This document shows positions 1 to 64,000 of a stretch of DNA of 64,000 nucleotides, in pieces. The stretch is from Vicinamibacterales bacterium (lineage in GTDB: Bacteria > Acidobacteriota > Vicinamibacteria > Vicinamibacterales > SCN-69-37): positions 138,923 to 202,922 of the forward strand of contig JAURFE010000003.1 in assembly GCA_030827135.1 (NCBI GenBank), read 5' to 3'. Made by a program: the position numbers and the translations under genes. The notes beneath the pieces are model-generated. The model was not told the DNA's origin and made no database searches. It was given only the letters and a program-made list of their open reading frames with translations. Each line of letters opens with the position of its first letter. Positions within the stretch are counted from its first letter, which is position 1.

Positions 1-524
1 CCGGTGAGGCCAACCGCCATCCAGCTCGGACGATGGATGTCGGTGTGGACGTCCGGCAATACGAAAAACGAAAGCAGGCGGGATGAGGACCCGTGATGGG
101 TGGCCACCTCGAGGAAGTCCAGCGACCAGCCAGGTCCCGCACCAGTGATCACGATGCTGTGCGCCGGGCCCCAGATCCAGCCGGTCGACACGACACAGTC
201 GAGGCGCTTCGACGAGTGCGGAGCAAGACGTGCGGCACAGACTGGCCGGTCATCGACCGCGATCGAAAACGCCTGCTCCACCGACAGCGAATTGTTGAGA
301 ACGGCGATGAGCGCGACTGGCGCGTTCAGAAGAGCTGCGCGCTCGTCGTGAGCGGTGTCAATCCGGACAATACCATCGGCCGCCGGCACTGGAAGCTTCA
401 CGAGCTTGACGCGAAGCGCGTCAAATTCCGTGAACACCCGCGCCGCCAGCACGACGCACAACGACGCCGCAATCGCCGCCGCTGCCAGCATCCGGACCGG
501 CCGCATGTCGAACAGTCCGAACAT
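1..524 (-). CDS. Partial membrane-anchored protein of unknown function (5' part, runs off left edge)
   Basis: Reading leftward from an ATG at 524 there is an open frame of 174 codons with no stop before the window edge, so the 3' end is missing. The first residues (MFGLFDMRPVRMLAAAAIAA...) are followed by a hydrophobic stretch at about residues 11-28 that looks like an uncleaved signal anchor or first membrane helix. After it comes a soluble stretch of about 140 residues rich in short beta-like segments. I do not recognise the family. It could be the start of a larger polytopic protein such as a glycosyltransferase. The start was chosen because no in-frame ATG precedes it and the divergent flank is non-coding. 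The neighbour GcvT-like gene reads in the same direction 76 bases upstream. Confidence 0.55.
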   Translation of the reverse strand, partial: MFGLFDMRPVRMLAAAAIAASLCVVLAARVFTEFDALRVKLVKLPVPAADGIVRIDTAHDERAALLNAPVALIAVLNNSLSVEQAFSIAVDDRPVCAARLAPHSSKRLDCVVSTGWIWGPAHSIVITGAGPGWSLDFLEVATHHGSSSRLLSFFVLPDVHTDIHRPSWMAVGLT

Positions 525-600
525 CCCGCGATTATCACACTACACGCGCAGTGCCGACCATGGCGCGCTCACGACCAGCGCGCCCTACCTCACCCAACCT

Positions 601-1788
601 CTACCCAGCCTTCCGCGCAGGGTTGAAGAACGGCGTGGGCACCACCGTCGCCGGGACGCGGTGACGGACTACATCGACGGTGTGTTCGATCTCGAGCCTT
701 ACGCCCGTGGCGGCGTGCGCGGCGTCCACCGTGGCCAGTCCGACCATCTGCTTGAGAATCGGAGACCACGTGGACGAGGTCATGCGGCCAATCTGACGCC
801 CACCGACCGACACGGGCACAGCCACACGCGACGCGGTCGCCTGAGCCATCGGGGGCAGCCCCACAGCTTCGTACAACTTCTCGACCGACGGCCAATCCAC
901 ACCGACCCCGACGATCCGCCGACGCGGTGCACGAGCCTGTTCCGCCGCAAGCGCGGAACGCCCGATGAAGTGCTCCTTGTTGAAGTCCACCAGACGGCCG
1001 AGGCCCAACTCAAACGGCGAGTACAACTGCGACGCCGTCAACGCCTTTCGTGCGCTGAAAAAATCCACATCGATCAGCAGCAGTCCGGCCTCGATCCGCG
1101 CCACATCAAGCGCCAGCATCCCGGCTGGCCGAAGCCCGTGCGCCGGCCCGTGCGCCATCAGCGCATCCCACACCTTGATGGCGTCCTCACGCTGCATCCA
1201 GACTTCGTAGCCGAGGTCACCGGTGTACCCGGTGCGCGACACATCCACCTTCGCGCCGGCGATCGTGCCGGACGTCACGCGGAAGTACTTCAGCGCCGCA
1301 ATATCCGCGTGCACGACGTTGCGCAACAACGTCGCCGACGTCGGCCCCTGCACGGCGAGCGCCGCGACCGATTCGGACACATCCTCAATCGATACCTGCA
1401 GACCCGCCGCATGCTGGTGGAACCAGCGAAGATTCGGCTCCGCCGCCGTGACGCGGAACGTCTCCTCCCCCAACCGGCTCACCGTCCCATCGTCAAGCAC
1501 GCGCCCGTGTTCGTCGCACCACGGCGTGTAGATGACCCGGCCGACCGCGAGACCACTGGCGTCGCGCGTAATCACCCGGTCGACCAACCGCGACGCATCG
1601 GGCCCGGTGATCAGGTACTTGAAGAGCGGCGAGATGTCGAAGAGCGCCGCACCGTTCCGGATGGCGTTGTATTCGTGTTCGTGGTGCGCCTCGTAAGCGC
1701 TCACCGTGTAGTACCCGGCCCACTCACGGTAATTGAGACTGCCGCACAGGGGAAAGGTCCGTTCATGAAAAGGGGTCCCAACGGGCAT
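601..1788 (-). CDS. gcvT: GcvT-like aminomethyltransferase (folate-dependent)
   Basis: A 395-residue protein of the glycine-cleavage T-protein / YgfZ family. In glycine cleavage this family transfers a one-carbon unit from an aminomethyl carrier to tetrahydrofolate; relatives act in dimethylglycine and sarcosine oxidation. Visible family motifs are the acidic motif GRVLDDGTVSR at about residue 95, SRTGYTGDLGYEV near 185, and DVARIEAGLLL near 230. Length is close to the usual 360-400. I start at the second Met (MPVGTPFHERT) because the nine residues before it have no family character. No gcvH or gcvP lies nearby. Instead the gene is divergent (112 bases) from two FAD oxidoreductases, so a role in an oxidative demethylation rather than classic glycine cleavage is possible (inference). 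Confidence 0.85.
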   Translation of the reverse strand: MPVGTPFHERTFPLCGSLNYREWAGYYTVSAYEAHHEHEYNAIRNGAALFDISPLFKYLITGPDASRLVDRVITRDASGLAVGRVIYTPWCDEHGRVLDDGTVSRLGEETFRVTAAEPNLRWFHQHAAGLQVSIEDVSESVAALAVQGPTSATLLRNVVHADIAALKYFRVTSGTIAGAKVDVSRTGYTGDLGYEVWMQREDAIKVWDALMAHGPAHGLRPAGMLALDVARIEAGLLLIDVDFFSARKALTASQLYSPFELGLGRLVDFNKEHFIGRSALAAEQARAPRRRIVGVGVDWPSVEKLYEAVGLPPMAQATASRVAVPVSVGGRQIGRMTSSTWSPILKQMVGLATVDAAHAATGVRLEIEHTVDVVRHRVPATVVPTPFFNPARKAG

Positions 1789-1900
1789 ACGAGATTCTAC
1801 CGGTCCAGGGCCCACAATTCGCAGCCCGGGGGTGGGGAGATTCCGGCTGCTCCACTACGGACCTTGGACTCGGGACGCGGGACCACTAGAATGTCCCGTG

Positions 1901-3490
1901 ATGCCCCAACAGTACGACGCCATCGTCATTGGCGCCGGCCACAATGGACTGACCGCTGCCGCCTACCTCGCCCGCGCGGGACGAAAGGTAGTGGTCCTGG
2001 AACGGCGACATCTGGTGGGTGGCGCGGCCGTTACCGAGGAAGTCTTTCCGGGGTTCAAGTACTCCGTCTGTTCGTACGTCGTGTCGCTGTTGCGGCCGGA
2101 GATCATCCGTGAGCTGGACCTCGCGAGCCACGGACTTGAGATTCTGCCGCTCGACGGCACCTTCACGCCGATGCCAGGCGGCGACTACCTGTGGCGCACC
2201 AACGACCACGCTCAGACCTTCCGCGACATTGCCAGGCATTCCCGCGTGGATGCCGAGGCGTACGACGAATACGGCCGCGCGATGGTCGAGATGGGCCGGT
2301 TCGCGAAACCGATTCTCGGCATGACGCCTCCCGATCCGTTCTCGATGAGGCTGCGTGAGCTGAAACCGCTGCTCGACATCCTCAACCGCTTCCGCGGGTT
2401 GCCCGACAACGATCGCTACAACCAGCTGCAGCTCTTGACGATGAGCGCGACGGACTTTCTCGACCAGTGGTTTGAGACGGATGTGCTGAAGGCGACGATG
2501 TCGGCGTCGGGCATCATCGGCACGTTCCTCGGCGTGAAGTCCCCAGGCACGGCGTACGTCCTGCTCCACCACTACATGGGTGAAATCGACGGCGCGTTCC
2601 GCTCGTGGGGCTTGTCGCGTGGCGGCACGGGCATGGTGTCGGAATCGATCGCCTCGGCCGCACGCGCGGCGGGCGCCGAGATTCGCACGGACTCACCCGT
2701 CACGAAGATCATGGTCGCGAACGGGCGCACAAGTGGGGTAGTCCTGGAAAACGGTGACTACGTCCTGGCCGACACGATCCTTTCGAGTGTCGACCCGCGG
2801 CTCACGTTCCAGAAGATGGTGGGCGAAGAACATCTGCCGACCGAATTCGTCGAGGACATCCGCCGCTACAAATTCCGCGGCTCCTCGGGCAAGGTCAATA
2901 TCGCACTCGACGGTCTCCCCGACTTCACCGCGATGCCCGGGGCGGGCCCGCACCTGCGCGGCGCCATTTCGATCTCGCCGTCGATCGACTACATGGAGCG
3001 GGCGTATGACGACGCAAAGTATGGGCGGTATTCGAAACAGCCGTACATCGACATTGTGATTCCGAGTCTGACCGACCCCTCGGTGGCGCCTCCAGGCAAA
3101 CACGTGATGTCGTGTTTTGTGCAGTACGCACCCTACGACCTCCGCAATGACGACGGGTCGCCGGCGAACTGGGATGAGCATCGCGAAGCATTCGGGGATG
3201 CGGTCATCAACGCCATCGCACAACACGCGCCCAACATCCGCGAACGAATCCTGCATCGACAGGTGCTGACGCCACTCGACATTGAGCGCACGTTCGGATT
3301 GTCGGAAGGCAACATCTTTCAGGGGGAACTGACGCTTGAGCAGTTGTTCTTCCTGCGGCCGGCACCAGGCTGGGCGGACTACCGAACACCGATCACGGGT
3401 CTGTACATGTGCGGGTCGGCGACGCACCCCGGCGGGGGCATCATGGGAGCCCCCGGCCGCAACGCCGCGATGAAGGCGATGAGGTCATGA
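1901..3490 (+). CDS. FAD-dependent oxidoreductase, phytoene-desaturase/PYROXD2-like
   Basis: A 529-residue flavoprotein of the NAD(P)/FAD-dependent amine-oxidase/phytoene-desaturase superfamily. The N-terminal Rossmann dinucleotide motif (VIGAGHNGLTAAAYLARAG, residues 9-27) is followed by the E-R-R end of beta-2. The C-terminal FAD motif reads GLYMCGSATHPGGGIMG at about residues 505-521, typical of the crtI/PYROXD2 branch. The substrate cannot be read from sequence; no carotenoid genes are present, so a carotenoid role is unlikely. The start at 1901 is the ATG directly before the flavin motif. The longer frame upstream (from 1832) has no family similarity. The stop overlaps the next gene's ATG (ATGA), so the two are translationally coupled. 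Confidence 0.85.
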   Translation: MPQQYDAIVIGAGHNGLTAAAYLARAGRKVVVLERRHLVGGAAVTEEVFPGFKYSVCSYVVSLLRPEIIRELDLASHGLEILPLDGTFTPMPGGDYLWRTNDHAQTFRDIARHSRVDAEAYDEYGRAMVEMGRFAKPILGMTPPDPFSMRLRELKPLLDILNRFRGLPDNDRYNQLQLLTMSATDFLDQWFETDVLKATMSASGIIGTFLGVKSPGTAYVLLHHYMGEIDGAFRSWGLSRGGTGMVSESIASAARAAGAEIRTDSPVTKIMVANGRTSGVVLENGDYVLADTILSSVDPRLTFQKMVGEEHLPTEFVEDIRRYKFRGSSGKVNIALDGLPDFTAMPGAGPHLRGAISISPSIDYMERAYDDAKYGRYSKQPYIDIVIPSLTDPSVAPPGKHVMSCFVQYAPYDLRNDDGSPANWDEHREAFGDAVINAIAQHAPNIRERILHRQVLTPLDIERTFGLSEGNIFQGELTLEQLFFLRPAPGWADYRTPITGLYMCGSATHPGGGIMGAPGRNAAMKAMRS

Positions 3491-5058
3491 CCGACGTCAT
3501 CATTATCGGCGGCGGTCTCAACGGTCTTGTGGCCGCGAATGTGCTCGCGAAGAAGAAGTTTTCCGTGCTGGTGCTCGAACGCGAGGACCAGATCGGCGGG
3601 GCGGCAGTCACGGGAAAATCCGCCATGGGTGTGAAGTCGCCGACGCTCAGCCACGCGCTGGGGCCGATCAGTCCGGATGTCATCCGCGCACTCAGACTTG
3701 ACCGTGCCGGCATCGAGTTCATGACGCCGGATCCGGCGTTGACGACGTTGGGCACCAACAGCGAGGTGATCACGTTCCATCGGGATCACATCCTCACGGC
3801 AGCGTCGATCGAACGTGTATCGTCGGCCGATGCCGCCGCCTGGCAGTCGTTCGGCGTGACATTGCAGCGTCTGGCCAACGTGCTGAAGGAATTGAATCGA
3901 CATCAGGCACCGTCGATAGACTCGCCGGCCTCCGCGGATTTGTGGCGTCTGTTGAAAGTCGGCCGGCATGCGCGCGCACTGGGCAGTCGGGAACTGGCGC
4001 GACTGGGTCGCTACGTCCCCATCTGCGTCGCGGACCTCGTGTCTGAGTGGTTCAAGAGCGACCTCGTGCAGGCGGCAGTCGCCGCGCGCGCGATCTTCGG
4101 CCACCACATGGGCCCCTGGTCGGCGGGAACAGGGGCGCTGCTGCTCCAGCGGCTCGCCGAGGACCCGATGCCTGTGGGCGGCGGCGCGACGGTCAAGGGG
4201 GGCCCGGGGGCCTTCTCAGCCGCGCTGGCGGCGATGGCCACCGGGTCGAGCGTCAACATTCGCACAGGTGTGCGAGTCGCCCGCGTGCTGACCCGCGCGG
4301 GCGCTGCCGTCGGCGTCGCGCTGGAGTCCGGTGAAGAAATTCCCGCACATGCGGTTGTGGGCGCGATCGATCCAAAACAACTCCTGCTGTCGCTGGTGGA
4401 ACCGACGGACCTCCCCCCGACGTTCCGTCAGCGCGTCCAGCAGATTCGCGCGCGTGGCGTGACCGCGAAAATCAACCTGACGATCACCGGCGTGCCTGCG
4501 TTTACGGCGCTCCATGGCGACGACCTGCCGCTGCGCGGCCGCATGCTCATCGCCCCCTCGATCGATTATCTTGAGCGCGCGCACGACGCCACGAAATACG
4601 GCGGGATGGCGACATCGCCCTGGGTGGAACTGAGCATCCCGAGCATCAACGACGACACGCTGGCGCCGCAGGGTCACCACGCGGTCTCGATGTACGTGCA
4701 CGGCGTGCCGAACAGCCCGGACATCACGCGCGCAGATGTGCTCACACGCGCCCTCGCGGTGATCGCGCCACACGCGCCGAGACTCTCATCCCAGATTGTG
4801 GAACAGGAAGTATTCACGCCAGCCGATCTCGAATCGCGCTGGGGCTACACCGGCGGACACTTCTTCCACGGGGAAGGCACGCTGGACCAGTGGTGGGTCA
4901 GCCGGCCACTGCTCGGCTGGGCGCATCGCTACGCATCACCAGTTCAGGGCCTGTTCCTGGCGAGTGCGGGCACACATCCCGGCGGTGGACTCACCGGCCA
5001 GTCGGGCCTCAACGCCGCGCGCGTGATCTCAGACGTGCTCGGGCGTCGCCGACGCTGA
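3487..5058 (+). CDS. FAD-dependent oxidoreductase, second copy of the pair
   Basis: A 523-residue paralogue of the preceding flavoprotein, starting at the ATG of an ATGA overlap (3487-3490). The dinucleotide motif is IIGGGLNGLVAANVLAKK near residue 5. The C-terminal flavin motif is GLFLASAGTHPGGGLTGQSG near residue 490. The two proteins keep the same domain order, suggesting duplication followed by divergence and possibly a heteromeric enzyme (inference). The substrate is unknown. The downstream 251 bases to the convergent GNAT gene contain no feature I can support. Confidence 0.82.
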   Translation: MTDVIIIGGGLNGLVAANVLAKKKFSVLVLEREDQIGGAAVTGKSAMGVKSPTLSHALGPISPDVIRALRLDRAGIEFMTPDPALTTLGTNSEVITFHRDHILTAASIERVSSADAAAWQSFGVTLQRLANVLKELNRHQAPSIDSPASADLWRLLKVGRHARALGSRELARLGRYVPICVADLVSEWFKSDLVQAAVAARAIFGHHMGPWSAGTGALLLQRLAEDPMPVGGGATVKGGPGAFSAALAAMATGSSVNIRTGVRVARVLTRAGAAVGVALESGEEIPAHAVVGAIDPKQLLLSLVEPTDLPPTFRQRVQQIRARGVTAKINLTITGVPAFTALHGDDLPLRGRMLIAPSIDYLERAHDATKYGGMATSPWVELSIPSINDDTLAPQGHHAVSMYVHGVPNSPDITRADVLTRALAVIAPHAPRLSSQIVEQEVFTPADLESRWGYTGGHFFHGEGTLDQWWVSRPLLGWAHRYASPVQGLFLASAGTHPGGGLTGQSGLNAARVISDVLGRRRR

Positions 5059-5309
5059 CACGTCCGAGACAACGTCGCCCCGTCGATGACGGTCGGGGCA
5101 CTGGTTATGGGCCAGGTCGACGACCACCAGTGGCGCGCCAGCCCACACCTGATACACACCGACCAGACATCCACACGCTTGAGCCCTGCTCATCAGCATC
5201 GTCCGCAACGCGGGCGACCATGACCCGATACTGAACACTCTGCGCTTCTCAGCGGGCATCTCAGAGCATTGGACCGGGGCCCGTCCGGAAAAGTTACATC
5301 GCCAAGGCG

Positions 5310-6281
5310 TTAGAACACGTCCAGGGGCCACCACGTAGGGTGGGGGGCTGGGCTGATGAGCGGAGGGCCAGATGCGTCAGTGGGCAAATGGCGCACCATC
5401 ATGATTTCTGGTGCATCAAAGGGTGCGCTGAAGCGGACCTGCGGTGGATGCAGGCCGTCCGGGAGCCACGCGCGCAGAGTGCGGTCTGCCTGGGAAGGGT
5501 CGCGTTCGACATAGGCCTCAAGCAGGGCCCCGATGCGTGCACCTGACGGGTCGCGATCGCCACAGTCTTCCAGAACGACCCCCTCGGGTCCGCGGCTCAC
5601 GACAATAAAAGCGGCGGCGCGGTAGCCTTCTTCGGCGACATAGATTTCGACCTGGCGCAAGCCGGCGGGTCCAAGCCCGGCACGAAGGCGGCGACGCATG
5701 ATGCCGAACTCGATCAGGTCCGGTGTGCGATTGAGCGCAAACGACGCCTTCATCGCGTACGTCATCGACACCGCGGCGATCTCGGGGAAGTCCAGCGGGT
5801 CGGCGGCCCGCACCATCGTGGCGGGAGCTCCGCGACGTGTGTGAGGCACGTCGATGGTGACCATCTGCCGAGGCACAGCGGTAAAACCGAGGCGCGTGTA
5901 GTAGGCGGCGCCGATCTCCGAAAAGAGCAGCGCCACTGTGCAGCCGCGAGCCTTGCCGTCGGCAATCATCGCCTCGACCAGCCTGGGCGCGAGCCCCTGC
6001 CCGCGTCGCGACTCAGGCGTGAACACCGCGCCAATGCCAAGAACCCTGGTCGGGTGGCCCGCAATCACAGCGTCAAACAGGTAGCGTTTGGCCGAGACCA
6101 TGACCCGGTCGCCTTCCACCAGTCCAACCCGAGCCAGATTCTCCTTCCCCCAGCGGGTCTTCATCTGAGCCAGGTTCCACAGGCCGTAGGCCTTACGGCT
6201 CAGCCCATCGCCCCACAGCCCATAGGTGTCGTCCAACACCTGTTCCAGAAGCGACGAATCCGCCAATTCAATCAACTCCAT
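5310..6281 (-). CDS. GNAT family N-acetyltransferase, Eis-like length
   Basis: A 323-residue protein whose first half is a GNAT acetyl-CoA-binding fold. The motif-A signature RRGQGLAPRLVEAMI (about residues 90-105) gives the Q/R-x-x-G-x-G/A pyrophosphate loop, and YYTRLGF near residue 125 is the typical motif B end. The C-terminal ~170 residues resemble the second GNAT-like half of Eis-type acetyltransferases, but I cannot assign a substrate. I start at the ATG at 6281 (MELIELADSS). The open frame continues upstream only through simple GTGGGTGG-type sequence that is clearly non-coding spacer. Divergent from the DUF1800 gene with 69 bases between. Confidence 0.78.
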   Translation of the reverse strand: MELIELADSSLLEQVLDDTYGLWGDGLSRKAYGLWNLAQMKTRWGKENLARVGLVEGDRVMVSAKRYLFDAVIAGHPTRVLGIGAVFTPESRRGQGLAPRLVEAMIADGKARGCTVALLFSEIGAAYYTRLGFTAVPRQMVTIDVPHTRRGAPATMVRAADPLDFPEIAAVSMTYAMKASFALNRTPDLIEFGIMRRRLRAGLGPAGLRQVEIYVAEEGYRAAAFIVVSRGPEGVVLEDCGDRDPSGARIGALLEAYVERDPSQADRTLRAWLPDGLHPPQVRFSAPFDAPEIMMVRHLPTDASGPPLISPAPHPTWWPLDVF

Positions 6282-6350
6282 CCGCCCATCCACCCACCTG
6301 CCCACCTGCCCACCTTTAACTATCATTCCCCAGCGCGGGTCCAAACAGTC

Positions 6351-8087
6351 ATGAATCGCCTTCTTCCCTTCTCCGGACGCCTGGTGGCCGCTGTGGTGGC
6401 GGCAGGTCTCGGCGTTGCCGCTCCGCTCTCGGGACAGTCGGCCGCGGCGAATGCTGACACCGCCACCGTCGTCCACGTATTGAACCGGCTCGGATACGGT
6501 CCGCGGCCGGGAGATGTCGCACGAGTGAAGGCGATGGGCATCGAGGCGTACATTGAGCAGCAGCTGCACCCGGAGCGGATCGTTGACCCCGCGCTCGATC
6601 GCCGACTCGCGGCGTATCCCACGATTCACCTGACCACGGCAGAGATTGCGCGCGACTACTACGGCCCCGCCGAAGCGTTGCGGCGCGCGGAGCAGCAGGC
6701 GGCCGGCCGGCAGGGCCAGCCTCCGGCGCCGCCGGTGATGACGACGGATCCCACGATGATGGGACAGGCGGGCCAGCCCGCACGGCCGGCGCAAAACCTG
6801 TCGCCAGAGATGCGCGACGCGCGCCAGCGCGAGCAGCAGATCCTGCAGGATCTGATGCAGGCGCGGATCGTGCGCGCGGTGGCATCGGAACGCCAGCTTG
6901 AGGAGGTGCTCGTTGATTTCTGGTTCAACCACTTCAACGTGTTCTCAGGCAAGGGGCAGGTGCGCGTGTACCTCACCGGGTACGAACGCGACACCATTCG
7001 CCCGCACGTGCTTGGCAACTTCCGCGAGATGCTGGGCGCGGTCGCTGAGAGCCCGGCGATGTTGTTCTATCTGGACAACTTCCAGAACGTGGATCCCAGG
7101 GCCGCACAGCGCCAGGCGGATGAGACGCTCGCGCGTCAGCGGATGGCCGCGGCGCGGGGACGCGGGGGCCGAGGTGCGGTGCGTCCGCAGAATCAGCAAC
7201 AGATGGAGCGCCAGCAGCAGGTCCTGCAGACGGCGCGTAATCGCGGCCTGAACGAGAACTACGCGCGGGAGTTGATGGAGCTCCACACACTGGGCGTGGA
7301 TGGCGGGTACACCCAGGCGGATGTCGTGGCCGTAGCCCGCGCGTTCACAGGCTGGACGATTGACCGTCCGCGCGATGGCGGATCGTTCCTGTTCAACGCC
7401 GCGATGCACGACAACGACCCGAAGGTCGTGCTCGGCACGACGATCGCGGCGGGTGGCAAAAAAGATGGTGAGGCCGTGCTCGACCTGCTCGCCGCGCATC
7501 CCGCAACGGCGAAGTTCATTGCCGGGAAGCTTGCGCGGCGCTTCGTGTCGGATGAACCGCCGGCGGCGCTGATCGACCGTGCCGCGAAGGTGTTTCTCAG
7601 CTCGAAGGGCGACCTTCGGGAAGTGACGCGCGCGATTGTCACGTCACCAGAGTTTTTTGCCACCGAGGCTCGCCGAGCCAAGGTGAAGACGCCGCTTGAA
7701 TTCGTGGCCTCGGCCGTCCGCGCGTCGGATGCCGCAGTCAACAACGTGCAGCCCCTGGTGCAGGCGTTGCGCACGCTCGGCATGCCGCTGTATGGCGCGC
7801 AGCCGCCGACCGGCTGGGGTGACACGGCGATGGACTGGGTCAACACCGGCGCGTTGCTCAATCGCCTGAACTTCGCCATTCAGCTCGCGGGCAACCAACT
7901 CCGGGGCATCCGCCTTGATGTGCGCAGCCTGGCGCCGGACACCAGCGAAACGACGCGTACTCAGCTCGTCACGAAGCTTGTGTTTGGTGATATCTCGAGC
8001 ATCACGCGAGACACGTTGGCCAGGGCCGAGTCGCCGCAGCACCTCGTGGCGCTCACGCTGGGGTCGCCCGAGTTTCAGAAGCGCTGA
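6351..8087 (+). CDS. DUF1800 domain-containing exported protein
   Basis: A 578-residue protein with an N-terminal signal peptide (hydrophobic core at about residues 10-25, ending LSGQS). The DUF1800 body shows the family hallmarks: early HVLNRLGYGPRPGD, DFWFNHFNVF near residue 190, NENYARELMELHTLGV near 300, and VARAFTGW soon after. Two low-complexity inserts interrupt the fold: a Gln/Pro/Ala-rich one at about 105-155 and an Arg/Gly/Gln-rich one at about 260-295. DUF1800 genes are almost always paired with a DUF1501 gene, as here (10 bases downstream). The biochemical role is not established; the pair is assumed to act outside the cytoplasm. The start at 6351 is the only ATG in front of the signal peptide. 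Confidence 0.88.
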   Translation: MNRLLPFSGRLVAAVVAAGLGVAAPLSGQSAAANADTATVVHVLNRLGYGPRPGDVARVKAMGIEAYIEQQLHPERIVDPALDRRLAAYPTIHLTTAEIARDYYGPAEALRRAEQQAAGRQGQPPAPPVMTTDPTMMGQAGQPARPAQNLSPEMRDARQREQQILQDLMQARIVRAVASERQLEEVLVDFWFNHFNVFSGKGQVRVYLTGYERDTIRPHVLGNFREMLGAVAESPAMLFYLDNFQNVDPRAAQRQADETLARQRMAAARGRGGRGAVRPQNQQQMERQQQVLQTARNRGLNENYARELMELHTLGVDGGYTQADVVAVARAFTGWTIDRPRDGGSFLFNAAMHDNDPKVVLGTTIAAGGKKDGEAVLDLLAAHPATAKFIAGKLARRFVSDEPPAALIDRAAKVFLSSKGDLREVTRAIVTSPEFFATEARRAKVKTPLEFVASAVRASDAAVNNVQPLVQALRTLGMPLYGAQPPTGWGDTAMDWVNTGALLNRLNFAIQLAGNQLRGIRLDVRSLAPDTSETTRTQLVTKLVFGDISSITRDTLARAESPQHLVALTLGSPEFQKR

Positions 8088-8097
8088 GGATTTGATC

Positions 8098-9318
8098 ATG
8101 CTCACACGACGGGTGTTTCTCAAGAACGGCAGCATGGCGATGCTGAGCCTTGGATTTGCTCCGGCGTTCTTCGAACGCGCGGCGCAGGCGGCGCAGACGA
8201 AACGCAAGGTGCTGGTCACGATCTTCCAGCGTGGTGCCGTGGATGGCCTGAACATGATCGTGCCCTTCGGGGAGAAGGCGTACTACCAGGCGCGACCGTC
8301 GATCGCAGTCCCGCCGCCCGGACAGGCCAACGGCGCGCTCGACCTTGACGGGTTCTTCGGTATGCACCCTCGCATGGCGTCGCTCTATCCGTACTTCACG
8401 CGCGGGGAACTCGCGATCGTCAACGCCACGGGCTCCCACGACCCCACGCGATCTCACTTTGACGCCCAGGACTACATGGAGAGCGGCACCCCTGGGGTCA
8501 AGAGCACCGGTGACGGCTGGCTGAACCGGTATCTGCACGCGAAGGAGCACGAGGAAGCAAGTGCATTTCGCGCGGTGGCACTCACGCAGCAGCTGCCGCG
8601 GGTCCTGCAGGGCCAGGCGCCGGCGCTGGCCATCGATCAGCTCGGCAGATTCGGCGTGCGTGCAGGTGAGGCCGGCGAGATGATGCAGTCCTCATTCGAA
8701 GCCCAATATGCCGCGGCGGCCGATGCCATGCTCCGCCCCACCGGCAAGGAGGCCTTTGAGGCAGTCAAACAGCTGCGATCTGTGGACATTGCAAAGTACA
8801 CGCCGCAGAACGGAGCCGTGTATCCAAACAGCGGCTACGGCCAGGCGCTCAAACAAATCGCCCAGCTGATTCGCGCGGACATGGGCCTTGAAGTCGCGTT
8901 CGCGGAGTCCGGCAACTGGGACCATCACGCCAACGAAGGTCCGGCCATTGCGAATCGACTCGACGATTTTGCCGGCGGCATCGCCGCCTTCGCGCAGGAC
9001 CTCGGCGACAGAATGGCGGACGTGGTGGTGCTGACGATGTCGGAGTTTGGCCGCACGGTGGCGGAAAACGGCGCGCGTGGCACCGACCATGGCCACGGCA
9101 ACGCGATGCTTCTGCTCGGCGGGAATGTAAAGGGCGGAAAGATCTACGGCCGGTGGCCCGGCCTCGAACGCGAACAACGCTACGAAGGCCGGGACCTGGC
9201 GATCACGACCGACTTCCGCGACGTCTTCTCAGAGGCACTGACGGGCCACCTCGGAGCCCGGGACACGGCTCGAGTGTTTCCGGGGCACAAGCGCGGGAAG
9301 ACACTCGGGATTCTCTAG
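8098..9318 (+). CDS. DUF1501 exported protein (alkaline-phosphatase-like superfamily)
   Basis: A 406-residue protein whose N-terminus MLTRRVFLKNGSMAML is a twin-arginine (Tat) type signal, so it is probably exported folded. The body matches DUF1501: the GAVDGLNMIVPFGEKAYY stretch near residue 45, the DAQDYMESGTPG motif near 125, and the late VVVLTMSEFGRTVAENGARG and DHGHGNAM motifs at about 310-335, where the Asp/His residues are the probable metal ligands of the alkaline-phosphatase-like fold. It follows its DUF1800 partner by 10 bases and is presumably co-transcribed. The function of the pair is unknown. A perfect hairpin at 9337-9371 follows the stop. Confidence 0.88.
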   Translation: MLTRRVFLKNGSMAMLSLGFAPAFFERAAQAAQTKRKVLVTIFQRGAVDGLNMIVPFGEKAYYQARPSIAVPPPGQANGALDLDGFFGMHPRMASLYPYFTRGELAIVNATGSHDPTRSHFDAQDYMESGTPGVKSTGDGWLNRYLHAKEHEEASAFRAVALTQQLPRVLQGQAPALAIDQLGRFGVRAGEAGEMMQSSFEAQYAAAADAMLRPTGKEAFEAVKQLRSVDIAKYTPQNGAVYPNSGYGQALKQIAQLIRADMGLEVAFAESGNWDHHANEGPAIANRLDDFAGGIAAFAQDLGDRMADVVVLTMSEFGRTVAENGARGTDHGHGNAMLLLGGNVKGGKIYGRWPGLEREQRYEGRDLAITTDFRDVFSEALTGHLGARDTARVFPGHKRGKTLGIL

Positions 9319-9336
9319 CTGGGCGCATGAGCAGCT

Positions 9337-9371
9337 GGGCGGGTGGGCGGATGACATCCGCCCACCCGCCC
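9337..9371. terminator. Perfect 17-bp inverted repeat between convergent genes
   Basis: GGGCGGGTGGGCGGATG (9337-9353) and its exact reverse complement (9355-9371) are separated by one base. It sits in the 80-base gap between two convergent stops (9318 and 9399), so it could act as a bidirectional transcription terminator. There is no T-run, so classic intrinsic termination is not certain. Similar GGGTGGGC-type simple sequence also occurs upstream of the GNAT gene at about 6283-6317. Confidence 0.6.
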
Positions 9372-9398
9372 AACGACCCAATCGCCCATCCGGGCGCG

Positions 9399-10199
9399 TC
9401 AGCGCGAAGCGCTCCAGTTTGCGCCTTTGATCGATTTGCCGTCGGCGGAGACCGTACCCGTATACGTGGTGCCGCCCGCCGTGAAGGCGATCGAGGTGCC
9501 GTTGAGTTTGCCTTCAGTGATGGCCACCGCCCCCATCGTGCCCGTCACGTTCTGGAACTTCTGATTCAACGTCAGCGCCTGCCCGTTCATCGTCCACTTG
9601 CCGTTCACCTTGGCGGGAACGATCCAGAGGTGGGCAGTGCACCAGGACACACAGTCTTCGGAGACGCGACGCGTTTCGTCCGGCACCCACTCATCTTCGC
9701 CCGAGCCCATCATGAACGTGTTGGACACGATGCGCGTACCTGGGCGCATGTCGAGGATTTGCGGACGAATCCGCAGGTTGATGTCGGGCAGCAGGAACAG
9801 CGTTAGCACGTTGGCCTGCGAGAAGTCCGTCTTGAAGAGATCGGCCTGGCGGAACACGGCGCGATCGCTGACGCCGGCGGCCTTTGCGTTCTCGACCGAG
9901 AGCGCCACCATGTCCGGGTTGTACTCGATGCCGAGCGCGCGCGCGCCACGCTTCGCGGCGGTGATGACCGTGCGGCCGTCACCCGACCCGAGGTCGATGT
10001 GGTAATCCTCTTTGGTGAGCTTCGCCATGTTGAGCATCAGCTCAACGGTTTCCTGCGGCGTCGGCACCCAGACCACGTCCTTGCCGGCCTGACCCGATCG
10101 GGGTTCAAACTTCTGCTGCGCCTCCACACCCTGCACCAGGGCCGCCACGAGGACCGCCGCCAATGCTCCAAACACTATCTGTCGTCCGTACTGTCGCAT
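9399..10199 (-). CDS. Exported SAM-dependent methyltransferase-fold protein
   Basis: A 266-residue protein combining an apparent signal peptide (hydrophobic core about residues 9-24, ending GVEAQQ) with a class I methyltransferase domain. The SAM-binding motif I reads YHIDLGSGDGRTVITAAKRG at about residues 66-85, followed by an acidic motif II (LGIEYNPDM). The last ~75 residues form a separate Gly/Thr/Asn-rich beta-type segment. Family members with VWVPTPQETVELML before motif I are annotated as class I methyltransferases. SAM is not known to be present in the periplasm, so the export prediction and the fold conflict. Either the segment is a membrane anchor or the domain has another role. Confidence 0.75.
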   Translation of the reverse strand: MRQYGRQIVFGALAAVLVAALVQGVEAQQKFEPRSGQAGKDVVWVPTPQETVELMLNMAKLTKEDYHIDLGSGDGRTVITAAKRGARALGIEYNPDMVALSVENAKAAGVSDRAVFRQADLFKTDFSQANVLTLFLLPDINLRIRPQILDMRPGTRIVSNTFMMGSGEDEWVPDETRRVSEDCVSWCTAHLWIVPAKVNGKWTMNGQALTLNQKFQNVTGTMGAVAITEGKLNGTSIAFTAGGTTYTGTVSADGKSIKGANWSASR

Positions 10200-10242
10200 T
10201 TACCGAGTACCCCCAGTCGGGAATTGTAACTCCGAAGGCATA

Positions 10243-11367
10243 ATGTCCACGGCTATGATCCTCCGTACCCCCTATCCGGTTGTTTCCGCGTCCAGACTCA
10301 AAGCGAACATTCAGCGGATGCAGGCGCTGGCCACCCACGCCGGCGCCAGGCTGCGACCGCATGCGAAGACGCACAAGAGCCCGGTCATCGCGAAGATGCA
10401 GATCGCGGCGGGCGCGGTCGGCATTTGCTGCGCCAAACTCGGAGAAGCCGAAGTCTTTGCCGACCAGGGCATTACGGACATCCGGTTGCCCTACCCCATC
10501 CATCCGTCCAACGCCGATCGGGTACTCGCGCTCCTCGACCGCATCACGCTGTCGATCATCGTGGACGACGAGGAGGTGGCGAGAGACTGGTCCTCGGTGA
10601 TGAGTCGTGCGGGCAAGGTACTCAACATCCTCGTGAAGGTGGATGTGGGATTCCATCGCTGCGGGATGGACCCGGCAGCGCCCGATCTGGTTGAACGAAT
10701 CGGCCGGATCGCGAAGCTCCCCGGCCTGGCCTTCAGGGGCATTCTCAGCCATGCGGGCCACGCCTACCACGCGGGATCGCCGGCCGAGCTCGCGGCAATT
10801 GTGGCGACCGAGACGGAGATCATGGTCGGTCTCGCCGGGAAACTGCGCGCCGCAGGCGTGACTGTCGAAGAAGTCAGCGTCGGGTCGACGCCCACGGCGG
10901 CGCTCGCGCCAACGCAACGCGGCATCACGGAGATGCGGCCTGGCAATTACGTGTTTTTTGACCGAACCCAGGTCTCGCTCGGATCCGCGACGATCGCAAA
11001 CTGCGCGTTATTCGTCGTCGCCACGGTCGTGAGCCGGCCCGCACCGGACCGGGTGATTCTTGACTGCGGCAGCAAGACGCTGACCAATGACGGCGCACGG
11101 GGTTTTGCCGATGCGCCCGGGTACGGGCTGGTATTCATGTCGTCCGACGAAGACGTCCCGGAACCCGCGATTCTGGTCGAACGGCTGTCCGAGGAGCACG
11201 CGACCTGCCGTGTTCCTGCCGACTCCCCTCTTCGGCCCGGCGACCGCGTCCGGGTGCTCCCCAACCATGCCTGCACCGTGACCAATCTGATGGACTCGCT
11301 CGTGCTGGCCAACGAGGATGGGTCGATGAATCGGCTGCCCGTCGCCGCCCGTGGGCGAATCTGGTAG
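10243..11367 (+). CDS. D-threonine aldolase / D-serine dehydratase-type PLP enzyme
   Basis: A 374-residue fold-type III (alanine-racemase-like) PLP enzyme. The cofactor lysine lies in RPHAKTHKS at about residue 45. The C-terminal metal site typical of D-threonine aldolases and eukaryotic-type D-serine dehydratases appears as [11 protein letters not shown] near residue 345, with His and Cys as zinc or manganese ligands. Such enzymes cleave D-beta-hydroxy amino acids to glycine and an aldehyde, or deaminate D-serine; sequence does not choose between them. The start may be 10243 or the ATG at 10255. It is followed after 13 bases by a microcompartment shell gene, raising the possibility of an aldehyde-producing partner (inference). 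Confidence 0.82.
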
Positions 11368-11380
11368 AGTGGCAGCCGCG

Positions 11381-11674
11381 ATGACCCCAAAACCCGCACC
11401 GTCCGGAGACGCCCTGGGCATGGTCGAAACGCGCGGACTGGTTGGCATGATTGAGGCCGCCGACGCGATGGTCAAGACGGCCAACGTGACGTTTGTCGGC
11501 TACCAGAAAGTGGACGCCGGCCTCGTCACCGCCATCGTCCGCGGCGATGTCGCCTCGGTGAAGGCCGCGACGGACGCTGGCGCCGCTGCCGCGCGCAAGG
11601 TCGGCGAACTCGTTGGCGTGCACGTCATTCCGCGCCCGGCCGACGACGTGTCGGATATCTTCCCGATCGAATAA
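11381..11674 (+). CDS. Bacterial microcompartment shell protein, BMC-H type
   Basis: A 97-residue single-domain BMC protein that would form the hexameric tiles of a microcompartment facet. The match runs the whole length: [20 protein letters not shown], then [20 protein letters not shown], then the long helix and the VGVHVIPRP end strand followed by the DVSDIFP tail. The pore loop position that is usually GSG or GGG reads KVDAGL, putting an acidic residue near the central pore. Start at 11381: the frame opens at 11351, but the ten extra residues overlap the upstream gene and lack family character. No other shell protein, vertex protein or signature enzyme lies in the window. Probably co-transcribed with the PLP enzyme 13 bases upstream. 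Confidence 0.88.
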
Positions 11675-11834
11675 CACGCGGTTCACAGTCCGCAGTCCGC
11701 AGGTGAAGTCGGTCCTGGGTGCCGCTCAGGGCGCACATGATCGTGGCCGCACCGACCGCAAGAGCCCATTACACGAAGCAGGCCCTGCTGTGCTCTATTC
11801 TGCTTCCCGCGCCGTGGTTCAATAGTCCCCACCG

Positions 11835-12240
<406 letters not shown>

Positions 12241-12254
<14 letters not shown>

Positions 12255-13806
12255 CCGGGGCCAGGCCGCGATCGACAAACACGATCAGATTCTTCGTCAG
12301 TGCCACGCGGTCCTGGTCGCGCAGGTACATCATGTGGCCTGATTCGTAGTACTTCAGCGTGATGTTGCGCTGCAGGCTCGCGGGGATACCGAGGTGCGAC
12401 ATCGTGAACTCGGCCGGAAAGAACGGCGTGGCCATGTCGTAGTACCCGTTTTCAACCTGGACGACCATGTGCGGATTGGCCACCATCGCCTGCACAAGAT
12501 CACCCTGCACATTCGGTGCGCTCGGGAAGAACCCGCGGCCGCCGGCCTGACGCACCCAGTTCCATCGGCCACCGGCGCCATTGGTGTTGAGATAGGGGCG
12601 GTCCCCGCCGAACTTGAGCACCTCGCGCGTGAAGTGGTTCACCGCCGCGGTGTATGCGCTGCCGACCGCCGCGTTGAACGGATCGTTCTCAGCATTCTCT
12701 GTCAGCTGGTTGACGGTGTCGCCGGCAAAGCGCGCATCAATGCGCCCGGCGGTCAGCCGGCGTGTCCGCATCAACTCCGCATTGAACTGCCCGAGCGTCG
12801 GCCGCAGGTTGGCGCGCTTCAGGTAGTCCTCCGGAAGCCCCGTGAACGTCGAGAGTTTTTTCGCAACGGCGGTCATCTCCGCTTCGCTCAGGGCCGACCC
12901 CTTCATCAACGCCGCGGCATACTCGGAGGTGGCGTACCGGCGCGCGTCTTCCAGCAGCTGTTCCAACGATGCCGGCTTGTTCTGCAGCACGCCGTGGTAC
13001 CACGCGACCGCTGCGTAACTGGGCAGGTAGTAGATGTAGGGCCGGTCGTCACCAGGCGCAAACGTGATGGTTGAGAGGTCGAGCACCATCGACAGCAGAT
13101 TCAGACCGTTCAGGTGCACGCCGCGCTGCTGGAGCAGGTTGGCGACCACAGCGCCACGGAACGTCCCGTAGCTCTCGCCGATGATGAACTTCGGTGAATT
13201 CCAGCGGCCGTTGCGGCTGAGCCACGTGGTGATGAACTGCGTGAACGCCGCGGCATCCTCATCGACGCCGTAGAAGTCCCGCTCGGCACCGCGCCCCACA
13301 ATGCGGCTGAACCCGGTCCCCATTGCGTCGATGAACACCAGGTCACTCCGATGCAGCATCGTCTCCTCGTTGTCCACGATCTGATAGGGCGCCGGCGGCG
13401 TGTACTGCCCGTTGACCGTCACGACGCGCTTCGGACCAACCGACCCCATATGCAGCCACATCGACGCTGAGCCGGGGCCGCCGTTGAAGAGGAACGTCAC
13501 CGGGCGCGTGCTCTTGTCCTGCACGTCGCTGCGGACATATGAGACGGAGTACATCAGCCCGAGCGTCTCACCCGCGTCGTTCTTGATGGCGGTCGTGCCT
13601 GCCATCGCGTTGTAGGGAATCGACTGGTTTCCCAGCTTCATCGTGTGCGACGTCTGGGACCACTCTTCGGCGGGCACCGCTGCAGGGGCCGGAGCCTGCG
13701 CAGCCGCCTGCGCCCTCACGGGGGCACTGCCCCGCCAGGACGGGATGGCGATGACGATGGCGAACGTGAAGGAAGCGACGATGGCGAGTCGGAGGCGGGT
13801 GCGCAT
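12241..13806 (-). CDS. Exported S10 family serine carboxypeptidase
   Basis: A 521-residue secreted peptidase that removes C-terminal residues from peptides. An N-terminal signal (hydrophobic core about residues 8-22, then an Ala/Gln/Pro-rich spacer) precedes the catalytic domain. [17 protein letters not shown] near residue 105 forms the oxyanion region. The nucleophile motif is GESYGTFRG at about residue 210. The catalytic Asp is in [11 protein letters not shown] near 455 and the His in ESGHMMYL near 492. All three catalytic residues are present, so it should be active. It is monocistronic by spacing, with a small hairpin at 13838-13857 upstream. Confidence 0.92.
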
Positions 13807-13837
13807 GGCCGATACTCTACACCGGCCATGCGATCAC

Positions 13838-13857
13838 AGCCGGGCTGAATCCCGGCT
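13838..13857. repeat. Short GC hairpin between S10 and M14 genes
   Basis: AGCCGGG (13838-13844) and CCCGGCT (13851-13857) form a 7-bp stem with a 6-base loop in the 62-base gap between the M14 stop and the S10 start, both on the minus strand. It may terminate the M14 transcript or protect its 3' end. A similar AGATTCCGGCTGCTCC string occurs upstream of the FAD oxidoreductases near 1839. Confidence 0.4.
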
Positions 13858-13868
13858 GCTCCGGGCGT

Positions 13869-16598
13869 TTACCGGAGAATGGCGTTGAACAGCACCTTGA
13901 AGGTGCCGAAGGTCTGCCCGCGCCACTGGGGGCGGAAGCCAATCAACACCACCCGGCCGTTGCCGTGCTGCACTTCCACCGCCGCGGCCTTGCCGCGCAG
14001 GAGCGAGTCGCCGAGAAGGTAGCCTGACGCGAGCAGCTCCCCTTCGGCCGCGTACGTGGCAAGCATCGCGCCCTTGAATCCCTCGAGCGTCTCAAACGCG
14101 GGGCTGCCGTTGAAGAACACGTGCCCGTCAGGCGCAAAACCAGCCATCACGGGATGTGTCGTCTCAACCTTCACATTGAGCAACGACCCTGCCGCAAAAA
14201 ACTCCTGCCGACCGACCCCCTGCAGCACGTTGCGCACGGGCAGCTTCAGGTGCTCGATCGCAAACGCGGTGCTCCGGTTCAGCGCGACAAGTGTGCCACC
14301 GGCCCGGACGAAGTCGTCGATCGCTTTCACCCGCGCCGCATCCGGCGACGGCCCTGCTTCCGCTGAGCCCGCCGAAGTGGCACCACCGCGTCCCCCTCGT
14401 CCGCCCGCTCCGAGCACGCCACGCGGTTCGTCAGTGATGACGATGGTGTCAAAGCGGTCGCGGAGGGGGCCCGTGGTCAGGTCGGCGTCGGTGAGCGCGG
14501 TGAACTCGAACTCGAACCGTTCGAGCACCCAGCGCGTCCATCCCTCGTCCATGCTCGCGTTGGGGCGGAACATCGCTACGCGCGGCTTTTTCATCGTGGT
14601 CGTCGGCACATCCGACCGGCGGAGGTGGACGCCGTTGACGTACATGCGGCTGAGAATGTCGCTGATGCGCACGCCGTCGATGCCGCCGAGCACGTAGTGC
14701 GCGGCGCGGTCCTGCGTCTCCGGCAGGTACGACACGGTGCCGCCGAGTTTCCAGATTTGATTGATCACGCGGAACGCGTTGACCTCGACGGGATTGATGG
14801 CCACGTAGGACGTCGGAGGATCGTTTTCGCGCGTGGCGGGCGCGAGGCCGACGCTGGCCGCGGGCGGCACGATGGCGGCAGCCACGGGATGGGAGTCAAA
14901 ACCAAGCCCGGGCGCGCTGTCGAACGGGGCCGCATCGGGCCCTTGCAACGAGTTGTATGGGACGGGTGGCGCGTTGGCCGGCACAGGAGTGCCCAGCGGC
15001 TTCAGCGCCTTGCGCAACTCGTCGGTCATCGGTTTGGTCAGCGTCACCATGTTGACGCCCATCGCCATCGGCAGCGTCCAGCCTGCGGCATCGTAGGGCT
15101 GCGCCGGCGCGCCACCAGGCGTCTCGCGGATGTCGGGGTATTTCTGGGGGTCGAGCACCGAACGCGCGAGTGCGATGAATTCCTGATCGGTCGGAATCAC
15201 CCACGACCCCTCGGGGAATTCCCGAAGGTCGATCGTGACGGCACTGGTCAGCTGGAAGACGCGGATGCCGCCAAACGCCAATCGTCGCAGCATCTCAACG
15301 GCCGCCACTGGATCACGCTGATACGCGGACACGATGTACGCGTACGGACCCGACGTGCGATGCTGCTCGATCTGCGCGACACCGGCCCGCCACCGGTTCA
15401 TCAGCAGGTTCTCTTTGAACCGCGCGGCGTAGTCGAGCACGCCCATCGACGCGCCGTGCATATACGCAATGGAATCGGCAAGGCCAAATTTTCCGCCTGG
15501 CCACGGGCTCGGATACAGGCTGCGCGGCTGCAGATCGCGGAACGCCGGACCAAAATCCGTCGCCGAGTACTCACGGGTCGCAGCCATGTTCGCGAGCGCG
15601 GTTTCGGTCCAGTACGCCGCCACGTTCTTGAAGATGGGCGCGTAGTCGATGTACCCGGGATACCACGCATCAAATGTGCCCATATGCGTCGCGCCCACAA
15701 GGCCACGTTCCTCCAGGTACTGCGCCATCGCCATGCCGATGGTGTTGACGGTGCGCGAAAGGATTGGCGGCGCGTGCAGGGCGATCGGTTCGGCAAACGG
15801 CGGCAGCCAGATGCGCGTCGGGAACGGCGATGTCTGATGGTGCACGTGCACGATCTGCGGCTCCCAGTGCCGCCACGCCTGCTCCATCACGCGCGACTCG
15901 ACCATGTTCAGCATGTACGCGTCGCGGTTGTTGTCGTGCCCGACGTATTCCTGATACAGACCCGGCATCGGCGCGCCTTCCGTGGGCGTGCCGACGTTTT
16001 TCATGTACCAGTCGGCCACCATCTGGTGCCCATCCGGGTTGATCGTCGGCCACAACATCACGATCACGTTGTCGAGAATGCGTGTCGTGTCCGCGTCGGT
16101 GCGCGTCAGCAGGTCATACGCCAACTGCAAGGTATGCTGCGGACCGGCGACTTCTGTGGAGTGCAGCCCCCCGTCGATGTGCACGATGGCCTTGCCTTCA
16201 ATCGCCAGCGCGCGCGCATCGGCTTCCGACAGACCTTCTGGTGATGCCAACCGGCGCGCGATTTCTCGATGTCGATCAACCTTCGCCAGGTTCGCAGGGC
16301 TGGAGATCAACGCGACGTGAAACGTCCGTCCCTGGGTGGACGTGCCCATCGGCAGCAGCGTCAGTTTGTCGCTCGCGCCGTCCAGCCGCTGAAAGTACTG
16401 AATCGTCTGCTCGTAGTTCGCCAGCTTGAACTCGGTGCCTGGCGCAAAGCCGATGACCGACGCCGGCGTCGGCACAACGGACTGGGCGACAAGCGCGGCG
16501 GGTGCGAGCAACGCGAGTGAAAGGAGGACGGCACGCTGCAACCCAGCGTGCCCTACGAACCCAACGCGCCCTACGTACGAAAAGCCCTTTGCAATCAT
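13869..16598 (-). CDS. Exported M14 family zinc carboxypeptidase-like protein
   Basis: A 909-residue secreted metallopeptidase. The signal peptide spans about residues 1-39 and ends LVAQS; its n-region is encoded by a copy of the dispersed hairpin repeat. The M14 domain follows. Zinc ligands are the H and E of GGLHSTEVAG (about residue 146) and a His in VHVHHQTSPFP (about 252); PTINPDGHQM near 183 is also typical. The remainder is a long C-terminal region ending in a glutamine-amidotransferase-like or beta domain, interrupted at about 724-750 by an RGG-type insert (GAGGRGGRGGATS). The start ATG overlaps the MerR gene stop (ATGA, 16595-16598), giving translational coupling. Confidence 0.88.
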   Translation of the reverse strand: MIAKGFSYVGRVGFVGHAGLQRAVLLSLALLAPAALVAQSVVPTPASVIGFAPGTEFKLANYEQTIQYFQRLDGASDKLTLLPMGTSTQGRTFHVALISSPANLAKVDRHREIARRLASPEGLSEADARALAIEGKAIVHIDGGLHSTEVAGPQHTLQLAYDLLTRTDADTTRILDNVIVMLWPTINPDGHQMVADWYMKNVGTPTEGAPMPGLYQEYVGHDNNRDAYMLNMVESRVMEQAWRHWEPQIVHVHHQTSPFPTRIWLPPFAEPIALHAPPILSRTVNTIGMAMAQYLEERGLVGATHMGTFDAWYPGYIDYAPIFKNVAAYWTETALANMAATREYSATDFGPAFRDLQPRSLYPSPWPGGKFGLADSIAYMHGASMGVLDYAARFKENLLMNRWRAGVAQIEQHRTSGPYAYIVSAYQRDPVAAVEMLRRLAFGGIRVFQLTSAVTIDLREFPEGSWVIPTDQEFIALARSVLDPQKYPDIRETPGGAPAQPYDAAGWTLPMAMGVNMVTLTKPMTDELRKALKPLGTPVPANAPPVPYNSLQGPDAAPFDSAPGLGFDSHPVAAAIVPPAASVGLAPATRENDPPTSYVAINPVEVNAFRVINQIWKLGGTVSYLPETQDRAAHYVLGGIDGVRISDILSRMYVNGVHLRRSDVPTTTMKKPRVAMFRPNASMDEGWTRWVLERFEFEFTALTDADLTTGPLRDRFDTIVITDEPRGVLGAGGRGGRGGATSAGSAEAGPSPDAARVKAIDDFVRAGGTLVALNRSTAFAIEHLKLPVRNVLQGVGRQEFFAAGSLLNVKVETTHPVMAGFAPDGHVFFNGSPAFETLEGFKGAMLATYAAEGELLASGYLLGDSLLRGKAAAVEVQHGNGRVVLIGFRPQWRGQTFGTFKVLFNAILR
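16530..16578. repeat. Dispersed hairpin repeat, copy within the M14 signal-peptide region
   Basis: GGCACGCT (16530-16537) pairs with AGCGTGCC (16545-16552), followed by the conserved CTACG tail. A second half copy (AACGCGCCCTACGTACG) follows at 16562-16578. Unlike the other copies, it lies inside a coding sequence, translated in the minus strand as part of the signal peptide n-region. Confidence 0.75.
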
Positions 16599-17068
16599 TC
16601 TTCTTTCCTTTTCGGCTTCCGCGCCACTTTCCGCTTGGCCTTGCCGTTCACCGGTTTGAGTTTCAGTGCGTCGCTGCCAAGCAGCGCCTGCATCGGATCC
16701 ACCAGCAGATCAAACACGTGCCCCTGCCTCGTTTGCAGAAACAGCCCGTTGCCGTCCGTCAGCAGCCGCAGATCCCCTGCATCATCCAGCGTCTCGGAGA
16801 GACGACGACGGAAGTATTCGCGGAGGGAGTCCATCATCAGCTTCAGTTTGGTGTTGTCGAAGCCGCGGCGGCGTAGGTCGGCCAGCGCAAGCAGTTCGAG
16901 CACATCCACCGGCGAGTAGCGGCGCTCGGTGAAGCCCCCCTGCGACGTGCGCCGTGGGGCGATCGACGGCTGGAAGACACGGGCCTCGTCCCACCACTGG
17001 AGTTGTCGGCCGGTGAGACCGGTCAGCGCCGCCACTTCACGGGCGGAATAGGACGTCTTGAGCTGCAT
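16595..17068 (-). CDS. MerR family transcriptional regulator
   Basis: A 157-residue DNA-binding protein with an N-terminal MerR-type winged helix: YSAREVAALTGLTGRQLQWW (residues 7-26) is the helix-turn-helix, and RRYSPVDVLELLALADLRRR at about 50-69 is the wing and following helix. The C-terminal part is a helical dimerisation region followed by a Lys/Arg-rich tail (KAKRKVARKPKRKEE). It has no metal-binding Cys set, so its signal is unknown. The gene overlaps the downstream M14 peptidase by 4 bases, making the peptidase its most likely partner or target. Confidence 0.85.
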   Translation of the reverse strand: MQLKTSYSAREVAALTGLTGRQLQWWDEARVFQPSIAPRRTSQGGFTERRYSPVDVLELLALADLRRRGFDNTKLKLMMDSLREYFRRRLSETLDDAGDLRLLTDGNGLFLQTRQGHVFDLLVDPMQALLGSDALKLKPVNGKAKRKVARKPKRKEE

Positions 17069-17083
17069 ACCGTGACGGTAAGT

Positions 17084-17365
17084 CTACCGTGCGGCGGCGT
17101 CTGACGCCCGGGCGCCGGCCAGGTCCAGTTCGGTGACACCACCCTCGCTGTGCGTGGACCAGGTGACGGTCACGTGCCGGTAGCTGATCAGCAGGTCGGG
17201 GTGATGGTCGGCGGCCTCGGCATCAAAGGCCAGCCGGGTGGCGAACGCGATCGCATCGGGGAACGACGCGAAGGTGTACTGGCGGACCAGAGCCTTGCCG
17301 TCGAGCACCCACCCGGGAAGATTCCGCAAAGCGCTGTGAATAGCGTCGACTGAAAGTAGTGGCAT
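17084..17365 (-). CDS. phhB: Pterin-4a-carbinolamine dehydratase
   Basis: A 93-residue protein matching 4a-hydroxytetrahydrobiopterin dehydratase, which regenerates the pterin cofactor of aromatic amino acid hydroxylases. The diagnostic motif AADHHPDLLISYRHVTVTW (about residues 49-67) contains the active-site His pair, and THSEGGVTELD follows. Length is normal for the family (about 95-105). I start at the ATG at 17365 (MPLLSVDAI); the longer upstream frame has no similarity. The gene lies 15 bases beyond the start of merR in the same direction and is divergent from the AbgT transporter. Confidence 0.88.
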   Translation of the reverse strand: MPLLSVDAIHSALRNLPGWVLDGKALVRQYTFASFPDAIAFATRLAFDAEAADHHPDLLISYRHVTVTWSTHSEGGVTELDLAGARASDAAAR

Positions 17366-17592
17366 GGCTATCAGTCTACGGCCGTCCGCGCGGCATTTTT
17401 CGAGCGCATCCTGACCCCGCGCGAGTGGCCCACCGTGACCCCCACTTTGCGGCGGTCGGATACTCGGGACCAACAGCGCTTTTCGACAAGTGCCTGGCGG
17501 CTTTCCAGGTGGTCGGCAGCACGCTGGCCCCGCGCCGATAGCGGCGCGCTGCGGACGGTCGGGTATGCTTGCGCATTCGAGGAGAGCCCCAC

Positions 17593-19116
17593 ATGCGCAA
17601 ACGCCCGATTGATCGATTCCTGAACGGCATCGAGACCGCCGGCAACAAGCTGCCCGACCCCGCGATCCTGTTTGCGATCGCGTTGCTCCTGGTCTGGGTG
17701 CTGTCGGCGATCCTCTCGCCGATCGCGTTTACAGAAATTGATCCGCGCAATCAGCAGCCGATTCAGGTGCAGAACCTGCTGTCCGGCGCCGCGCTCGCCG
17801 CGTGGCTGGCCAACATGGTGAACGTGTTCGTCACGTTCCCTCCACTCGGCGTCGTGCTCGTCGCCCTGCTGGGTGTCGGCGTGGCTGAATCCGTCGGGTT
17901 CCTGAACGCAGGCCTCAAGTGGATGCTCAATCTCACGCCGAAGGCCCTGCTGACGCCGATGCTCGTCCTCGTGGCGTGCCTCAGTCACACGGCGACCGAC
18001 GCGGGGTATGTGCTCGTGATTCCGCTGGGCGGCGTGATCTTCTACACCGCCGGCCGCCACCCCCTCGCCGGAATCGCCGCCGCGTTCGCCGGTGTCTCCG
18101 GCGGCTTCAGCGCCAACCTGATTCCGTCCGGCATCGACCCACTGCTGCAGGGCTTCACACAGTCGGCGGCGCAACTCATCGATTCCGCGCGCATGGTGAA
18201 CCCGCTGTCGAACTGGTACTTCACCGGAGCCTCGACACTTCTGGTCATGCTCATCGGCTGGTACCTGACCGATCGCATCGTCGAACCCCGCCTGCAGGCG
18301 CTGGCTGTTGATGGCGACACCAAGGACATGCCGACACTTGAACCGCTGACACCTGCCGAGTCGCGCGGCCTGCGCGTCGGAGGCCTGGCGATGATCATCG
18401 GCGTCGCGTTGCTCACCTGGTGGGCAATGCCCGGCGGCTCCCCCCTGCGGGCGCCGGATGGACAGATCACATCGTTTCAGGCGCCACTCATGCGGTCGAT
18501 CGTCCCGCTCATCTTCCTGCTCTTCCTCTTCCCTGCCATTGCGTACGGCATCGCCGCCAGGACTGTGACGTCGTCGAAGGACGTCATCGGCGGCATGTCC
18601 AAATCCATGAGCACCATGGGCTACTACATCGTCATGGCCTTTTTCGCCGCGATGTTTACGGATGCGTTTGGACGATCAAACCTTGGTGCGCTGCTGGCGC
18701 TGAAGGGTGCGGCGTTTCTGCAGGCACTCGACATGCCGGGCCAGGTCACTATTGGCGGCATCATCCTGGTAACCGCATCGGTCAACCTGCTGATCGGATC
18801 GGCGTCGGCAAAGTGGGCTCTGCTCGCACCGATCTTCGTGCCGATGCTGATGCAGGTCGGCCTGTCGCCGGAACTCACACAGGCGGCATATCGCATTGGT
18901 GACTCGAGTACAAACATCATTACGCCGTTGATGCCGTACTTCCCGCTCGTAGTGGTCTTCTGCCAGCGCTATGTGCGCGGCGCAGGCATCGGTACCCTGG
19001 TCTCGATGATGTTGCCCTACTCGCTCACGTTCATCCTGGTGTGGACGATGTTCCTGCTGGCGTTCTGGGGCCTGGGTTTGCCGCTGGGAGTACAGAGCAC
19101 CTACGTGTACCCGTAG
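17593..19116 (+). CDS. AbgT family transporter (p-aminobenzoyl-glutamate type)
   Basis: A 507-residue polytopic inner-membrane protein of the AbgT family, whose members import p-aminobenzoyl-glutamate or export sulfonamides. The N-terminus PIDRFLNGIETAGNKLPDPA is the typical family start, followed by about 12 hydrophobic segments. Conserved pieces include LVACLSHTATDAGYVLVIPL near residue 130 and RIGDSSTNIITPLMPYFPL near 435. The start at 17593 has GGAGAG 8 bases upstream; the frame from 17569 is a spurious extension. The divergent neighbour is a pterin dehydratase, which may point to a shared folate/pterin theme. Confidence 0.9.
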   Translation: MRKRPIDRFLNGIETAGNKLPDPAILFAIALLLVWVLSAILSPIAFTEIDPRNQQPIQVQNLLSGAALAAWLANMVNVFVTFPPLGVVLVALLGVGVAESVGFLNAGLKWMLNLTPKALLTPMLVLVACLSHTATDAGYVLVIPLGGVIFYTAGRHPLAGIAAAFAGVSGGFSANLIPSGIDPLLQGFTQSAAQLIDSARMVNPLSNWYFTGASTLLVMLIGWYLTDRIVEPRLQALAVDGDTKDMPTLEPLTPAESRGLRVGGLAMIIGVALLTWWAMPGGSPLRAPDGQITSFQAPLMRSIVPLIFLLFLFPAIAYGIAARTVTSSKDVIGGMSKSMSTMGYYIVMAFFAAMFTDAFGRSNLGALLALKGAAFLQALDMPGQVTIGGIILVTASVNLLIGSASAKWALLAPIFVPMLMQVGLSPELTQAAYRIGDSSTNIITPLMPYFPLVVVFCQRYVRGAGIGTLVSMMLPYSLTFILVWTMFLLAFWGLGLPLGVQSTYVYP

Positions 19117-19155
19117 ACCTTTGGGGTCCAGGGTCCAGAAGTTTAGAGTGCGCGC

Positions 19156-20064
19156 ATGAGAGTTGTCGCCGGCGTGATCGCGTTGGTTCTAAGTGGCGGG
19201 TGCTGGAGCAGCGCCGCGGGCATTCTGTCTCCGCAGCTGTCGCCGCAGGCGGCGCTCGACGGCCTCCTGGCGTCTGATCGCGCGTTCGCCGCAGCGAGCC
19301 GGACGACCACCGTCATTCCCGCACTCACGGCGATGTTTGCCGAGAACGTGACGATGCCTGGCCCAGGTGGTTTGACGTCGGGTCGCGCGGCTGCGGCTGA
19401 TACCTTGAAGGCGAATCCGGCAAACGCAACCGGTGTGCTCGACTGGGCACCGATACGCGGTGGCCTCTCAGCCGACGGCATTCATGGCTTTACGTACGGC
19501 TACATGACGATGATGCAGCCGTCCGGGGATGTGGTGCCGCTCAAGTACCTGGCGTACTGGGTGAAGCAGGAGGGCCGATGGCTCGTGGCCGCGTACAAGC
19601 GACGAGCGCGACCCGCCGGTGAGGTCGATGCGGCGCTGCGTGCGCCGGCGCTGCCGGCGCAGTTGCAGGAACGCCTGACCAGCGCCGCCGTCATGGACGC
19701 TCACCGCACATCGTTGATCGCGGCGGAACAGGCGTTCTCCGACGAGGCACAGCGGATTGGCCTCGGCGCCGCCTTCACAGAGTACGGACTCCCTGATGCG
19801 ATGAACATGGGAGGACCAGACGACCGCGGGTTCATGTTTGGGAACGACAACATCGGCCGAAACATTGGCGCCAGTGAACCGACCATCAGCAGCAGCGTGT
19901 ACTGGTCCACCGACAGTGCGATTGTCGCCTCCAGCGGCGATCTAGGAGTAACGTTCGGCTTTATCCGGCTTCATCCCAAAGAAGGCCAGGCCGCGCGACC
20001 ACCGGTCCCGTTCTTCACGATCTGGCGCAAGGTGAACGGCGTGTGGCGTTATATCGCGGAATAG
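19156..20064 (+). CDS. Exported SnoaL/DUF4440-like protein
   Basis: A 302-residue protein with an N-terminal signal (core residues 3-14, then GGCWSSAAG). Two NTF2-like segments can be seen: LLASDRAFAAASRTTTVIPA at about 36-55, and EQAFSDEAQRIGLGAAFTEY at about 190-209, each followed by beta-strand-rich sequence ending in IWRKVNGVWRYIAE-type motifs. Both halves resemble DUF4440/SnoaL-like cone folds, so the protein looks like an internal duplication. The Cys in the signal region is not in a canonical lipobox. The ligand is unknown. The 3' end overlaps the convergent thiO gene by 16 bases. Confidence 0.7.
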   Translation: MRVVAGVIALVLSGGCWSSAAGILSPQLSPQAALDGLLASDRAFAAASRTTTVIPALTAMFAENVTMPGPGGLTSGRAAAADTLKANPANATGVLDWAPIRGGLSADGIHGFTYGYMTMMQPSGDVVPLKYLAYWVKQEGRWLVAAYKRRARPAGEVDAALRAPALPAQLQERLTSAAVMDAHRTSLIAAEQAFSDEAQRIGLGAAFTEYGLPDAMNMGGPDDRGFMFGNDNIGRNIGASEPTISSSVYWSTDSAIVASSGDLGVTFGFIRLHPKEGQAARPPVPFFTIWRKVNGVWRYIAE

Positions 20065-21188
20065 CGCGGGCCGGCCTCAAAACGCTCCGGCTTCGTGACC
20101 TCGAGCGCCGGATCGCGCTCGCCCTCCAGCATCAGCCTTGACACGATGTCTGCTGTCAGGGGCGCAAGCAGAATGCCGTTGCGATAGTGTCCGGCCGCGA
20201 GCACCACCCGGGGGTGGGATGTCAGAGGGCCCAGCAGCGGCAGGTGGTCCAGCGTCGCGGGGCGAAGGCCCACGCGCACGGCCTCGAGCGACGCGTGCGC
20301 GGCCGACGGCAGCAAGTCGCTGACCGCATCCAGCAATTCGCGCACACCAGCCACGGTTGAGCGTTCATCAAAACCGACGTCTTCGACGGTGGCGCCCACA
20401 AGCACCGACCCATCCGACCATGGAACGGTGTAACAACGGGAGCCCCAGATCGAGTGCGCTGGGCGCGGGCCATCAGACCACCGCAGGTGCAGGAGCTGTC
20501 CGCGGATGGGCCGCACGGGGAACACCGGCGCACCTGACACCCTGACGCGCCGTGTCCAACTGCCGGCTGCAATCACCACGTCGTCGAACAGGTGCCGCTC
20601 GTCGCCGATGCGCACCTCAACCGTGTCCTTCGCCTGATCGACCTGCAGGATTTCCGTCGGCGTCACACATACCACGCCTGAAAGCCGTGCGGCGTGCACC
20701 AGCGCACGCACGAGCGCCGTCACATTCACGATGCGGTGATCGGGAATACACAGTGCGCCGGCTGCCGCTGATGACACCGCTGGTGCGCGAGTAGTCAGCG
20801 CCTGGCCCTCGAGCCACTCGTGGGCCACGCCTTCGGACGCCAGCCACACCGCGGCTGTCTTGAGATGTGCGCGTTCGCCGGCGGAGAGTGCCACGTCGAG
20901 TGTACCTGTGCGCGCATACTCCACTTCAGAGCCGGGCGCGCGCTGTCGCACACCCGCCATGAACCCGTCCCACATGGCCAAGCTGCGGACGCCGAGGGCC
21001 AGCAGCGGGCTCCCCGGTTTAGCCTCGATGAAGGGTGCCAGGACTCCGGCGGATGCCTGCGAGGCGCCCGCGCCTGGCGCACGCATGTCGAACATCGTGA
21101 CGCGGACGCCACGACACGCGAGTGCGTCCGCGATGGACGCACCGATGACACCCGCGCCGATGATGGCTACTCGTCGTTCAGACAACAC
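20049..21188 (-). CDS. thiO: Glycine oxidase ThiO-like FAD-dependent amino acid oxidase
   Basis: A 379-residue DAO-family flavoprotein. The N-terminal FAD motif is VAIIGAGVIGASIADALA (residues 7-24), the middle shows GAGASQASAGVLAPF, and the C-terminal GHYRNGILLAPLTADIV near residue 340 is the signature of glycine oxidase ThiO, which makes the iminoglycine used in thiazole (thiamine) synthesis. No other thiamine gene is next to it, although YjbQ lies 8 kb away. A general D-amino acid oxidase role is an alternative. Confidence 0.85.
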   Translation of the reverse strand: MLSERRVAIIGAGVIGASIADALACRGVRVTMFDMRAPGAGASQASAGVLAPFIEAKPGSPLLALGVRSLAMWDGFMAGVRQRAPGSEVEYARTGTLDVALSAGERAHLKTAAVWLASEGVAHEWLEGQALTTRAPAVSSAAAGALCIPDHRIVNVTALVRALVHAARLSGVVCVTPTEILQVDQAKDTVEVRIGDERHLFDDVVIAAGSWTRRVRVSGAPVFPVRPIRGQLLHLRWSDGPRPAHSIWGSRCYTVPWSDGSVLVGATVEDVGFDERSTVAGVRELLDAVSDLLPSAAHASLEAVRVGLRPATLDHLPLLGPLTSHPRVVLAAGHYRNGILLAPLTADIVSRLMLEGERDPALEVTKPERFEAGPRYSAI

Positions 21189-21194
21189 CCCACA

Positions 21195-21728
21195 TTATCC
21201 GCCCGACGGCTTTTTGGGAGGCGACTCTTTCCAGGCGTCGGGCCGACGATGACCATTAAAGCCCCAGTAGACCGGCTCGGGTTCCCGCACCGGCTCACGC
21301 GGGTGGACCGGCACCGCGACGTAGACCGGCACCGGCACGTATTCGCGTTCGCGTGGCGCCCTTGGCGCTTCCACGCGCACTTCCTGCGTCACCGTCTGAT
21401 GGACCACCACCGGAGTTGACGCTGCCTGCTCTCGCTCGGGCACGGCCCTCGGCCGTGGCGGCGCAACCCTGGATTCGATCATCTTGATCAGCACACGTTC
21501 GCTGAGTCCCTGTCTCCGCAGGTCGACAATCTCGACGTACCCCAGATTGAACACCGCGTAGTTGGATTCAATCAGGGCAATCAACACATCGTCCCCGAGA
21601 CCGGCCTGGTGGAGCGCCACAAGATCACGCGCGGACAGATTCTGGTTCGGGGCCTGCAGTTGGGCACTGGCGGAAAGGGGCACCGCCAGGAGAGTCGCGA
21701 CAACGAGCGTACGTAATAGAGGACGCAT
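21195..21728 (-). CDS. Exported protein with duplicated short helical motif, function unknown
   Basis: A 177-residue protein with a clear signal peptide (residues 1-22, cleavage after SASA). Two copies of a short motif follow: LSARDLVALHQAGLGDDVLI at about 31-50 and VEIVDLRRQGLSERVLIKMI at about 63-82, each with a Leu-rich helix and an acidic turn. The C-terminal half is Pro/Glu/Arg/Val-rich and low in complexity (VPVPVYVAVPV), probably extended in the periplasm. I do not recognise a family beyond this. The start at 21728 is the ATG preceding the signal peptide; the frame upstream is not coding. It ends 6 bases upstream of thiO and is likely co-transcribed with it. Confidence 0.65.
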   Translation of the reverse strand: MRPLLRTLVVATLLAVPLSASAQLQAPNQNLSARDLVALHQAGLGDDVLIALIESNYAVFNLGYVEIVDLRRQGLSERVLIKMIESRVAPPRPRAVPEREQAASTPVVVHQTVTQEVRVEAPRAPREREYVPVPVYVAVPVHPREPVREPEPVYWGFNGHRRPDAWKESPPKKPSGG

Positions 21729-21820
21729 GGCCCCCTGTCTTGCAACAAGCGGTCCAGATTTCCGTGTCCTGCGGGCCGGGGCGCGACGGTACGGGCCTTG
21801 CTGGAGAGGGGAGCGAGGCT

Positions 21821-22717
21821 GTGTACGTGTCCACAAAGTTCATCGGCGTGAGCGTAGTGGCGGCCGGGTGCCTGACGGCCGCAGTTGCGGGGTACGTCGT
21901 GCTCCGGGAACCGGTATCTGTTCCGCAGGTCGCCGTCTCGGTCCCTGCGACGCCGGCGACTCCGCGACCCACGCAACCGGTCACCACACCCAGCCCTGTC
22001 CAACCTGGGCGGCCACCACGTCCTTCGGCACCGGTTCCGCCCGCGCCAGTGACCCAGCCTGAAGCGGTCCTTCCACCCACGCCACCTCCACCATCCGAGG
22101 CGCCTGCCGCGGTCCGCTACGTGCCCGACCCGTCAGCGCCCGAACCCTCGACTGTGCCTCAGCCGGCGCCGGTTCTGACCCCGCCCACGCCGATGGTTGA
22201 AGTCACGGTCGAGCGCAACTCGGTGATCGGGATCAGGCTCGACTTCGCGATTTCGACAAAAACGGCACGCGTGGAAGACCGGATCTCGGCAACGGTAAGC
22301 CGGGAGGTGACGGTGAATGGCCGCGTGGCGATTCCACTGGGTGCGCGCCTCGAGGGAACGGTGATTGCCGTAGATCGCGGTGGACGATTCCGTGAGCGTC
22401 CACGCCTGGGACTGCGTTTTGACACGGTGATCCTGACCGACGGCACGCGCCTGTCGATCGGCACCGACACGATCTTCCGGGAGGGCGACTCCCCGTCTGC
22501 GGATGCGACGGCCAGGGTCGGCGCGGGTGCCGTGGCGGGCGCCATCCTCGGCGGCGTCCTGGGGGGCAAAAAGGGCGCGATTCTCGGAGGTGTCGCAGGC
22601 GCCGCCGGGGGAACGGCCACCGTCATGACCGGCGACGAGCACGAAATCTCACTTCGAGAGGGGGCACCGTTGACGGTCCGGCTCACCGAGGACCTGACCG
22701 TGGTGGTGAAGAGATAA
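21821..22717 (+). CDS. Exported proline-rich protein with C-terminal glycine zipper
   Basis: A 298-residue protein. I choose the GTG at 21821 because GGAGAGGGGAGCGAG lies just upstream and the protein then begins with a signal-anchor (STKFIGVSVVAAGCLTAAVAG). A Pro-rich linker covers about residues 35-125. The C-terminal ~170 residues form a beta-rich domain that recalls the TrbI/VirB10 beta-barrel (VNGRVAIPLGARLEGTVIAV near 170), followed by a glycine-zipper segment (AGAVAGAILGGVLGGKKGAI near 240). The role is unknown; envelope structure is a reasonable guess. It is divergent from the exported protein ending at 21195. Confidence 0.65.
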   Translation: MYVSTKFIGVSVVAAGCLTAAVAGYVVLREPVSVPQVAVSVPATPATPRPTQPVTTPSPVQPGRPPRPSAPVPPAPVTQPEAVLPPTPPPPSEAPAAVRYVPDPSAPEPSTVPQPAPVLTPPTPMVEVTVERNSVIGIRLDFAISTKTARVEDRISATVSREVTVNGRVAIPLGARLEGTVIAVDRGGRFRERPRLGLRFDTVILTDGTRLSIGTDTIFREGDSPSADATARVGAGAVAGAILGGVLGGKKGAILGGVAGAAGGTATVMTGDEHEISLREGAPLTVRLTEDLTVVVKR

Positions 22718-22742
22718 CAGTCCGCGGTCCTATAATCGCTGC

Positions 22743-23258
22743 ATGTCCTTTCTCCCTGTCATCACGGTCGCAGTCTCCCTGATCGTCGCGCCACAGCTTC
22801 AGAAAGAGACGGTCGACGGCATCCGCAATTACACGAAGGTCGATGCGACGGTGGGATGCGCCGGCGCAACTGACCCCAGGGCGATGGCAGCCATCGCATC
22901 GTTTGGCTACAAGGCCGTGTTGAACCTGCGGGAAGCCAGCGAAGAAGGCGCGCAGATTCCGGAATCAAAAGCCGCAGCTGAAGCGGCCGGCCTGCAGTTC
23001 ATCCATGTGCCGTTCAAGGGCTCCGCGCCGGATCCGGCCGTCGTCGATGAATTCCTCAAGGTCGTGGGCAACACCGCCAACCAACCCCTCTTCATCAACT
23101 GTGGATCGGCAAATCGGGTTGGGGCCCTCTGGCTCGTGAAGCGCATGATTGTGGACAAGTGGCCGCAGGATCAGGCCGTCGAAGAAGCGAAGGCCATTGG
23201 ACTCTCAAGCGAGGCGCTTGAGAAGTTTGCGCTCGAGTACGTCGCGAAGCACCGCTGA
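22743..23258 (+). CDS. Exported DUF442/BLH-type phosphatase-like protein
   Basis: A 171-residue protein with a hydrophobic N-terminus (residues 2-17) followed by a small cysteine-phosphatase fold of the beta-lactamase-hydrolase-like (DUF442) type. The P-loop reads FINCGSANRVGALW near residue 118, that is C-x4-R, as in the DUF442 CRSGTRS motif rather than the C-x5-R of classical tyrosine phosphatases. The general-acid loop is not obvious. The substrate is unknown; relatives are linked to sulfide and persulfide metabolism. It ends 2 bases before the decarboxylase gene and is likely co-transcribed with it. Confidence 0.72.
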   Translation: MSFLPVITVAVSLIVAPQLQKETVDGIRNYTKVDATVGCAGATDPRAMAAIASFGYKAVLNLREASEEGAQIPESKAAAEAAGLQFIHVPFKGSAPDPAVVDEFLKVVGNTANQPLFINCGSANRVGALWLVKRMIVDKWPQDQAVEEAKAIGLSSEALEKFALEYVAKHR

Positions 23259-23260
23259 CC

Positions 23261-24700
23261 ATGGCGCAGGAACCCACGCGCGGTCCGCTGGGCGACATGC
23301 CTGTGGCGGAGTTCCGCCAGCATGCCCACACGCTGGCAGACTGGGCCGCCGGCTACTTCGAACAGATCGAAACCCATGCGGTGTTGTCGAAAGCCAGGCC
23401 AGGCGACATTCGGAATGCGCTGCCAACACACGCGCCGGAACTGCCCGAGCCGTTCACCGACCTGATCGCCGATCTCGATCGCCTGGTGGTTCCTGGTGCC
23501 ACACATTGGAATCACCCGGGGTTTTTTGCGTACTTCGCGATCACCGGTAGCGCTCCTGCCGTCCTGATGGACCTCGTGTCGTCCACGCTGAATCAGCAGG
23601 CGATGTTGTGGCGCACCTCACCCGTGGCCACCGAGCTCGAAGAAGTCACGCTGCGATGGCTCGCGCAGCTCATGCACCTGCCGCAGGACATCGAGGGCGT
23701 GATCTACGACACGGCGTCGATTTCCACACTGCACGCGCTGGCGGCGGCAAGAGAGGTCGCCGTGCCAGATGTCCGCACGCTCGGGCTGGCAGGCCGCGAC
23801 CTCCCACCGCTTCGTGTGTACTGCTCCGAACACGCGCATTCCTCGGTGGACAAAGCGGTGATCGCGTTGGGTCTCGGTCACCAGTCGCTGCGTCGCATTC
23901 CTGCCGACGCACGCTTTCGCATGCGGACTGAACTGCTCGCGGCGGCTGTCGCCGAAGACCGCGCAGCCGGCCGCCTCCCGATCGCAGTCGTGGCCTCGGT
24001 CGGCACCACGTCGAGCACCAGTGTTGACGACGTGGCTGCAGTCGCGGATATCTGCGCGCGGGAGCACCTGTGGCTCCATGTCGACGCCGCGTACGCCGGC
24101 GTGATGGCGATGGTCCCAGAATTCGAATGGATGCGCGCCGGCTTCGATCGCGCGGACTCGCTGGTCGTGAATCCCCACAAGTGGCTCTTCACACCGTTTG
24201 ATCTCAGCGTGTTGTTTACGCGCCGGATGGATGTCATCCGCCAGGCGTTTTCGCTGACGCCGGAATACCTCAAGACGACGGAGGTCAACACGGTGAAGAA
24301 CCTGATGGACACCGGCATCCAACTGGGCCGTCGATTCCGGTCGCTGAAGTTGTGGGCGGTGCTCCGCTACTTCGGCGCCGAAGGAATTCGCGATCGACTC
24401 CGCGAACACGTGCGCCTGGCGCAGCTCTTCGCGGCGTGGGTGGACGCCGACCCCGACTGGGAACGTGTCGCGCCCGTGCCCTTCAGCGTCGTCTGCTTCC
24501 GCGCAGCGCCAAGGGGCTACGCCGGCGATCTCGATGCGCTGAATCAGCGCATCCTCGACACCGTGAACAAATCAGGCGACGTCTTTCTCTCCCATACTGC
24601 GCTCGACGGCCGCATCGTCCTGCGCCTCGCTGTCGGCAACATCCGGACGGCAGAACGGCACCTCCAGCGGGCCTGGACGCTCTTGAAATCGGCAGTCTGA
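23261..24700 (+). CDS. Pyridoxal-dependent group II amino acid decarboxylase
   Basis: A 479-residue PLP enzyme of the aromatic-L-amino-acid/glutamate decarboxylase family. The cofactor lysine lies in VNPHKWLFTPFD near residue 305, preceded by HVDAAYAGVMA near 275. The N-terminal THWNHPGFFAYFAITGS near residue 85 is characteristic of the aromatic (DOPA/tryptophan/tyrosine) branch. Length is normal (about 470-490). The product would be an aromatic amine; the exact substrate cannot be read. It starts 2 bases after the phosphatase-like gene. Confidence 0.9.
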   Translation: MAQEPTRGPLGDMPVAEFRQHAHTLADWAAGYFEQIETHAVLSKARPGDIRNALPTHAPELPEPFTDLIADLDRLVVPGATHWNHPGFFAYFAITGSAPAVLMDLVSSTLNQQAMLWRTSPVATELEEVTLRWLAQLMHLPQDIEGVIYDTASISTLHALAAAREVAVPDVRTLGLAGRDLPPLRVYCSEHAHSSVDKAVIALGLGHQSLRRIPADARFRMRTELLAAAVAEDRAAGRLPIAVVASVGTTSSTSVDDVAAVADICAREHLWLHVDAAYAGVMAMVPEFEWMRAGFDRADSLVVNPHKWLFTPFDLSVLFTRRMDVIRQAFSLTPEYLKTTEVNTVKNLMDTGIQLGRRFRSLKLWAVLRYFGAEGIRDRLREHVRLAQLFAAWVDADPDWERVAPVPFSVVCFRAAPRGYAGDLDALNQRILDTVNKSGDVFLSHTALDGRIVLRLAVGNIRTAERHLQRAWTLLKSAV

Positions 24701-24718
24701 CTCCTGGAATCGGAGCGA

Positions 24719-25156
24719 TCACGCAATTCGCCACAGCTCCCGCCACGTCACGCCATCGTCAGACATTTGGAGGGCGACGACGCCGTGTTGCGGCATGGGT
24801 GCGCTGCCGGGTGACAGCAGACCGAGGAGTGCGGGCAGATGCGGCCAGTGCCCGACGAGCGCCAGGTCCTGCGATTCGCGCTCGATAGCGAGCTGGATGA
24901 CAGCCGGAGGATCGTCCGGCGACAGCCCCTTCACCATCGTGAACTTCGCAAACGGCGCACACGCCTGCAGAAAGGCGTGACCGGTCTGCCGGCCGCGCAA
25001 TTTCCCGCTGTGCCAGATCGCGGTCGGCACAACGCCGTGTTCCTTTGTCAGCTCTGCCATGCGAAGGGCGTGCTGGTGGCCCGCGTCCGTCAGGGGGCGC
25101 TGGGGATCTTCATAGGGGTTGACGGCCTCGGCGTGGTGGATGAGAAGGAGGGTCAT
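24719..25156 (-). CDS. SixA-like histidine phosphatase family protein
   Basis: A 145-residue member of the histidine phosphatase (phosphoglycerate mutase-like) superfamily, closest to SixA phosphohistidine phosphatases by length. The catalytic motif usually reading RHG/RHA is IHHAEA here (residues 6-11), so the arginine is replaced by His. The second catalytic His is in LVGHWPHLPALL near residue 100. SixA relatives with a Gln or His at this Arg position exist, so activity is still possible. The start overlaps the upstream glutathione peroxidase stop by 4 bases (25153-25156), giving coupled translation. Confidence 0.8.
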   Translation of the reverse strand: MTLLLIHHAEAVNPYEDPQRPLTDAGHQHALRMAELTKEHGVVPTAIWHSGKLRGRQTGHAFLQACAPFAKFTMVKGLSPDDPPAVIQLAIERESQDLALVGHWPHLPALLGLLSPGSAPMPQHGVVALQMSDDGVTWRELWRIA

Positions 25157-25638
25157 TTTCCAAGGAGTCTCTCAACGTCCTTGCGAATCTGGGCAGGGGT
25201 GTCGACCGAGCCGTAGCGTTTGATGACGTGGCCCTCGGCGTCGACGAGGAACTTTGTGAAGTTCCACTTGATCGCCTCAATACCGAGGATGCCCGGTTTT
25301 TCCGACGCAAGCCACTTGAACAGGGGGTGGCCGTTCTCGCCCTTGATGGCAATCTTTTCGAACAGCGGAAAGGTGATCCCGAACGTCGTTTCGCAGAACG
25401 TCCGGATCTCGTCGTTGATGGCGGGCTCCTGGCCCCCGAAGTCGTCGCACGGGAACCCAAGCACGACAAATCCCTGGTCCTTGAACTCGCGGTACAGCGC
25501 CTCGAGGCCTTCGTACTGCGGCGTGTATCCGCATTCACTGGCGGTGTTGACAATAAGCAGCGTCTGGCCGCGGTAGTGGGCCATCGACTGCGGCGTGCCG
25601 TCGATGCGTGTCACGCCGATGTCGTACAGATCCGACAT
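25153..25638 (-). CDS. Glutathione peroxidase family thiol peroxidase
   Basis: A 161-residue cysteine-type GPx homologue that reduces peroxides, in bacteria usually with thioredoxin. The peroxidatic Cys is in NTASECGYTPQYEGL (about residues 31-45). The conserved FPCNQFGGQEP is FPCDDFGGQEP here (about 63), keeping Cys and Gln, and the catalytic Trp-Asn pair appears in KWNFTKFLVD near 125. Length is typical. It overlaps the M20 stop by one base (TAATG on the minus strand) and the SixA-like start by four, forming a tight three-gene operon. Confidence 0.92.
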   Translation of the reverse strand: MSDLYDIGVTRIDGTPQSMAHYRGQTLLIVNTASECGYTPQYEGLEALYREFKDQGFVVLGFPCDDFGGQEPAINDEIRTFCETTFGITFPLFEKIAIKGENGHPLFKWLASEKPGILGIEAIKWNFTKFLVDAEGHVIKRYGSVDTPAQIRKDVERLLGK

Positions 25639-26972
25639 TACCGCACCCCTTCCCGATGCGTGACCTGAATGTCCCGATGGAGTCGCGCCAGCAACACTGC
25701 TGCACGCTTGGTCTGCGACGGCAACGTCCGCATGTCGGCTGTCTCGTGGACGGTGTGACCACCGCCGCCCATCAGACCGACACCATCAAGAATGAGCGGC
25801 ACATACTCCGACACGAACGAGACATCGGCGGCTCCGGCCTTGTCGGGATCCACGGCCACCACAGGGCCGGCGCCCACGTCCATGCTCGCCTTGTTGTAGA
25901 GACCCAGCATCCGCTCGTTACCAGGCGTCGGTGCCAGCGGTGGATAACCGTCATCAAATTCAATGGTCGCGCTTGTCTGAGGGAGGTTCGCCGCGACGAT
26001 CGCCGCCATCGTCTCCTTCGCCTCGGCGAACTGCTGCGGTGTCAACGCGCGCAGATCGCCGACCACCACCATCTCCTCGGCGATGACATTGGTCTTGCCG
26101 AACGCGGATCCGCGGGACGCAGCCGCATCAAAGTCGACGGTGGTTCCACCCAGCACCACGCCGGGGTTGAACGTGAGGTGACGCTGCCCCGCCAGTTTCT
26201 CGCGGAAGCCGTTCAGGATTCGCGCCGCTTCGAACGCCGCGCCATAGCCATTCTCGGCATTGAAGATCTGCGACGAGTGCGCCGGGCGCCCTTTCACCCG
26301 CAGTGTCCAGTTAGTCGTCCCACGCCGCGCGATGACCGCGGTCGCGGGATTGCCATCTCCGTCTTCAAACCCGATCGCCACGTCGGCTTCTTTCGCAGCC
26401 TTCACAAGCGCGTCGCGAGACAACGTCAGTGGCCGCCCTGCGGCTTCTTCGTCGCCGGTCATGACCACGATGATGTTCATCGACTTCAGGAGGCCGGCCG
26501 ACTGCAGGGCCTTGAGGGCCTGGACGATGATGACGTTGCCGCCCTTCATGTCCGTAATGCCGGGGCCCTTGGCCGCAGAGTCGCTGACGCGTTCGTACTT
26601 CTGGAACGGGCTGTCCGGTTCAAACACCGTATCGAGGTGACCGATCAGGAGAATGGTCGGCTTGCCGGCCCCCTGCGGGGAGCCACTATGCTCGGCGACC
26701 AGATGCCCGGCACGCTTGAATGGGGTGCCGTCCACCCAGGTGGTCTGGAACCCCAGCGCGTCGAACTCGGCACGGAACAACGCGCCAACCTCGCGCACAC
26801 CGGCGAAGTGCTGCGTACCGCTGTTGATGTTCACCGAGCGCTCAAGCAGTGCGATCGCCGACGCGTTATTCGCGTCAATAAACGTCAGCATCGCCCGCTC
26901 TTCAGGCGACAGCGACCCGGACTGCGACGTCAGCGTCAGCACCAGCAAGAACGGAAGGACCTTGATCAACAT
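25638..26972 (-). CDS. Exported M20 family metallopeptidase (glutamate carboxypeptidase-like)
   Basis: A 444-residue zinc peptidase with a signal peptide (residues 1-18). The M20 motifs are all present: LLIGHLDTVFE near residue 110 (first metal His and catalytic Asp), AKGPGITDMKGGNVI near 137 (bridging Asp), VVMTGDEEAAGRP near 173 (catalytic Glu and metal Glu), and a C-terminal GGGGHTVHE (metal His) near 410. The overall pattern fits CPG2-type glutamate carboxypeptidases. It is the first gene of the coupled M20/GPx/SixA operon. An 8-bp tandem array fills the gap to the TonB receptor upstream. Confidence 0.92.
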   Translation of the reverse strand: MLIKVLPFLLVLTLTSQSGSLSPEERAMLTFIDANNASAIALLERSVNINSGTQHFAGVREVGALFRAEFDALGFQTTWVDGTPFKRAGHLVAEHSGSPQGAGKPTILLIGHLDTVFEPDSPFQKYERVSDSAAKGPGITDMKGGNVIIVQALKALQSAGLLKSMNIIVVMTGDEEAAGRPLTLSRDALVKAAKEADVAIGFEDGDGNPATAVIARRGTTNWTLRVKGRPAHSSQIFNAENGYGAAFEAARILNGFREKLAGQRHLTFNPGVVLGGTTVDFDAAASRGSAFGKTNVIAEEMVVVGDLRALTPQQFAEAKETMAAIVAANLPQTSATIEFDDGYPPLAPTPGNERMLGLYNKASMDVGAGPVVAVDPDKAGAADVSFVSEYVPLILDGVGLMGGGGHTVHETADMRTLPSQTKRAAVLLARLHRDIQVTHREGVR

Positions 26973-26990
26973 GACCTTGATCCTACGTCA

Positions 26991-27058
26991 GGACTCCTGG
27001 ACTCCTGGACTCCTGGACCCCTGGACCCCTGGACCCCTGGACCCCTGGACCCCTGGAC
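26991..27058. repeat. 8-bp tandem repeat array
   Basis: Three units of GGACTCCT (26991-27014) are followed by five of GGACCCCT (27015-27054) and a partial GGAC (27055-27058), whose last base is also the final base of the TonB receptor stop codon. It nearly fills the 85-base gap between the receptor stop and the M20 start. Related GGTCCAGGGTCCAG pieces occur at 19124-19137 and 54798-54805. Confidence 0.9.
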
Positions 27059-29445
27059 TACCACTTCCACTCAAGGCCCAGTATCGGGAACAGTCCCTGC
27101 TGCTCCTGGAAGCGCACCGTGTTCGTGCGGCGATTCCAGGTATAGGCGGAAAAGTTCAGTCGATTGGTCACGTTCTGCACTCCGAAGAACACCGTGAGCG
27201 GCCGCGAGACATTGAACGTGCGCTGCGCGCGGAGGTCCAGGCGGAAGTACGCGGGGGCGCGGGCACCGTTCACCCGGCTCAGGTCGTAGATGCCACGCCC
27301 TGCGGCGGTCGACACCGTCTCGTCAAACGGCGTGTACGGCCGGCCGCCAAGGTAGGCCATGCGGGTCGACACCTGCCACTGGCTGGTCAGGTCCACGCCA
27401 CCGGAGACGTTCAGCACAAACGGATAGTCAAACGACCCCGGTCTCAGCACGTCGTCCAGGCCCGCCTGCCGGGAGCGGGCGACTGACACATTGGCCTGCC
27501 CGAACCACCGCTGTCCGGGCGCGCGTTCGATGAACAACTCCACGCCTTCGGCCCTGCCGCGTCCGGCACTCGTGAGCGGAAACAACACTTCACGCACGTT
27601 GAACGTGTCGCCGACGTTGGCGAGTGAGAGCGACGGGAATTGCGTCGAGACGGGATAGTCGTCATACCGCTTGATGTAGCCCTCGAGCGTGATGCGCGTC
27701 AGCGCGTCCGGCTGGAACGAAAATCCGGACACCAGGTGATCTGCGCGGAGAGGCTTGAGAGCCGCATTCTCCGGGAACGCCGCGAGAAACAGGAAGAACG
27801 GCTGCTGGAAATACCGGCCGGCGCTGGCATTCCAGCGGAGACGCTCGGTCAACTGGACGCCCAGACCGAGGCGCGGACTGACGCGCCCATGGTCGGTGTA
27901 CTGGTAGTGATCGAAGCGGAGACCGGCCGTCAGATTCACTCGCGACGTCAGGTCCTTCGTCGCCTGCGCGTACGCACCACTCTGATAGGCCGTGAACTGA
28001 CGATTGAGCGTAAACGCGTTGATGCCGGGCACGGTTGAAAACGGGCTGTCGTCGCCGAGCGGGGATCCCGTGTCGTAGTTGAGACGGAACACCTTGAAGC
28101 TGCCGCCCACCTGAAACTTCGTATTCCGCCCCATCACCGGCACGTACGTCGTCAAGTCGTACTTGATCGTCGTCTCCCCCTCCCGGGACCCTTCGGTGAA
28201 CACCAGCGGCCCCCGCGCGATCAGATCGTCCACAGGCACACCGGGAGGCGGCACGCCGTCCCTCACGAGATCCTTCACCGTCGACGTGACCGATGCCTGC
28301 GAATGGGAAATGCCGAGCAGGCCCACACCGCGGGTGCCGAACACGCGCTGCCAGTTGATGCCCGTCGCGCTGCGCCAACCGCGATACCGGATGTCGAAAT
28401 CGGCGAGCCCTTCGTCCAGATCAGTGGTCTCTGTCAGTCCCAGTCGAATGCGATCGATGCCGGTGACATTGACGACCCAGAGACGGTCAGCCGGAGTCAG
28501 GTCATACACCGCCTTCGCATTCACGGTGTACAACACAGGCACGCCGCCGAAGCCCACATCCTGCGTGAAGATGTCGAGGAAACTGCGACGGGCAGACACG
28601 ATCCACGACCCTTTCCCACCGCCGAGGGGGCCTTCGGCAATCGCACCCGCCCCCGCGAACCCGACCGTCCCCTTCGCGCGGACCCGCGTGCGGTCCCCTT
28701 CACGCTGGGCAATCTGCAGCACGCTCGACACGCGATTGATGTACGGCGCAGGGTACCCGCCCGTGAGGAAAGTCACGTCCTGGATGAGTTCGGTGTCGAG
28801 AATGCTGACCGTGCCGCCGGCGGACGCAAAATTGGCAAACGCATTGATGTTCGGAATCTCGATGTTGTCCACGACAAACAGATTCTCGAGCGGGCTCCCC
28901 CCGCGCACGATGATGTCGTTGCGGAAGTCGTTGGTGCCGATGACCACGCCGGGCAGAGTCTGCAGATACCGAGAGACGTCCTGAAGCGCACCGGCGTTCG
29001 TCAGAATCTGCGAAGGCCGAATCAGATAATTCGACGTTTTGACTTCCTCCGGCGCCACAAACGCCGAGGCCGTGACCGTCACCGTCTGATCGAACTTTCC
29101 GGCCACCGGCTGCGGCAGCGTCACCGCGACGACCGAGTCAAGACCGGCGCGCACTTCGATCGCGTCACTCAGGATGCGCGGCTCGCCCGGCGGCGTCACC
29201 TCAAGCCGATACTGCCCTGCGCGGACGTCGGCGATCCGAAACGCACCGGCCTCGTCGGTCACACTGCACTTGGTCGTCTCCGCCAGACACACCGTGACAG
29301 CCAGCGCCGGCTGGCCGTCATGGCTGACCACCGTCCCCACAACCGCGCCCACGCCCGTCGTGTCCTGAGCGGCAACGTGAACAGGGAGAAAAAGAAGCGC
29401 ACCAAGAGTGACTGCAGGGCAAACTTTCACGATAAACATACGCAT
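27058..29445 (-). CDS. TonB-dependent receptor with carboxypeptidase-regulatory domain
   Basis: A 795-residue outer-membrane receptor. The signal peptide (residues 1-26) is followed by a carboxypeptidase-regulatory-like beta domain at about 33-110 (VVGTVVSHDGQPALAVTVCL). Next comes a plug domain with IIVRGGSPLENLFVVDNIEI near residue 180, and a long beta-barrel ending in LGLEWKW, the terminal aromatic typical of BAM-recognised barrels. No TonB-box can be assigned with certainty. The ligand is unknown, and no TonB/ExbBD gene or SusD partner is nearby. It may be co-transcribed with the M20/GPx/SixA operon downstream. Confidence 0.92.
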   Translation of the reverse strand: MRMFIVKVCPAVTLGALLFLPVHVAAQDTTGVGAVVGTVVSHDGQPALAVTVCLAETTKCSVTDEAGAFRIADVRAGQYRLEVTPPGEPRILSDAIEVRAGLDSVVAVTLPQPVAGKFDQTVTVTASAFVAPEEVKTSNYLIRPSQILTNAGALQDVSRYLQTLPGVVIGTNDFRNDIIVRGGSPLENLFVVDNIEIPNINAFANFASAGGTVSILDTELIQDVTFLTGGYPAPYINRVSSVLQIAQREGDRTRVRAKGTVGFAGAGAIAEGPLGGGKGSWIVSARRSFLDIFTQDVGFGGVPVLYTVNAKAVYDLTPADRLWVVNVTGIDRIRLGLTETTDLDEGLADFDIRYRGWRSATGINWQRVFGTRGVGLLGISHSQASVTSTVKDLVRDGVPPPGVPVDDLIARGPLVFTEGSREGETTIKYDLTTYVPVMGRNTKFQVGGSFKVFRLNYDTGSPLGDDSPFSTVPGINAFTLNRQFTAYQSGAYAQATKDLTSRVNLTAGLRFDHYQYTDHGRVSPRLGLGVQLTERLRWNASAGRYFQQPFFLFLAAFPENAALKPLRADHLVSGFSFQPDALTRITLEGYIKRYDDYPVSTQFPSLSLANVGDTFNVREVLFPLTSAGRGRAEGVELFIERAPGQRWFGQANVSVARSRQAGLDDVLRPGSFDYPFVLNVSGGVDLTSQWQVSTRMAYLGGRPYTPFDETVSTAAGRGIYDLSRVNGARAPAYFRLDLRAQRTFNVSRPLTVFFGVQNVTNRLNFSAYTWNRRTNTVRFQEQQGLFPILGLEWKW

Positions 29446-29482
29446 GCATTCCTACGGATGCAGGCCGAGATCCGTTGCGTGT

Positions 29483-30955
29483 CTACCACCGATACTCGGT
29501 CGCGGCGGCTTGCGCGGCAAGCGTCATGCGCAGATCCTCGGCCACGTCCCGAGGCAGATAGGGCACATCGACCTCGTGTCCGCCGGCGCCGGCCGTGTCG
29601 ACCGCAACCGAGGCCATCTGCCAGCGCCGGTCAAAGGGCGACTCATGAAGCGACACCGACTGCACCTTCGGAATCGGCACGATCGTCATGGCCTTCCACA
29701 GCCACCCGCTCCTGAAACAGACCGCATGGTCCGAGCGAGACCAGCCAAGATTGCGCACGTACTGCTGGGCGGCAACAGCACCCCACACGCCGAGCACCGC
29801 AACCACAGCCGCCACCCACACATCGTCGAGCCAGAACGTGGAGATCGCTCCGACGACCACGGCCCTGTAGACGGCGAGCCGGATTCGACGCACGCGGGCT
29901 CGCGGGTCCGCGTGGGCCCACTCGACAGCGCCCAGGTCGAAGTCCGGCAACAGGCCCTGCACAAATGCGGGGACGTGGTCGTTCCGGATGATCGGCGCGA
30001 TCCAGTCGCGTTCGGCGCCGCCGGGAGTGGCACCACCGCCACCGGCAGTGTCCACACGAATCGCCGCGCGGTTCGTCAGCAGGTAGCCTGGGCCGCGCAC
30101 GATCTTCACGGCCTGCACCCGTCGCAGCGGGATGGTGGCCGTGACCTTCGTCAGCCCTCCATATTCGGTGAACAGTTCCACGCCGCGCCGGCTCAGTGTG
30201 AACCCGTGAAGTCGCACCACCGCCCACACCATTGAGAGCAGCGGTGACACGACGAACAGGCCTGCAGCAATGGCGGCGACGATGGTCCACGAGGCCTGAG
30301 GCAGCGTCTCGAATCGCTGCATCATGCCTGACTCCCACAGCAGGCCTGAGGCCGCACCAATGACAACCCACCCGCGGTTGTCGAGCAATCCAGAGAGCGC
30401 GGTCTCGCGAATCGACAACTGCAGGATTGTTTCGGTCGGCGTCGTCGCAACAGGCGCAACCTCCACACGGTCGGACTCCGCCAGCAGGGCGTTCTGGTCC
30501 GGCTCGGCCTCCGTAGCGGCCCGCTTGCCCGCGAACACACGTGCCCGCATTTCCTCGAGCGCCTGAAAAGGCAGCACACTCAAGGTCGCTTCAGCCTCGC
30601 CGCCGGTGCCGGTCCGCACCTTCACGTCGACGACATTGAACAGGCGGTGGAACACGTTCTGTTTGGCGTCCACGCTCTGAATGCGCGCGTACGGAATGTG
30701 GCGCTCATTCTTGAGGATCAGTCCGGTGCGCACGACGAGCTCGGTTTCGTCATACCGGTAGGTCGACACCCAGTACCGCGCGATCGCAATCGCCAACCCG
30801 GGAATCATGAAGAGCAGAAGCCAGTTCTCGACGTCCCCCCCGCGTGACCGGGCGGTGAACGTCGCAAACAGGATTGGCGCCAGGAAATTGCGGAGCTCCC
30901 CCCCGAGCGCAAACAGCACCGTCAGGGGATGGAAGCGCTGATCAGACGGCATCAC
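29483..30955 (-). CDS. Membrane protein with bacterial PH (bPH2) domains, YdbT-like
   Basis: A 490-residue inner-membrane protein with paired hydrophobic segments (about residues 20-60, 185-240 and 350-385) and three bacterial PH-type domains, each recognisable by motifs such as LILKNERHIPYARIQSVDAK near residue 82 and VRRVQAVKIV-type repeats later (IVPIPKVQSVSLHESPFDRR near 420). This is the YdbT half of the widespread YdbS/YdbT pair; its cellular role is not firmly established. It overlaps the YdbS-like gene by 14 bases, so the pair is coupled. Confidence 0.85.
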   Translation of the reverse strand: MMPSDQRFHPLTVLFALGGELRNFLAPILFATFTARSRGGDVENWLLLFMIPGLAIAIARYWVSTYRYDETELVVRTGLILKNERHIPYARIQSVDAKQNVFHRLFNVVDVKVRTGTGGEAEATLSVLPFQALEEMRARVFAGKRAATEAEPDQNALLAESDRVEVAPVATTPTETILQLSIRETALSGLLDNRGWVVIGAASGLLWESGMMQRFETLPQASWTIVAAIAAGLFVVSPLLSMVWAVVRLHGFTLSRRGVELFTEYGGLTKVTATIPLRRVQAVKIVRGPGYLLTNRAAIRVDTAGGGGATPGGAERDWIAPIIRNDHVPAFVQGLLPDFDLGAVEWAHADPRARVRRIRLAVYRAVVVGAISTFWLDDVWVAAVVAVLGVWGAVAAQQYVRNLGWSRSDHAVCFRSGWLWKAMTIVPIPKVQSVSLHESPFDRRWQMASVAVDTAGAGGHEVDVPYLPRDVAEDLRMTLAAQAAATEYRW

Positions 30956-31421
30956 GTCCGTCGTGGGGGAGCAGTTGATCGCGCAGGCTCAAGGCGGTCT
31001 CGCGGCTCAAGCCCGGGAGCCCCACCCGGGCATGTTCCGTCCCGGCCGTGTGCACCACCAGCGTACTCAGGCCGTGACTGCGTTCCAACGGCCCCTGCGA
31101 CACGTCCGTATGCTGCACGCGGGACCTGGGCACATTGATGATGCGACGCCACACGACGCCGCGTCGAATTTCAAGTCCCTCGTCATCAAGCCGGTACGAG
31201 GCGTGGCGGTACGCGATCTCCGGCCACCGCCACAGCCAGAGCGCCAGCCCCACGGTCAACGCCAGCCACGCGCCGGCGACGACGAACATCAGGCGCCAGC
31301 CTGGGCGGACGGCAAAACCCGCAATGCCAAGCGCAATAAACGCCCCGGCAGACAAACACGCGGTGAAGACCAGGCCGACCATCCGGCGGACGTCAACGAT
31401 GCGGGGGTCCAGGGAGTTCAC
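30942..31421 (-). CDS. Bacterial PH domain protein, YdbS-like
   Basis: A 159-residue membrane protein with two N-terminal transmembrane segments (about residues 14-35 and 41-65) and one bPH2 domain whose core reads VVWRRIINVPRSRVQHTDVS near residue 90. It starts at a GTG (31421); the nearby ATG at 31431 is out of frame. Together with the overlapping downstream gene it makes the YdbS/YdbT pair. A 51-base dyad begins 17 bases upstream of its start. Confidence 0.83.
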   Translation of the reverse strand: MNSLDPRIVDVRRMVGLVFTACLSAGAFIALGIAGFAVRPGWRLMFVVAGAWLALTVGLALWLWRWPEIAYRHASYRLDDEGLEIRRGVVWRRIINVPRSRVQHTDVSQGPLERSHGLSTLVVHTAGTEHARVGLPGLSRETALSLRDQLLPHDGRDAV

Positions 31422-31438
31422 GCCCGTTCATTTTCACA

Positions 31439-31489
31439 GAAAAGACATCGGGAGGTTTTTTCGATGAAAAAGCCTCCCGACGTCTTTTC
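31439..31489. promoter_or_regulatory. 51-base near-perfect dyad in a divergent promoter region
   Basis: A 24-base arm at 31439-31462 (beginning GAAAAGACATCGGGAGG) pairs with 31466-31489 (ending CTCCCGACGTCTTTTC) with only two mismatches and a 3-base loop. It lies between the divergent bPH operon and the pyruvate:ferredoxin oxidoreductase gene. The flanking A and T runs would suit a bidirectional intrinsic terminator or attenuator; an operator is an alternative. Confidence 0.7.
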
Positions 31490-31587
31490 ATTGCGGGATT
31501 TTCCCCACCCGTCAGAGTGCCGATCGCATGGTTTGCTCCCGAGGGGCAGGGTTGAGCCGGGCATGGATTTCGCACAACCACTGATCC

Positions 31588-34500
31588 ATGTCCCGCCCCT
31601 GGATCACCGTAGACGGTAACGAAGCTGTGGCCCTTGTCGCCCACCGCACCAACGAAGTCATCGCGATTTACCCCATCACCCCGTCGTCCGGGATGGGCGA
31701 ACTGGCCGACGAGTGGTCGTCAAAGGGGCGGCCGAACATCTGGGGTCAGGTGCCGACGGTCGTCGAAATGCAGTCGGAAGGCGGCGCGGCAGGTGCCGTC
31801 CACGGCGCCCTGCAGGCCGGGGCGCTGGCGACGACCTTCACGGCGAGTCAGGGACTCCTCCTGATGATCCCGAACCTCTACAAGATCGTCGGTGAGTTGA
31901 CGCCGTTCACGATTCATGTGGCGGCCCGGACGATCGCCACACACGCGTTGTCGATCTTTGGTGACCACTCCGACGTGATGGCGTGTCGGCAGACCGGCAT
32001 CGCGATGTTGTCTTCGCACACCGTGCAGGAAGCCCACGACTTCGCGTGTATCGCACAAGCGGCGACGCTTGCCTCGCGCATCCCGGTGATGCACTTCTTC
32101 GACGGCTTCAGGACCTCCCACGAGATCGCCCGGATCGAGACGTTGACCGACGACGATCTGCGCACCATGTTGCCGGACGATCACATCGCAGCCCATCGCG
32201 AACGCGCGCTTTCGCCGGACCACCCGGCATTGCGCGGCACCGCCCAGAATCCGGACGTGTTCTTCCAGGCGCGCGAAGCCGCCAACCTGATTCATGCGGC
32301 CTTCCCGGCGCACATGCAGCAGGTCATGGACCGGTTCGCGGCCCTGACCGGCCGCCACTACCGCCTGTTCGACTACGCCGGCGCCCCGGATGCGGAGCGT
32401 GTGGTCATCATCATGGGCTCCGGCGCGGAAACCACCGAAACGGTGGTTGAGGACCTCGTCAGCCGTGGCGAGAAGGTCGGCGTTCTGAAAGTCCGGCTCT
32501 TCCGGCCGTTCGCGGTTGATGCATTCATGGCGGCGCTGCCCGCCACGGTGACGTCCATCGCCGTCATGGATCGCACCAAGGAACCGGGCGCGATCGGCGA
32601 TCCCCTCTTCATGGATGTGGTCGCGGCCCTCAACGAGGACGGCACGCGTCACCCGAAGGTCATTGGCGGCCGCTACGGCCTCGCGTCGAAGGAATACACG
32701 CCGGCGATGGCCAAAGCCGTGTTTGACGAGCTCACCAAACCGGCGCCGAAGTCCCACTTCACGGTGGGAATCAATGACGACGTGACGTGGCTCTCGCTGG
32801 CGGTGGATGAGGAGTACTCGCTCGAACAGCCGGATGCAGTTCGCGCGGTGTTTTTCGGACTTGGTGCCGACGGCACGGTCGGGGCCAACAAGAACTCGAT
32901 CAAGATCATCGGCGAGGACACCCCCAACTTCGCACAGGGCTACTTCGTGTATGACTCCAAGAAGTCCGGTGCGGTCACGATTTCACATCTCCGGTTTGGT
33001 CCACGGCCGGTGCGAGCGCCATACCTCATCAGGCACGCCGGCTTTGTGGCGTGCCACCAGTTCGACTTCCTCGACAAATACGACGTGCTCGGCTATCTCG
33101 AACCGGGCGGCGTCCTGCTCCTCAACGCACCGGGCGACGCGTCGGGTGTCTGGGACCAGCTATCGGCCGACGTGCAGCAGGCCATTATCAACAAGAAGGC
33201 CCGCGTCTATGTGATCGACGGCTACGACGTCGCGCGTCAGACCGGCATGGGGAACCGGATCAACACCATCATGCAGGTCTGTTTCTTCGCCATCTCGGGT
33301 GTGCTGCCGAGAGACGAAGCGATCGGGCACATCAAGGACGCCATCAGGAAGACCTACAGCAAACGTGGAAACGCCATCGTCCAGGCCAACTTCGCGGCGG
33401 TGGACACGGCGCTGGCATATCTGCATGCGTTTGAGGTCCCGACTGCGGTCACGGCCACCAGGCACCCGGCGCCTGTCGTGTCCGAGGCCGCGCCTGATTT
33501 TGTGAAACGCGTCAGCGCCATGATGCTGTCGAACCAGGGCGACCTCCTCCCTGTCAGTGCGTTCCCCGTCGACGGAACGTGGCCTGTCGGCACGGCGAAG
33601 TGGGAGAAGCGGTCGATTGCGACAGAGATCCCCGTCTGGGACGCCGGCCTCTGCATCCAGTGCAACAAGTGCGCACTGGTGTGTCCGCACGCCGCCATTC
33701 GCGCAAAAGTCGCAACACCGGCGTCCCTTGAAGGTCGACCGGAGACCTTCAAGTCGATTCCGTACAAGGGCGCTGAATACCCCGGGATGGACTACATCAT
33801 CCAGGTTGCGCCCGAAGACTGCACGGGGTGTTCCCTCTGCGTGATGGTCTGCCCGGCGAAGGACAAGTCCAACCCGAAGCACAAAGCCCTCGACCTGGCT
33901 CCGCAACGGCCGCTGCGTGATCCGGAACGCGAGAACTACGCGTTCTTCCTGGACCTGCCGGAAGTGGACAGGACGACAATCAAGAGCGACATCAAGAGCA
34001 CGCAGTTCCTTGAACCGCTGTTTGAATACTCGGGGGCGTGTTCGGGTTGTGGCGAGACGCCGTATATCAAACTGCTGACGCAGCTGTACGGCGACCACCT
34101 GCTCATGGCAAACGCGACGGGCTGCTCGTCGATTTACGGCGGCAACCTGCCCACCACGCCCTACACCGTCAACCGTGACGGCCGCGGCCCCGGCTGGGCC
34201 AACTCGTTGTTTGAAGACAACGCGGAGTTCGGACTCGGCATGCGCCTCGCGGCGGACGCGCAGGCCGACGACGCGCGCCGGTTGCTGGCGGGGCTCAGCG
34301 AGACGGGACACGTCGAGTCTTCGCTGGCGTCGGCGATTCTCGACGCCGACCAGGACACCGAGGCCGGCCTGGGGATGCAACGTGAACGTGTGGCCGCGCT
34401 GAAAGTCCATCTGCGCACGCTCTCGTCGCCCGAAGCCGGACGCCTCCTGGTGCTGGCCGATGCGCTTACGAAGAAGACGGTGTGGATTGTCGGCGGCGAC

Positions 34501-35148
34501 GGCTGGGCGTACGACATCGGGTATGGCGGACTCGACCACGTGCTGGCGTCGGGTCGCAACGTCAACGTGCTGGTGCTCGACACCGAGGTGTACTCCAACA
34601 CCGGTGGCCAGCAATCGAAGGCCACACCGATGGGTGCGTCGGCGAAGTTCGCGGCATCAGGCAAAGCGACCAACAAGAAGGATCTCGCGCTGATGGCGAT
34701 GGCGTACGGGTCGGTGTATGTGGCAAGAGTTGCGTTCGGCGCGAAGGACGCCCAGACGGTGAAGGCGTTCCAGGAAGCCGAGGCGCATCCGGGTCCGTCG
34801 CTCATCATTGCCTTCAGCCACTGCATCGCCCACGGATACGACCTGGCCCACGGCCTCGACCAGCAGAAGCTCGCTGTCGAAACCGGCTACTGGCCGTTGT
34901 TCCGCTACGACCCGCGAAAAGCCGTGGACGGGCACTCGGCGCTGATGCTCGACTCGGACACGCCGAAGGGGGATGTCGGGCGCTACATGCGCAATGAGTC
35001 CCGCTTCAGGGCGGTCGAGCAGTTGTATCCCGAACGGTACAAGAACCTGCTGGCCGGGGCCCAGGCCCACGCCGACGGCCGATTCGCCCTCTACGAACAA
35101 CTGGCGGCGTCACACGCGCCGAAACCGGGCACGAAGGGAGGCCTGTGA
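31588..35148 (+). CDS. nifJ: Pyruvate:ferredoxin (flavodoxin) oxidoreductase
   Basis: A 1186-residue single-chain PFOR that oxidises pyruvate to acetyl-CoA and CO2 with reduction of ferredoxin. All domains are present in order: N-terminal domain I with VIAIYPITPSSGMGELADEW (about 25-44), domain III, the two-cluster ferredoxin domain with CIQCNKCALVCPH (about 689) and CTGCSLCVMVCP (about 746), the proximal cluster start CSGCGETPY (about 815), and the TPP domain with GGDGWAYDIGYGGLDHVL (about 968). Length is normal. The start is the ATG at 31588 with weak ribosome-binding sequence. The stop overlaps the next gene, so the DHOD-like protein is translationally coupled. Confidence 0.95.
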   Translation: MSRPWITVDGNEAVALVAHRTNEVIAIYPITPSSGMGELADEWSSKGRPNIWGQVPTVVEMQSEGGAAGAVHGALQAGALATTFTASQGLLLMIPNLYKIVGELTPFTIHVAARTIATHALSIFGDHSDVMACRQTGIAMLSSHTVQEAHDFACIAQAATLASRIPVMHFFDGFRTSHEIARIETLTDDDLRTMLPDDHIAAHRERALSPDHPALRGTAQNPDVFFQAREAANLIHAAFPAHMQQVMDRFAALTGRHYRLFDYAGAPDAERVVIIMGSGAETTETVVEDLVSRGEKVGVLKVRLFRPFAVDAFMAALPATVTSIAVMDRTKEPGAIGDPLFMDVVAALNEDGTRHPKVIGGRYGLASKEYTPAMAKAVFDELTKPAPKSHFTVGINDDVTWLSLAVDEEYSLEQPDAVRAVFFGLGADGTVGANKNSIKIIGEDTPNFAQGYFVYDSKKSGAVTISHLRFGPRPVRAPYLIRHAGFVACHQFDFLDKYDVLGYLEPGGVLLLNAPGDASGVWDQLSADVQQAIINKKARVYVIDGYDVARQTGMGNRINTIMQVCFFAISGVLPRDEAIGHIKDAIRKTYSKRGNAIVQANFAAVDTALAYLHAFEVPTAVTATRHPAPVVSEAAPDFVKRVSAMMLSNQGDLLPVSAFPVDGTWPVGTAKWEKRSIATEIPVWDAGLCIQCNKCALVCPHAAIRAKVATPASLEGRPETFKSIPYKGAEYPGMDYIIQVAPEDCTGCSLCVMVCPAKDKSNPKHKALDLAPQRPLRDPERENYAFFLDLPEVDRTTIKSDIKSTQFLEPLFEYSGACSGCGETPYIKLLTQLYGDHLLMANATGCSSIYGGNLPTTPYTVNRDGRGPGWANSLFEDNAEFGLGMRLAADAQADDARRLLAGLSETGHVESSLASAILDADQDTEAGLGMQRERVAALKVHLRTLSSPEAGRLLVLADALTKKTVWIVGGDGWAYDIGYGGLDHVLASGRNVNVLVLDTEVYSNTGGQQSKATPMGASAKFAASGKATNKKDLALMAMAYGSVYVARVAFGAKDAQTVKAFQEAEAHPGPSLIIAFSHCIAHGYDLAHGLDQQKLAVETGYWPLFRYDPRKAVDGHSALMLDSDTPKGDVGRYMRNESRFRAVEQLYPERYKNLLAGAQAHADGRFALYEQLAASHAPKPGTKGGL

Positions 35149-36152
35149 TGATGGACCTGTCGACGAACTACCTCGGCTTCACACTCGCCCACCCTATCGT
35201 GCCGGGCGCCTCACCTCTGGGGTGGGATCTGGGCATGATTCGCCGGCTTGAAGATGCCGGCGCGCCGATGATCATCCTGCCCTCCCTTTTCGAGGAACAG
35301 ATTGCCGCCGACGCACTCGGAGCCGAGTATCACCTCGACGCCCACGAGGGCGTACACCCTGAGGCGCTGTCGTACTTCCCGCTGGCCGACGAGTTCACGA
35401 TGGGGCCGGACCGCTACCTTGAACACGTCCGCCGCGTCCGCGCCTCGGTCTCGGTGCCGGTTGTGGGATCCCTGAACGGCACGACCCCGGCCGGCTGGCT
35501 CGACCATGCACGCCTCATTCAGGACGCCGGGGCCGACGCGCTCGAGCTGAACTTCTATCACGTGGCGACCGACCCGCACGAGAGCGGCGAGACGCTGGAA
35601 CAGCGTCTGCTGGATATCGTGACCACCGTCAAGGCGGCCGTCCGCATCCCGATCGCGGTCAAACTGTCGCCGTTCTTCTCGTCGATCTCCTACCTCGCGC
35701 GGCGTCTCGACGAGGCCGGTGCCAATGGGCTGGTGCTGTTCAACCGCTTCTATCAGCCGGATATCGATCCCGATGCGCTGAGCGCCGTGCCCCGCCTCCA
35801 CCTGTCGCACCCGGACGAACTGCTCCTGCGGCTGCGGTGGATCGCGATTCTCTCTGGCCGGCTCAACGCATCGCTCTCGGCCACCGGCGGCGCACACTCG
35901 GGCCTCGACGCGCTGAAGGCCGTCATGGCCGGCGCCCACTCCGTGCAGATGGTCGCGGCGCTCCTGATGAACGGCCCCGAGCACATCGCACGGGCGCGGC
36001 GGGACCTCTCGCACTTCCTTGAAGAGCGCGAGTACGCCTCACTCCAACAGGCCCAGGGCAGCATGAGCCTGGAACGCTGTCCCGACCCCGACGCCTTCGA
36101 GCGCGGCAACTACATGAAGATTCTGCAGACCTGGAAGGTCATGCAGCGCTGA
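35148..36152 (+). CDS. Dihydroorotate dehydrogenase-like flavoprotein coupled to nifJ
   Basis: A 334-residue TIM-barrel FMN protein of the dihydroorotate dehydrogenase family. LSTNYLGFTLAHPIVPGASP opens the protein, ADALELNFYHVATDP near residue 130 and RIPIAVKLSPFFSS near 165 carry FMN/substrate residues, and ATGGAHSGLDALKAVMAGA near 245 gives the phosphate-binding loop. Starts at 35145 (GTG), 35148 (ATG) or 35151 (ATG) are possible; I choose 35148 because it overlaps the nifJ stop as TGATG and sits 6 bases after GGGAGG. No other pyrimidine gene is near. This branch is commonly found beside PFOR genes and may be an electron-transfer partner rather than PyrD (inference). Confidence 0.85.
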   Translation: MMDLSTNYLGFTLAHPIVPGASPLGWDLGMIRRLEDAGAPMIILPSLFEEQIAADALGAEYHLDAHEGVHPEALSYFPLADEFTMGPDRYLEHVRRVRASVSVPVVGSLNGTTPAGWLDHARLIQDAGADALELNFYHVATDPHESGETLEQRLLDIVTTVKAAVRIPIAVKLSPFFSSISYLARRLDEAGANGLVLFNRFYQPDIDPDALSAVPRLHLSHPDELLLRLRWIAILSGRLNASLSATGGAHSGLDALKAVMAGAHSVQMVAALLMNGPEHIARARRDLSHFLEEREYASLQQAQGSMSLERCPDPDAFERGNYMKILQTWKVMQR

Positions 36153-36153
36153 T

Positions 36154-37029
36154 CTAGCGGCCGATGCCGAGCTTCTCGACCTTTCGCGCCTGCATGTTGT
36201 ACACGTCACCGGGCGACAACACGACATATGGCTTTTCCCACGGCTGATACAGCCGCGTGTTGTCGTGAACCGTCACCTTCCACTTTCCGATTACTTCGAA
36301 CGTGTCGCCGGTGACGACGATCGCGGTGCCTTCGGAGAGACCGATCCCAAGCAGGTTCGGAAACTTGGCAATGACCGGGATGAGATCGTCCCAGCGATTT
36401 CGCGTGTTGATGTGTTGATCGATCGCCGACCGGCGCAGGAACTCAAAACCCTTCTGATGATTCGGCTCCTGGGTCATCATCACGTTTGGGCCTGAGGTGT
36501 CGCCACGAACCAGATACTCGCCCTGAATCGTCGCGCCGGCTGAACTGCCCGCGATCACGCCTCCCCGCGCCAGCACATCGTGGAAAGCCCTGTACGTCCT
36601 GGTGCCGGCATACGAGTCCACGATGTTCCACTGGCGGCCGCCGTTGAACCAGACCGCATCGGCATCCCGGAGGATGGAGGCGAATTCCTCCGTGTCGGCC
36701 ACTTTCGGATCGTGCGTATGCAGCATGCGCACGTGCTTGAGGCCGCGCTTCATCCATGACGCCACGACCTGCTCTTCGACGTAGGGTCGCACCGTGCCAT
36801 CTGCGTTGCGGTTGCCACCGGCAGTGGGCACAATCACGAACTTCTTATCCGGGCCCCCGGCGATCTCGATGAAGCGCTCGACAATGCCGGTGCCGTCGGT
36901 GGCACCGCCGCCGACGATGACCAGGGTCCCTTTGGGTGGGCCGTACTGCGGCGGCGTCGCCTGACGTGCCGAAAGCGGCAGCGCAATCGTCAACAGCAGT
37001 GCAGCGAGAAGCATGGACTTGAGTCTCAT
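36154..37029 (-). CDS. Exported cyanophycinase-like S51 peptidase
   Basis: A 291-residue protein with a signal peptide (residues 1-21) and an S51 peptidase domain. GTLVIVGGGATDGTGIVERF near residue 34 opens the fold, WFNGGRQWNIVDSY near 130 carries the substrate Gln, and VIAGSSAGATIQGEY near 160 holds the nucleophilic Ser. Cyanophycinases cleave cyanophycin (multi-L-arginyl-poly-Asp) to Asp-Arg dipeptides. No cyanophycin synthetase is in the window, so an extracellular scavenging role is plausible, next to a complete arginine biosynthesis cluster. It converges with the nifJ pair with one base between stops. Confidence 0.88.
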   Translation of the reverse strand: MRLKSMLLAALLLTIALPLSARQATPPQYGPPKGTLVIVGGGATDGTGIVERFIEIAGGPDKKFVIVPTAGGNRNADGTVRPYVEEQVVASWMKRGLKHVRMLHTHDPKVADTEEFASILRDADAVWFNGGRQWNIVDSYAGTRTYRAFHDVLARGGVIAGSSAGATIQGEYLVRGDTSGPNVMMTQEPNHQKGFEFLRRSAIDQHINTRNRWDDLIPVIAKFPNLLGIGLSEGTAIVVTGDTFEVIGKWKVTVHDNTRLYQPWEKPYVVLSPGDVYNMQARKVEKLGIGR

Positions 37030-37056
37030 GACGGAATCCTATCGCAGGGCGCTGGT

Positions 37057-37121
37057 CGTAGGGCGCGCTGGGCTTGAGCGCGCCGGCCAGGCCCGCGGCA
37101 GTTCAGCGGGCCCTACCTACG
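37057..37121. repeat. Bipartite hairpin repeat at the argH 3' end
   Basis: Hairpin one: GGCGCGCT (37062-37069) with AGCGCGCC (37077-37084). Hairpin two: GGCCCGC (37090-37096) with GCGGGCC (37106-37112). The pair is flanked outward by CGTAGG and CCTACCTACG. The stop codon of argH (TAG, 37113-37115) is made from the repeat's own conserved GTAGGG string. Confidence 0.85.
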
Positions 37122-38495
37122 TCCTGCAATCCAGGTCTTCGTCTCGGCCAGAGCGGCAGCCACGGGCGCGGGGCCGGTGGACTGCGGAGTCAGGCGTGCC
37201 TTCACCGCAGCCTCAGGCGTGATCGCCTTGAACACGCCCTCCTCGAAGACCTCGTCATACGCGCGCCAGTCGGCGAGGGTCAACGCCGAGAAGTCGCGGC
37301 CGGACTCGTAAAGGTCGCGCACGATTCTGCCCGACACTTCGTGTGCGGTCCGGAACGGCAACCCGCGACCGACGAGATAGTCGGCGACTTCTGTGGCGAG
37401 CAATAACCCCGACGCCGCCTGCCGCATCACAGCGGGTCGCGGAGTCAACGTGCGCACCACGGCCGCGCAGGTCATCAGACATCCCGCGAGATCGTCTTCG
37501 GCACCAAACGCCAACGCTTTGTCTTCCTGCAGGTCTTTGTTGTACCCGAGCGGCAGCCCCTTCATCGTGGCCATCCACCCTGAGAGCACACCGATCGCGC
37601 GCCCGGCCTTGCCGCGCACCAGCTCCATCGGGTCCGGGTTCTTCTTCTGCGGCATGAGACTGGACCCGGTCGCCACCTCGTCGGCCAATTCGAAAAAACC
37701 GAATTCTTCACTCGTGAAAAGGATCACGTCTTCCGCCAGGCGGCTCAGGCGGGTCATGCACATCGCGCACGCGTACATGAACGACGCGACGAAGTCGCGG
37801 TCGCCCGACGTGTCAATGCTGTTGAGCGTCACGCGCGAAAATCCGAGGGTCTTCGCGAGGAACGCCGTGTCGATCGCGTAACTCGTGCCGGCGATCGCAC
37901 CTGATCCAAGCGGCATCAGGTCCGCTTCGTGCCTGGCCGCCTCAAGTCGATCCCAATCCCGTCGCAACGCCGCGGCGTACGAAAGCCACACGTGCGCCAC
38001 AAGCACAGGCTGCGCTCGACGCAAATGCGTGTACGACGGCATCGTCGCCTCACCCGCGCGCTCGGCCTGCTCCACCATGGCCTCAATCACCGACACCACA
38101 GCCCACTGGAGCACAGGGATGCGGCGACGGAGGTAGAGGCGGAAGTCGACGGAGACCTGTTCGTTGCGGGAACGCCCGGTATGCAGTCGTTTGCCGGCAT
38201 CACCAATGCGCGCGACGAGTTCGCGTTCCACAAACGCATGCACATCCTCATCGTCGGCCCCATCCATCATGGCGGGGTTGGCGTGTACGGCGGCACGCAC
38301 GGCATCAAGACCGGAGACGATCGCCTCAGTGTCGGCGGGTGTGAGCACACCGGCACGGCCCAGCGCCTGCGCCCACGCGCGACTCCCCGTGATGTCGTCG
38401 TCGATCAGCCGTTTGTCAACGGGCAGCGACTTGCCGAAGTCGAAGACTTCAGCGTTCGGGGCATTGTCGAATCGTCCACTCCACAGGTTCGCCAT
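37113..38495 (-). CDS. argH: Argininosuccinate lyase
   Basis: A 460-residue enzyme of the fumarase/aspartase superfamily that splits argininosuccinate into arginine and fumarate. It begins MANLWSGRFDNAPNAE, the standard ArgH N-terminus, carries VDFRLYLRRRI and TMPSYTHLRRAQPV in the middle, and has the family signature GSSLMPQKKNPDPMELVRG near residue 270. It appears intact and active. I start at 38495; the longer frame to 38525 has no similarity. It begins 5 bases after the argG-like stop. The last codons and stop are formed by a hairpin repeat. Confidence 0.95.
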   Translation of the reverse strand: MANLWSGRFDNAPNAEVFDFGKSLPVDKRLIDDDITGSRAWAQALGRAGVLTPADTEAIVSGLDAVRAAVHANPAMMDGADDEDVHAFVERELVARIGDAGKRLHTGRSRNEQVSVDFRLYLRRRIPVLQWAVVSVIEAMVEQAERAGEATMPSYTHLRRAQPVLVAHVWLSYAAALRRDWDRLEAARHEADLMPLGSGAIAGTSYAIDTAFLAKTLGFSRVTLNSIDTSGDRDFVASFMYACAMCMTRLSRLAEDVILFTSEEFGFFELADEVATGSSLMPQKKNPDPMELVRGKAGRAIGVLSGWMATMKGLPLGYNKDLQEDKALAFGAEDDLAGCLMTCAAVVRTLTPRPAVMRQAASGLLLATEVADYLVGRGLPFRTAHEVSGRIVRDLYESGRDFSALTLADWRAYDEVFEEGVFKAITPEAAVKARLTPQSTGPAPVAAALAETKTWIAGRR

Positions 38496-38500
38496 CCGGC

Positions 38501-39400
38501 CTACTTCGCCTCGCCATGAAAACACGTGAACCGCACGGTGCCCTCGCCGCGACCGAGCACGGTGAGCGCCTGGTGCAACACCGTGGAGGCTGGAGCCTCT
38601 TCGATCGTGCGGGGCCGGACGCCCGCAAGCGCCGGGTGATCCCGTCGACCGATCCCGTGTGCGCCGGCGATTGTATCGAGGGACACGATGAGATCGACGA
38701 GCGGAAGTTCGACGCCATTCAAGGCGACGGGCAGGCCGCGCGCAAATGTGATCTCAACAGCAGCGGGTTCGATCGCCCAGTCCGCGACCGAGCGCGTCAT
38801 GGTGAAGAGGTCGGTTGGCGGCTCGGCGGCCGCATCGGCGAGCGCGTCGGTGGTCACCGCGCGGCCCCACAGGTTGCGGACTTCCATGACGTGCCGGGTA
38901 TAGGTCCACGGCACGGGAATGCCGCGCGCCTTGCCGAACTCAATGAGGCCCTGGACGTCCATACCCCATTCACGCGCCGGCGCCAGGAGCGGCATGTCGG
39001 CACCCGCGTCGATAAACGCAGCTTCAAGGCCCATGGGGTCTGACGCCGGAAAGGCGCTGCCATGCGCAACGGCTGTCGCGCCTTCGATTCGCGCCACTTC
39101 CAGCGTGTGTTTGGCGATGTACGGCCGCGCAAGCGCAGCCGCGCGCGGCTGATCAAGAGGGAGGGCCCATGCCGGTCCGACGGCGTCACGGGCAAAGGCA
39201 TTGCGCGCGTCGAGCACGTGCGCGCGCGTGGCGCCAATCCCCAGCGCACGATCACGCACATCGTTGAGGTCGCGACCCTGGCCGAGATCCATGGTCACGG
39301 TGGCCACCTCCTCCGCCCCCTGCTCGAGCAACCACCCCAGCGCCGCCGAGGTCACCAGGTCCCCCGAATACGCCAGCACCACCCGTTGTCCTTTGATCAC
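38501..39400 (-). CDS. argG: Degenerate argininosuccinate synthase homologue (ArgG-like)
   Basis: A 299-residue ArgG homologue in the arg operon, about 100 residues shorter than functional enzymes. Similarity is clear across the length: MDLGQGRDLNDVRDRALGIG, EGATAVAHGS, LAPAREWGM, RNLWGRAV and PVALNGVELPLVDLI. Two key motifs are altered. The ATP PP-loop AYSGGLDTS reads AYSGDLVTS (about residue 10), and the Asp/citrulline-binding GKGNDQVRFE region reads SAFPASDPMGLE (about 113-124). The usual C-terminal helical extension is missing. I prefer the GTG at 39400, which overlaps the argR stop (GTGA) and has AAGGAAG upstream; an ATG at 39421 is the alternative. It is likely inactive as a synthase, unless it is a divergent variant. 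Confidence 0.8.
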   Translation of the reverse strand: MIKGQRVVLAYSGDLVTSAALGWLLEQGAEEVATVTMDLGQGRDLNDVRDRALGIGATRAHVLDARNAFARDAVGPAWALPLDQPRAAALARPYIAKHTLEVARIEGATAVAHGSAFPASDPMGLEAAFIDAGADMPLLAPAREWGMDVQGLIEFGKARGIPVPWTYTRHVMEVRNLWGRAVTTDALADAAAEPPTDLFTMTRSVADWAIEPAAVEITFARGLPVALNGVELPLVDLIVSLDTIAGAHGIGRRDHPALAGVRPRTIEEAPASTVLHQALTVLGRGEGTVRFTCFHGEAK

Positions 39401-39846
39401 TTCCGCACTTCCTTGTTCCATCGCGCTTCGATCGCTGCAGCGGCCTCTGCCCCACGGCAGATGATCAGGATCGTGTCGTCGCCGGCAATCGTGCCGGCGA
39501 TTTCGCTGAGCTTCACCCGGTCGATCAGCACCGCCACGCTCTGCGCCTGCCCCGGATCGGTCCGTAGAACCACCATGGCATCCACTCGCTCGAGCCCCCT
39601 GACCAGCGTGCCAATCGCGCGGCGCAACTGGTCTTCCGTCGCCGGGCTGCTTCGTTCGACGCCAGCCCGTTCGTAGGCGCCATCCCCGGCCCGCTTCACA
39701 AGCCCTAACTCTCTGAGATCACGGGAGATAGTGGCCTGAGTGGCTTCGATGCCCCTGGCAGCAAGCCGGACGCGCAACTCCTCCTGGGATGCAACCGCCT
39801 CCTGATCAATGACCGCGAGAATCTGCGACTGGCGCCAGGACTTCAT
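39397..39846 (-). CDS. argR: Arginine repressor
   Basis: A 149-residue ArgR. The N-terminal winged helix includes SQEELRVRLAARGIEATQAT followed by ISRDLRELGLVK (about residues 20-52). The C-terminal hexamerisation and arginine-binding domain ends with the typical EIAGTIAGDDTILIICRG (about 114-131), holding the Asp pair that binds arginine. It heads a leftward operon with argG and argH and is divergent from argC. The 79-base intergenic region carries a strong ARG-box-like palindrome at the argC start, so both arms are probably under arginine control, including autoregulation. Confidence 0.93.
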   Translation of the reverse strand: MKSWRQSQILAVIDQEAVASQEELRVRLAARGIEATQATISRDLRELGLVKRAGDGAYERAGVERSSPATEDQLRRAIGTLVRGLERVDAMVVLRTDPGQAQSVAVLIDRVKLSEIAGTIAGDDTILIICRGAEAAAAIEARWNKEVRK

Positions 39847-39883
39847 ATCTATTCACTCAACGGTTGTGATTATACACACTGCG

Positions 39884-39913
39884 TTGAATATTTGCTCCTA
39901 TTATGTGTATACT
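39884..39913 (+). promoter_or_regulatory. Probable argC promoter
   Basis: TTGAAT (39884-39889) and TATACT (39908-39913) are separated by 18 bases, a good sigma-70 type promoter, unusually AT-rich for this genome. Transcription would begin at about 39920, leaving only a short leader before the argC ATG at 39926. On the opposite strand TATAAT (39874-39869) may be the -10 of the argR promoter, so the two promoters overlap. Confidence 0.55.
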
Positions 39914-39925
39914 CCAAAGGTAACG

Positions 39926-39941
39926 ATGAATAAATATTCAT
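39926..39941. promoter_or_regulatory. ARG box (ArgR operator) covering the argC start codon
   Basis: ATGAATAAATATTCAT is a perfect 16-base palindrome matching the core of the ArgR operator (TGAAT-N4-ATTCA, in E. coli WNTGAATWWWWATTCANW). It contains the argC ATG and the next codons. Weaker half sites are visible at 39884-39893 (TTGAATATTT) and 39851-39855 (ATTCA). ArgR bound here would block the start region of the transcript. Confidence 0.8.
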
Positions 39942-40930
39942 CTCCAGTTAGTGTCGCGATCGCGGGGGCCACGGGATACGCCGGTCAGGAACTTCTGACC
40001 TTGCTCAACCGGCATCCGGAGGTCCACATCGCGGCGGCCATGTCGTCGAGTCCTGATTCTGCAGCGCGGCCAATGCCGCGGCTGGCCCGGACGTGGGACG
40101 GCACGGTCGAACCACTCAACCGCGCGAAGTTGACCGAGTCCGCGTTTGTCTTTCTGGCTGTGCCGGAAGCGGCGGCGGCCGATCTCGCGCCCGAATTGCT
40201 CGAGGCCGGCGCGAAGGTGATTGATCTGTCGGGGGCCTTCCGGATCAAGGACGCGGCCATTCGCGCGAAGTGGTATCCGGCAACCACGCTGCTGCCGGAT
40301 GGCGTCGCGTACGGGCTGGTCGAACACAATCGGGCGGCCATCGAGCAGGCGTCATTGGTCGCGTGCCCGGGGTGTTATCCGACGGCTGCGTTGCTCGCGT
40401 TGACGCCACTGATGCAGGCGGGCTTGCTCGACCTGTCGCGCGACGTCGTGGTGGACGCCAAGTCCGGCATTTCAGGCGCCGGGCGCACCGCGAGTGATCG
40501 CACGCACTTTTCCGAAAACCATGGGTCGATGGCGGCCTACGGCGTCCTCGGCCACCGGCATGTCGCGGAGATGGAACAGTCGCTCGGGTGCGAGGTGACG
40601 TTTGCGCCGCACCTGGTGCCGCTCGATCGCGGCATCCTTGAAACGATCTACGTGCGGGTGACGCCCGAAACGACGGCGGAAGCGATTGGCGAAACCCTGG
40701 GCCGCGCCTATCAGCACGCGCCGTTTGTGCGATTGACAGGTGGTGCCCTGCCGGAAATCAAACACGTCGCCTGGACCAACTTCTGCGATATCGGCTGGAA
40801 GTTCGATGCGGCGTCGCGCCGGCTGGTCCTCGTGGTGTGCATCGACAATTTGGTCAAGGGCGCCGCGGGCCAGGCCGTGCAGAACTTCAACGTCATTTGT
40901 GGCTTTGATGAACGGACGGGACTGCGATGA
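39926..40930 (+). CDS. argC: N-acetyl-gamma-glutamyl-phosphate reductase
   Basis: A 334-residue ArgC that reduces N-acetylglutamyl phosphate to the semialdehyde with NADPH. The Rossmann motif VAIAGATGYAGQELL is at about residues 9-23, and the catalytic Cys is in VACPGCYPTAALLAL near 150. FAPHLVPLDRGILETIY near 230 is also typical. The start is set at 39926, where AAAGG precedes it by 5 bases; the frame upstream to 39809 crosses the promoter and is not coding. The ATG is embedded in an ARG box. It overlaps argB by 4 bases (ATGA, 40927-40930). Confidence 0.95.
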   Translation: MNKYSSPVSVAIAGATGYAGQELLTLLNRHPEVHIAAAMSSSPDSAARPMPRLARTWDGTVEPLNRAKLTESAFVFLAVPEAAAADLAPELLEAGAKVIDLSGAFRIKDAAIRAKWYPATTLLPDGVAYGLVEHNRAAIEQASLVACPGCYPTAALLALTPLMQAGLLDLSRDVVVDAKSGISGAGRTASDRTHFSENHGSMAAYGVLGHRHVAEMEQSLGCEVTFAPHLVPLDRGILETIYVRVTPETTAEAIGETLGRAYQHAPFVRLTGGALPEIKHVAWTNFCDIGWKFDAASRRLVLVVCIDNLVKGAAGQAVQNFNVICGFDERTGLR

Positions 40931-41745
40931 ACGGTCCCCTGGTGCTCAAGCTTGGCGGCGAATTGATCGAAACCGCCGCGGCGAGGAACGCGTTTGCGGC
41001 GATGGTGGCCGGCCTTCGCGCGACTCGTCCACTCGCGATTGTGCACGGCGGCGGCCGCGCGATTGACGCGGAGCTTGATCGTCGTGGCATCGTGCCGCAG
41101 AAGGCCGATGGTCTGCGGATCACGGACGGCCCGACGCGTGACGCGGTGGTCGCGGTGCTTGCCGGGTCGGCCAATACCGATCTGGTCGCCGCGCTCGTGA
41201 ATGCCTCGGTGCAGGCGGTCGGCCTGACGGGCGTTGATGCGGCGATGGCCGAGGCGAAGAAGGCGCCGGCGCTGCGCTCGACCAAGGGGATTGATGTGGA
41301 TCTGGGTCTTGTCGGCGATCCCGACGATGTGGATCCGGCGCTGGTGGAGTTGCTGATGACGTCCGGTTACCTCCCGGTGGTCGCCAGTCTGGGTATTGAG
41401 CGGGGCCCTTCGGGTTCGGGCATCCTCAACGTCAATGCGGATGTCATGGCGTGCCGGCTGGCTGCCGCGCTCGGCGCGGAACTGATCATTGCGGGCACGA
41501 CGGCGGGCGTCCTGGATTCGCAGGGGGCATTGCTGCCCCTGCTCACGATCGACGACATGGACGCGCTGATCAACGACGGGACGGCAACGGCCGGCATGGT
41601 GGCCAAACTTCGCGCCTGCCGGACGGCGCTCGACGAAGGTGTGCCGTCTGTGCGGCTTGTTGACGGCCGAGGCTTTGCCGCCGGGGTCGATCCCTGCGAC
41701 ACCCCGGGCACCACTCTCACAGCGAAGGTCACGATTCACTCATGA
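40927..41745 (+). CDS. argB: Acetylglutamate kinase
   Basis: A 272-residue amino acid kinase that phosphorylates N-acetylglutamate. LVLKLGGELIE (residues 5-15) is the phosphate-binding start, VHGGGRAIDAEL near 39 is the family signature, and NVNADVMACRLAAALGA near 168 with GTATAGMVAKLRAC near 218 form the rest of the ATP and substrate sites. There is no N-terminal helix of the kind seen in arginine-inhibited hexameric enzymes, so it may not be feedback-inhibited in that way. It is coupled by ATGA overlaps to argC upstream and argD downstream. Confidence 0.95.
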   Translation: MNGPLVLKLGGELIETAAARNAFAAMVAGLRATRPLAIVHGGGRAIDAELDRRGIVPQKADGLRITDGPTRDAVVAVLAGSANTDLVAALVNASVQAVGLTGVDAAMAEAKKAPALRSTKGIDVDLGLVGDPDDVDPALVELLMTSGYLPVVASLGIERGPSGSGILNVNADVMACRLAAALGAELIIAGTTAGVLDSQGALLPLLTIDDMDALINDGTATAGMVAKLRACRTALDEGVPSVRLVDGRGFAAGVDPCDTPGTTLTAKVTIHS

Positions 41746-42962
41746 GCACAACCGCCACTGCGCCCTCGTCCGTTCAGGCACTGGAAGCCGAGCACATCCT
41801 GCAGGTGTACCGACGTACCCCGGTGGTCTTTGATCGCGGCGAGGGGTCGTATCTGATCACGACCGAGGGAAAGCGCTACCTCGACTTCATCTCCGGTGTC
41901 GGCGTCGTGTCGCTGGGGCATGCCAATCCGGTGCTCGCGGCGGCGATCGCCGACCAGTCGCGAACGCTGTTGCATACGTCGAACCTGTTCTTTCACCCGT
42001 TGCAGGCGGAAGTGGCGACCCGTCTCTCGTCGCTCACGGGGCTTGACCGCGCGTTCTTCTGCAACAGCGGCACCGAGGCCGTCGAGGCCTGTCTCAAGTT
42101 CGCGCGCCGCTACTGGCACACCAAGGGGCAGACCGCGCGCACGAAGTACATCGCGTTTTCGCATGCGTTCCACGGGCGCACAATGGGTTCGTTGTCGGTC
42201 ACATGGGACGACCATTACCGCGCGCCGTTTGCCCCGCTGATTCCCAACGTGGTGTTCGTGGACAACAACGACCCTGCGGCGCTCGCCGCGGCGGCGGACG
42301 ACACCACAGCCGCACTCATCGTGGAGCCGATCCAGGGTGAAGGCGGCGTGCGTCCGATCAGCCCGGAGATGGCCGCGGCCATCGAGGCGGCGTGCGCATC
42401 CACGGGCGCGTTGCTGATTGCGGACGAGGTGCAGAGCGGATCGGGCCGCACCGGCGCGTTTCTCTACAGCCAGACGCTGGGGTTGACGCCTGATCTCGTC
42501 GCGTTGGGCAAGGCGCTCGGCGCCGGCGTGCCGGTGGGCGTCGCGATGTTCTCGAATGAGGTGGCGTCTGCCGCCTCACCCGGCGACCACGGCAGCACCT
42601 ACGGCGGCAATCTGCTGGCCTGCCGCGCGGCCCTGGTGTTTCTGGATGCGCTGGCGTCGCCGGAGTTGCAGAGCTCCATGGCCCTGGCGGCGGCACGGCT
42701 CGGCAAGGGATTCTGCGCCATGATGGGCCGCGTCCCCGCCATCCGTAACGTGCGCGGCAAGGGATTGATGATGGGCATCGACCTGGCGTTTGACGCCGCA
42801 CCCGTGGTCGCGGCCGCCTTTGAGCGCGGGTTGCTGATCAATCGGACGAGTTCGACGGTGGTGCGGTTGTTGCCGCCGTACACGATTACGGAAGCCGACG
42901 TCGATGCGGCGTTGCCGCTGTTGGAAGACGCCATTGTGGCGGCAGGGAGGGACTCGAAGTGA
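41742..42962 (+). CDS. argD: Acetylornithine aminotransferase
   Basis: A 406-residue class III PLP aminotransferase that converts N-acetylglutamate semialdehyde to N-acetylornithine. FFCNSGTEAVEACLKFARRY near residue 105 and AFSHAFHGRTMGSLSVT-like sequence near 143 are standard. LLIADEVQSGSGRTGAF near 225 holds the PLP-binding Asp, and LVALGKALGAGVPVG near 255 the cofactor Lys. The start overlaps argB (ATGA), and its stop overlaps the GTG of the argA-like gene (GTGA, 42959-42962). Confidence 0.94.
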   Translation: MSTTATAPSSVQALEAEHILQVYRRTPVVFDRGEGSYLITTEGKRYLDFISGVGVVSLGHANPVLAAAIADQSRTLLHTSNLFFHPLQAEVATRLSSLTGLDRAFFCNSGTEAVEACLKFARRYWHTKGQTARTKYIAFSHAFHGRTMGSLSVTWDDHYRAPFAPLIPNVVFVDNNDPAALAAAADDTTAALIVEPIQGEGGVRPISPEMAAAIEAACASTGALLIADEVQSGSGRTGAFLYSQTLGLTPDLVALGKALGAGVPVGVAMFSNEVASAASPGDHGSTYGGNLLACRAALVFLDALASPELQSSMALAAARLGKGFCAMMGRVPAIRNVRGKGLMMGIDLAFDAAPVVAAAFERGLLINRTSSTVVRLLPPYTITEADVDAALPLLEDAIVAAGRDSK

Positions 42963-43462
42963 CGGACCTTGTTGTACGGGCGGCCACCATGGCCGACGCT
43001 GAAGCCATTCATCAGCTGGTGCAATCGCACCTCGACGAAGGACACCTGCTGCCCCGGAACATCTCCGAACTGCGCGCCCACGCCGAACGGTTCGTGGTGT
43101 GTGACGTCGCCGGCCAGATCACCGCGTGCGCGGAACTGGCGCCTTTGTCCGCGTCGGTCGCCGAAGTGCGGTCGCTTGTGGTCTCTCGGGACTTCCGCCG
43201 GGTCGGCCTCGCGCAGCGCCTCGTCAACGAACTGCGGACACGCGCCAAGGCGCTGGGCTTCGACACGTTGACGGCCTTTACGCACGATGCGCGGTTCTTC
43301 GTACGTCAGGGCTTCTCCATCGTGCCGCATGTGTGGGTGCCGGAGAAGATCATGACCGACTGCGTCGGCTGCCCGCTGTTCCGCCACTGCGAACAGTACG
43401 CCATGGTGCTGCCGCTTGCGGCCCACCAGACGTATCGTCCGGCCGCCGTGAGCGCGGCCTGA
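42959..43462 (+). CDS. argA: Short-form N-acetylglutamate synthase (GNAT)
   Basis: A 167-residue GNAT acetyltransferase of the short ArgA type that acetylates glutamate for arginine synthesis. VVSRDFRRVGLAQRLVNELR (about 74-93) is the acetyl-CoA loop, and HDARFFVRQGFS near 115 is motif B. The Cys-containing tail DCVGCPLFRHCEQYAM near 139 is characteristic of this clade, unlike amino-acid-kinase-fused ArgA. It starts at a GTG overlapping the argD stop. With argJ present it would mainly top up acetylglutamate in the cyclic pathway. Confidence 0.85.
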   Translation: MTDLVVRAATMADAEAIHQLVQSHLDEGHLLPRNISELRAHAERFVVCDVAGQITACAELAPLSASVAEVRSLVVSRDFRRVGLAQRLVNELRTRAKALGFDTLTAFTHDARFFVRQGFSIVPHVWVPEKIMTDCVGCPLFRHCEQYAMVLPLAAHQTYRPAAVSAA

Positions 43463-43467
43463 TCGTG

Positions 43468-44688
43468 ATGGACGCCATCCTCATCGACGGAGGTGTGACC
43501 ACGCCGGCCGGGTTTGTCGCGGCCGGTGTGTATTGCGGCATCAAGAAGCCGACGCACGCCTGGCCACTGGACCTGTGTCTTATTGCGTCCACGTCCGGCC
43601 CGGTGCCGGCGGCAGCCGTGTTCACGACCAACCTGGCGATCGCTGCACCGGTGGTGGTCTCGCGCGATCACCTCCTCCGGGCCGGCGGCCTCTGCGCGGG
43701 AGCCGTCGTGAACAGCGGATGCGCCAATGCCTGTACGGGTGAGGCCGGCATGGCCGTGGCCAAAGGCATGGCCGGCGCGGCCGCCACAGCGCTTGGAGTG
43801 AGCGACGAGTTCATTTTTGTCTCCTCCACCGGCGTCATCGGCGTTCCCCTGAGCCTGGCGAAGGTGCGCGCCGGCATCACGGCGGCGCAGGCTGCGCTAT
43901 CGATCGAAGGCGGCGCTGACGCGACACGCGCGATCATGACGACCGATCCGTTCCCGAAATCGTGCGCGGCCGTCATCGACACACCGCAGGGGCGTGTGAC
44001 CGTCGGCGGCATCACCAAAGGGTCCGGCATGATCGAGCCCCGGATGGCCACCATGCTCGGATTCCTCACCACCGACGCGAAAGTGGCCCCGGACGTGTTG
44101 CAGGTCGCATTGCGCCGCGTCTGCGATGAGACATTCAACGCCATCACTGTGGACGGCGAGTGCTCGACCAACGACTGTGTGTTATTGATGGCCTCGGGTG
44201 CATCCGGCGTCGAGATCACCGACCCTGCGGATCCTGCGCTGGTCGAGCCATTGCGGACAGTCGCCGGTCACCTCGCGCGCGAAATCGTGCGTGGCGGCGA
44301 AGGCGCAACCAAACTGGTCACCGTACGTGTCACCGGCGCGGTCTCACTCGAGGACGCTCGGCTCGCGGCGCGCACGATCGCCAACTCGCCACTCGTCAAG
44401 ACCGCCATTCATGGAGGCGACCCGAACTGGGGTCGCCTCATCGCTGCGTCAGGCCGGTCCGGCGCCCACTTCGTGCTCGAACACGCCTCCGTGCGCATCG
44501 GCGACGTGGATCTCTTCGTGAACGGTGTACCCTACGACGAGAGGGCCGACGCGGCCGCCACGGTGCTCCAGCAGAAAGAGATGGCCATCACCGTCGACCT
44601 CGGCACCGGCGGCGGCCACGAAGCCACGATGTGGACCTGCGACTTCAGCGCCGAATACGTGAAGATCAACGCCGAGTACCGGACGTAA
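43468..44688 (+). CDS. argJ: Bifunctional ornithine acetyltransferase / N-acetylglutamate synthase
   Basis: A 406-residue ArgJ that transfers the acetyl group from acetylornithine to glutamate. The self-cleavage site lies in KGSGMIEPRMATMLGFLTTD (about residues 181-200), where the Thr of ATML becomes the nucleophile after processing into alpha and beta chains. VVNSGCANACTGEAGM near 80 and HGGDPNWGRLIAASGRSG near 315 are also conserved. The start is the ATG at 43468 (a GTG at 43465 is possible), 5 bases after argA. The much longer frame from 43126 lies over argA and is not real. Confidence 0.94.
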   Translation: MDAILIDGGVTTPAGFVAAGVYCGIKKPTHAWPLDLCLIASTSGPVPAAAVFTTNLAIAAPVVVSRDHLLRAGGLCAGAVVNSGCANACTGEAGMAVAKGMAGAAATALGVSDEFIFVSSTGVIGVPLSLAKVRAGITAAQAALSIEGGADATRAIMTTDPFPKSCAAVIDTPQGRVTVGGITKGSGMIEPRMATMLGFLTTDAKVAPDVLQVALRRVCDETFNAITVDGECSTNDCVLLMASGASGVEITDPADPALVEPLRTVAGHLAREIVRGGEGATKLVTVRVTGAVSLEDARLAARTIANSPLVKTAIHGGDPNWGRLIAASGRSGAHFVLEHASVRIGDVDLFVNGVPYDERADAAATVLQQKEMAITVDLGTGGGHEATMWTCDFSAEYVKINAEYRT

Positions 44689-44695
44689 TCCAACC

Positions 44696-45643
44696 ATGAT
44701 CGTTGAACTGCCCGCTCTGAAGTCCAAGGACTTCCTCTCCATCCTCGACCTCAGCCCCAACGCCCTCGAACAGGCGCTTGAACTGGCTGCGGTCTTCAAA
44801 TCCGAACGCGTGAAGGGTCGCCCGCACGCCCACGTGCTCGAAGGGCAACACGTCGCGCTGTTGTTCGAGAAGCCGTCGCTCCGAACGCACTCCGCGTTCA
44901 CCATCGCCGTGCGCGAACTCGGCGGCGACGTGATTGAACCGGCATCCGATGTCGCCTTTGGCGGTCGCGAATCGGCCTCTGACGTCGCGCGTAATCTTGA
45001 ACGCTGGGTCCCCATCGTGGTGGTCCGGACGTTTGAACAGGCACGACTCGAACGATTCGCCGCGTCCGCATCCCGTATGCGCGTGATCAATGCGCTCACT
45101 GATGAGGAACATCCCTGCCAGGCACTGGCGGACATGCAGGCGCTCATCGAACGTTGGGGCTCGGTCAAGGGACGCACCGTCACGTACGTCGGCGACGGCA
45201 ACAACGTGGCCGCCTCGCTCGCGCAGGCATCGGTCATGCTCGGCATGCACGTCCGCGTTGCCACACCCGCCGGTTTTGAGTTGAATGCCGGACTTGCGGA
45301 GTCAGTCACACGCATCGCACGGTTCGGCGCGACATTCACGCAGGGTTACGACCCCATCGCGGCCGTCAAGGGCGCTGATGCGGTCTACACCGACGCCTGG
45401 GCGTCGATGGGCCAGGAGGCCGACGCCGAACGGCGCGCCGGCATTTTCAGGCCCTTCCAGGTCAACGCCGCGCTCATGGCCGCCGCCGGCACGGACACGC
45501 TCTTTATGCACTGCCTCCCCGCCCACCGGGGGCTCGAAGTCACCGACGAGGTCATCGACTCCCCGGCGTCAATCGTGTTCGACCAGAGCGAAAACCGTCT
45601 GCACACGCAGAAGGCGTTGCTCGCGATGATGGCCGCGCGGTAG
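44696..45643 (+). CDS. argF: Ornithine carbamoyltransferase
   Basis: A 315-residue carbamoyltransferase. The carbamoyl-phosphate loop reads LFEKPSLRTHSAFTIAVREL near residue 57 (STRTR in most enzymes, SLRTH here, keeping Ser, Arg and Thr). DEEHPCQALADMQAL near 137 and TYVGDGNNVAASLA near 162 are typical, DAWASMGQEAD near 231 binds ornithine, and LFMHCLPAHRG near 268 contains the catalytic Cys. An acetylornithine-using variant is less likely because argJ is present to make free ornithine. Its stop codon TAG is the first part of a hairpin repeat. Confidence 0.93.
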   Translation: MIVELPALKSKDFLSILDLSPNALEQALELAAVFKSERVKGRPHAHVLEGQHVALLFEKPSLRTHSAFTIAVRELGGDVIEPASDVAFGGRESASDVARNLERWVPIVVVRTFEQARLERFAASASRMRVINALTDEEHPCQALADMQALIERWGSVKGRTVTYVGDGNNVAASLAQASVMLGMHVRVATPAGFELNAGLAESVTRIARFGATFTQGYDPIAAVKGADAVYTDAWASMGQEADAERRAGIFRPFQVNAALMAAAGTDTLFMHCLPAHRGLEVTDEVIDSPASIVFDQSENRLHTQKALLAMMAAR

Positions 45644-45669
45644 GCGCGCTACACCCCAGCGCGCCGTAC
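45641..45669. repeat. Dispersed hairpin repeat at the argF 3' end
   Basis: GGCGCGCT (45643-45650) pairs with AGCGCGCC (45658-45665) around a 7-base loop, followed by GTACG. The argF stop codon (45641-45643) is built into the repeat's left flank. It may end the argC-F transcript or stabilise it. Confidence 0.8.
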
Positions 45670-45697
45670 GCAGAGGCCGCCGGGATATGCTGCCGCC

Positions 45698-46156
45698 ATG
45701 AAAGCCCTGCGCGTCGCGCTCGGCGTGTTGGCGGCCACCGTGGCCACGCCGGCGGCGATGGCCGTGGTGTTTGCCGGCCGGTGGTATCTCGGACTCAAGG
45801 GCACGGCCGGGCAACCCTGGCCGGACGTGCAGGCGCGGATCGAAACGTACGCGCTGTTGTCTGCTCCGGTCGCCCTCTTTGTCACCCTGGCCTTCGGCGC
45901 GCCATACGTGCATCGGCTGACCGAGATCGGCCGCGCGACGGCACTTCGAGTGGCCGTCGCCGGCGCCCTGGCCGGCGCGCTCCCCTTCCTCCTCTTCGAC
46001 GGCTACATCGTCGGCATGAATCTGCTGCTGCTCGCCAGCGAGCCGTACACCCGTGACGGACTGATCTCGGCGGGGAGGTGGGCGGCGCTTGGATCGTGGT
46101 GCGGCATCTGGTCGGCGTGCGCGTACTGGGTGGTGGCGATCCGCGCGGCACGTTGA
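45698..46156 (+). CDS. Small integral membrane protein, function unknown
   Basis: A 152-residue protein with four hydrophobic segments at about residues 5-27, 50-69, 85-108 and 125-148, and few charges between them. The pattern suggests a compact four-helix inner-membrane protein. I do not recognise a family. It follows argF by 54 bases and is separated from it by a hairpin repeat, so it is probably not part of the arginine operon. Confidence 0.65.
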   Translation: MKALRVALGVLAATVATPAAMAVVFAGRWYLGLKGTAGQPWPDVQARIETYALLSAPVALFVTLAFGAPYVHRLTEIGRATALRVAVAGALAGALPFLLFDGYIVGMNLLLLASEPYTRDGLISAGRWAALGSWCGIWSACAYWVVAIRAAR

Positions 46157-46168
46157 CCGTGCGGCGGG

Positions 46169-46591
46169 TTACGCCGGTTTGACTTTCAGGACACCCGCCG
46201 TGATGAGAGCGCCCGTGAAGTCAAACACGTGCCGTGCGCTGACGATGCCCTCGGGCGACACGACGTATTCGGCTGCGCCGTCGAATCGCACGCGGGTGCC
46301 CGGGCGCACGTCGCCGAAGAACTGACCGGCGATGGTGCCGCCGAACTGCCAGAACAGCGCCACCCGCTGTCCTTCGACGATGGGCGTGCCCCAGGTGAAT
46401 TCCATGTCCGGGAAGGCCGAGAACCAGTAGTCGTAGATCTTTCTGATCTCCGCGCGGCCGGTGACCGTGCCGACAGCCGGGCTGCTGAACGTCCCGAACT
46501 CCGTGTGCCCTGCGGTCAGGTCGGCCGCGGACCGGCGTGCGAACGCCGCCTGATGGAGGTCCAGCAACCGGTCGACATCGTTTCGCGTCAT
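46169..46591 (-). CDS. SnoaL-like polyketide-cyclase/NTF2-fold protein
   Basis: A 140-residue protein of the SnoaL/ester-cyclase NTF2-like family. VDRLLDLHQAAFARRSAADL (about 6-25) is the opening helix pair, IRKIYDYWFSAFPDMEFTWG near 50 is the hallmark SnoaL segment, and the final strands contain VRFDGAAEYVVSPEGIVSAR. No signal peptide is present, so it is cytoplasmic. The substrate is unknown. AAAGGAG precedes the ATG at 46591. It is divergent from the pyrophosphatase gene. Confidence 0.82.
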   Translation of the reverse strand: MTRNDVDRLLDLHQAAFARRSAADLTAGHTEFGTFSSPAVGTVTGRAEIRKIYDYWFSAFPDMEFTWGTPIVEGQRVALFWQFGGTIAGQFFGDVRPGTRVRFDGAAEYVVSPEGIVSARHVFDFTGALITAGVLKVKPA

Positions 46592-46650
46592 GAAGAAACT
46601 CCTTTTCCGGGCCGCACAGCCGGATTATATTCGGGCGACAATAAGGCTCT

Positions 46651-47202
46651 ATGCACCCCTGGCATGACAGCTACATAGACGACGCCCAACTGGCAACTGC
46701 GTTTCCCGTCATCATCGAAATCCCCAAGGGCAGCTCGAACAAGTACGAACTGGACAAGGAAACCGGACTCCTCCGGCTCGACCGTGTGCTGTACTCCGCC
46801 GTGCACTATCCGGCCGACTATGGGTTCATCCCGCGCACATTTTGTGACGATGGAGACCCCTTGGACGCACTGGTGCTGGGTCAGGAACCCGTCCATCCGC
46901 TGACGATCGTCGAGGCACGCGCCATCGGCGTCATGCGGATGCGCGACGAAAAGGGCATCGACGACAAGATCGTCGCCGTCAGCGTCAAGGATCCGGCGTT
47001 TGCCGACTACACCGACAAGAGCCAGTTGCCGCAGCACATCCTCCGGCAGGTCCGGCAGTTCTTTGAGGAGTACAAGTCCCTCGAGAACAAGGAAGTCGTC
47101 GTCGAAGACATGCTGGGGCCGACGGAGGCGATCCAGATCATCCGGGCTGCGCTCGATCTCTATCGGCGCCTGCGACGCGGGGAGCTGGGGCGGAAAGCGT
47201 AA
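46651..47202 (+). CDS. ppa: Inorganic pyrophosphatase (family I)
   Basis: A 183-residue soluble pyrophosphatase. [18 protein letters not shown] (about residues 24-41) and [20 protein letters not shown] (about 55-74) contain the lysine, tyrosine and the clustered aspartates that bind magnesium and substrate. [15 protein letters not shown] follows near 115. It is slightly long at the C-terminus, with an extra helix ending RRGELGRKA. It should drive pyrophosphate-releasing reactions such as argininosuccinate and tRNA synthesis. Two linked hairpin repeats follow its stop. Confidence 0.95.
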
Positions 47203-47203
47203 A

Positions 47204-47269
47204 GGCGCGCTCAAGTTCAGCGCGCCCTACGAGGACTGGTACGTAGGGCCCGCTGGGTTGGAGCGGGCC
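47204..47269. repeat. Bipartite hairpin repeat after ppa
   Basis: Hairpin one: GGCGCGCT (47204-47211) with AGCGCGCC (47219-47226), then CTACG. Hairpin two: GTAGGGCCCGCT ending at 47254, with AGCGGGCC (47262-47269). Two tails, CCTACG and CGTAGG, face each other across a short spacer. This is the same two-arm composition as at 37057-37121 but in the opposite arrangement, like the bipartite elements of REP families. Confidence 0.85.
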
Positions 47270-47335
47270 GGTCAACGGCCAATGGTCGGGGGGCGTATCC
47301 GTACGCTACAGTTCCCCGGGTTCTTTCCCCCATCT

Positions 47336-47340
47336 GGAGG
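47336..47340 (+). promoter_or_regulatory. Ribosome binding site that sets a TTG start
   Basis: GGAGG lies 5 bases before TTG at 47346. The TTG is the only start codon in front of the signal peptide of the large amidohydrolase, so the gene most likely uses it. Confidence 0.7.
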
Positions 47341-47345
47341 CTCCA

Positions 47346-49967
47346 TTGGCACGTCGAACGATTCACTCCGCAGTCCTTGGGTTGGCAGCGCTCGCTGCCC
47401 TCCTCGTCCCGGCCGCCGGCGCACGTCTTGCCGGTAACACCGAGGCCCCCGCCCCGCAGGCGGCTCAGGCCTCGTCGGTCGTGGCCATCCGCAATGCGAC
47501 GCTCATCACGGTGTCGCGCGGCACCATCAACAACGGCACGATTGTGATGCGGGACGGCAAGATTGCCGCCATCGGTACGAACGTCCAGATTCCCGCCGGC
47601 GCGACGCTCGTTGACGGCACGGGCAAATTTGTGACGCCCGGGCTGATTGATGCGCACTCGCACATCGGCAACGACGCCATCAACGAAGGGGCCACGGCGG
47701 TCAGTTCGATGACCGACATGGGTCAGGTGCTCAACCCGACGGCCATCGCGATTCAGCGCGACCTGGCCGGCGGCCTGACGATCGCCAACGTGTTGCACGG
47801 GTCGGCCAATCCGATCGGCGGCGGCGCGGTCACGATCAAGCTGCGCTGGGGTGTGGAGCGCGGCGACGAGCTCATCATGGAAGGCTCGATGCCCGGCATC
47901 AAGTTCGCGCTGGGTGAAAACCCGAAGCGGTCGGGCGGCGGCGCCGGCGGCCTGCAGGGCAACGCCCTCCCCCGGTACCCGGGCACCCGCCAGGGTGTGG
48001 AGTTCGTCATTCGCGACGCGTTCACACGCGCGAAGAAATATCAGAAGGATTGGGCGGCGTACAACGCCTCGCCGAACAAGGCCACCACGATTCCGCCGCG
48101 TCGCGACCTCCAGCTCGACGCGCTGGTCGAAGTACTCGAAGGCAAACGTCTGGTGCACTGCCACTCCTACCGCGCGGACGAAATCCTCATGATGATCCGT
48201 CTCGCCGACGAGATGGGCTTCAAGGTCGCCACCTTCCAGCACGTGCTCGAGGGCTACAAGGTCGCGAAGGAAATTGCCGCGCATGGCGCCGGCGCGTCGA
48301 CCTTCTCCGACTGGTGGGGCTACAAGATCGAAGCCGAAGACGCGATCCCGGGCAACGCCGGCCTGATGACCCACAAGGGCGTGAACGTCTCGATCAACTC
48401 GGATAGTGCGGAACACGCGCGCCGCATGAACACCGAAGCGGCCAAGTCTGTGCGATGGGGTGACGTCAGCGACGACCAGGCGCTCGCCATGGTCACGATG
48501 AACCCCGCCCGTCAGCTCCGCATTGAAGACCGTGTGGGGTCCCTCGACGTCGGCAAGGATGCAGACGTCGTCATCTGGAACAACCATCCGCTGAGCACGT
48601 TCGCGACCGTCGATCACACGTACATCGACGGCAAGCTCTATTACGATCGCGTCGCCGACCTCGCGCGCATCGCGGCCGCCAACACGGATCGGCCCGCCCC
48701 GGCCGCACCTGCGGTGACCGGCAACCTGTTCAACGTGACGCCGGAAACCGGCAAGGTCGTCTACAACGCCAACGGTGCGACCTGGGCGATCACCAACGCG
48801 CGCATCCACACCGTCTCCGGTCCGGTGATTCCGCGCGGCACCGTGGTCATCCGCGGCAACACGATTCAGGCGGTCGGCGCGAATGTCTCGATTCCGGCGG
48901 GCGCCCGCGTCGTGGACGCCCGCGGCGCGAACGTCTATCCCGGCTTCATCGACGCGCAGACGGACCTCGGCCTTAACGAACCGGGCGTCCGGAGCTTCGA
49001 CGATGTGAACGAAATTCTGACGTTCAACCAGATGCTGCGCACGAAGGTGGCGTATCAGTCCGATAGTGATGCGATCGCGGTCGCGCGTACCGAAGGCATC
49101 ACGTCGGCCGGGATTTTCCCTGGCGGCGGCATCATCGGTGGTGAAGTGCCGCTGATGAACCTCGACGGCTGGACGTGGGAAGAAAACGTGGTACGTCCGG
49201 CAGCGGGCCTCGCGTTCACGTTCCCGGGCGGCGGTGGCGGCGGACGCGGCGGTGGTGGCGGCTTCCCGGCGGGCGGGCGCGCCGGCGGCGCGGCCACCTC
49301 GGGTCTCCGGGAACTGGAGAACCTGCTTGCGCAGGCCAAGGTGTACGGTGCGAACCCGAACCGCGACATGAACTGGAACCTCGAGCCGTTTCTGCCGATT
49401 CTCAAGAAACAGCAGGCGTTCTACGTGAGCGCCGGTAGCGAAGCCGCGATCACGCAGGCGTTGCAGTGGGCCCAGCGGCAGAACGTCAACATCGTCATCC
49501 GCACGAGCCCGGCGTCGGCCGTGGCGAGCGCGGTGGCACTCAAGGCTGCCAACGTCCCGGTGATCATCAGCACGATTCTGGCGCTCCCGGCCGGCGGCGA
49601 CGAGACGTTCCATGCGGCCACGTATCAGGCGGCGGGGGAACTCGAGAAGGCCGGCGTCACGTTTGCGTTCTCAAGCGGCGGCTTCGAGACGGTGCGGCTG
49701 ATTCCGTTCCAGGCCGCGATGTCGGTGGCATGGGGCCTCAGCAAGGAGCGCGCGCTGCAGGCGATGACGCTCGATGCCGCGAAGATTTTTGGCGCCGACA
49801 GGCTCGTCGGCAGCATTGAACCCGGCAAGGTCGCGAACCTCGTCGTCACCAACGGCGATGCGATGGAAATCCGGTCGCGCGTGTTGCACGTGGTTATCGC
49901 CGGAAAAGATGTGCCGCTGCAGAACAAGCAGACGGAATTGTTCAACCGGTACATGGGTCGGCAGTAG
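47346..49967 (+). CDS. Exported double-domain amidohydrolase
   Basis: An 873-residue secreted protein with two amidohydrolase-superfamily units in tandem. The signal peptide covers residues 1-24. Unit one (about 45-445) has the metal motif [10 protein letters not shown] (HxH) and later His and Asp positions ([28 protein letters not shown]), so it looks catalytic; imidazolonepropionase-like enzymes are the closest type. Unit two (about 475-860) repeats the fold, but HxH is replaced in [10 protein letters not shown] and the later Asp is absent, so it is probably a pseudo-domain. A glycine-rich RGG-type insert lies at about 626-652. The TTG start is set by GGAGG. The next gene begins 12 bases after the stop. 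Confidence 0.85.
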
Positions 49968-49972
49968 GAGGA
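49966..49972 (+). promoter_or_regulatory. Ribosome binding site that decides the second amidohydrolase start
   Basis: AGGAGGA overlaps the stop codon of the preceding gene. It is 1 base from the ATG at 49974 but 7 bases from the ATG at 49980, so the second is the likely start. Confidence 0.65.
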
Positions 49973-49979
49973 CATGCAG

Positions 49980-51413
49980 ATGCGCAACCTGAAATCAGTC
50001 GTCGTTCAGGGCGCCGCAGTTCTCGCTGCGACGCTCACGTTCACGCTCACCGGCGGGGCCGCCCCACAGGGACTGACCTACGCCATTCGCGGCGCGAAGA
50101 TCGTCACGGTCTCCGGAGCCACGATCGACAACGGCACGGTGCTCATTCGCGACGGTGTCATCCAGGCGGTGGGCGCCTCGGTCACCGTCCCGGCCGACGC
50201 GCTCGTCACGGACGGCACCGGCCTCACGGTGTACCCGGGCTTCATCGACCTGAACAGCGGCGCCCCACTCGGCGAAGCCGCCCAGGCGGCGGCCCCCGAC
50301 TTCGGGGGTCGAGGTGGCGGCGGAGGACGCGGCGGCGGCGCGGCGGAGGCGACCTTCACGAGCCGCGAAGAGGCCGAGCGCGCCAAGCGAGCGGCGATTC
50401 TCCGGCCGGACTACGAGGCGGCGCAGCACCTTGTCGAAGCCAGCGACGGCCTCAGCGCGATGGCCCAGGCCGGCATCACCTCGGTGCTCGCGGTGCCCTC
50501 TCAGGGCATCTTCAAGGGCCAGAGCGCGCTGGTGAATACCGTGTATCCGGCTGACGATCCGCAGATCAGCACCGTCGCGGATTACCGGCGCGGCCTCGCC
50601 GTCGTCAAGGCCCCCGTGGCGCAACACGTGAACATCGGCGGACGCGGCGGCGGCACGGGCTACCCGAACTCGCTGCTGGGCACGATCGCGTTCACGCGTC
50701 AGGGGTTCCTCGATGCCCAGTGGCAACGCGACGCCACGGCCATCTACGAAAAGACCGGCGCGCGGGGTCCGCGTCCGCTCGTCGAGCCCTCACTCGACGC
50801 ACTGAAGCCGGCGCTCGCGAAGCAGATGCCGACGGCGTTTGATGCGAACCAGGCGCGCGAGATCGACCGGTCACTCATCATGGCGAAGGACTTCGGCCTT
50901 GACCCGATCATCGTGGGTGGCGCCGAGTCCGGGAAACGCATCGCCGAGCTGCAGAAGGCCGGCGCACGGGTCATTCTCGGCGTGAACTTTCAGGGCGGCG
51001 GCGGGGGCGGCGGGCGAGGCGGCGGAGGCGGCGGGGCCCAGGCCATCACTGACGCAACCAGGACCGCGGCTCAACTGGCGCAGGCGAACGTGTTGTTCGG
51101 CTTCACGGGCGGCGGCACCCTGACACCGTCCGCGTTCCTTGCGAACGTGACGCGCACGATCAAGGATGGCGGCCTGCCGCCGGCCACGGCGCTTCGCGCC
51201 CTGACGCTCGACGCCGCAAGGATCGCCGGCGCGGCCGATCGTCTTGGCTCACTCGAACAGGGCAAGATCGCCAATATCGTGGTTATGGAGGGCGAGGTAT
51301 TCGAAGCCAACGCCCGCGTGCGTCACGTCTTCATCGACGGACGCCCGGTCGAGATCACCGGCGCAGCACCGGCGGCGCCCGGCCGCGGCGGGCGGGGAGG
51401 CGGCGACCGCTAG
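49980..51413 (+). CDS. Exported amidohydrolase-fold protein lacking metal ligands
   Basis: A 477-residue secreted protein homologous to the second unit of the preceding protein: LTYAIRGAKIVTVSGATIDN and YPGFIDLNSGAPLG align with its N-terminal beta sandwich and barrel entry. The HxH metal motif is missing (FIDLNSG), and I see no replacement His/Asp set, so hydrolytic activity is doubtful. Arg/Gly-rich inserts occur at about residues 107-121 and 337-355 and at the C-terminus (GRGGRGGGDR). The signal peptide covers residues 1-27. The start at 49980 follows from ribosome-binding-site spacing. It is co-transcribed with the double-domain gene and may form a complex with it (inference). Confidence 0.8.
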   Translation: MRNLKSVVVQGAAVLAATLTFTLTGGAAPQGLTYAIRGAKIVTVSGATIDNGTVLIRDGVIQAVGASVTVPADALVTDGTGLTVYPGFIDLNSGAPLGEAAQAAAPDFGGRGGGGGRGGGAAEATFTSREEAERAKRAAILRPDYEAAQHLVEASDGLSAMAQAGITSVLAVPSQGIFKGQSALVNTVYPADDPQISTVADYRRGLAVVKAPVAQHVNIGGRGGGTGYPNSLLGTIAFTRQGFLDAQWQRDATAIYEKTGARGPRPLVEPSLDALKPALAKQMPTAFDANQAREIDRSLIMAKDFGLDPIIVGGAESGKRIAELQKAGARVILGVNFQGGGGGGGRGGGGGGAQAITDATRTAAQLAQANVLFGFTGGGTLTPSAFLANVTRTIKDGGLPPATALRALTLDAARIAGAADRLGSLEQGKIANIVVMEGEVFEANARVRHVFIDGRPVEITGAAPAAPGRGGRGGGDR

Positions 51414-51428
51414 GAAGCGGGGTTACTG

Positions 51429-51473
51429 GTTCATCGGTTCATCGGTTCATACAGCACCGATGAACCGATGAAC
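51429..51473. terminator. 18-bp perfect inverted repeat between genes
   Basis: GTTCATCGGTTCATCGGT (51429-51446) pairs exactly with 51456-51473 around a 9-base loop. The arms are built of a short internal repeat (GGTTCATC). It stands between the amidohydrolase stop (51413) and the S9 peptidase start (51493). It may act as a terminator or an mRNA stabiliser; no T-run follows. Confidence 0.6.
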
Positions 51474-51492
51474 GCGCGCAACGGAGGGTTCG

Positions 51493-53880
51493 ATGAAAAG
51501 ACTGCTAAGCACCGTCACTGTTGGAATCGTTGTCTCGCTGGTCGCAGCGAGCCTTGGCGCGCAAGCGCCCTCAGGGTACCTCACCCCACCCAAAGTCATC
51601 GTCGACATCATGGACGCCGAGCCGCTGCCCGGCGTGCAGGTGTCGCCCGATCGAAAAACGATGCTGATGACCCATCGACGGAGCATGCCGACGCTTGCGG
51701 AAGTCGCGTCGCCGATGCTGCGGCTTGGCGGATCGCGCATCAGCCCGTTGACCAACGGGAACCATGTGCTGAACGGCACCATCGGCATCACGTTGAAGGA
51801 CGTGGCGACCGGTGCGGAGCGCAAACTCGCATTGCCGGAGGAAGGATCGTTCGGCGCGAGTTTTTCGCCTGACGGAAAGAAGATCGCCATCACCCATACG
51901 GCCGCCAACACCATCCGGCTACTGCTCGCGGACGTCGCGACCGGGCAGATCAGCACGGTCGTTGATCGCGGCATCAACGGACTGGGCGGCGGGTGCAGCT
52001 GGCTGGACGACTCGACCGGGTTCCTGTGCAGCATGGTTCCGGCCGGCCGGGGCCCGGCTCCGGCCGCACCGGTGGTGCCGTCGATGCCGAACACGCAGGA
52101 GAACCTCGGCACAATCGCCGCAGGCCGCACGTATCAGGACCTGCTGACCAGCGCACACGACGAACAGCTGTACGACTACTACTTCACGTCACAACCGACC
52201 TGGGTGGACCTCTCAGGCAAGGCGACCTCCTTCGGGCGCCCGGCCGTGTACGCAGGCATGCAGGTCTCGACCGATCGCGAATTTGTCATCGTCAACCGCA
52301 TCAAGCGGCCGTATTCGTACCTGCTGCCCGCGTCGAGTTTCCCGCGCGATGTCGAAGTGTGGGATCGCACAGGGAAAGTCGTGCGGACGATCGCGGATGT
52401 ACCGATGGGCGACGTCGTGCCCGTCAATGGCGTACATCAGGGCGCGCGGAGCGCGCAGTGGCATCCACTGGAGCCCGCCACGTTGCTGTGGGTGGAAGCG
52501 CTCGACAAGGGCGACATCCGGAATCGTGTCCCTCACCGCGACCGTGTGATGACCCTCGCCGCTCCGTTCACAGGCACACCCACGGAAGCCATCAGGACCG
52601 AATGGCGGTACGGCGGCGTGTCGTTCACCGAGAAGGGCGTGATCATCGTGGCCGAGTCGGATCGCGCGACGCGCAAAACGCGCTCGTGGGTGCTCGACAA
52701 GGGCTGGTCCTCAACCCCGCGCAAGGTGTGGGAACGCGGCCAGGAGGACCGGTACGGCGATCCCGGTTCGGCGATTCGGCGCCCGTCCTCGAACCTGATC
52801 ATGCAGGTGGGTGAGGCGATCTATCTGACCGGCGCCGGTGCGTCGCCCAAGGGCGACCTGCCGTTCCTGGATCGCATGAACCTGACCACGCTCGCCACCG
52901 AGCGGGTGTGGCGCAGCGACGAGCAGAGCTACGAGTCGATTGTGGCGCTGGTGGATGATGCGGGTGTCCGGGTCATCACACGACGGGAGACGGCGCAGAT
53001 GCCGCCCAACTATGTGATGCGCAATCTGACGGCCGGCACCATGACGGCGGTCACGTCATTCAAGGATCCCCATCCGCAGCTCTCGGACGTCCAGCGCCGG
53101 TTTGTCACCTACAAGCGCAACGACGGCGTGACGCTCTCCGGCACGATTTACCTGCCGCCCAGCTACAAGCCTGGCGAACGGCTCCCGATGTTTGTGTGGG
53201 CCTATCCGCAGGAGTTCACCAACGCGGATGCGGCGAGCCAGGTGGTCGGGTCCCCGAACCGCTTCACACTCGTGGGCGGCGCGTCCCACCTGCTGCTGCT
53301 GACGCAGGGGTACGCCGTGTTTGACGGTGCCACCATGCCCATCATCGGTGCGGGGGAAACCGCCAACGACACCTACGTCGAACAACTCGTTGCCAGCGCG
53401 CAGGCGGCCGTGGACTTCGCGGTGAATGAAGGCATCGCGGATCGCACCCGCATCGGCGTGGGCGGTCACAGCTACGGCGCGTTCATGACGGCCAACCTGC
53501 TCGCGCACTCGGACATCTTTGCGGCCGGCGTGGCCCGCAGCGGCGCCTACAACCGCACGCTGACGCCATTCGGGTTCCAGAACGAGACACGCACCTTCTG
53601 GGAAGCCCCTGATGTCTACGCGAAGATGTCGCCGTTTTATCACGCGCACAAGATCAAGGAGCCGCTGCTCCTGATCCACGGCGAACTCGACAACAACTCG
53701 GGCACATTCCCGATTCAGTCGGAACGCATGTACATGGCCCTCAAGGGCCACGGCGCGACGGCCCGGTACGTCACGTTGCCGTACGAGTCACACGGCTACG
53801 CCGCGAGCGAATCCAACCTGCACGTCGTGGCCGAGACGCTCAACTGGCTGGACCGCTACGTCAAGAACGCGAAGCGCTAG
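51493..53880 (+). CDS. Exported S9 family prolyl-oligopeptidase-like peptidase
   Basis: A 795-residue secreted serine peptidase. The signal peptide spans residues 1-23. Beta-propeller sequence follows to about residue 530, including PDGKKIAITHT-type WD-like blades. The C-terminal alpha/beta-hydrolase domain carries the nucleophile in GVGGHSYGAFMTANLL near 655, an Asp in LIHGELDNNSGTFP near 727, and the His in YESHGYAASES near 764. All three catalytic residues are visible. GGAGG lies 8 bases before the ATG at 51493. It is probably transcribed with or after the amidohydrolases. Confidence 0.92.
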   Translation: MKRLLSTVTVGIVVSLVAASLGAQAPSGYLTPPKVIVDIMDAEPLPGVQVSPDRKTMLMTHRRSMPTLAEVASPMLRLGGSRISPLTNGNHVLNGTIGITLKDVATGAERKLALPEEGSFGASFSPDGKKIAITHTAANTIRLLLADVATGQISTVVDRGINGLGGGCSWLDDSTGFLCSMVPAGRGPAPAAPVVPSMPNTQENLGTIAAGRTYQDLLTSAHDEQLYDYYFTSQPTWVDLSGKATSFGRPAVYAGMQVSTDREFVIVNRIKRPYSYLLPASSFPRDVEVWDRTGKVVRTIADVPMGDVVPVNGVHQGARSAQWHPLEPATLLWVEALDKGDIRNRVPHRDRVMTLAAPFTGTPTEAIRTEWRYGGVSFTEKGVIIVAESDRATRKTRSWVLDKGWSSTPRKVWERGQEDRYGDPGSAIRRPSSNLIMQVGEAIYLTGAGASPKGDLPFLDRMNLTTLATERVWRSDEQSYESIVALVDDAGVRVITRRETAQMPPNYVMRNLTAGTMTAVTSFKDPHPQLSDVQRRFVTYKRNDGVTLSGTIYLPPSYKPGERLPMFVWAYPQEFTNADAASQVVGSPNRFTLVGGASHLLLLTQGYAVFDGATMPIIGAGETANDTYVEQLVASAQAAVDFAVNEGIADRTRIGVGGHSYGAFMTANLLAHSDIFAAGVARSGAYNRTLTPFGFQNETRTFWEAPDVYAKMSPFYHAHKIKEPLLLIHGELDNNSGTFPIQSERMYMALKGHGATARYVTLPYESHGYAASESNLHVVAETLNWLDRYVKNAKR

Positions 53881-53882
53881 CG

Positions 53883-54370
53883 CTACGCGAAGAGCCACGT
53901 GAGCGCGTCAGGCAGGCGTCGCGCCCAGGCGTCTTCGCTGTGATCGCCGTTCGGGTCTTCGACGCCTCCGAGGTGGCCGGCATCAAGCTGGTCACGCAGG
54001 AGGCGTCGAAGGCGCCGGACGTCCGCGAGGGTGTCTCGGCCTTCCTGGTGCCCCACGTCCAGCCAGACGCGTGTGGTCGGGACCAGCGGGTGGTGGTGCA
54101 GACGCCGGAGGATGACGCGGTTGTCCCACCACACCGATGGCGACATGACGAGCAGCCGCCCGAACCGACTGGGGTACTGCTGGGCCACCGCCAGCGTCGC
54201 GAGGCCTCCCAGCGACGACCCTCCCAGTGACAGCGCCCCCGGCCCTGTCCCGACACCGAATTCATTCGCCATGTACGGCACCAGTTCCTCCATGAGAAAC
54301 CGGCCGTGCCTCCACAGGTCGCCGGCACCGTAGTGGGTCCCCTCGGTCGGAGTCAGTTCGGTGATCCGGC
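53883..54370 (-). pseudogene. C-terminal part of an enterochelin-esterase-like alpha/beta hydrolase (5' truncated)
   Basis: About 160 recognisable residues of an esterase of the Fes/YbbA type. RITELTPTEG, GRFLMEELVPYMANEFGV, the nucleophile motif LSLGGSSLGGLATLAVAQQY, and a C-terminal GDHSEDAWARRLPDALTWLF with the catalytic His are present. The N-terminal half expected of the family (signal peptide and first strands) is missing. Upstream of about 54370 the frame runs into the antisense of another truncated gene. An open frame extends to an ATG at 54470, but the added residues have no family character. It is a gene remnant unless the junction is an assembly artefact. Confidence 0.7.
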
Positions 54371-54794
54371 CCTCGAGATTCGCATCTGTGACATCCCGAT
54401 GCGCGTTGAGGAGACCATCGCCCTGGCCGCGTTGATTCAGGCGACCATGGTGAAGCTCTACCGCCTGCATGCAAAGAACCAGAGCTGGCGCGTCTACAGT
54501 CGCGCGCTGTTGATGGAAAACAAATGGCGTGCCGCCCGCTACGGACTCGACGGCATGCTCATCGACTTCGGCAAGGAGCGCGAAGTCCCCGAGCGGGAAC
54601 TCATCCTCGAATATCTCGACTGGGTCGACGATGTGCTGGATGAGTTGGACAGTCGTGAAGAGGTCAACACCATCCGCTGGATTCTCGAGAACGGCACCGG
54701 CGCAGACCGGCAGCTCAAGGTCTACAACGAGTCAGGCCACGACTTCAAAGCGGTCATGGACTACATGATCGCGGAGACCAGGCACGGACTCTGA
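54366..54794 (+). pseudogene. C-terminal part of a carboxylate-amine ligase (GCS2/YbdK family), 5' truncated
   Basis: About 140 residues matching the end of glutamate-cysteine-ligase type 2 proteins: LEIRICDIPMRVEETIALAA, then AKNQSWRVYSRALLMENKWR, GLDGMLIDFGKEREVPERE and a terminal DYMIAETRHGL. Functional members are about 370-400 residues long, so roughly 250 N-terminal residues with the ATP and glutamate sites are missing. Similarity stops abruptly at about 54366-54372, exactly where the divergent esterase remnant also starts. A GTG at 54306 could open the frame, but a functional product is unlikely. Confidence 0.75.
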
Positions 54795-54814
54795 AGGGTC
54801 CAGGGTTCTCGCAG

Positions 54815-54837
54815 GGCGCCCTGCACTGCAGGGCGCC
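54815..54837. repeat. Dispersed hairpin repeat, palindromic copy
   Basis: GGCGCCCTGCA and its complement form a 23-base palindrome with one unpaired central base, between the ligase remnant stop (54794) and the small exported protein stop (54844). It lies between convergent genes and may terminate both. Confidence 0.7.
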
Positions 54838-54843
54838 AGAGCC

Positions 54844-55209
54844 TTACTTGATCGGCCTCATGGTGAGCGTCACTTCGGTCTGCACGCCTGGCTTCACCTC
54901 TTCGACCGCCACGGTGATTTCATAGCCCCGCGCCCGGCATGTGACCCGATAGGTGCCCGGGCGCACGCCCTCGAAATCGAATCGACCCCGGGAATCAGCA
55001 ACGGCTCCAAACTCCGTCAGGCCGGAACGCGGGTCCGCCGGCTGAAACAACACCGTGGCGTCAGGAATCGACGCCCCGTACTCGTCAAACACCCGTCCGC
55101 GCACCTGTCCCATCGCCACGTCGACGGTCCTGCCAGGGATCCGTCCGCCTGCGCAATGCATTCCCGCCAGTGCGGACACCAGTAGCAGGGCGAGAATCAC
55201 AGCGCGCAT
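54844..55209 (-). CDS. Small exported carboxypeptidase-regulatory-like domain protein
   Basis: A 121-residue protein made of a signal peptide (residues 1-20) and a single carboxypeptidase-regulatory-like (transthyretin-type) beta sandwich: GQVRGRVFDEYGASIPDATV near 34, DSRGRFDFEGVRPGTYRVTC near 72 and a final VTLTMRPIK. Such domains are common as modules of TonB receptors; a stand-alone one may be a surface adaptor. The Cys at about 19 is not in a strict lipobox. It lies 14 bases beyond the stop of the methyltransferase gene in the same direction. Confidence 0.75.
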   Translation of the reverse strand: MRAVILALLLVSALAGMHCAGGRIPGRTVDVAMGQVRGRVFDEYGASIPDATVLFQPADPRSGLTEFGAVADSRGRFDFEGVRPGTYRVTCRARGYEITVAVEEVKPGVQTEVTLTMRPIK

Positions 55210-55223
55210 CAGGGCCTTGTCAC

Positions 55224-55751
55224 CTACTTCACGACCGTGAGCACCACGCGGATGTACCAGGCTGGCGCGATCCAGGCGAGGTGTTCTTCATAGAAGTGAG
55301 GCCAGCGATTGGCCAACCACGCCCAATGGCGATTCTTGTAGCGGCCGTAGAATCGCAAGTGGCGTTCGGTCAGCGTGAAGCGCGCACCCGTGTAGAAGTC
55401 CCACTGGTTCTGCCCGGTGAAATAGTCAAATGAAAAATAGCCCAGGTGATGACGATGGGTCGGATCAGTCCAGGAGTTGGCACAAGAATAGTGAGGCGTG
55501 ACGATCTCGACACGGCCACCCTGTGCGAGCACCCGGTGAATCTCTTCCAGGGTCTTCGTCACGTCGGCGACGTGTTCGATCACGTCCTTACATCGCACGA
55601 AATCAAACTCACCATCCCTGAACGGCCACGGCGTGACATCGAGATCGTGCACCACGTCAGGTCCCGTTGCTACGACACGGTCGACCGTCACCGCACCCGG
55701 GACCGACCGATCTCGCCCGGCGCCAATTTCGAGGACTCTCTGTTCAGGCAT
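55224..55751 (-). CDS. Class I SAM-dependent methyltransferase
   Basis: A 175-residue methyltransferase. Motif I reads QRVLEIGAGRDRS (residues 4-16), the post-II region FDFVRCKDVIEHVADVTKTL near 50 is typical of methyltransf_11 proteins, and GGRVEIVTPHYSCANSW near 82 follows. The C-terminal half has a His/Tyr/Trp-rich segment. I start at 55751, 16 bases after the glycosyltransferase stop; an ATG at 55790 overlapping that gene is possible. The link to a glycosyltransferase suggests modification of a surface glycan or lipid (inference). Confidence 0.82.
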   Translation of the reverse strand: MPEQRVLEIGAGRDRSVPGAVTVDRVVATGPDVVHDLDVTPWPFRDGEFDFVRCKDVIEHVADVTKTLEEIHRVLAQGGRVEIVTPHYSCANSWTDPTHRHHLGYFSFDYFTGQNQWDFYTGARFTLTERHLRFYGRYKNRHWAWLANRWPHFYEEHLAWIAPAWYIRVVLTVVK

Positions 55752-55767
55752 GTTTACGAGTTCATTA

Positions 55768-56865
55768 TCACTGCTTGGCGGCTCGTGCATAGGCGGCAAA
55801 ACACCGATCAGCGGTGGCACGCCACGTGAAACGGTCCAGGACACGCCGTCGAGCGGCGGCGCCCATGGTGGCCGCAAGCACGGGATCCTGGCACAACTGG
55901 CGGAGACGCTGACTCAACTGCCCTGGGTGATCCGGCGACACGACAAACCCCGTCTCGCCGTCGGCCACAACCTCGGGCAGAGAGGCCACGTCGGTCACCA
56001 CCGTGGCGGTCCCGCACGCCATCGCCTCCGCTGCGGCCAGGCCGAAAAGCTCAGGGTGTTCGGTGACCGCACCGCGATAGTCGGTCGCCACCGAGGGCAA
56101 CACGGATACAGTGGCGCGGCGATAGCGCTCCACAAGTTCTGAGTCGGACACGTCATATTCAAAGACGACGTTCTTGCCCGCGGCACGGTCGTGCAAATGT
56201 GCCAGATACGCCCGATCGTACGGACGACCAACAACATGCAGGCGCTGGCCGGGCCCGACGGCATCGATAAGACGGTCGATGCCCTTGTGCGCAACCAGCC
56301 GGCCGACAAAAACCACCATCGACGGGTCCTTCGTGCCACCCGGTGAGAAGTGTTCGGTGTCCACGCCGCCGTAAATCACGTCGAGCGTGCCCGGCCGACG
56401 CCATTCGGGCCGTTGGAGCCATAGCTGACGCGAGTACTCGCTGATCAGGAGATACGCCGTGGCCTGACGCATCAGTGGGAATCGTCGCGAGGGCATACGC
56501 GCGTACCCGCCGCCGAGGTCCGTCACGAACACGGGGCGTCCCATCGCCGAGGCCGCAAGCACCGCGACATTGGTGGACATCACATCGATCTGGTGACAAT
56601 GCACCACGTCGGCCGCACGGATCGCCTTGAAAAATGACCACCTCACCGGATCCGGCAGCAACGAGTGGCTCACGCCGCCCCAGTGCTTCAGACACACCAT
56701 CCGCACATCGTCGCGGCGGGTGATGAAGGGGCGCGGACCGAATGTCAGCAGGGTGACTTCCGCCGACCGGGCCATCGCCTTCGCCAGTTCCCACGTATAG
56801 CGCTCGGCGCCGCCGATGATCGACGACACATCAAAATACGTGGGGGCGATATGGAGAACTCGCAC
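55768..56865 (-). CDS. GT4 family glycosyltransferase
   Basis: A 365-residue GT-B glycosyltransferase. The N-terminal VRVLHIAPTYFDVSSIIGGA with the acceptor-side GGAERYTWELA is followed by VVHCHQIDVMS. The C-terminal donor-binding half includes VVFVGRLVAHKGIDRLIDA near 205 and PELFGLAAAEAMACGTATVV near 275, with the E-x7-E signature of family GT4. I start at the GTG at 56865, 4 bases after the hydrolase stop, because the longer frame to 56913 overlaps that gene and lacks family character. The sugar is unknown. Confidence 0.88.
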   Translation of the reverse strand: MRVLHIAPTYFDVSSIIGGAERYTWELAKAMARSAEVTLLTFGPRPFITRRDDVRMVCLKHWGGVSHSLLPDPVRWSFFKAIRAADVVHCHQIDVMSTNVAVLAASAMGRPVFVTDLGGGYARMPSRRFPLMRQATAYLLISEYSRQLWLQRPEWRRPGTLDVIYGGVDTEHFSPGGTKDPSMVVFVGRLVAHKGIDRLIDAVGPGQRLHVVGRPYDRAYLAHLHDRAAGKNVVFEYDVSDSELVERYRRATVSVLPSVATDYRGAVTEHPELFGLAAAEAMACGTATVVTDVASLPEVVADGETGFVVSPDHPGQLSQRLRQLCQDPVLAATMGAAARRRVLDRFTWRATADRCFAAYARAAKQ

Positions 56866-56869
56866 GACG

Positions 56870-57748
56870 CTAGGTGCAACCCGGGGTGGGAAGCAGGGCG
56901 CGAACCGCATCACGAAGCACCACCCAGGCTTCGAGGTCAGGCGCGATCAGGTCGAAGTGCCCGGCACCTTCAACGAGGCGCACGGTCGCGCGTGACCCAA
57001 CCACGCGTGTAAGCGCCTCCGCCTGTGTGCGCGGGACGACGGCATCGGCGGTGCCGACGACGAGCTGCAGCGGGACCGTCGGCACGGTGATCACCGGTGA
57101 CGCCTGCGCGTATCGCTCCCCCATCGCCTTCGCGTCGCCTCCCAGGAGCGGCACCACGGCGGAGCCACATCCGCTCGGGGACGCGTATGCCGTCAAGTCG
57201 GTGATGCCGGCGAGGGCCACGACTCCGTGGGGGATGAGCGGATCAGGCGAAGCAATTGGCGAGTCCCTGGGGAGCGAGCCCCGGGCCGCGCTCCAGAGCG
57301 CGAGGTGCCCTCCCGCCGAGTGGCCGACGGCCACGATGCGGGACAGGTCGAGCGCCTGGCTCTGTGCGAGTGTGCGAAGGTGATCGATTGCCGCGCCAAC
57401 GTCCTGGAAGGTTCCAGGCCAGCCTCCGCCAGGACTGCCGACGCGGCGGTACTCGATGGCCCACACCGCCCATCCATCGTTCACAAGGGCCGTCGCGAGC
57501 GGGGCAAGGTGTGAGAGGTCGTACTCCGCGCGCCAGCAGCCCCCATGAATCAGCACCACGACCGGGTGCGGGCCCGGCCCCGCTGGCAGGCGAAGCTCAC
57601 CAAACTGTTCCGGCGCCGATCCGTACGTCAGGCGCGCGTCAGCCGGGCGACTCGGCATGGCGGCCACTTCGCTGAAGGTGCGGGAGCGTGGGGGCTGGGT
57701 CGTGGACATGGCGGCAACCAGGACGGTGAACATCACCAGAATCGGCAC
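56870..57748 (-). CDS. Alpha/beta hydrolase, BD-FAE/esterase-lipase type
   Basis: A 292-residue hydrolase with a possible N-terminal signal (residues 1-15). The oxyanion motif is VVVLIHGGCWRAEYD near residue 63, the nucleophile is in IVAVGHSAGGHLALWSAARG near 138, and the C-terminal VEGAGHFDLIAPD near 265 supplies the His. This is the esterase/lipase pattern; the substrate is unknown. It is the first gene of a leftward run with the glycosyltransferase, the methyltransferase and perhaps the small exported protein. Confidence 0.85.
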   Translation of the reverse strand: MPILVMFTVLVAAMSTTQPPRSRTFSEVAAMPSRPADARLTYGSAPEQFGELRLPAGPGPHPVVVLIHGGCWRAEYDLSHLAPLATALVNDGWAVWAIEYRRVGSPGGGWPGTFQDVGAAIDHLRTLAQSQALDLSRIVAVGHSAGGHLALWSAARGSLPRDSPIASPDPLIPHGVVALAGITDLTAYASPSGCGSAVVPLLGGDAKAMGERYAQASPVITVPTVPLQLVVGTADAVVPRTQAEALTRVVGSRATVRLVEGAGHFDLIAPDLEAWVVLRDAVRALLPTPGCT

Positions 57749-57790
57749 GCGGCTAGTCTAGCCCGGAGGGCGGGATATCATCGTGTCAGC

Positions 57791-58783
57791 ATGTTCGACG
57801 ACTTTCAGCCTGGCGCAAACAACGCCATCCGCACCTGCCTCAACGTCCAGCCCCACGAGCGGGTCACCGTCATCACCGACCGGGAGATTCGGCCAATTGC
57901 TGACGCACTGATTGCCGAAATCGACCGCGTGGGCGCCGCGCATCGGCTCTGGGTCCTCGAGGACGAGGCCCCGCGCCCGCTCACCGACCTGCCGGCAGCC
58001 ATCGCGGCCGACATGGAATTGAGCCACGTCAGCATCTTCGCCGCACACGTCCAGCAGAACGAGCTGGGTTCCCGCATGCAGATGACCGACATCGTGAATC
58101 GCCGGCGCATGCGGCACGCGCACATGGTGAACATCACGCCTCAGATCATGGTCGAGGGCATGCGGGCGGATTATCACCTGGTGGATGAGATCAGCACGCG
58201 CGTGATCAACAAGGTTCGGAAGGCCAGACAGGTTCGCGCGACGACGCCGGCGGGCAGTGACTTTGCGGCGGACCTGAATCCCAACTACCGATGGGTCAAG
58301 ACGAGTGGCCTGATCAGCCCTGAGAAGTGGGGCAACCTGCCGGGCGGCGAGGTCTTCACCTCACCCGGTGAAGTCAACGGCACGTTTGTCATCGATGGCG
58401 TGGTGGGCGACTGGCTCTGCGACCGCTACGGCAACCTTAGGGACTCGCCGCTGACCGTCACGATCAGGAAGAACCGGCTCGTCGACGCCACCTCGCCGAA
58501 TCAGCAGCTGCGCGACGACTTCTGGGCGTACACGCACACTGATGAGAACAGCGATCGCGTCGGCGAATTCGCCATCGGCACGAACATCGAACTGAAACAG
58601 GTCATCGGCCACATCCTGCAGGACGAAAAATTCCCAGGCATTCACATCGCGTTCGGCAACCCCTACGGCGCACACACGGGGGCTGACTGGTACTCGTCCA
58701 CGCACATCGATGTCGTCGGCACCCAGTTCGACATCTGGGTGGATGACGAACAGATCATGTCGCACGGCACGTTCCTGATCTGA
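57791..58783 (+). CDS. M29 family aminopeptidase
   Basis: A 330-residue metallo-aminopeptidase of the thermophilic AmpS/AmpT (M29) family. The C-terminal catalytic half contains VGEFAIGTNIELKQVIGHIL near 260 (metal Glu), FPGIHIAFGNPYGAHTGADW near 285 (catalytic His) and SSTHIDVVGTQFDIWVDDEQ near 306 (His and Asp ligands). It is somewhat shorter than the usual ~400 residues because the N-terminal domain is reduced. The start at 57791 is the ATG of MFDDFQPG; the upstream frame is antisense to the hydrolase. The ATP-grasp-like gene begins 9 bases after the stop. Confidence 0.88.
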   Translation: MFDDFQPGANNAIRTCLNVQPHERVTVITDREIRPIADALIAEIDRVGAAHRLWVLEDEAPRPLTDLPAAIAADMELSHVSIFAAHVQQNELGSRMQMTDIVNRRRMRHAHMVNITPQIMVEGMRADYHLVDEISTRVINKVRKARQVRATTPAGSDFAADLNPNYRWVKTSGLISPEKWGNLPGGEVFTSPGEVNGTFVIDGVVGDWLCDRYGNLRDSPLTVTIRKNRLVDATSPNQQLRDDFWAYTHTDENSDRVGEFAIGTNIELKQVIGHILQDEKFPGIHIAFGNPYGAHTGADWYSSTHIDVVGTQFDIWVDDEQIMSHGTFLI

Positions 58784-58792
58784 CAGTCCCCC

Positions 58793-59994
58793 ATGATTCC
58801 CGCACTGCGCGCGCGGTGGAATGAGCAGTACACGGAAGCCGGATACCGCGCGTCCCTCGACGCGCTGACGGAGCGGGTCGGCTGCAAGGTGGAGTTTCGC
58901 ATCTGCGAGACCCCGTGTTTTTCCCCTTGTCGCTGATGCAGGACCTTGTGGAAGCGTCGCGGGCAATGGTGGGGCAACTACTTGGAAACGCGGAGTACCG
59001 CGCGGCTGCGGACGCCATGGTTCCCGAACGTTTCCGCCTCGCCGGTGGCGAAGACCTCCCCACCTGCGTGCAGGTGGACTTCGGGCTTGTGCGGCGGCCC
59101 GACGGTCGCGTCGAAGGGCGGCTCGTCGAACTGCAGGCCTTCCCCTCGTTGTACGGCTTCCAGATGGCGCTGGCGGACAAGATGGCGGGTGTCTTTTTCG
59201 GGTCAGGCAATGCCGAAAATGACACACGACGTCTTTTTCTGGGCGGCCTCGACCTGGACTCCTACGTGGCGCTCCTCCGCGATGTCCTTGTCGGTCCGCA
59301 CGATCCTGCGCACGTCGTGTTGATGGAGATTCAGCCGCACAAGCAGAAGACGCGGCCGGACTTTCTGGTCACCGAGGCCACGTGGGGCATCCGCGCACTG
59401 GACACGACCGAGATCATCAAGGACGGGCGGCGGCTGTTCTACCGGCGCGACGGCGTGCGCACGCCGATCCATCGCATCTACAACCGCGTGATTCCCGATG
59501 AGCTTGAGCGATCCGGTGCACCGATGCCGTTCGACTATCGCGATGAACTCGACGTGGAGTGGATCGGCGGGCCCGACTGGTTCTTCCGGATCAGCAAGTT
59601 CTCGATCCCATGGCTGCGCCATCCGTGGGTGCCGACGACGATGTTCCTGTCGGACGTGGCCGAGGTGCCATCCGACCGCGACAATTGGCTGATCAAACCG
59701 CTGTTCTCATTTGCGGGCGGCGGGATCATCTTCTCGCCGACGGACGCTGACATCGCGGCCATTCCGGCAGACCAGCGTCATCTCTATGTGCTGCAGGAAC
59801 GCGTGGCGTTCACGCCGGTGATTGACACGCCGGCGGGTCCGACTCAGGCGGAACTGCGCATCATGCTGGTGCGCCAGGGTGCCGGCTATCGTGCGGTGCT
59901 CCCGCTTGTCCGCATGGGCCGCGGCAAGATGATGGGCGTCGACCACAACAAGGGCCTCGACTTCGTCGGGGCTGCAGCGGCGATGATCATCTAG
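58793..59994 (+). pseudogene. ATP-grasp-like protein interrupted by a one-base frameshift
   Basis: Two frames together encode one protein of about 400 residues. Frame one from ATG 58793 gives MIPALRARWNEQYTEAG to RICETP and stops at 58936. Frame two, open from 58915 to 59994, continues with VFFPLSLMQDLVEASRAM. Adding one base to the C-run at 58911-58914 would join them as ETPVFFPLS. The C-terminal half holds WLIKPLFSFAGGGIIFSP and LYVLQERVAFTPVI, like the nucleotide-binding and lysine motifs of ATP-grasp or glutathionylspermidine-synthase-like ligases. It is probably functional if the shift is a sequencing error. It follows the M29 gene by 9 bases. Confidence 0.75.
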
Positions 59995-61610
59995 TGCAGT
60001 CCCGGTGCTTCGTGACCGGTGCGTTCGACGTACTCGACATAGGTGCCCGGAAACAGCAGCGGTTCGCCGCCACCGAGTTCGAGCACGCGGGTGCCGAGAC
60101 CACGGAGGAACGAGCGGTCGTGCGAGACGAACACCATCGTCCCCTCAAAGTCCTTCAGCGCCTTGATGAGCATGTCCTTGGTCGCCAGATCGAGGTGGTT
60201 TGTCGGTTCGTCGAGCACGAGCAGGTTGGGCGGATACATCAGCATCCGCGCGAGCACGAGACGCGACCGCTCGCCGCCTGACAGATAGCGAATTTTTTTC
60301 TCGACTTCATCGCCGGAGAACTGAAACGCACCGGCGAGGCTGCGGATGGCCCCGACGGTTTCCTTCGGAAAGTCGTTCTGCAGCTGTTCCCACACGGTCT
60401 TGTCCGGGTCGAGCACCTGCAGGGCCTGCTGGGCGAAGTAGCCCATCTGGACGCTCGCGCCGATGCGTACATTCCCGGAATCCGGTTCCATCGCGCCGGC
60501 AATCATCCGCAGCAGCGTCGTCTTGCCCGCGCCGTTGGCGCCCATCACCGCCCAGCGTTCGCCGCGCTGGATGGTCATGGTGAAGCCGTCGTAGATGACG
60601 TGGTCGCCGTAGGCCTTGTGCAGGTTCTCGACCATCACCACCTTGTCACCGGACCGCGGCGGCTGCCGGAAGTCGAAGTCCACGAGCTTGCGCTTTTTCG
60701 GCAGCTCGATCTTTTCAATCTTGTCGAGCGCCTTGACGCGGCTCTGCACCTGGGCGGCCTTCGCGGCGTGCGCGGCAAAGCGGTCAATGAACCGCTGCTC
60801 TTTTGCGAGCATTGCCTGCTGCCGCGCGTACGCCGCCTCGCGGTTGGCTTCCCGAATCGCGCGTTCTCGTTCGTAGTACTCGTAATTCCCCGCGTACACC
60901 GTGATCTCGCCGTCGTCGATCTCGGCGATTCGCGAGACGATCCGGTTCATGAATTCCCGGTCGTGCGAGGTCATGAAGAGCGCGGACGGCAGGGACTTCA
61001 GGAAACTTTCGAGCCAGATGATTGATTCGATGTCGAGGTGGTTCGTGGGTTCGTCCATGAGCAGGACGTCGGGCCGGCCGAGAAGGACACGGGCCATCGC
61101 CACGCGCATCTTCCAGCCGCCAGACAGGTCGCCGACGTCGCCGTCGATCCGGCGGTCGTCAAACCCGAGCCCGTGCAGCACTTCGCGGGCCTGGCTCTCG
61201 AGACCGTACCCGCCGAGGTGATCGTATTCTTCCTGGACTTCGCCGAAACGGGCCAGGATGCGGTCCATGTCGTCGGCCTTGTCGGGGTCCCCCATGGCCT
61301 GCTGCAGGGCCTCCAACTCGTGGTGGAGGTCGCCCAGACGGCCCGATCCGGCGATGGCCTCGTCCAGAACGGACCGGCCGGACATCTCCTCGACGTCCTG
61401 ACGGAAGTAGCCCACGGTCATCTTTTTGGGGACCGACACCTCCCCCTCGTCTGGCGATTCTTCGCCCACAATCATCCGGAACAGGGTGGTTTTACCCGAC
61501 CCGTTGGGGCCGACCAGACCAACCTTGTCCCCAGGATTCAGCTGGAAGTTGGTGTCAACAAAGAGGATTTGCTTGCCGTACTGCTTGGAGATGTTCGAGA
61601 ACGAGATCAC
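59991..61610 (-). CDS. ABC-F family ATPase, YbiT/EttA-like
   Basis: A 539-residue soluble protein with two ABC cassettes and no transmembrane part, as in ribosome-associated ABC-F proteins. Cassette one has GPNGSGKTTLFRMIVG (about 34-49), LSGGWKMRVAMARVLL and LLMDEPTNHLD. The charged linker follows (about 245-300). Cassette two has GANGAGKTTLLRMIAG (about 355-370), LSGGERSRLVLARMLM and LVLDEPTNHLD. Such proteins act at the ribosomal E site in translation control or antibiotic protection; the linker does not show an obvious resistance type. It converges on the ATP-grasp-like gene with a 4-base overlap. Confidence 0.93.
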   Translation of the reverse strand: MISFSNISKQYGKQILFVDTNFQLNPGDKVGLVGPNGSGKTTLFRMIVGEESPDEGEVSVPKKMTVGYFRQDVEEMSGRSVLDEAIAGSGRLGDLHHELEALQQAMGDPDKADDMDRILARFGEVQEEYDHLGGYGLESQAREVLHGLGFDDRRIDGDVGDLSGGWKMRVAMARVLLGRPDVLLMDEPTNHLDIESIIWLESFLKSLPSALFMTSHDREFMNRIVSRIAEIDDGEITVYAGNYEYYERERAIREANREAAYARQQAMLAKEQRFIDRFAAHAAKAAQVQSRVKALDKIEKIELPKKRKLVDFDFRQPPRSGDKVVMVENLHKAYGDHVIYDGFTMTIQRGERWAVMGANGAGKTTLLRMIAGAMEPDSGNVRIGASVQMGYFAQQALQVLDPDKTVWEQLQNDFPKETVGAIRSLAGAFQFSGDEVEKKIRYLSGGERSRLVLARMLMYPPNLLVLDEPTNHLDLATKDMLIKALKDFEGTMVFVSHDRSFLRGLGTRVLELGGGEPLLFPGTYVEYVERTGHEAPGLH

Positions 61611-61790
61611 AACCCACCGATGATACCCGTGTTATCCTGAGGTCCACCGCTGAAGTCCGGCCTCCGAGCTTTCGCCCCGCGTCGAGTGTCCCTGGTTTTC
61701 GATTCCTGGTCCCCAACGTGAATGCTGAGCAAGAGGAACGGGGGTCCGTTCCGCCGGGTTTTGTCGGTTTTCTTGTTCAGGAGCTGTTAC

Positions 61791-62126
61791 ATGGGTCGCA
61801 AACTGTACGTCGGCAATCTCCCTTATTCCGCCACCGAAGACGAACTTCGTGAATTCTTCAGCGGCGCTGGCGCCGTTGACACCGTCAACGTCGTTCGTGA
61901 CAACGCCACGGGCCGTGCCCGCGGATTCGCCTTCGTCGAAATGGCGACTGACGAAGACGCGCAGAAGGCGGTTGAGATGTTCAACGAGAAGCCGATGGGA
62001 GGCCGGAACCTCGCGGTCAACGAAGCGCGCCCGAAGCCGGCGTTCGGCGGCGGTGATCGTGGCGGCCGCGGTGGCGGCGGCTACGGTGGTGGCGGTGGCG
62101 GCAACCGTCGCGAACCGCGCTGGTAA
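61791..62126 (+). CDS. Glycine-rich RNA-binding protein (RRM)
   Basis: A 111-residue protein with one RNA recognition motif: RNP2 is KLYVGNLPY (residues 4-12) and RNP1 is RGFAFVEM (about 44-51). A glycine/arginine-rich tail follows (GGGDRGGRGGGGYGGGGGG, about 88-106). These proteins are common in cyanobacteria and Acidobacteria, and many are cold- or stress-induced. AGGAG precedes the ATG at 61791 by 8 bases. The 180-base upstream region between the divergent ABC-F gene and this one is long and may contain a leader involved in its control. Confidence 0.92.
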   Translation: MGRKLYVGNLPYSATEDELREFFSGAGAVDTVNVVRDNATGRARGFAFVEMATDEDAQKAVEMFNEKPMGGRNLAVNEARPKPAFGGGDRGGRGGGGYGGGGGGNRREPRW

Positions 62127-62143
62127 GTCATTCAGTTAAAATG

Positions 62144-62180
62144 CCAATACCCGGTCGCGCAGCGCGCGGCCGGGTATTGG
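62144..62180. terminator. Perfect 11-bp hairpin after the RRM gene
   Basis: CCAATACCCGG (62144-62154) and CCGGGTATTGG (62170-62180) form the outer stem, with a GC-rich CGCGCAGCGCGCG sequence in the loop that can pair internally. It lies 18 bases after the RRM stop and ends that transcript or separates it from the next small gene. No clear T-run follows. Confidence 0.6.
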
Positions 62181-62212
62181 TGCGTATTCAGGCGTCCAGG
62201 GACGCCAATTTC

Positions 62213-62217
62213 GGAGG
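62213..62217 (+). promoter_or_regulatory. Ribosome binding site deciding a GTG start
   Basis: GGAGG directly abuts the ATG at 62218 but is 6 bases before the GTG at 62224, so translation of the small Tudor-like protein most likely starts at the GTG. Confidence 0.6.
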
Positions 62218-62223
62218 ATGTCC

Positions 62224-62433
62224 GTGAAGGTCAACAAAGGCGCGCGCGTGTCGCAACCAAAGTACGGCCCCGGCACGGTCACCGACTCTGACGGCACGCA
62301 CGTCGTGATCGATTTCGACAACCACGGCCCCAAGCGGTTCGTGGCAGCCATGGTTTCGCTGGCTCCGACCACCGAACCGGCGCCGGAAAAAGCCAAGACG
62401 AAGCGGCGGACGAAAAAGGTCGCGGCCGAGTAG
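62224..62433 (+). CDS. Small DUF3553/Tudor-like domain protein
   Basis: A 69-residue protein. VNKGARVSQPKYGPGTVTDS then HVVIDFDNHGPKRFVAAMVS has the SH3/Tudor-like pattern of DUF3553, the domain found at the C-terminus of PcrA/UvrD helicases, where it contacts RNA polymerase. The tail is basic (KAKTKRRTKKVAAE). Here it stands alone and may bind RNA polymerase or nucleic acid (inference). The GTG start is chosen by ribosome-binding-site spacing. It is followed by a strong intrinsic terminator. Confidence 0.75.
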   Translation: MKVNKGARVSQPKYGPGTVTDSDGTHVVIDFDNHGPKRFVAAMVSLAPTTEPAPEKAKTKRRTKKVAAE

Positions 62434-62452
62434 TCCAGGGTTCGGAAACTTG

Positions 62453-62489
62453 AAGGGCGCGACGGGGGTCCCCGCCGCGCCCTTTTTTT
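62453..62489 (+). terminator. Rho-independent terminator
   Basis: AAGGGCGCGACGGGG (62453-62467) pairs with 62470-62484 with one mismatch, and is followed by seven T residues (62483-62489). It terminates the RRM/DUF3553 region transcripts. Confidence 0.9.
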
Positions 62490-62496
62490 CTTTGCT

Positions 62497-62523
62497 GGCG
62501 CCCTGAAGCCCAGGGCGCCCTAC
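62497..62523. repeat. Dispersed hairpin repeat beside the S9 gene 3' end
   Basis: GGCGCCCT (62497-62504) pairs with AGGGCGCC (62512-62519) around a 7-base loop, followed by the conserved CTAC tail. It lies 10 bases from the stop of the leftward S9 peptidase gene. Confidence 0.8.
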
Positions 62524-62533
62524 ATGTTCTACC

Positions 62534-64000
62534 CTACTTGCCGCCGCCCGAGCCGCCGGCCTTCTTGGCGGCTTCCATTGCCTTCACGCGCTCGTCCATG
62601 TGTTTCTCCATATCGAGACGCGGAATGCCATCCTTCCACCAGTCCGGCGCGGGCGCGCCCTTCAGGTAGTGATCGAAGAACTCCTTCACGCGCACGGTGT
62701 AGTCCTGCTGATTGGCCGGCCGCGCGAGGCCGTGGTTCTCACCGGGGTATTCGAGCAGCACCACCGGCTTCTGCATGCGGCGCAGGGTGTTGTAGTACTC
62801 AATACCCTGCGTGAAGTCCACCGCGCCATCCATGTCGTTGTGCAGGATGATGAGCGGGGTCTTCACCTTCGCGGCGTGATACACGGGCGAGTTGCGCGTG
62901 TACGCGTCCCACAATTCCCACGGACCACCGGTGAAGCGCCCCTGGCTGCTCTCGAAGATCGCGCCGTTGGTGCCGCCGGTGTTCTTGTAAAGCACCGAAT
63001 ACATGCTGATCATGTTGGTCAGCGGCGCGCCCGCAATTGCCGCGGCGAACGTGTCCGTCTGCGTAATGGTGAAGGCCGTCTGATAGCCGCCCCATGAGTG
63101 GCCGTGCAGCCCCACCTTGGCCGGATCCACCACACCCGTGGCCACCGCCGCCTTCACCGCGTTGGGCAGCGTCCACGCCGCCGACATGCCGGGGTCGTTG
63201 ACGTAGTACTTGATGTCGGGCTGCAACACCGCGTAGCCGTTGCTTGTGTAGGCCTGGCGGTTGAAGCCGTTCGCCGCGGGGCGTCCGTACTGATAGTGGC
63301 CCTGCGTCAGACGCTCGTAAATGTAGACAATCGTCGGATACTGCTTGCCCTTTTCGTAGTTCGCGGGCAGATACAACGACGCCTGCAGACGCTCACCCTT
63401 GGCGTTCTTGAACTCGATCAACTGCGCACCCGCCGACCACGCCAGCGACTCCGCTTCCTTCGACATGTCCACAATCTTCCGGCCGTTCTTCAGCGTCGCA
63501 TCCGTCACGTAAATCTGCGGCGCTTCGGTCGGCGTCTCGCGGCGATACATCCAGATGTCGCTCTTCTCCGCCTTCTGCAGTCCGCTGATCGCCGCATCTT
63601 CCCAGAGCAGCATGTTGAGCCCCAGCTTGCCTGGCTCCAGCACGCCGTAGCCCGCGCGCTTGGTCCACTCGGCCATCGCCGAGAAGTACTGCGGCTTGCT
63701 CAGGTCGATGCCGCGTTCGTTCTGGTAGATGCCGGGCACGCGGTTCTGATACCGGATCTGGTCCTTCTTGCCGTTCACCGTCAGATTCACCGGCGCTTCA
63801 CCCGCCGCAACCGGCACCTTCCAGATGTCCCAGCGGTCGGACAGCAGCACGTACTGATTGTCCGACGTCCACCCGATCGCGTTCGATGGCGGATCCACGA
63901 CGTTCACGTCACTATCCGTGTTCACAAACGACGTCGGTACTTTCTCCGTGATATTTCGCGTAAGTCCGGTCTCCGCATCAAACACATGGAAGTGCTTCGC
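62534..64000 (-). CDS. S9 family prolyl oligopeptidase, C-terminal part (runs off right edge)
   Basis: The last ~488 residues of a large secreted-type S9 peptidase; the 5' end lies beyond the window. The end of the beta-propeller is visible up to about residue 180 of this part. The catalytic domain then carries VGLHGHSWGGYQTAFTITQT (nucleophile Ser), LIILHNDMDGAVDFTQ (Asp) and EYPGENHGLARPANQ (His). The C-terminus is extended by a helical, Lys-rich tail ending GGSGGGK. The frame is open through 64000, and an ATG at 63985 is internal (MFDAETGL). It is related in architecture to the S9 gene at 51493 but not a close duplicate. Confidence 0.9.
   Translation of the reverse strand, partial: AKHFHVFDAETGLTRNITEKVPTSFVNTDSDVNVVDPPSNAIGWTSDNQYVLLSDRWDIWKVPVAAGEAPVNLTVNGKKDQIRYQNRVPGIYQNERGIDLSKPQYFSAMAEWTKRAGYGVLEPGKLGLNMLLWEDAAISGLQKAEKSDIWMYRRETPTEAPQIYVTDATLKNGRKIVDMSKEAESLAWSAGAQLIEFKNAKGERLQASLYLPANYEKGKQYPTIVYIYERLTQGHYQYGRPAANGFNRQAYTSNGYAVLQPDIKYYVNDPGMSAAWTLPNAVKAAVATGVVDPAKVGLHGHSWGGYQTAFTITQTDTFAAAIAGAPLTNMISMYSVLYKNTGGTNGAIFESSQGRFTGGPWELWDAYTRNSPVYHAAKVKTPLIILHNDMDGAVDFTQGIEYYNTLRRMQKPVVLLEYPGENHGLARPANQQDYTVRVKEFFDHYLKGAPAPDWWKDGIPRLDMEKHMDERVKAMEAAKKAGGSGGGK

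Follow-up and report, generated by a model that had tools for sequence, protein, structure and literature searches.

A degenerate argininosuccinate synthase gene under purifying selection between argR and argH of Vicinamibacterales, a candidate pseudoenzyme

Why would a bacterium maintain, in the operon place of argG, a gene whose product has lost the residues that make argininosuccinate? The question arose from a gene, here called argGx, in the window (the whole stretch of 64,000 nucleotides analyzed) from a Vicinamibacterales bacterium. TIGRFAM profile matches confirmed that the gene lies between argR and argH in a complete arginine cluster, with argC, argB, argD, argJ and argF on the forward strand and argR, argGx and argH on the reverse strand (Table 1). 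The longest frame of argGx begins with an ATG at 39421 and encodes 306 aa; translation probably starts instead at a GTG (39400) that shares bases with the argR stop codon, and the ATG of argH follows 5 nt past the argGx stop. The perfect palindrome TGAATAAATATTCA is the only ARG-box-like match in the window at 0 to 2 mismatches (0.08 expected), and its position over the start codon of argC makes control of at least the argC arm by ArgR probable. Between argD and argJ lies a gene for a GNAT acetyltransferase of the PRK07757 kind (42959-43462); a similar gene occupies this place in most of the fetched loci of the order, and the product may be an extra N-acetylglutamate synthase. Downstream of argF and a gene for inorganic pyrophosphatase are two adjoining amidohydrolase-family genes (873 and 479 aa; 47346-51413).

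Table 1. Features of the arginine cluster and of argGx, in positions of the window.
Feature	Position	Strand	Basis or remark
argGx, degenerate ArgG	38501..39400	-	299 aa from the probable GTG start; PF00764 and PF20979 matches, TIGR00032 under cut-off
argR, arginine repressor	39397..39846	-	TIGR01529, 133.4 bits, above cut-off; stop overlaps the probable argGx start (GTGA)
argH, argininosuccinate lyase	37113..38489	-	TIGR00838, 507 bits
argC, divergent from argR-argGx-argH	39926..40930	+	TIGR01850, 358 bits
argB	40927..41745	+	TIGR00761
argD	41742..42962	+	TIGR00707
argJ	43432..44688	+	TIGR00120, 412 bits
argF, ornithine carbamoyltransferase	44696..45643	+	TIGR00658, 329 bits
ARG-box-like perfect palindrome TGAATAAATATTCA	39927..39940	+	across the argC start codon
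Former PP-loop, SGGLDTS to SGDLVTS	39347..39367	-	aligned to canonical ArgG from the order and from T. thermophilus
Former aspartate/citrulline motif, HG.TGKGNDQVRFE to (H)GSAFPASDPMGLE (HGSAFPASDPMGLE)	39023..39061	-	alignments
Retained module, T. thermophilus residues 27-76, strand-helix-strand-helix, motif G..L...R..AL..GA.RAHVLD.R	39161..39310	-	retention in 63 long degenerate copies
Retained last beta-strand TVRFTCFH after the deleted helical hairpin	38519..38542	-	alignment; DSSP on the model (strand 294-301); 1kh1 structural alignment to residue 347

The similarity of argGx to ArgG is clear, as the sequence-only reading had stated, with matches to PF00764 (1.5e-32) and PF20979 (3.9e-23), and its scores fall below the cut-offs for the ArgG family (TIGR00032, 208.7 bits for a cut-off of 268.2; PRK00509, 212.8 bits for a cut-off of 334). 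Alignment bore out the reported loss of the PP-loop and of the GKGNDQVRFE substrate motif, and showed that VENR..G.KSRE.YEAP is also lost, the gene product reading HPA--LAGVRPRTIEEAP. In all, 9 of 27 positions conserved across the active site and motifs are kept. At Y84, R92, T116, N120, D121, R124, S173, S182, E184, E258 and Y270 (T. thermophilus numbering, mapped onto the 1j1z chain), which from general knowledge we take to serve citrulline and aspartate binding, argGx carries Q, R, A, S, D, G, M, A, T, A and E, so that only R92 and D121 of the 11 checked match. The C-terminal ~100 residues had been described as absent; the helical hairpin (~60 residues) and the C-terminal arm are indeed deleted, but this is not a simple truncation, since the final beta-strand, GTVRFTCFHG, is present and packs in the structure model. 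The AlphaFold model of argGx (pLDDT 94.1, pTM 0.90) could be superposed, over its residues 12-306, on T. thermophilus ArgG from residue 1 to residue 347 (287 aligned, 1.8 A); comparison with Legionella ArgG 6xnq gave Z 32.7 (293 aligned, 2.1 A). The protein is thus predicted to retain the core of the ArgG fold.

A search of the genome for a canonical argG found, on another contig, an intact 447-aa long (E. coli-type) ArgG (866.9 bits for a cut-off of 657) carrying SGGLDTS and YKGNDIERF, with no deviation at the 296 columns that 24 long ArgG proteins of the order share without variation. Arginine synthesis in this organism thus needs neither the operonic copy nor new chemistry, and the suggestion that argGx represents a new way to make argininosuccinate was rejected.

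Selection on argGx was estimated with a pairwise codon model. Comparison of the window copy with its nearest relative (G000/G004) gave a dN/dS of 0.089 at a dS of 0.74, with a likelihood ratio of 162 against 1, and another pair in the same genus (G001/G006) gave 0.084. In all other within-genus pairs tested dN/dS was no higher than 0.18, with likelihood ratios of at least 77 against 1; because several of the more distant pairs have saturated synonymous sites, most weight falls on the two close pairs of the genus. For G000/G004 the corresponding values were 0.017 for argH, 0.034 for argR, 0.033 for argC and 0.062 for argB, so that argGx exceeds these four arg genes 1.4- to 5-fold in dN/dS; it is constrained, less so than its neighbors. 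A pseudogene was therefore rejected, dN/dS being far from 1 and the frame unbroken. The sequence-only reading had taken the open and coupled frame as the sign of maintenance. Maintenance holds, with dN/dS of 0.05-0.09 in the genus, and it is shown by dN/dS and not by the frame; because of the G+C content (about 80% at third positions) openness is weak evidence: simulations of a comparable neutral branch left the frame open in about 3-16% of runs. Intact relatives with this copy decaying alone had been named as the finding that would tell against maintenance. Nearly intact operonic copies do occur at this position in two genomes of the same family (G010 and G012), which also have the long ArgG, but the decay is not confined to the window, the dead copy being common to 7 of 7 genomes searched in the genus. 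Homology to an enzyme, lost catalytic residues and maintenance by selection together mark argGx as a candidate pseudoenzyme.

A search of contigs gave only one very close relative. The 60 loci fetched first share the gene order argR-argGx-argH, and argC is divergent in those where the stretch extends to it and it was recognized. Among 118 operons placed on a tree, the operonic copy was degenerate or lost in 72 of the 84 from genomes with a second ArgG vs 9 of the 34 from genomes without one; the Fisher test gave p 1e-9 without phylogenetic correction, and the corrected test, with few informative independent pairs, gave a median p of 0.5. Parsimony on this tree, built by a quick maximum-likelihood search, required that the operonic copy switch between the intact and the dead or lost state at least 13 times. 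Judged from the residues that remain, this pattern shows that catalysis was lost recurrently in many lineages. Family f4 has a second ArgG of a different type, and there the operonic copy has degenerated yet is kept; in f9 (g13/g85) yet another ArgG type accompanies complete loss of the operonic gene. These further types, seen at L210 and L211 (f4) and at L212 and L213 (f9g13), share about 32% and 36% identity with the long ArgG. The f2g80 genomes G127, G129 and G131 (L136, L145 and L146) have an additional argH outside the arginine operon, with 60-61% identity to that of the window. Degenerate copies were mostly found by similarity to the window protein, which favors copies with conserved parts and could make conservation look stronger than it is, and checks by synteny gave few counter-examples. 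Nine genomes have a degenerate copy and no second ArgG was seen in them, including two that are 97-98% complete (G031 and G018); by our own estimate about 7-8 such cases are expected from draft incompleteness, and the nine fit genes missing from draft genomes.

What survives in the degenerate copies is unevenly distributed. G36, G52, A53, R55, H57, D60 and E106 (Thermus numbering) were kept in 63/63 of the long degenerate copies (effective number about 52); all but E106, which lies just outside it, belong to the module of residues 27-76. In the same copies the canonical residues were retained at frequencies of 0.19 (D12), 0.09 (Y84), 0.02 (N120), 0.04 (E258), 0.00 (K265) and 0.13 (Y270). Retention of polar conserved residues was 0.85 in the module vs 0.38 elsewhere (permutation p 5e-5). 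Even eroded copies of 194-242 aa in G105, G110, G115 and G120 keep all seven residues, and the 228-aa copy of G105 gave a compact model (pLDDT 93.0); among eroded copies G127 is the exception that breaks the motif. The R55-A-H57 motif is absent from ArgG of neighboring families in the class, which carry other residues there. A DNA pattern for the motif matched in 29 of 396 genomes of the phylum, 27 times at the operonic argG of the order, once elsewhere in G099 and once in another family (G371); the R55/H57 motif is essentially confined to the order's operonic ArgG. The same motif is fixed in the intact ArgG of the order, including genomes without a second ArgG, so that its role could be older than the catalytic decay. 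At invariant residues such as G36, R55 and E106 the codons vary freely among synonyms, indicating that selection acts mostly at the protein level. Because such variation extends to most of the invariant residues, a DNA or RNA element within the conserved segment was rejected. Across the order, a mild narrowing of codon choice relative to the gene average does occur at R45, A48, G52, D60, R62, G230 and S241 (z -3 to -8.4), which might hint at an additional constraint on the nucleic acid or on translation at these seven sites.

Taken together, we favor the reading, with a probability of roughly 0.55, that argGx is a pseudoenzyme derived from the order's original operonic ArgG and kept for a non-catalytic, probably protein-binding role. 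A second ArgG, here the long form on the other contig, would have taken over argininosuccinate synthesis, after which the operonic copy would have shed the helical hairpin and the C-terminal arm along with its ability to bind ATP, citrulline and aspartate. The gene would have stayed coupled between argR and argH because its protein has a second job, resting mainly on the equivalent of residues 27-76 (G36, R45, G52-A53, R55, H57, D60 and R62) plus E106, in a part of the nucleotide-binding domain that lies outside the former ligand loops. Most likely argGx would act as a scaffold or modulator by binding another arginine-metabolism protein, much as dead paralogues like the trypanosome prozyme do, with ArgR, ArgH and the long ArgG as candidates. 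We infer the binding function behind the constraint, the age of the job relative to the loss of catalysis, and the identity of the partner. No recurrent compensating change and no burst was found in ArgH, ArgR or ArgC where argGx is gone, and the search for coevolution of ArgB with loss of argGx gave only one conservative column (R to K in four rows). In several lineages argGx is a remnant or lost, so the job is dispensable there. The sequence-only reading had offered a regulatory pseudoenzyme or a partner of another synthase; this survives best as a class, with no particular partner attached. More tentatively, we suggest that the operonic ArgG of the order long had a second, non-catalytic function through the lineage-specific GA.RAHVLD.R segment. 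Once another ArgG supplied the catalysis, this function would have been exposed repeatedly, catalysis decaying in parallel and the segment remaining frozen.

A serious rival, on balance less likely in our judgment, is slow erosion of a redundant gene whose frame and core are kept by translation between argR and argH. On this view a premature stop or a shift of the frame would lower argH expression, and misfolding of the product would carry a cost; the gene would shrink through in-frame deletions preserving the fold and in the end vanish. The decay forms just such a continuous series, from near-intact copies (beside a long ArgG in G010, G012, G036, G067 and G068) through folded dead ones, copies of 194-242 aa and remnants of 86-96 aa to loss with argR abutting argH. 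Recent loss is exemplified by an 88-aa remnant in G102 vs 316 aa in its close sister G101 (argH 97% identical). Coupling to argH is tight, by overlap or a gap of at most 30 nt in 82 of 105 copies, and many of the retained residues are Gly, Ala, Pro or Leu. However, erosion accounts poorly for the uneven retention of polar residues and for the invariance of R55, H57, D60 and E106: a functionless spacer should keep its core and not the charged residues of one segment, and on this ground a retained non-catalytic role is favored over decay. The dN/dS in the window's genus, near that of working arg genes, also argues against erosion, as does the fact that the gene could be cleanly deleted in several lineages, yet most lineages retain it. 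In G058 argGx is retained despite about 1.7 kb between it and argH (L080, 7062-8759).

A second alternative, which we regard as improbable, is that the dead short ArgG enters mixed complexes with the long ArgG and tunes it as a regulatory subunit. The association of degeneration or loss with a second ArgG agrees with this, and the trypanosome prozyme (PMC5201418) shows that a catalytically dead paralogue can activate an enzyme. Yet simple replacement predicts the same association, the C-terminal arm is lost, and the copies of family f4 degenerated and were kept beside a second ArgG of a different type. Moreover, the motif is fixed also in intact ArgG of genomes that have no second ArgG to be tuned.

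That argGx catalyzes another reaction in an active site rebuilt on the ArgG fold seems very improbable. The window's genus does show fixed replacements (T88A, D175V, S182A, K265R and Y270E) and new motifs (GD..TS, HGS..P.SD and RPR..EEAP) that are common to most or all members, and the nitrile synthetase ArtA is a precedent for changed chemistry on this fold. The replacements, however, vary by lineage whereas the retained segment is common, and with the PP-loop Gly and Asp and nearly all citrulline and aspartate contacts gone the ATP-driven chemistry of the family is unexpected. Finally, a working or alternative argininosuccinate synthase can practically be dismissed: operon position and the degenerate copies of G031 and G018 speak for it, but the catalytic residues are absent, an intact ArgG is in the genome, and the nine degenerate genomes lacking a visible second copy fit draft incompleteness.

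If the more tentative reading, a long-standing second function of the operonic ArgG, is true, the order offers a natural experiment, replicated in a dozen or so lineages, which shows that a core biosynthetic enzyme moonlights. On the preferred reading, an essential metabolic enzyme has repeatedly become a retained pseudoenzyme following gene replacement. The dozens of independently decayed copies separate the catalytic residues from the others and single out R55, H57, D60 and E106. Genes of this kind are likely called argG by position and similarity, yet are without the residues that make argininosuccinate, which calls for caution in annotation. We found no earlier description of a dead ArgG in bacteria in the searchable literature.

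Among known systems, ArgG itself (TIGR00032 / PRK00509; T. thermophilus 1kh1/1j1z, Legionella 6xnq) is closest to argGx in fold, with 36% structural identity, and shares its operon place beside argH. It differs in what argGx is without: the PP-loop, KGNDQVR, VENR, KSR, Y270, the helical hairpin and the C-terminal arm; argGx scores well under the family cut-offs. The 'argininosuccinate synthase-related protein' of NCBIfam NF038212 is likewise derived from ArgG and not annotated as such, but argGx reaches 88.4 bits for a cut-off of 425 and is not of that family. ArtA (9leh, 9lei), like argGx, has an ArgG fold with altered function; unlike argGx, which is 23-24% identical to it and has no PP-loop, it is an active enzyme by its PDB title. 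The nearest conceptual precedent that we found is the prozyme of trypanosome AdoMet decarboxylase, a catalytically dead paralogue with a proven partner and activating role (PMC5201418). In both cases a dead paralogue is kept in the pathway of its active relative, whereas argGx is known from sequence and a structure model, its active counterpart is only distantly related to it, and the change has recurred in many lineages.

Follow-up and report, generated by a model that had tools for sequence, protein, structure and literature searches.

The junction at positions 54368-54375 of the window, the 64,000-nucleotide stretch of DNA analysed here (G000:C33:138923-202922), is best explained by a single recent deletion of about 2.65 kb, which probably arose via very short direct repeats and pseudogenised the two genes that it joined. 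This reading is given a probability of roughly 0.85. The window belongs to a draft genome of 3.24 Mb, assembled into 80 contigs and rated 100% complete. The event looks ordinary in kind: it is of a known type and a case of gene decay, with no new kind of element involved. Related species lose the same operon by other deletions, which is the basis for reading it as ordinary gene decay. This repeated loss across the genus is more interesting than the single junction.

To the left of the junction lies the 3′ stump of an esterase (PF00756, 53883-54368, minus strand) that corresponds to residues ~104-268 of the 269-aa protein from G005, a genome of the same genus with an intact locus (contig L056). 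The PF00756 match of the open reading frame 53883-54470 (minus strand) spans profile positions 87-250 of 251 (E 3e-16), and the match of the G005 protein starts at position 25. The N-terminal part of the domain (profile positions 1-86) is thus absent from the stump, which lacks ~103 N-terminal residues and retains the GxSxG nucleophile region as GGSSLGG. To the right lies the 3′ stump of a carboxylate-amine ligase (GCS2/PRK13515-like, 54369-54794, plus strand) with residues ~229-369 of 369. The open reading frame 54306-54794 (plus strand) matches positions 232-372 of 378 of NCBIfam PRK13515 (E 1e-50), which places its C-terminal homology to the GCS2/YbdK family in the last third of the profile. 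The GhExE motif, described in an excerpt of PMC2588565 as the N-terminal active-site (Mg/ATP-binding) signature of GCS2/YbdK ligases, is absent from the stump, as it starts only at residue ~229; in the intact G005 ligase the motif reads GIEEEY and lies within the first 15 residues. Beyond the junction, each open reading frame continues only as an antisense reading of its neighbor, and the start positions assigned mechanically are therefore not those of real genes. In a base-by-base comparison with contig L056, DNA identity stays with the esterase as far as 54368 and lies on the ligase diagonal from ~54370-54373 onwards. Both stumps are real, and the junction is real in the assembly. The profile matches and the G005 alignment bear out the initial annotation, which had described a minus-strand esterase and a plus-strand ligase that lack their 5′ parts and meet at a single junction. 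Its placement of that junction at 54366-54372 overlaps the present one; the exact position moves a few bases to the right.

The intact locus of G005 starts with two amidohydrolases (plus strand), followed by the first esterase (3965-4774, minus strand). This gene diverges from a second esterase (plus strand, ending at 5438), which stands between it and the gene of an ATP-grasp protein (5476-6408, plus strand). The carboxylate-amine ligase (6413-7522, plus strand; scoring 530 bits, above the PRK13515 cut-off of 371), an M29-type peptidase (7566-8558, plus strand) and a 419-aa protein encoded by the last operon gene (8558-9817, plus strand) complete the operon. The minus-strand gene next to the operon end encodes what we take to be an ABC-F protein. 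The divergent core recurs in G013, a genome of another genus. Full-length forms of both truncated genes thus occur in G005 and G013 in the divergent order that had been predicted and was to be sought in relatives, which makes a chance arrangement unrealistic. The cut points of the window correspond to G005 positions 4453 and 7099, which are 2,646 bp apart. The missing DNA comprises the genes of the second esterase and the ATP-grasp ligase in full, along with the 5′ parts of the first esterase and the carboxylate-amine ligase. A single deletion in a divergent arrangement, as proposed initially, remains the best explanation, but the ligase is not the direct divergent neighbor of the esterase. 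Given the G005 gene order, the loss also extended beyond the 5′ halves and the promoter region to two whole genes. The ATP-grasp gene, the ligase N-terminus and the first-esterase N-terminus, the three pieces searched for, were found on no other contig of the genome. Relocation of these pieces was rejected on this basis.

The short form of the ligase is not a normal state of the family. The ligase is matched in 20 of 60 related genomes and is full-length in 18 of these; the two exceptions are the genome of the window and G004, its sister in a tree of the ABC-F gene (support 100/99). A broader sample consisted of the best 80 named loci among at least 468 confirmed relatives of the ligase (L118-L197), which were picked by C-terminal ligase motifs so that completeness was no selection criterion. 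One of them, L118, is identical in length and coordinates to the G013 contig already used. Relatives with names are mostly Acidobacteriota, including Vicinamibacterales. The ligase is full-length in 75 of the 80 loci, clipped by a contig end in five and truncated internally in none. A naturally short gene family was rejected, since none of the 75 unclipped loci has a short form and only G000 and G004 do so among the 60 genomes; by the same counts, the initial reading as a deletion withstands the comparison with homologues. The ligase stump is truncated relative to its orthologues, as is characteristic of a pseudogene.

The genes around the stumps differ from the G005 arrangement as well. An S9-type peptidase gene (51493-53880, plus strand) separates amidohydrolase 2 from the esterase stump and is not present at this place in G005. 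Between the ligase stump and the M29 gene, a minus-strand block (54844-57748) encodes a carboxypeptidase-regulatory-like protein, a methyltransferase, a glycosyltransferase and an alpha/beta hydrolase; this block, too, is missing from the corresponding position in G005. In G004, that position has just the first and the fourth gene, and relatives of the methyltransferase and the glycosyltransferase are found on another contig in G002. The M29-type peptidase gene (57791-58783, plus strand), formerly the next gene of the operon, is intact over all 330 G005 residues. The last operon gene (58793-59994, plus strand), a predicted ATP-grasp ligase of the glutathionylspermidine synthetase/YgiC fold, is shifted in frame by 1 nt near 58912-58925 compared with G005, a change that G004 has as well. 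The 359 codons that remain are nonetheless open and seem to be under constraint. This remainder is not clearly more diverged in the window than in G005 (identity to G003 0.737 versus 0.760; to G027 0.660 versus 0.631), and the gene may start downstream of the frameshift.

The proposed deletion mechanism builds on short sequence identity at the cut points. The word CGTCG, at 54371-54375 in the window, is present at both corresponding places in G005 (4453 and 7099). An identical run thus stands at both ends in G005, which serves as a proxy for the ancestral genome; its DNA differs from the window by 20-30%, so the ancestral deletion ends are only approximate. A run of at least 5 bp occurred in 0.69% (0.0069) of 200,000 random draws of cut points from the same regions. 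One recent chromosomal deletion of ~2.65 kb would have formed between such very short direct repeats, probably by RecA-independent slippage or annealing. It would have joined codon ~104 of the minus-strand esterase to codon ~229 of the plus-strand carboxylate-amine ligase and taken out the two genes between the cut points, those of the second esterase and the ATP-grasp ligase. Both stumps would be left as pseudogenes without N-terminal parts or promoters. We infer that this was one event, that the 5-bp repeat was its cause and that the stumps are non-functional.

An assembly artefact would produce the same picture if the contig wrongly joined two places and the living organism had an intact operon. 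In favor of this are the draft state of the genome, with its 80 contigs, and the undecayed stumps, which would look just the same in a chimeric contig. The initial annotation had named an assembly collapse as an indistinguishable alternative. For a chimeric join this holds, but collapse at a repeat was rejected: the longest direct word common to both G005 breakpoint regions is 8 bp, which is too short for a graph collapse, and no direct repeat of at least 14 bp exists within 53700-55000 of the window. Moreover, the pieces of the 2.65 kb that were searched for turned up on none of the other contigs, in a genome with a completeness rating of 100%, and the same genes are missing from the sister species G004, which was assembled separately. 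An artefact is therefore improbable. The deletion most likely postdates the split from G004, since the stumps show no decay yet. They contain no stop codons in 139 and 161 codons and no excess of amino-acid change relative to G005, and the window is at least as close to outgroups in amino-acid identity as G005 is (0.761 versus 0.746 for the ligase against G013). As 3.4% of substitutions make a stop, the absence of stops bounds neutral drift to ~0.10 substitutions per site.

Alternatively, the gap could have been made by nested deletions, the first in an ancestor common with G004 and the last creating the present junction. This would fit with the loss of the same region and more in G004, with the block between the ligase and M29 remnants in both genomes and with their common frameshift in the last operon gene. 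It is unlikely, however, as ~6-9 stops would be expected in the stumps after 0.2-0.3 neutral substitutions per site (synonymous distances between window and G004 are 0.43-0.64) and none is present, which argues that constraint on both the ligase and the esterase part lasted until long after the two lineages had separated. A deletion common to both genomes is disfavored by the contrast between the undecayed stumps of the window and the eroded locus of G004. The open frames and the constrained-looking divergence from G005 could also point to short proteins that are functional and kept by selection. Such a role is highly improbable, because the ligase stump lacks the N-terminal GhExE signature and no relative has a short form; the constraint is attributed to the time before the deletion. 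The single recent deletion remains the preferred reading.

The intact operon, found at L056:4479-9817 in G005, is widespread and conserved in Acidobacteriota. Among the best 80 of at least 468 ligase relatives, the order second esterase, ATP-grasp, ligase, M29 peptidase and last protein occurs in at least 43 loci, an ATP-grasp match in at least 67 and the divergent first esterase upstream in at least 16; these are lower bounds, as many loci are clipped by contig ends. The operon ATP-grasp protein is weakly similar to RimK and D-Ala-D-Ala ligases. The last operon protein has no Pfam or NCBIfam match, and a sequence search of the PDB gave nothing useful (best E 0.74). Its structural model (28 sequences, mean pLDDT 90.2, pTM 0.90) matches E. 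coli YgiC in the PDB (Z 25.0, 344 residues, rmsd 3.6), along with glutathione and glutathionylspermidine synthetases. The intact operon is thus predicted to encode three amide-forming ligases, namely the GCS2 enzyme, the D-Ala-D-Ala-ligase-like ATP-grasp protein and the ATP-grasp protein of the glutathionylspermidine synthetase fold, whose product could be a small peptide-like molecule. No description of this gene set came up in literature searches at the level of result listings.

Within the genus, the operon is intact in only one of seven genomes (G005). In G004, the ligase is reduced to a 60-bp remnant (92% identity) with an in-frame TAG, no esterase is detectable, the M29 gene is broken (~100 residues, with stops around) and the last operon gene is in pieces. 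What remains in G003, next to amidohydrolase 2, is the C-terminal 104 residues of M29 together with the last gene, which is intact. In G006 (L221:10233-10934), an in-frame fusion links the N-terminus of amidohydrolase 1 to the C-terminal 93 residues encoded by the YgiC-fold last gene. The G006 deletion measures 9,096 bp by G005 coordinates and lies between two copies of the 9-bp GGCGGCGGC; the chance of a run of at least 9 bp at its ends is 0.0002. No ligase or ATP-grasp remnant was found in G001 and G002. The tree that places the genus members is built on the ABC-F gene only. This gene is clipped by a contig end in G001, whose fragment was dropped for the second tree; the first tree that included it was less resolved. 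In G002, the gene (L222:7759-9379) is read in two frames, suggesting a frameshift or sequence error, and its row is a partial reading. The group of G005, G006, G003 and G002 has a support of 82/82, which is below the starred level. The differing breakpoints in the window, G003 and G006, and the grouping of the intact G005 with G003 and G006, suggest that the operon was lost independently at least twice and probably three times.

Tentatively, and at slightly less than even odds, the genus may be repeatedly and independently deleting this one operon, which in its intact state seems to specify a peptide-like small-molecule pathway that includes the three predicted amide-forming ligases as well as the M29 peptidase and the esterases. 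If true, the parallel loss in most species with different breakpoints would mean that the product has become dispensable or costly across the genus. The genomes display stages in the loss of one operon, from the intact form over an internal deletion, a small remnant and a distal remnant to an in-frame fusion. The junction itself is a clean case of a deletion that took genes out of the genome of a wild bacterium and can be dated in relative terms. It also draws attention to a conserved operon whose product appears to be an amide-linked small molecule.

Gene neighborhoods of amidoligases with ATP-grasp and GCS2 enzymes were reportedly described by Iyer et al. in 2009. The intact operon resembles such neighborhoods in that its GCS2 ligase is accompanied by ATP-grasp ligases, a peptidase and esterases. 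Compared to YbdK/GCS2 ligases of the PRK13515 subfamily, the window stump matches the last third, and the catalytic N-terminal part is gone. RecA-independent deletion between short direct repeats is a well-described process, covered in an excerpt of PMC3637634 for indels in Streptococcus agalactiae ST260-261; the present case is similar in having an identical run at both ends, which is 5 bp here (with G005 as proxy) and 9 bp in G006. Satellite-plasmid deletions occur at homologies of 7-15 bp according to an excerpt of PMC6925257. In contrast to these, the run at the present junction is shorter (5 bp) and taken from a diverged relative, and the mechanism is inferred.
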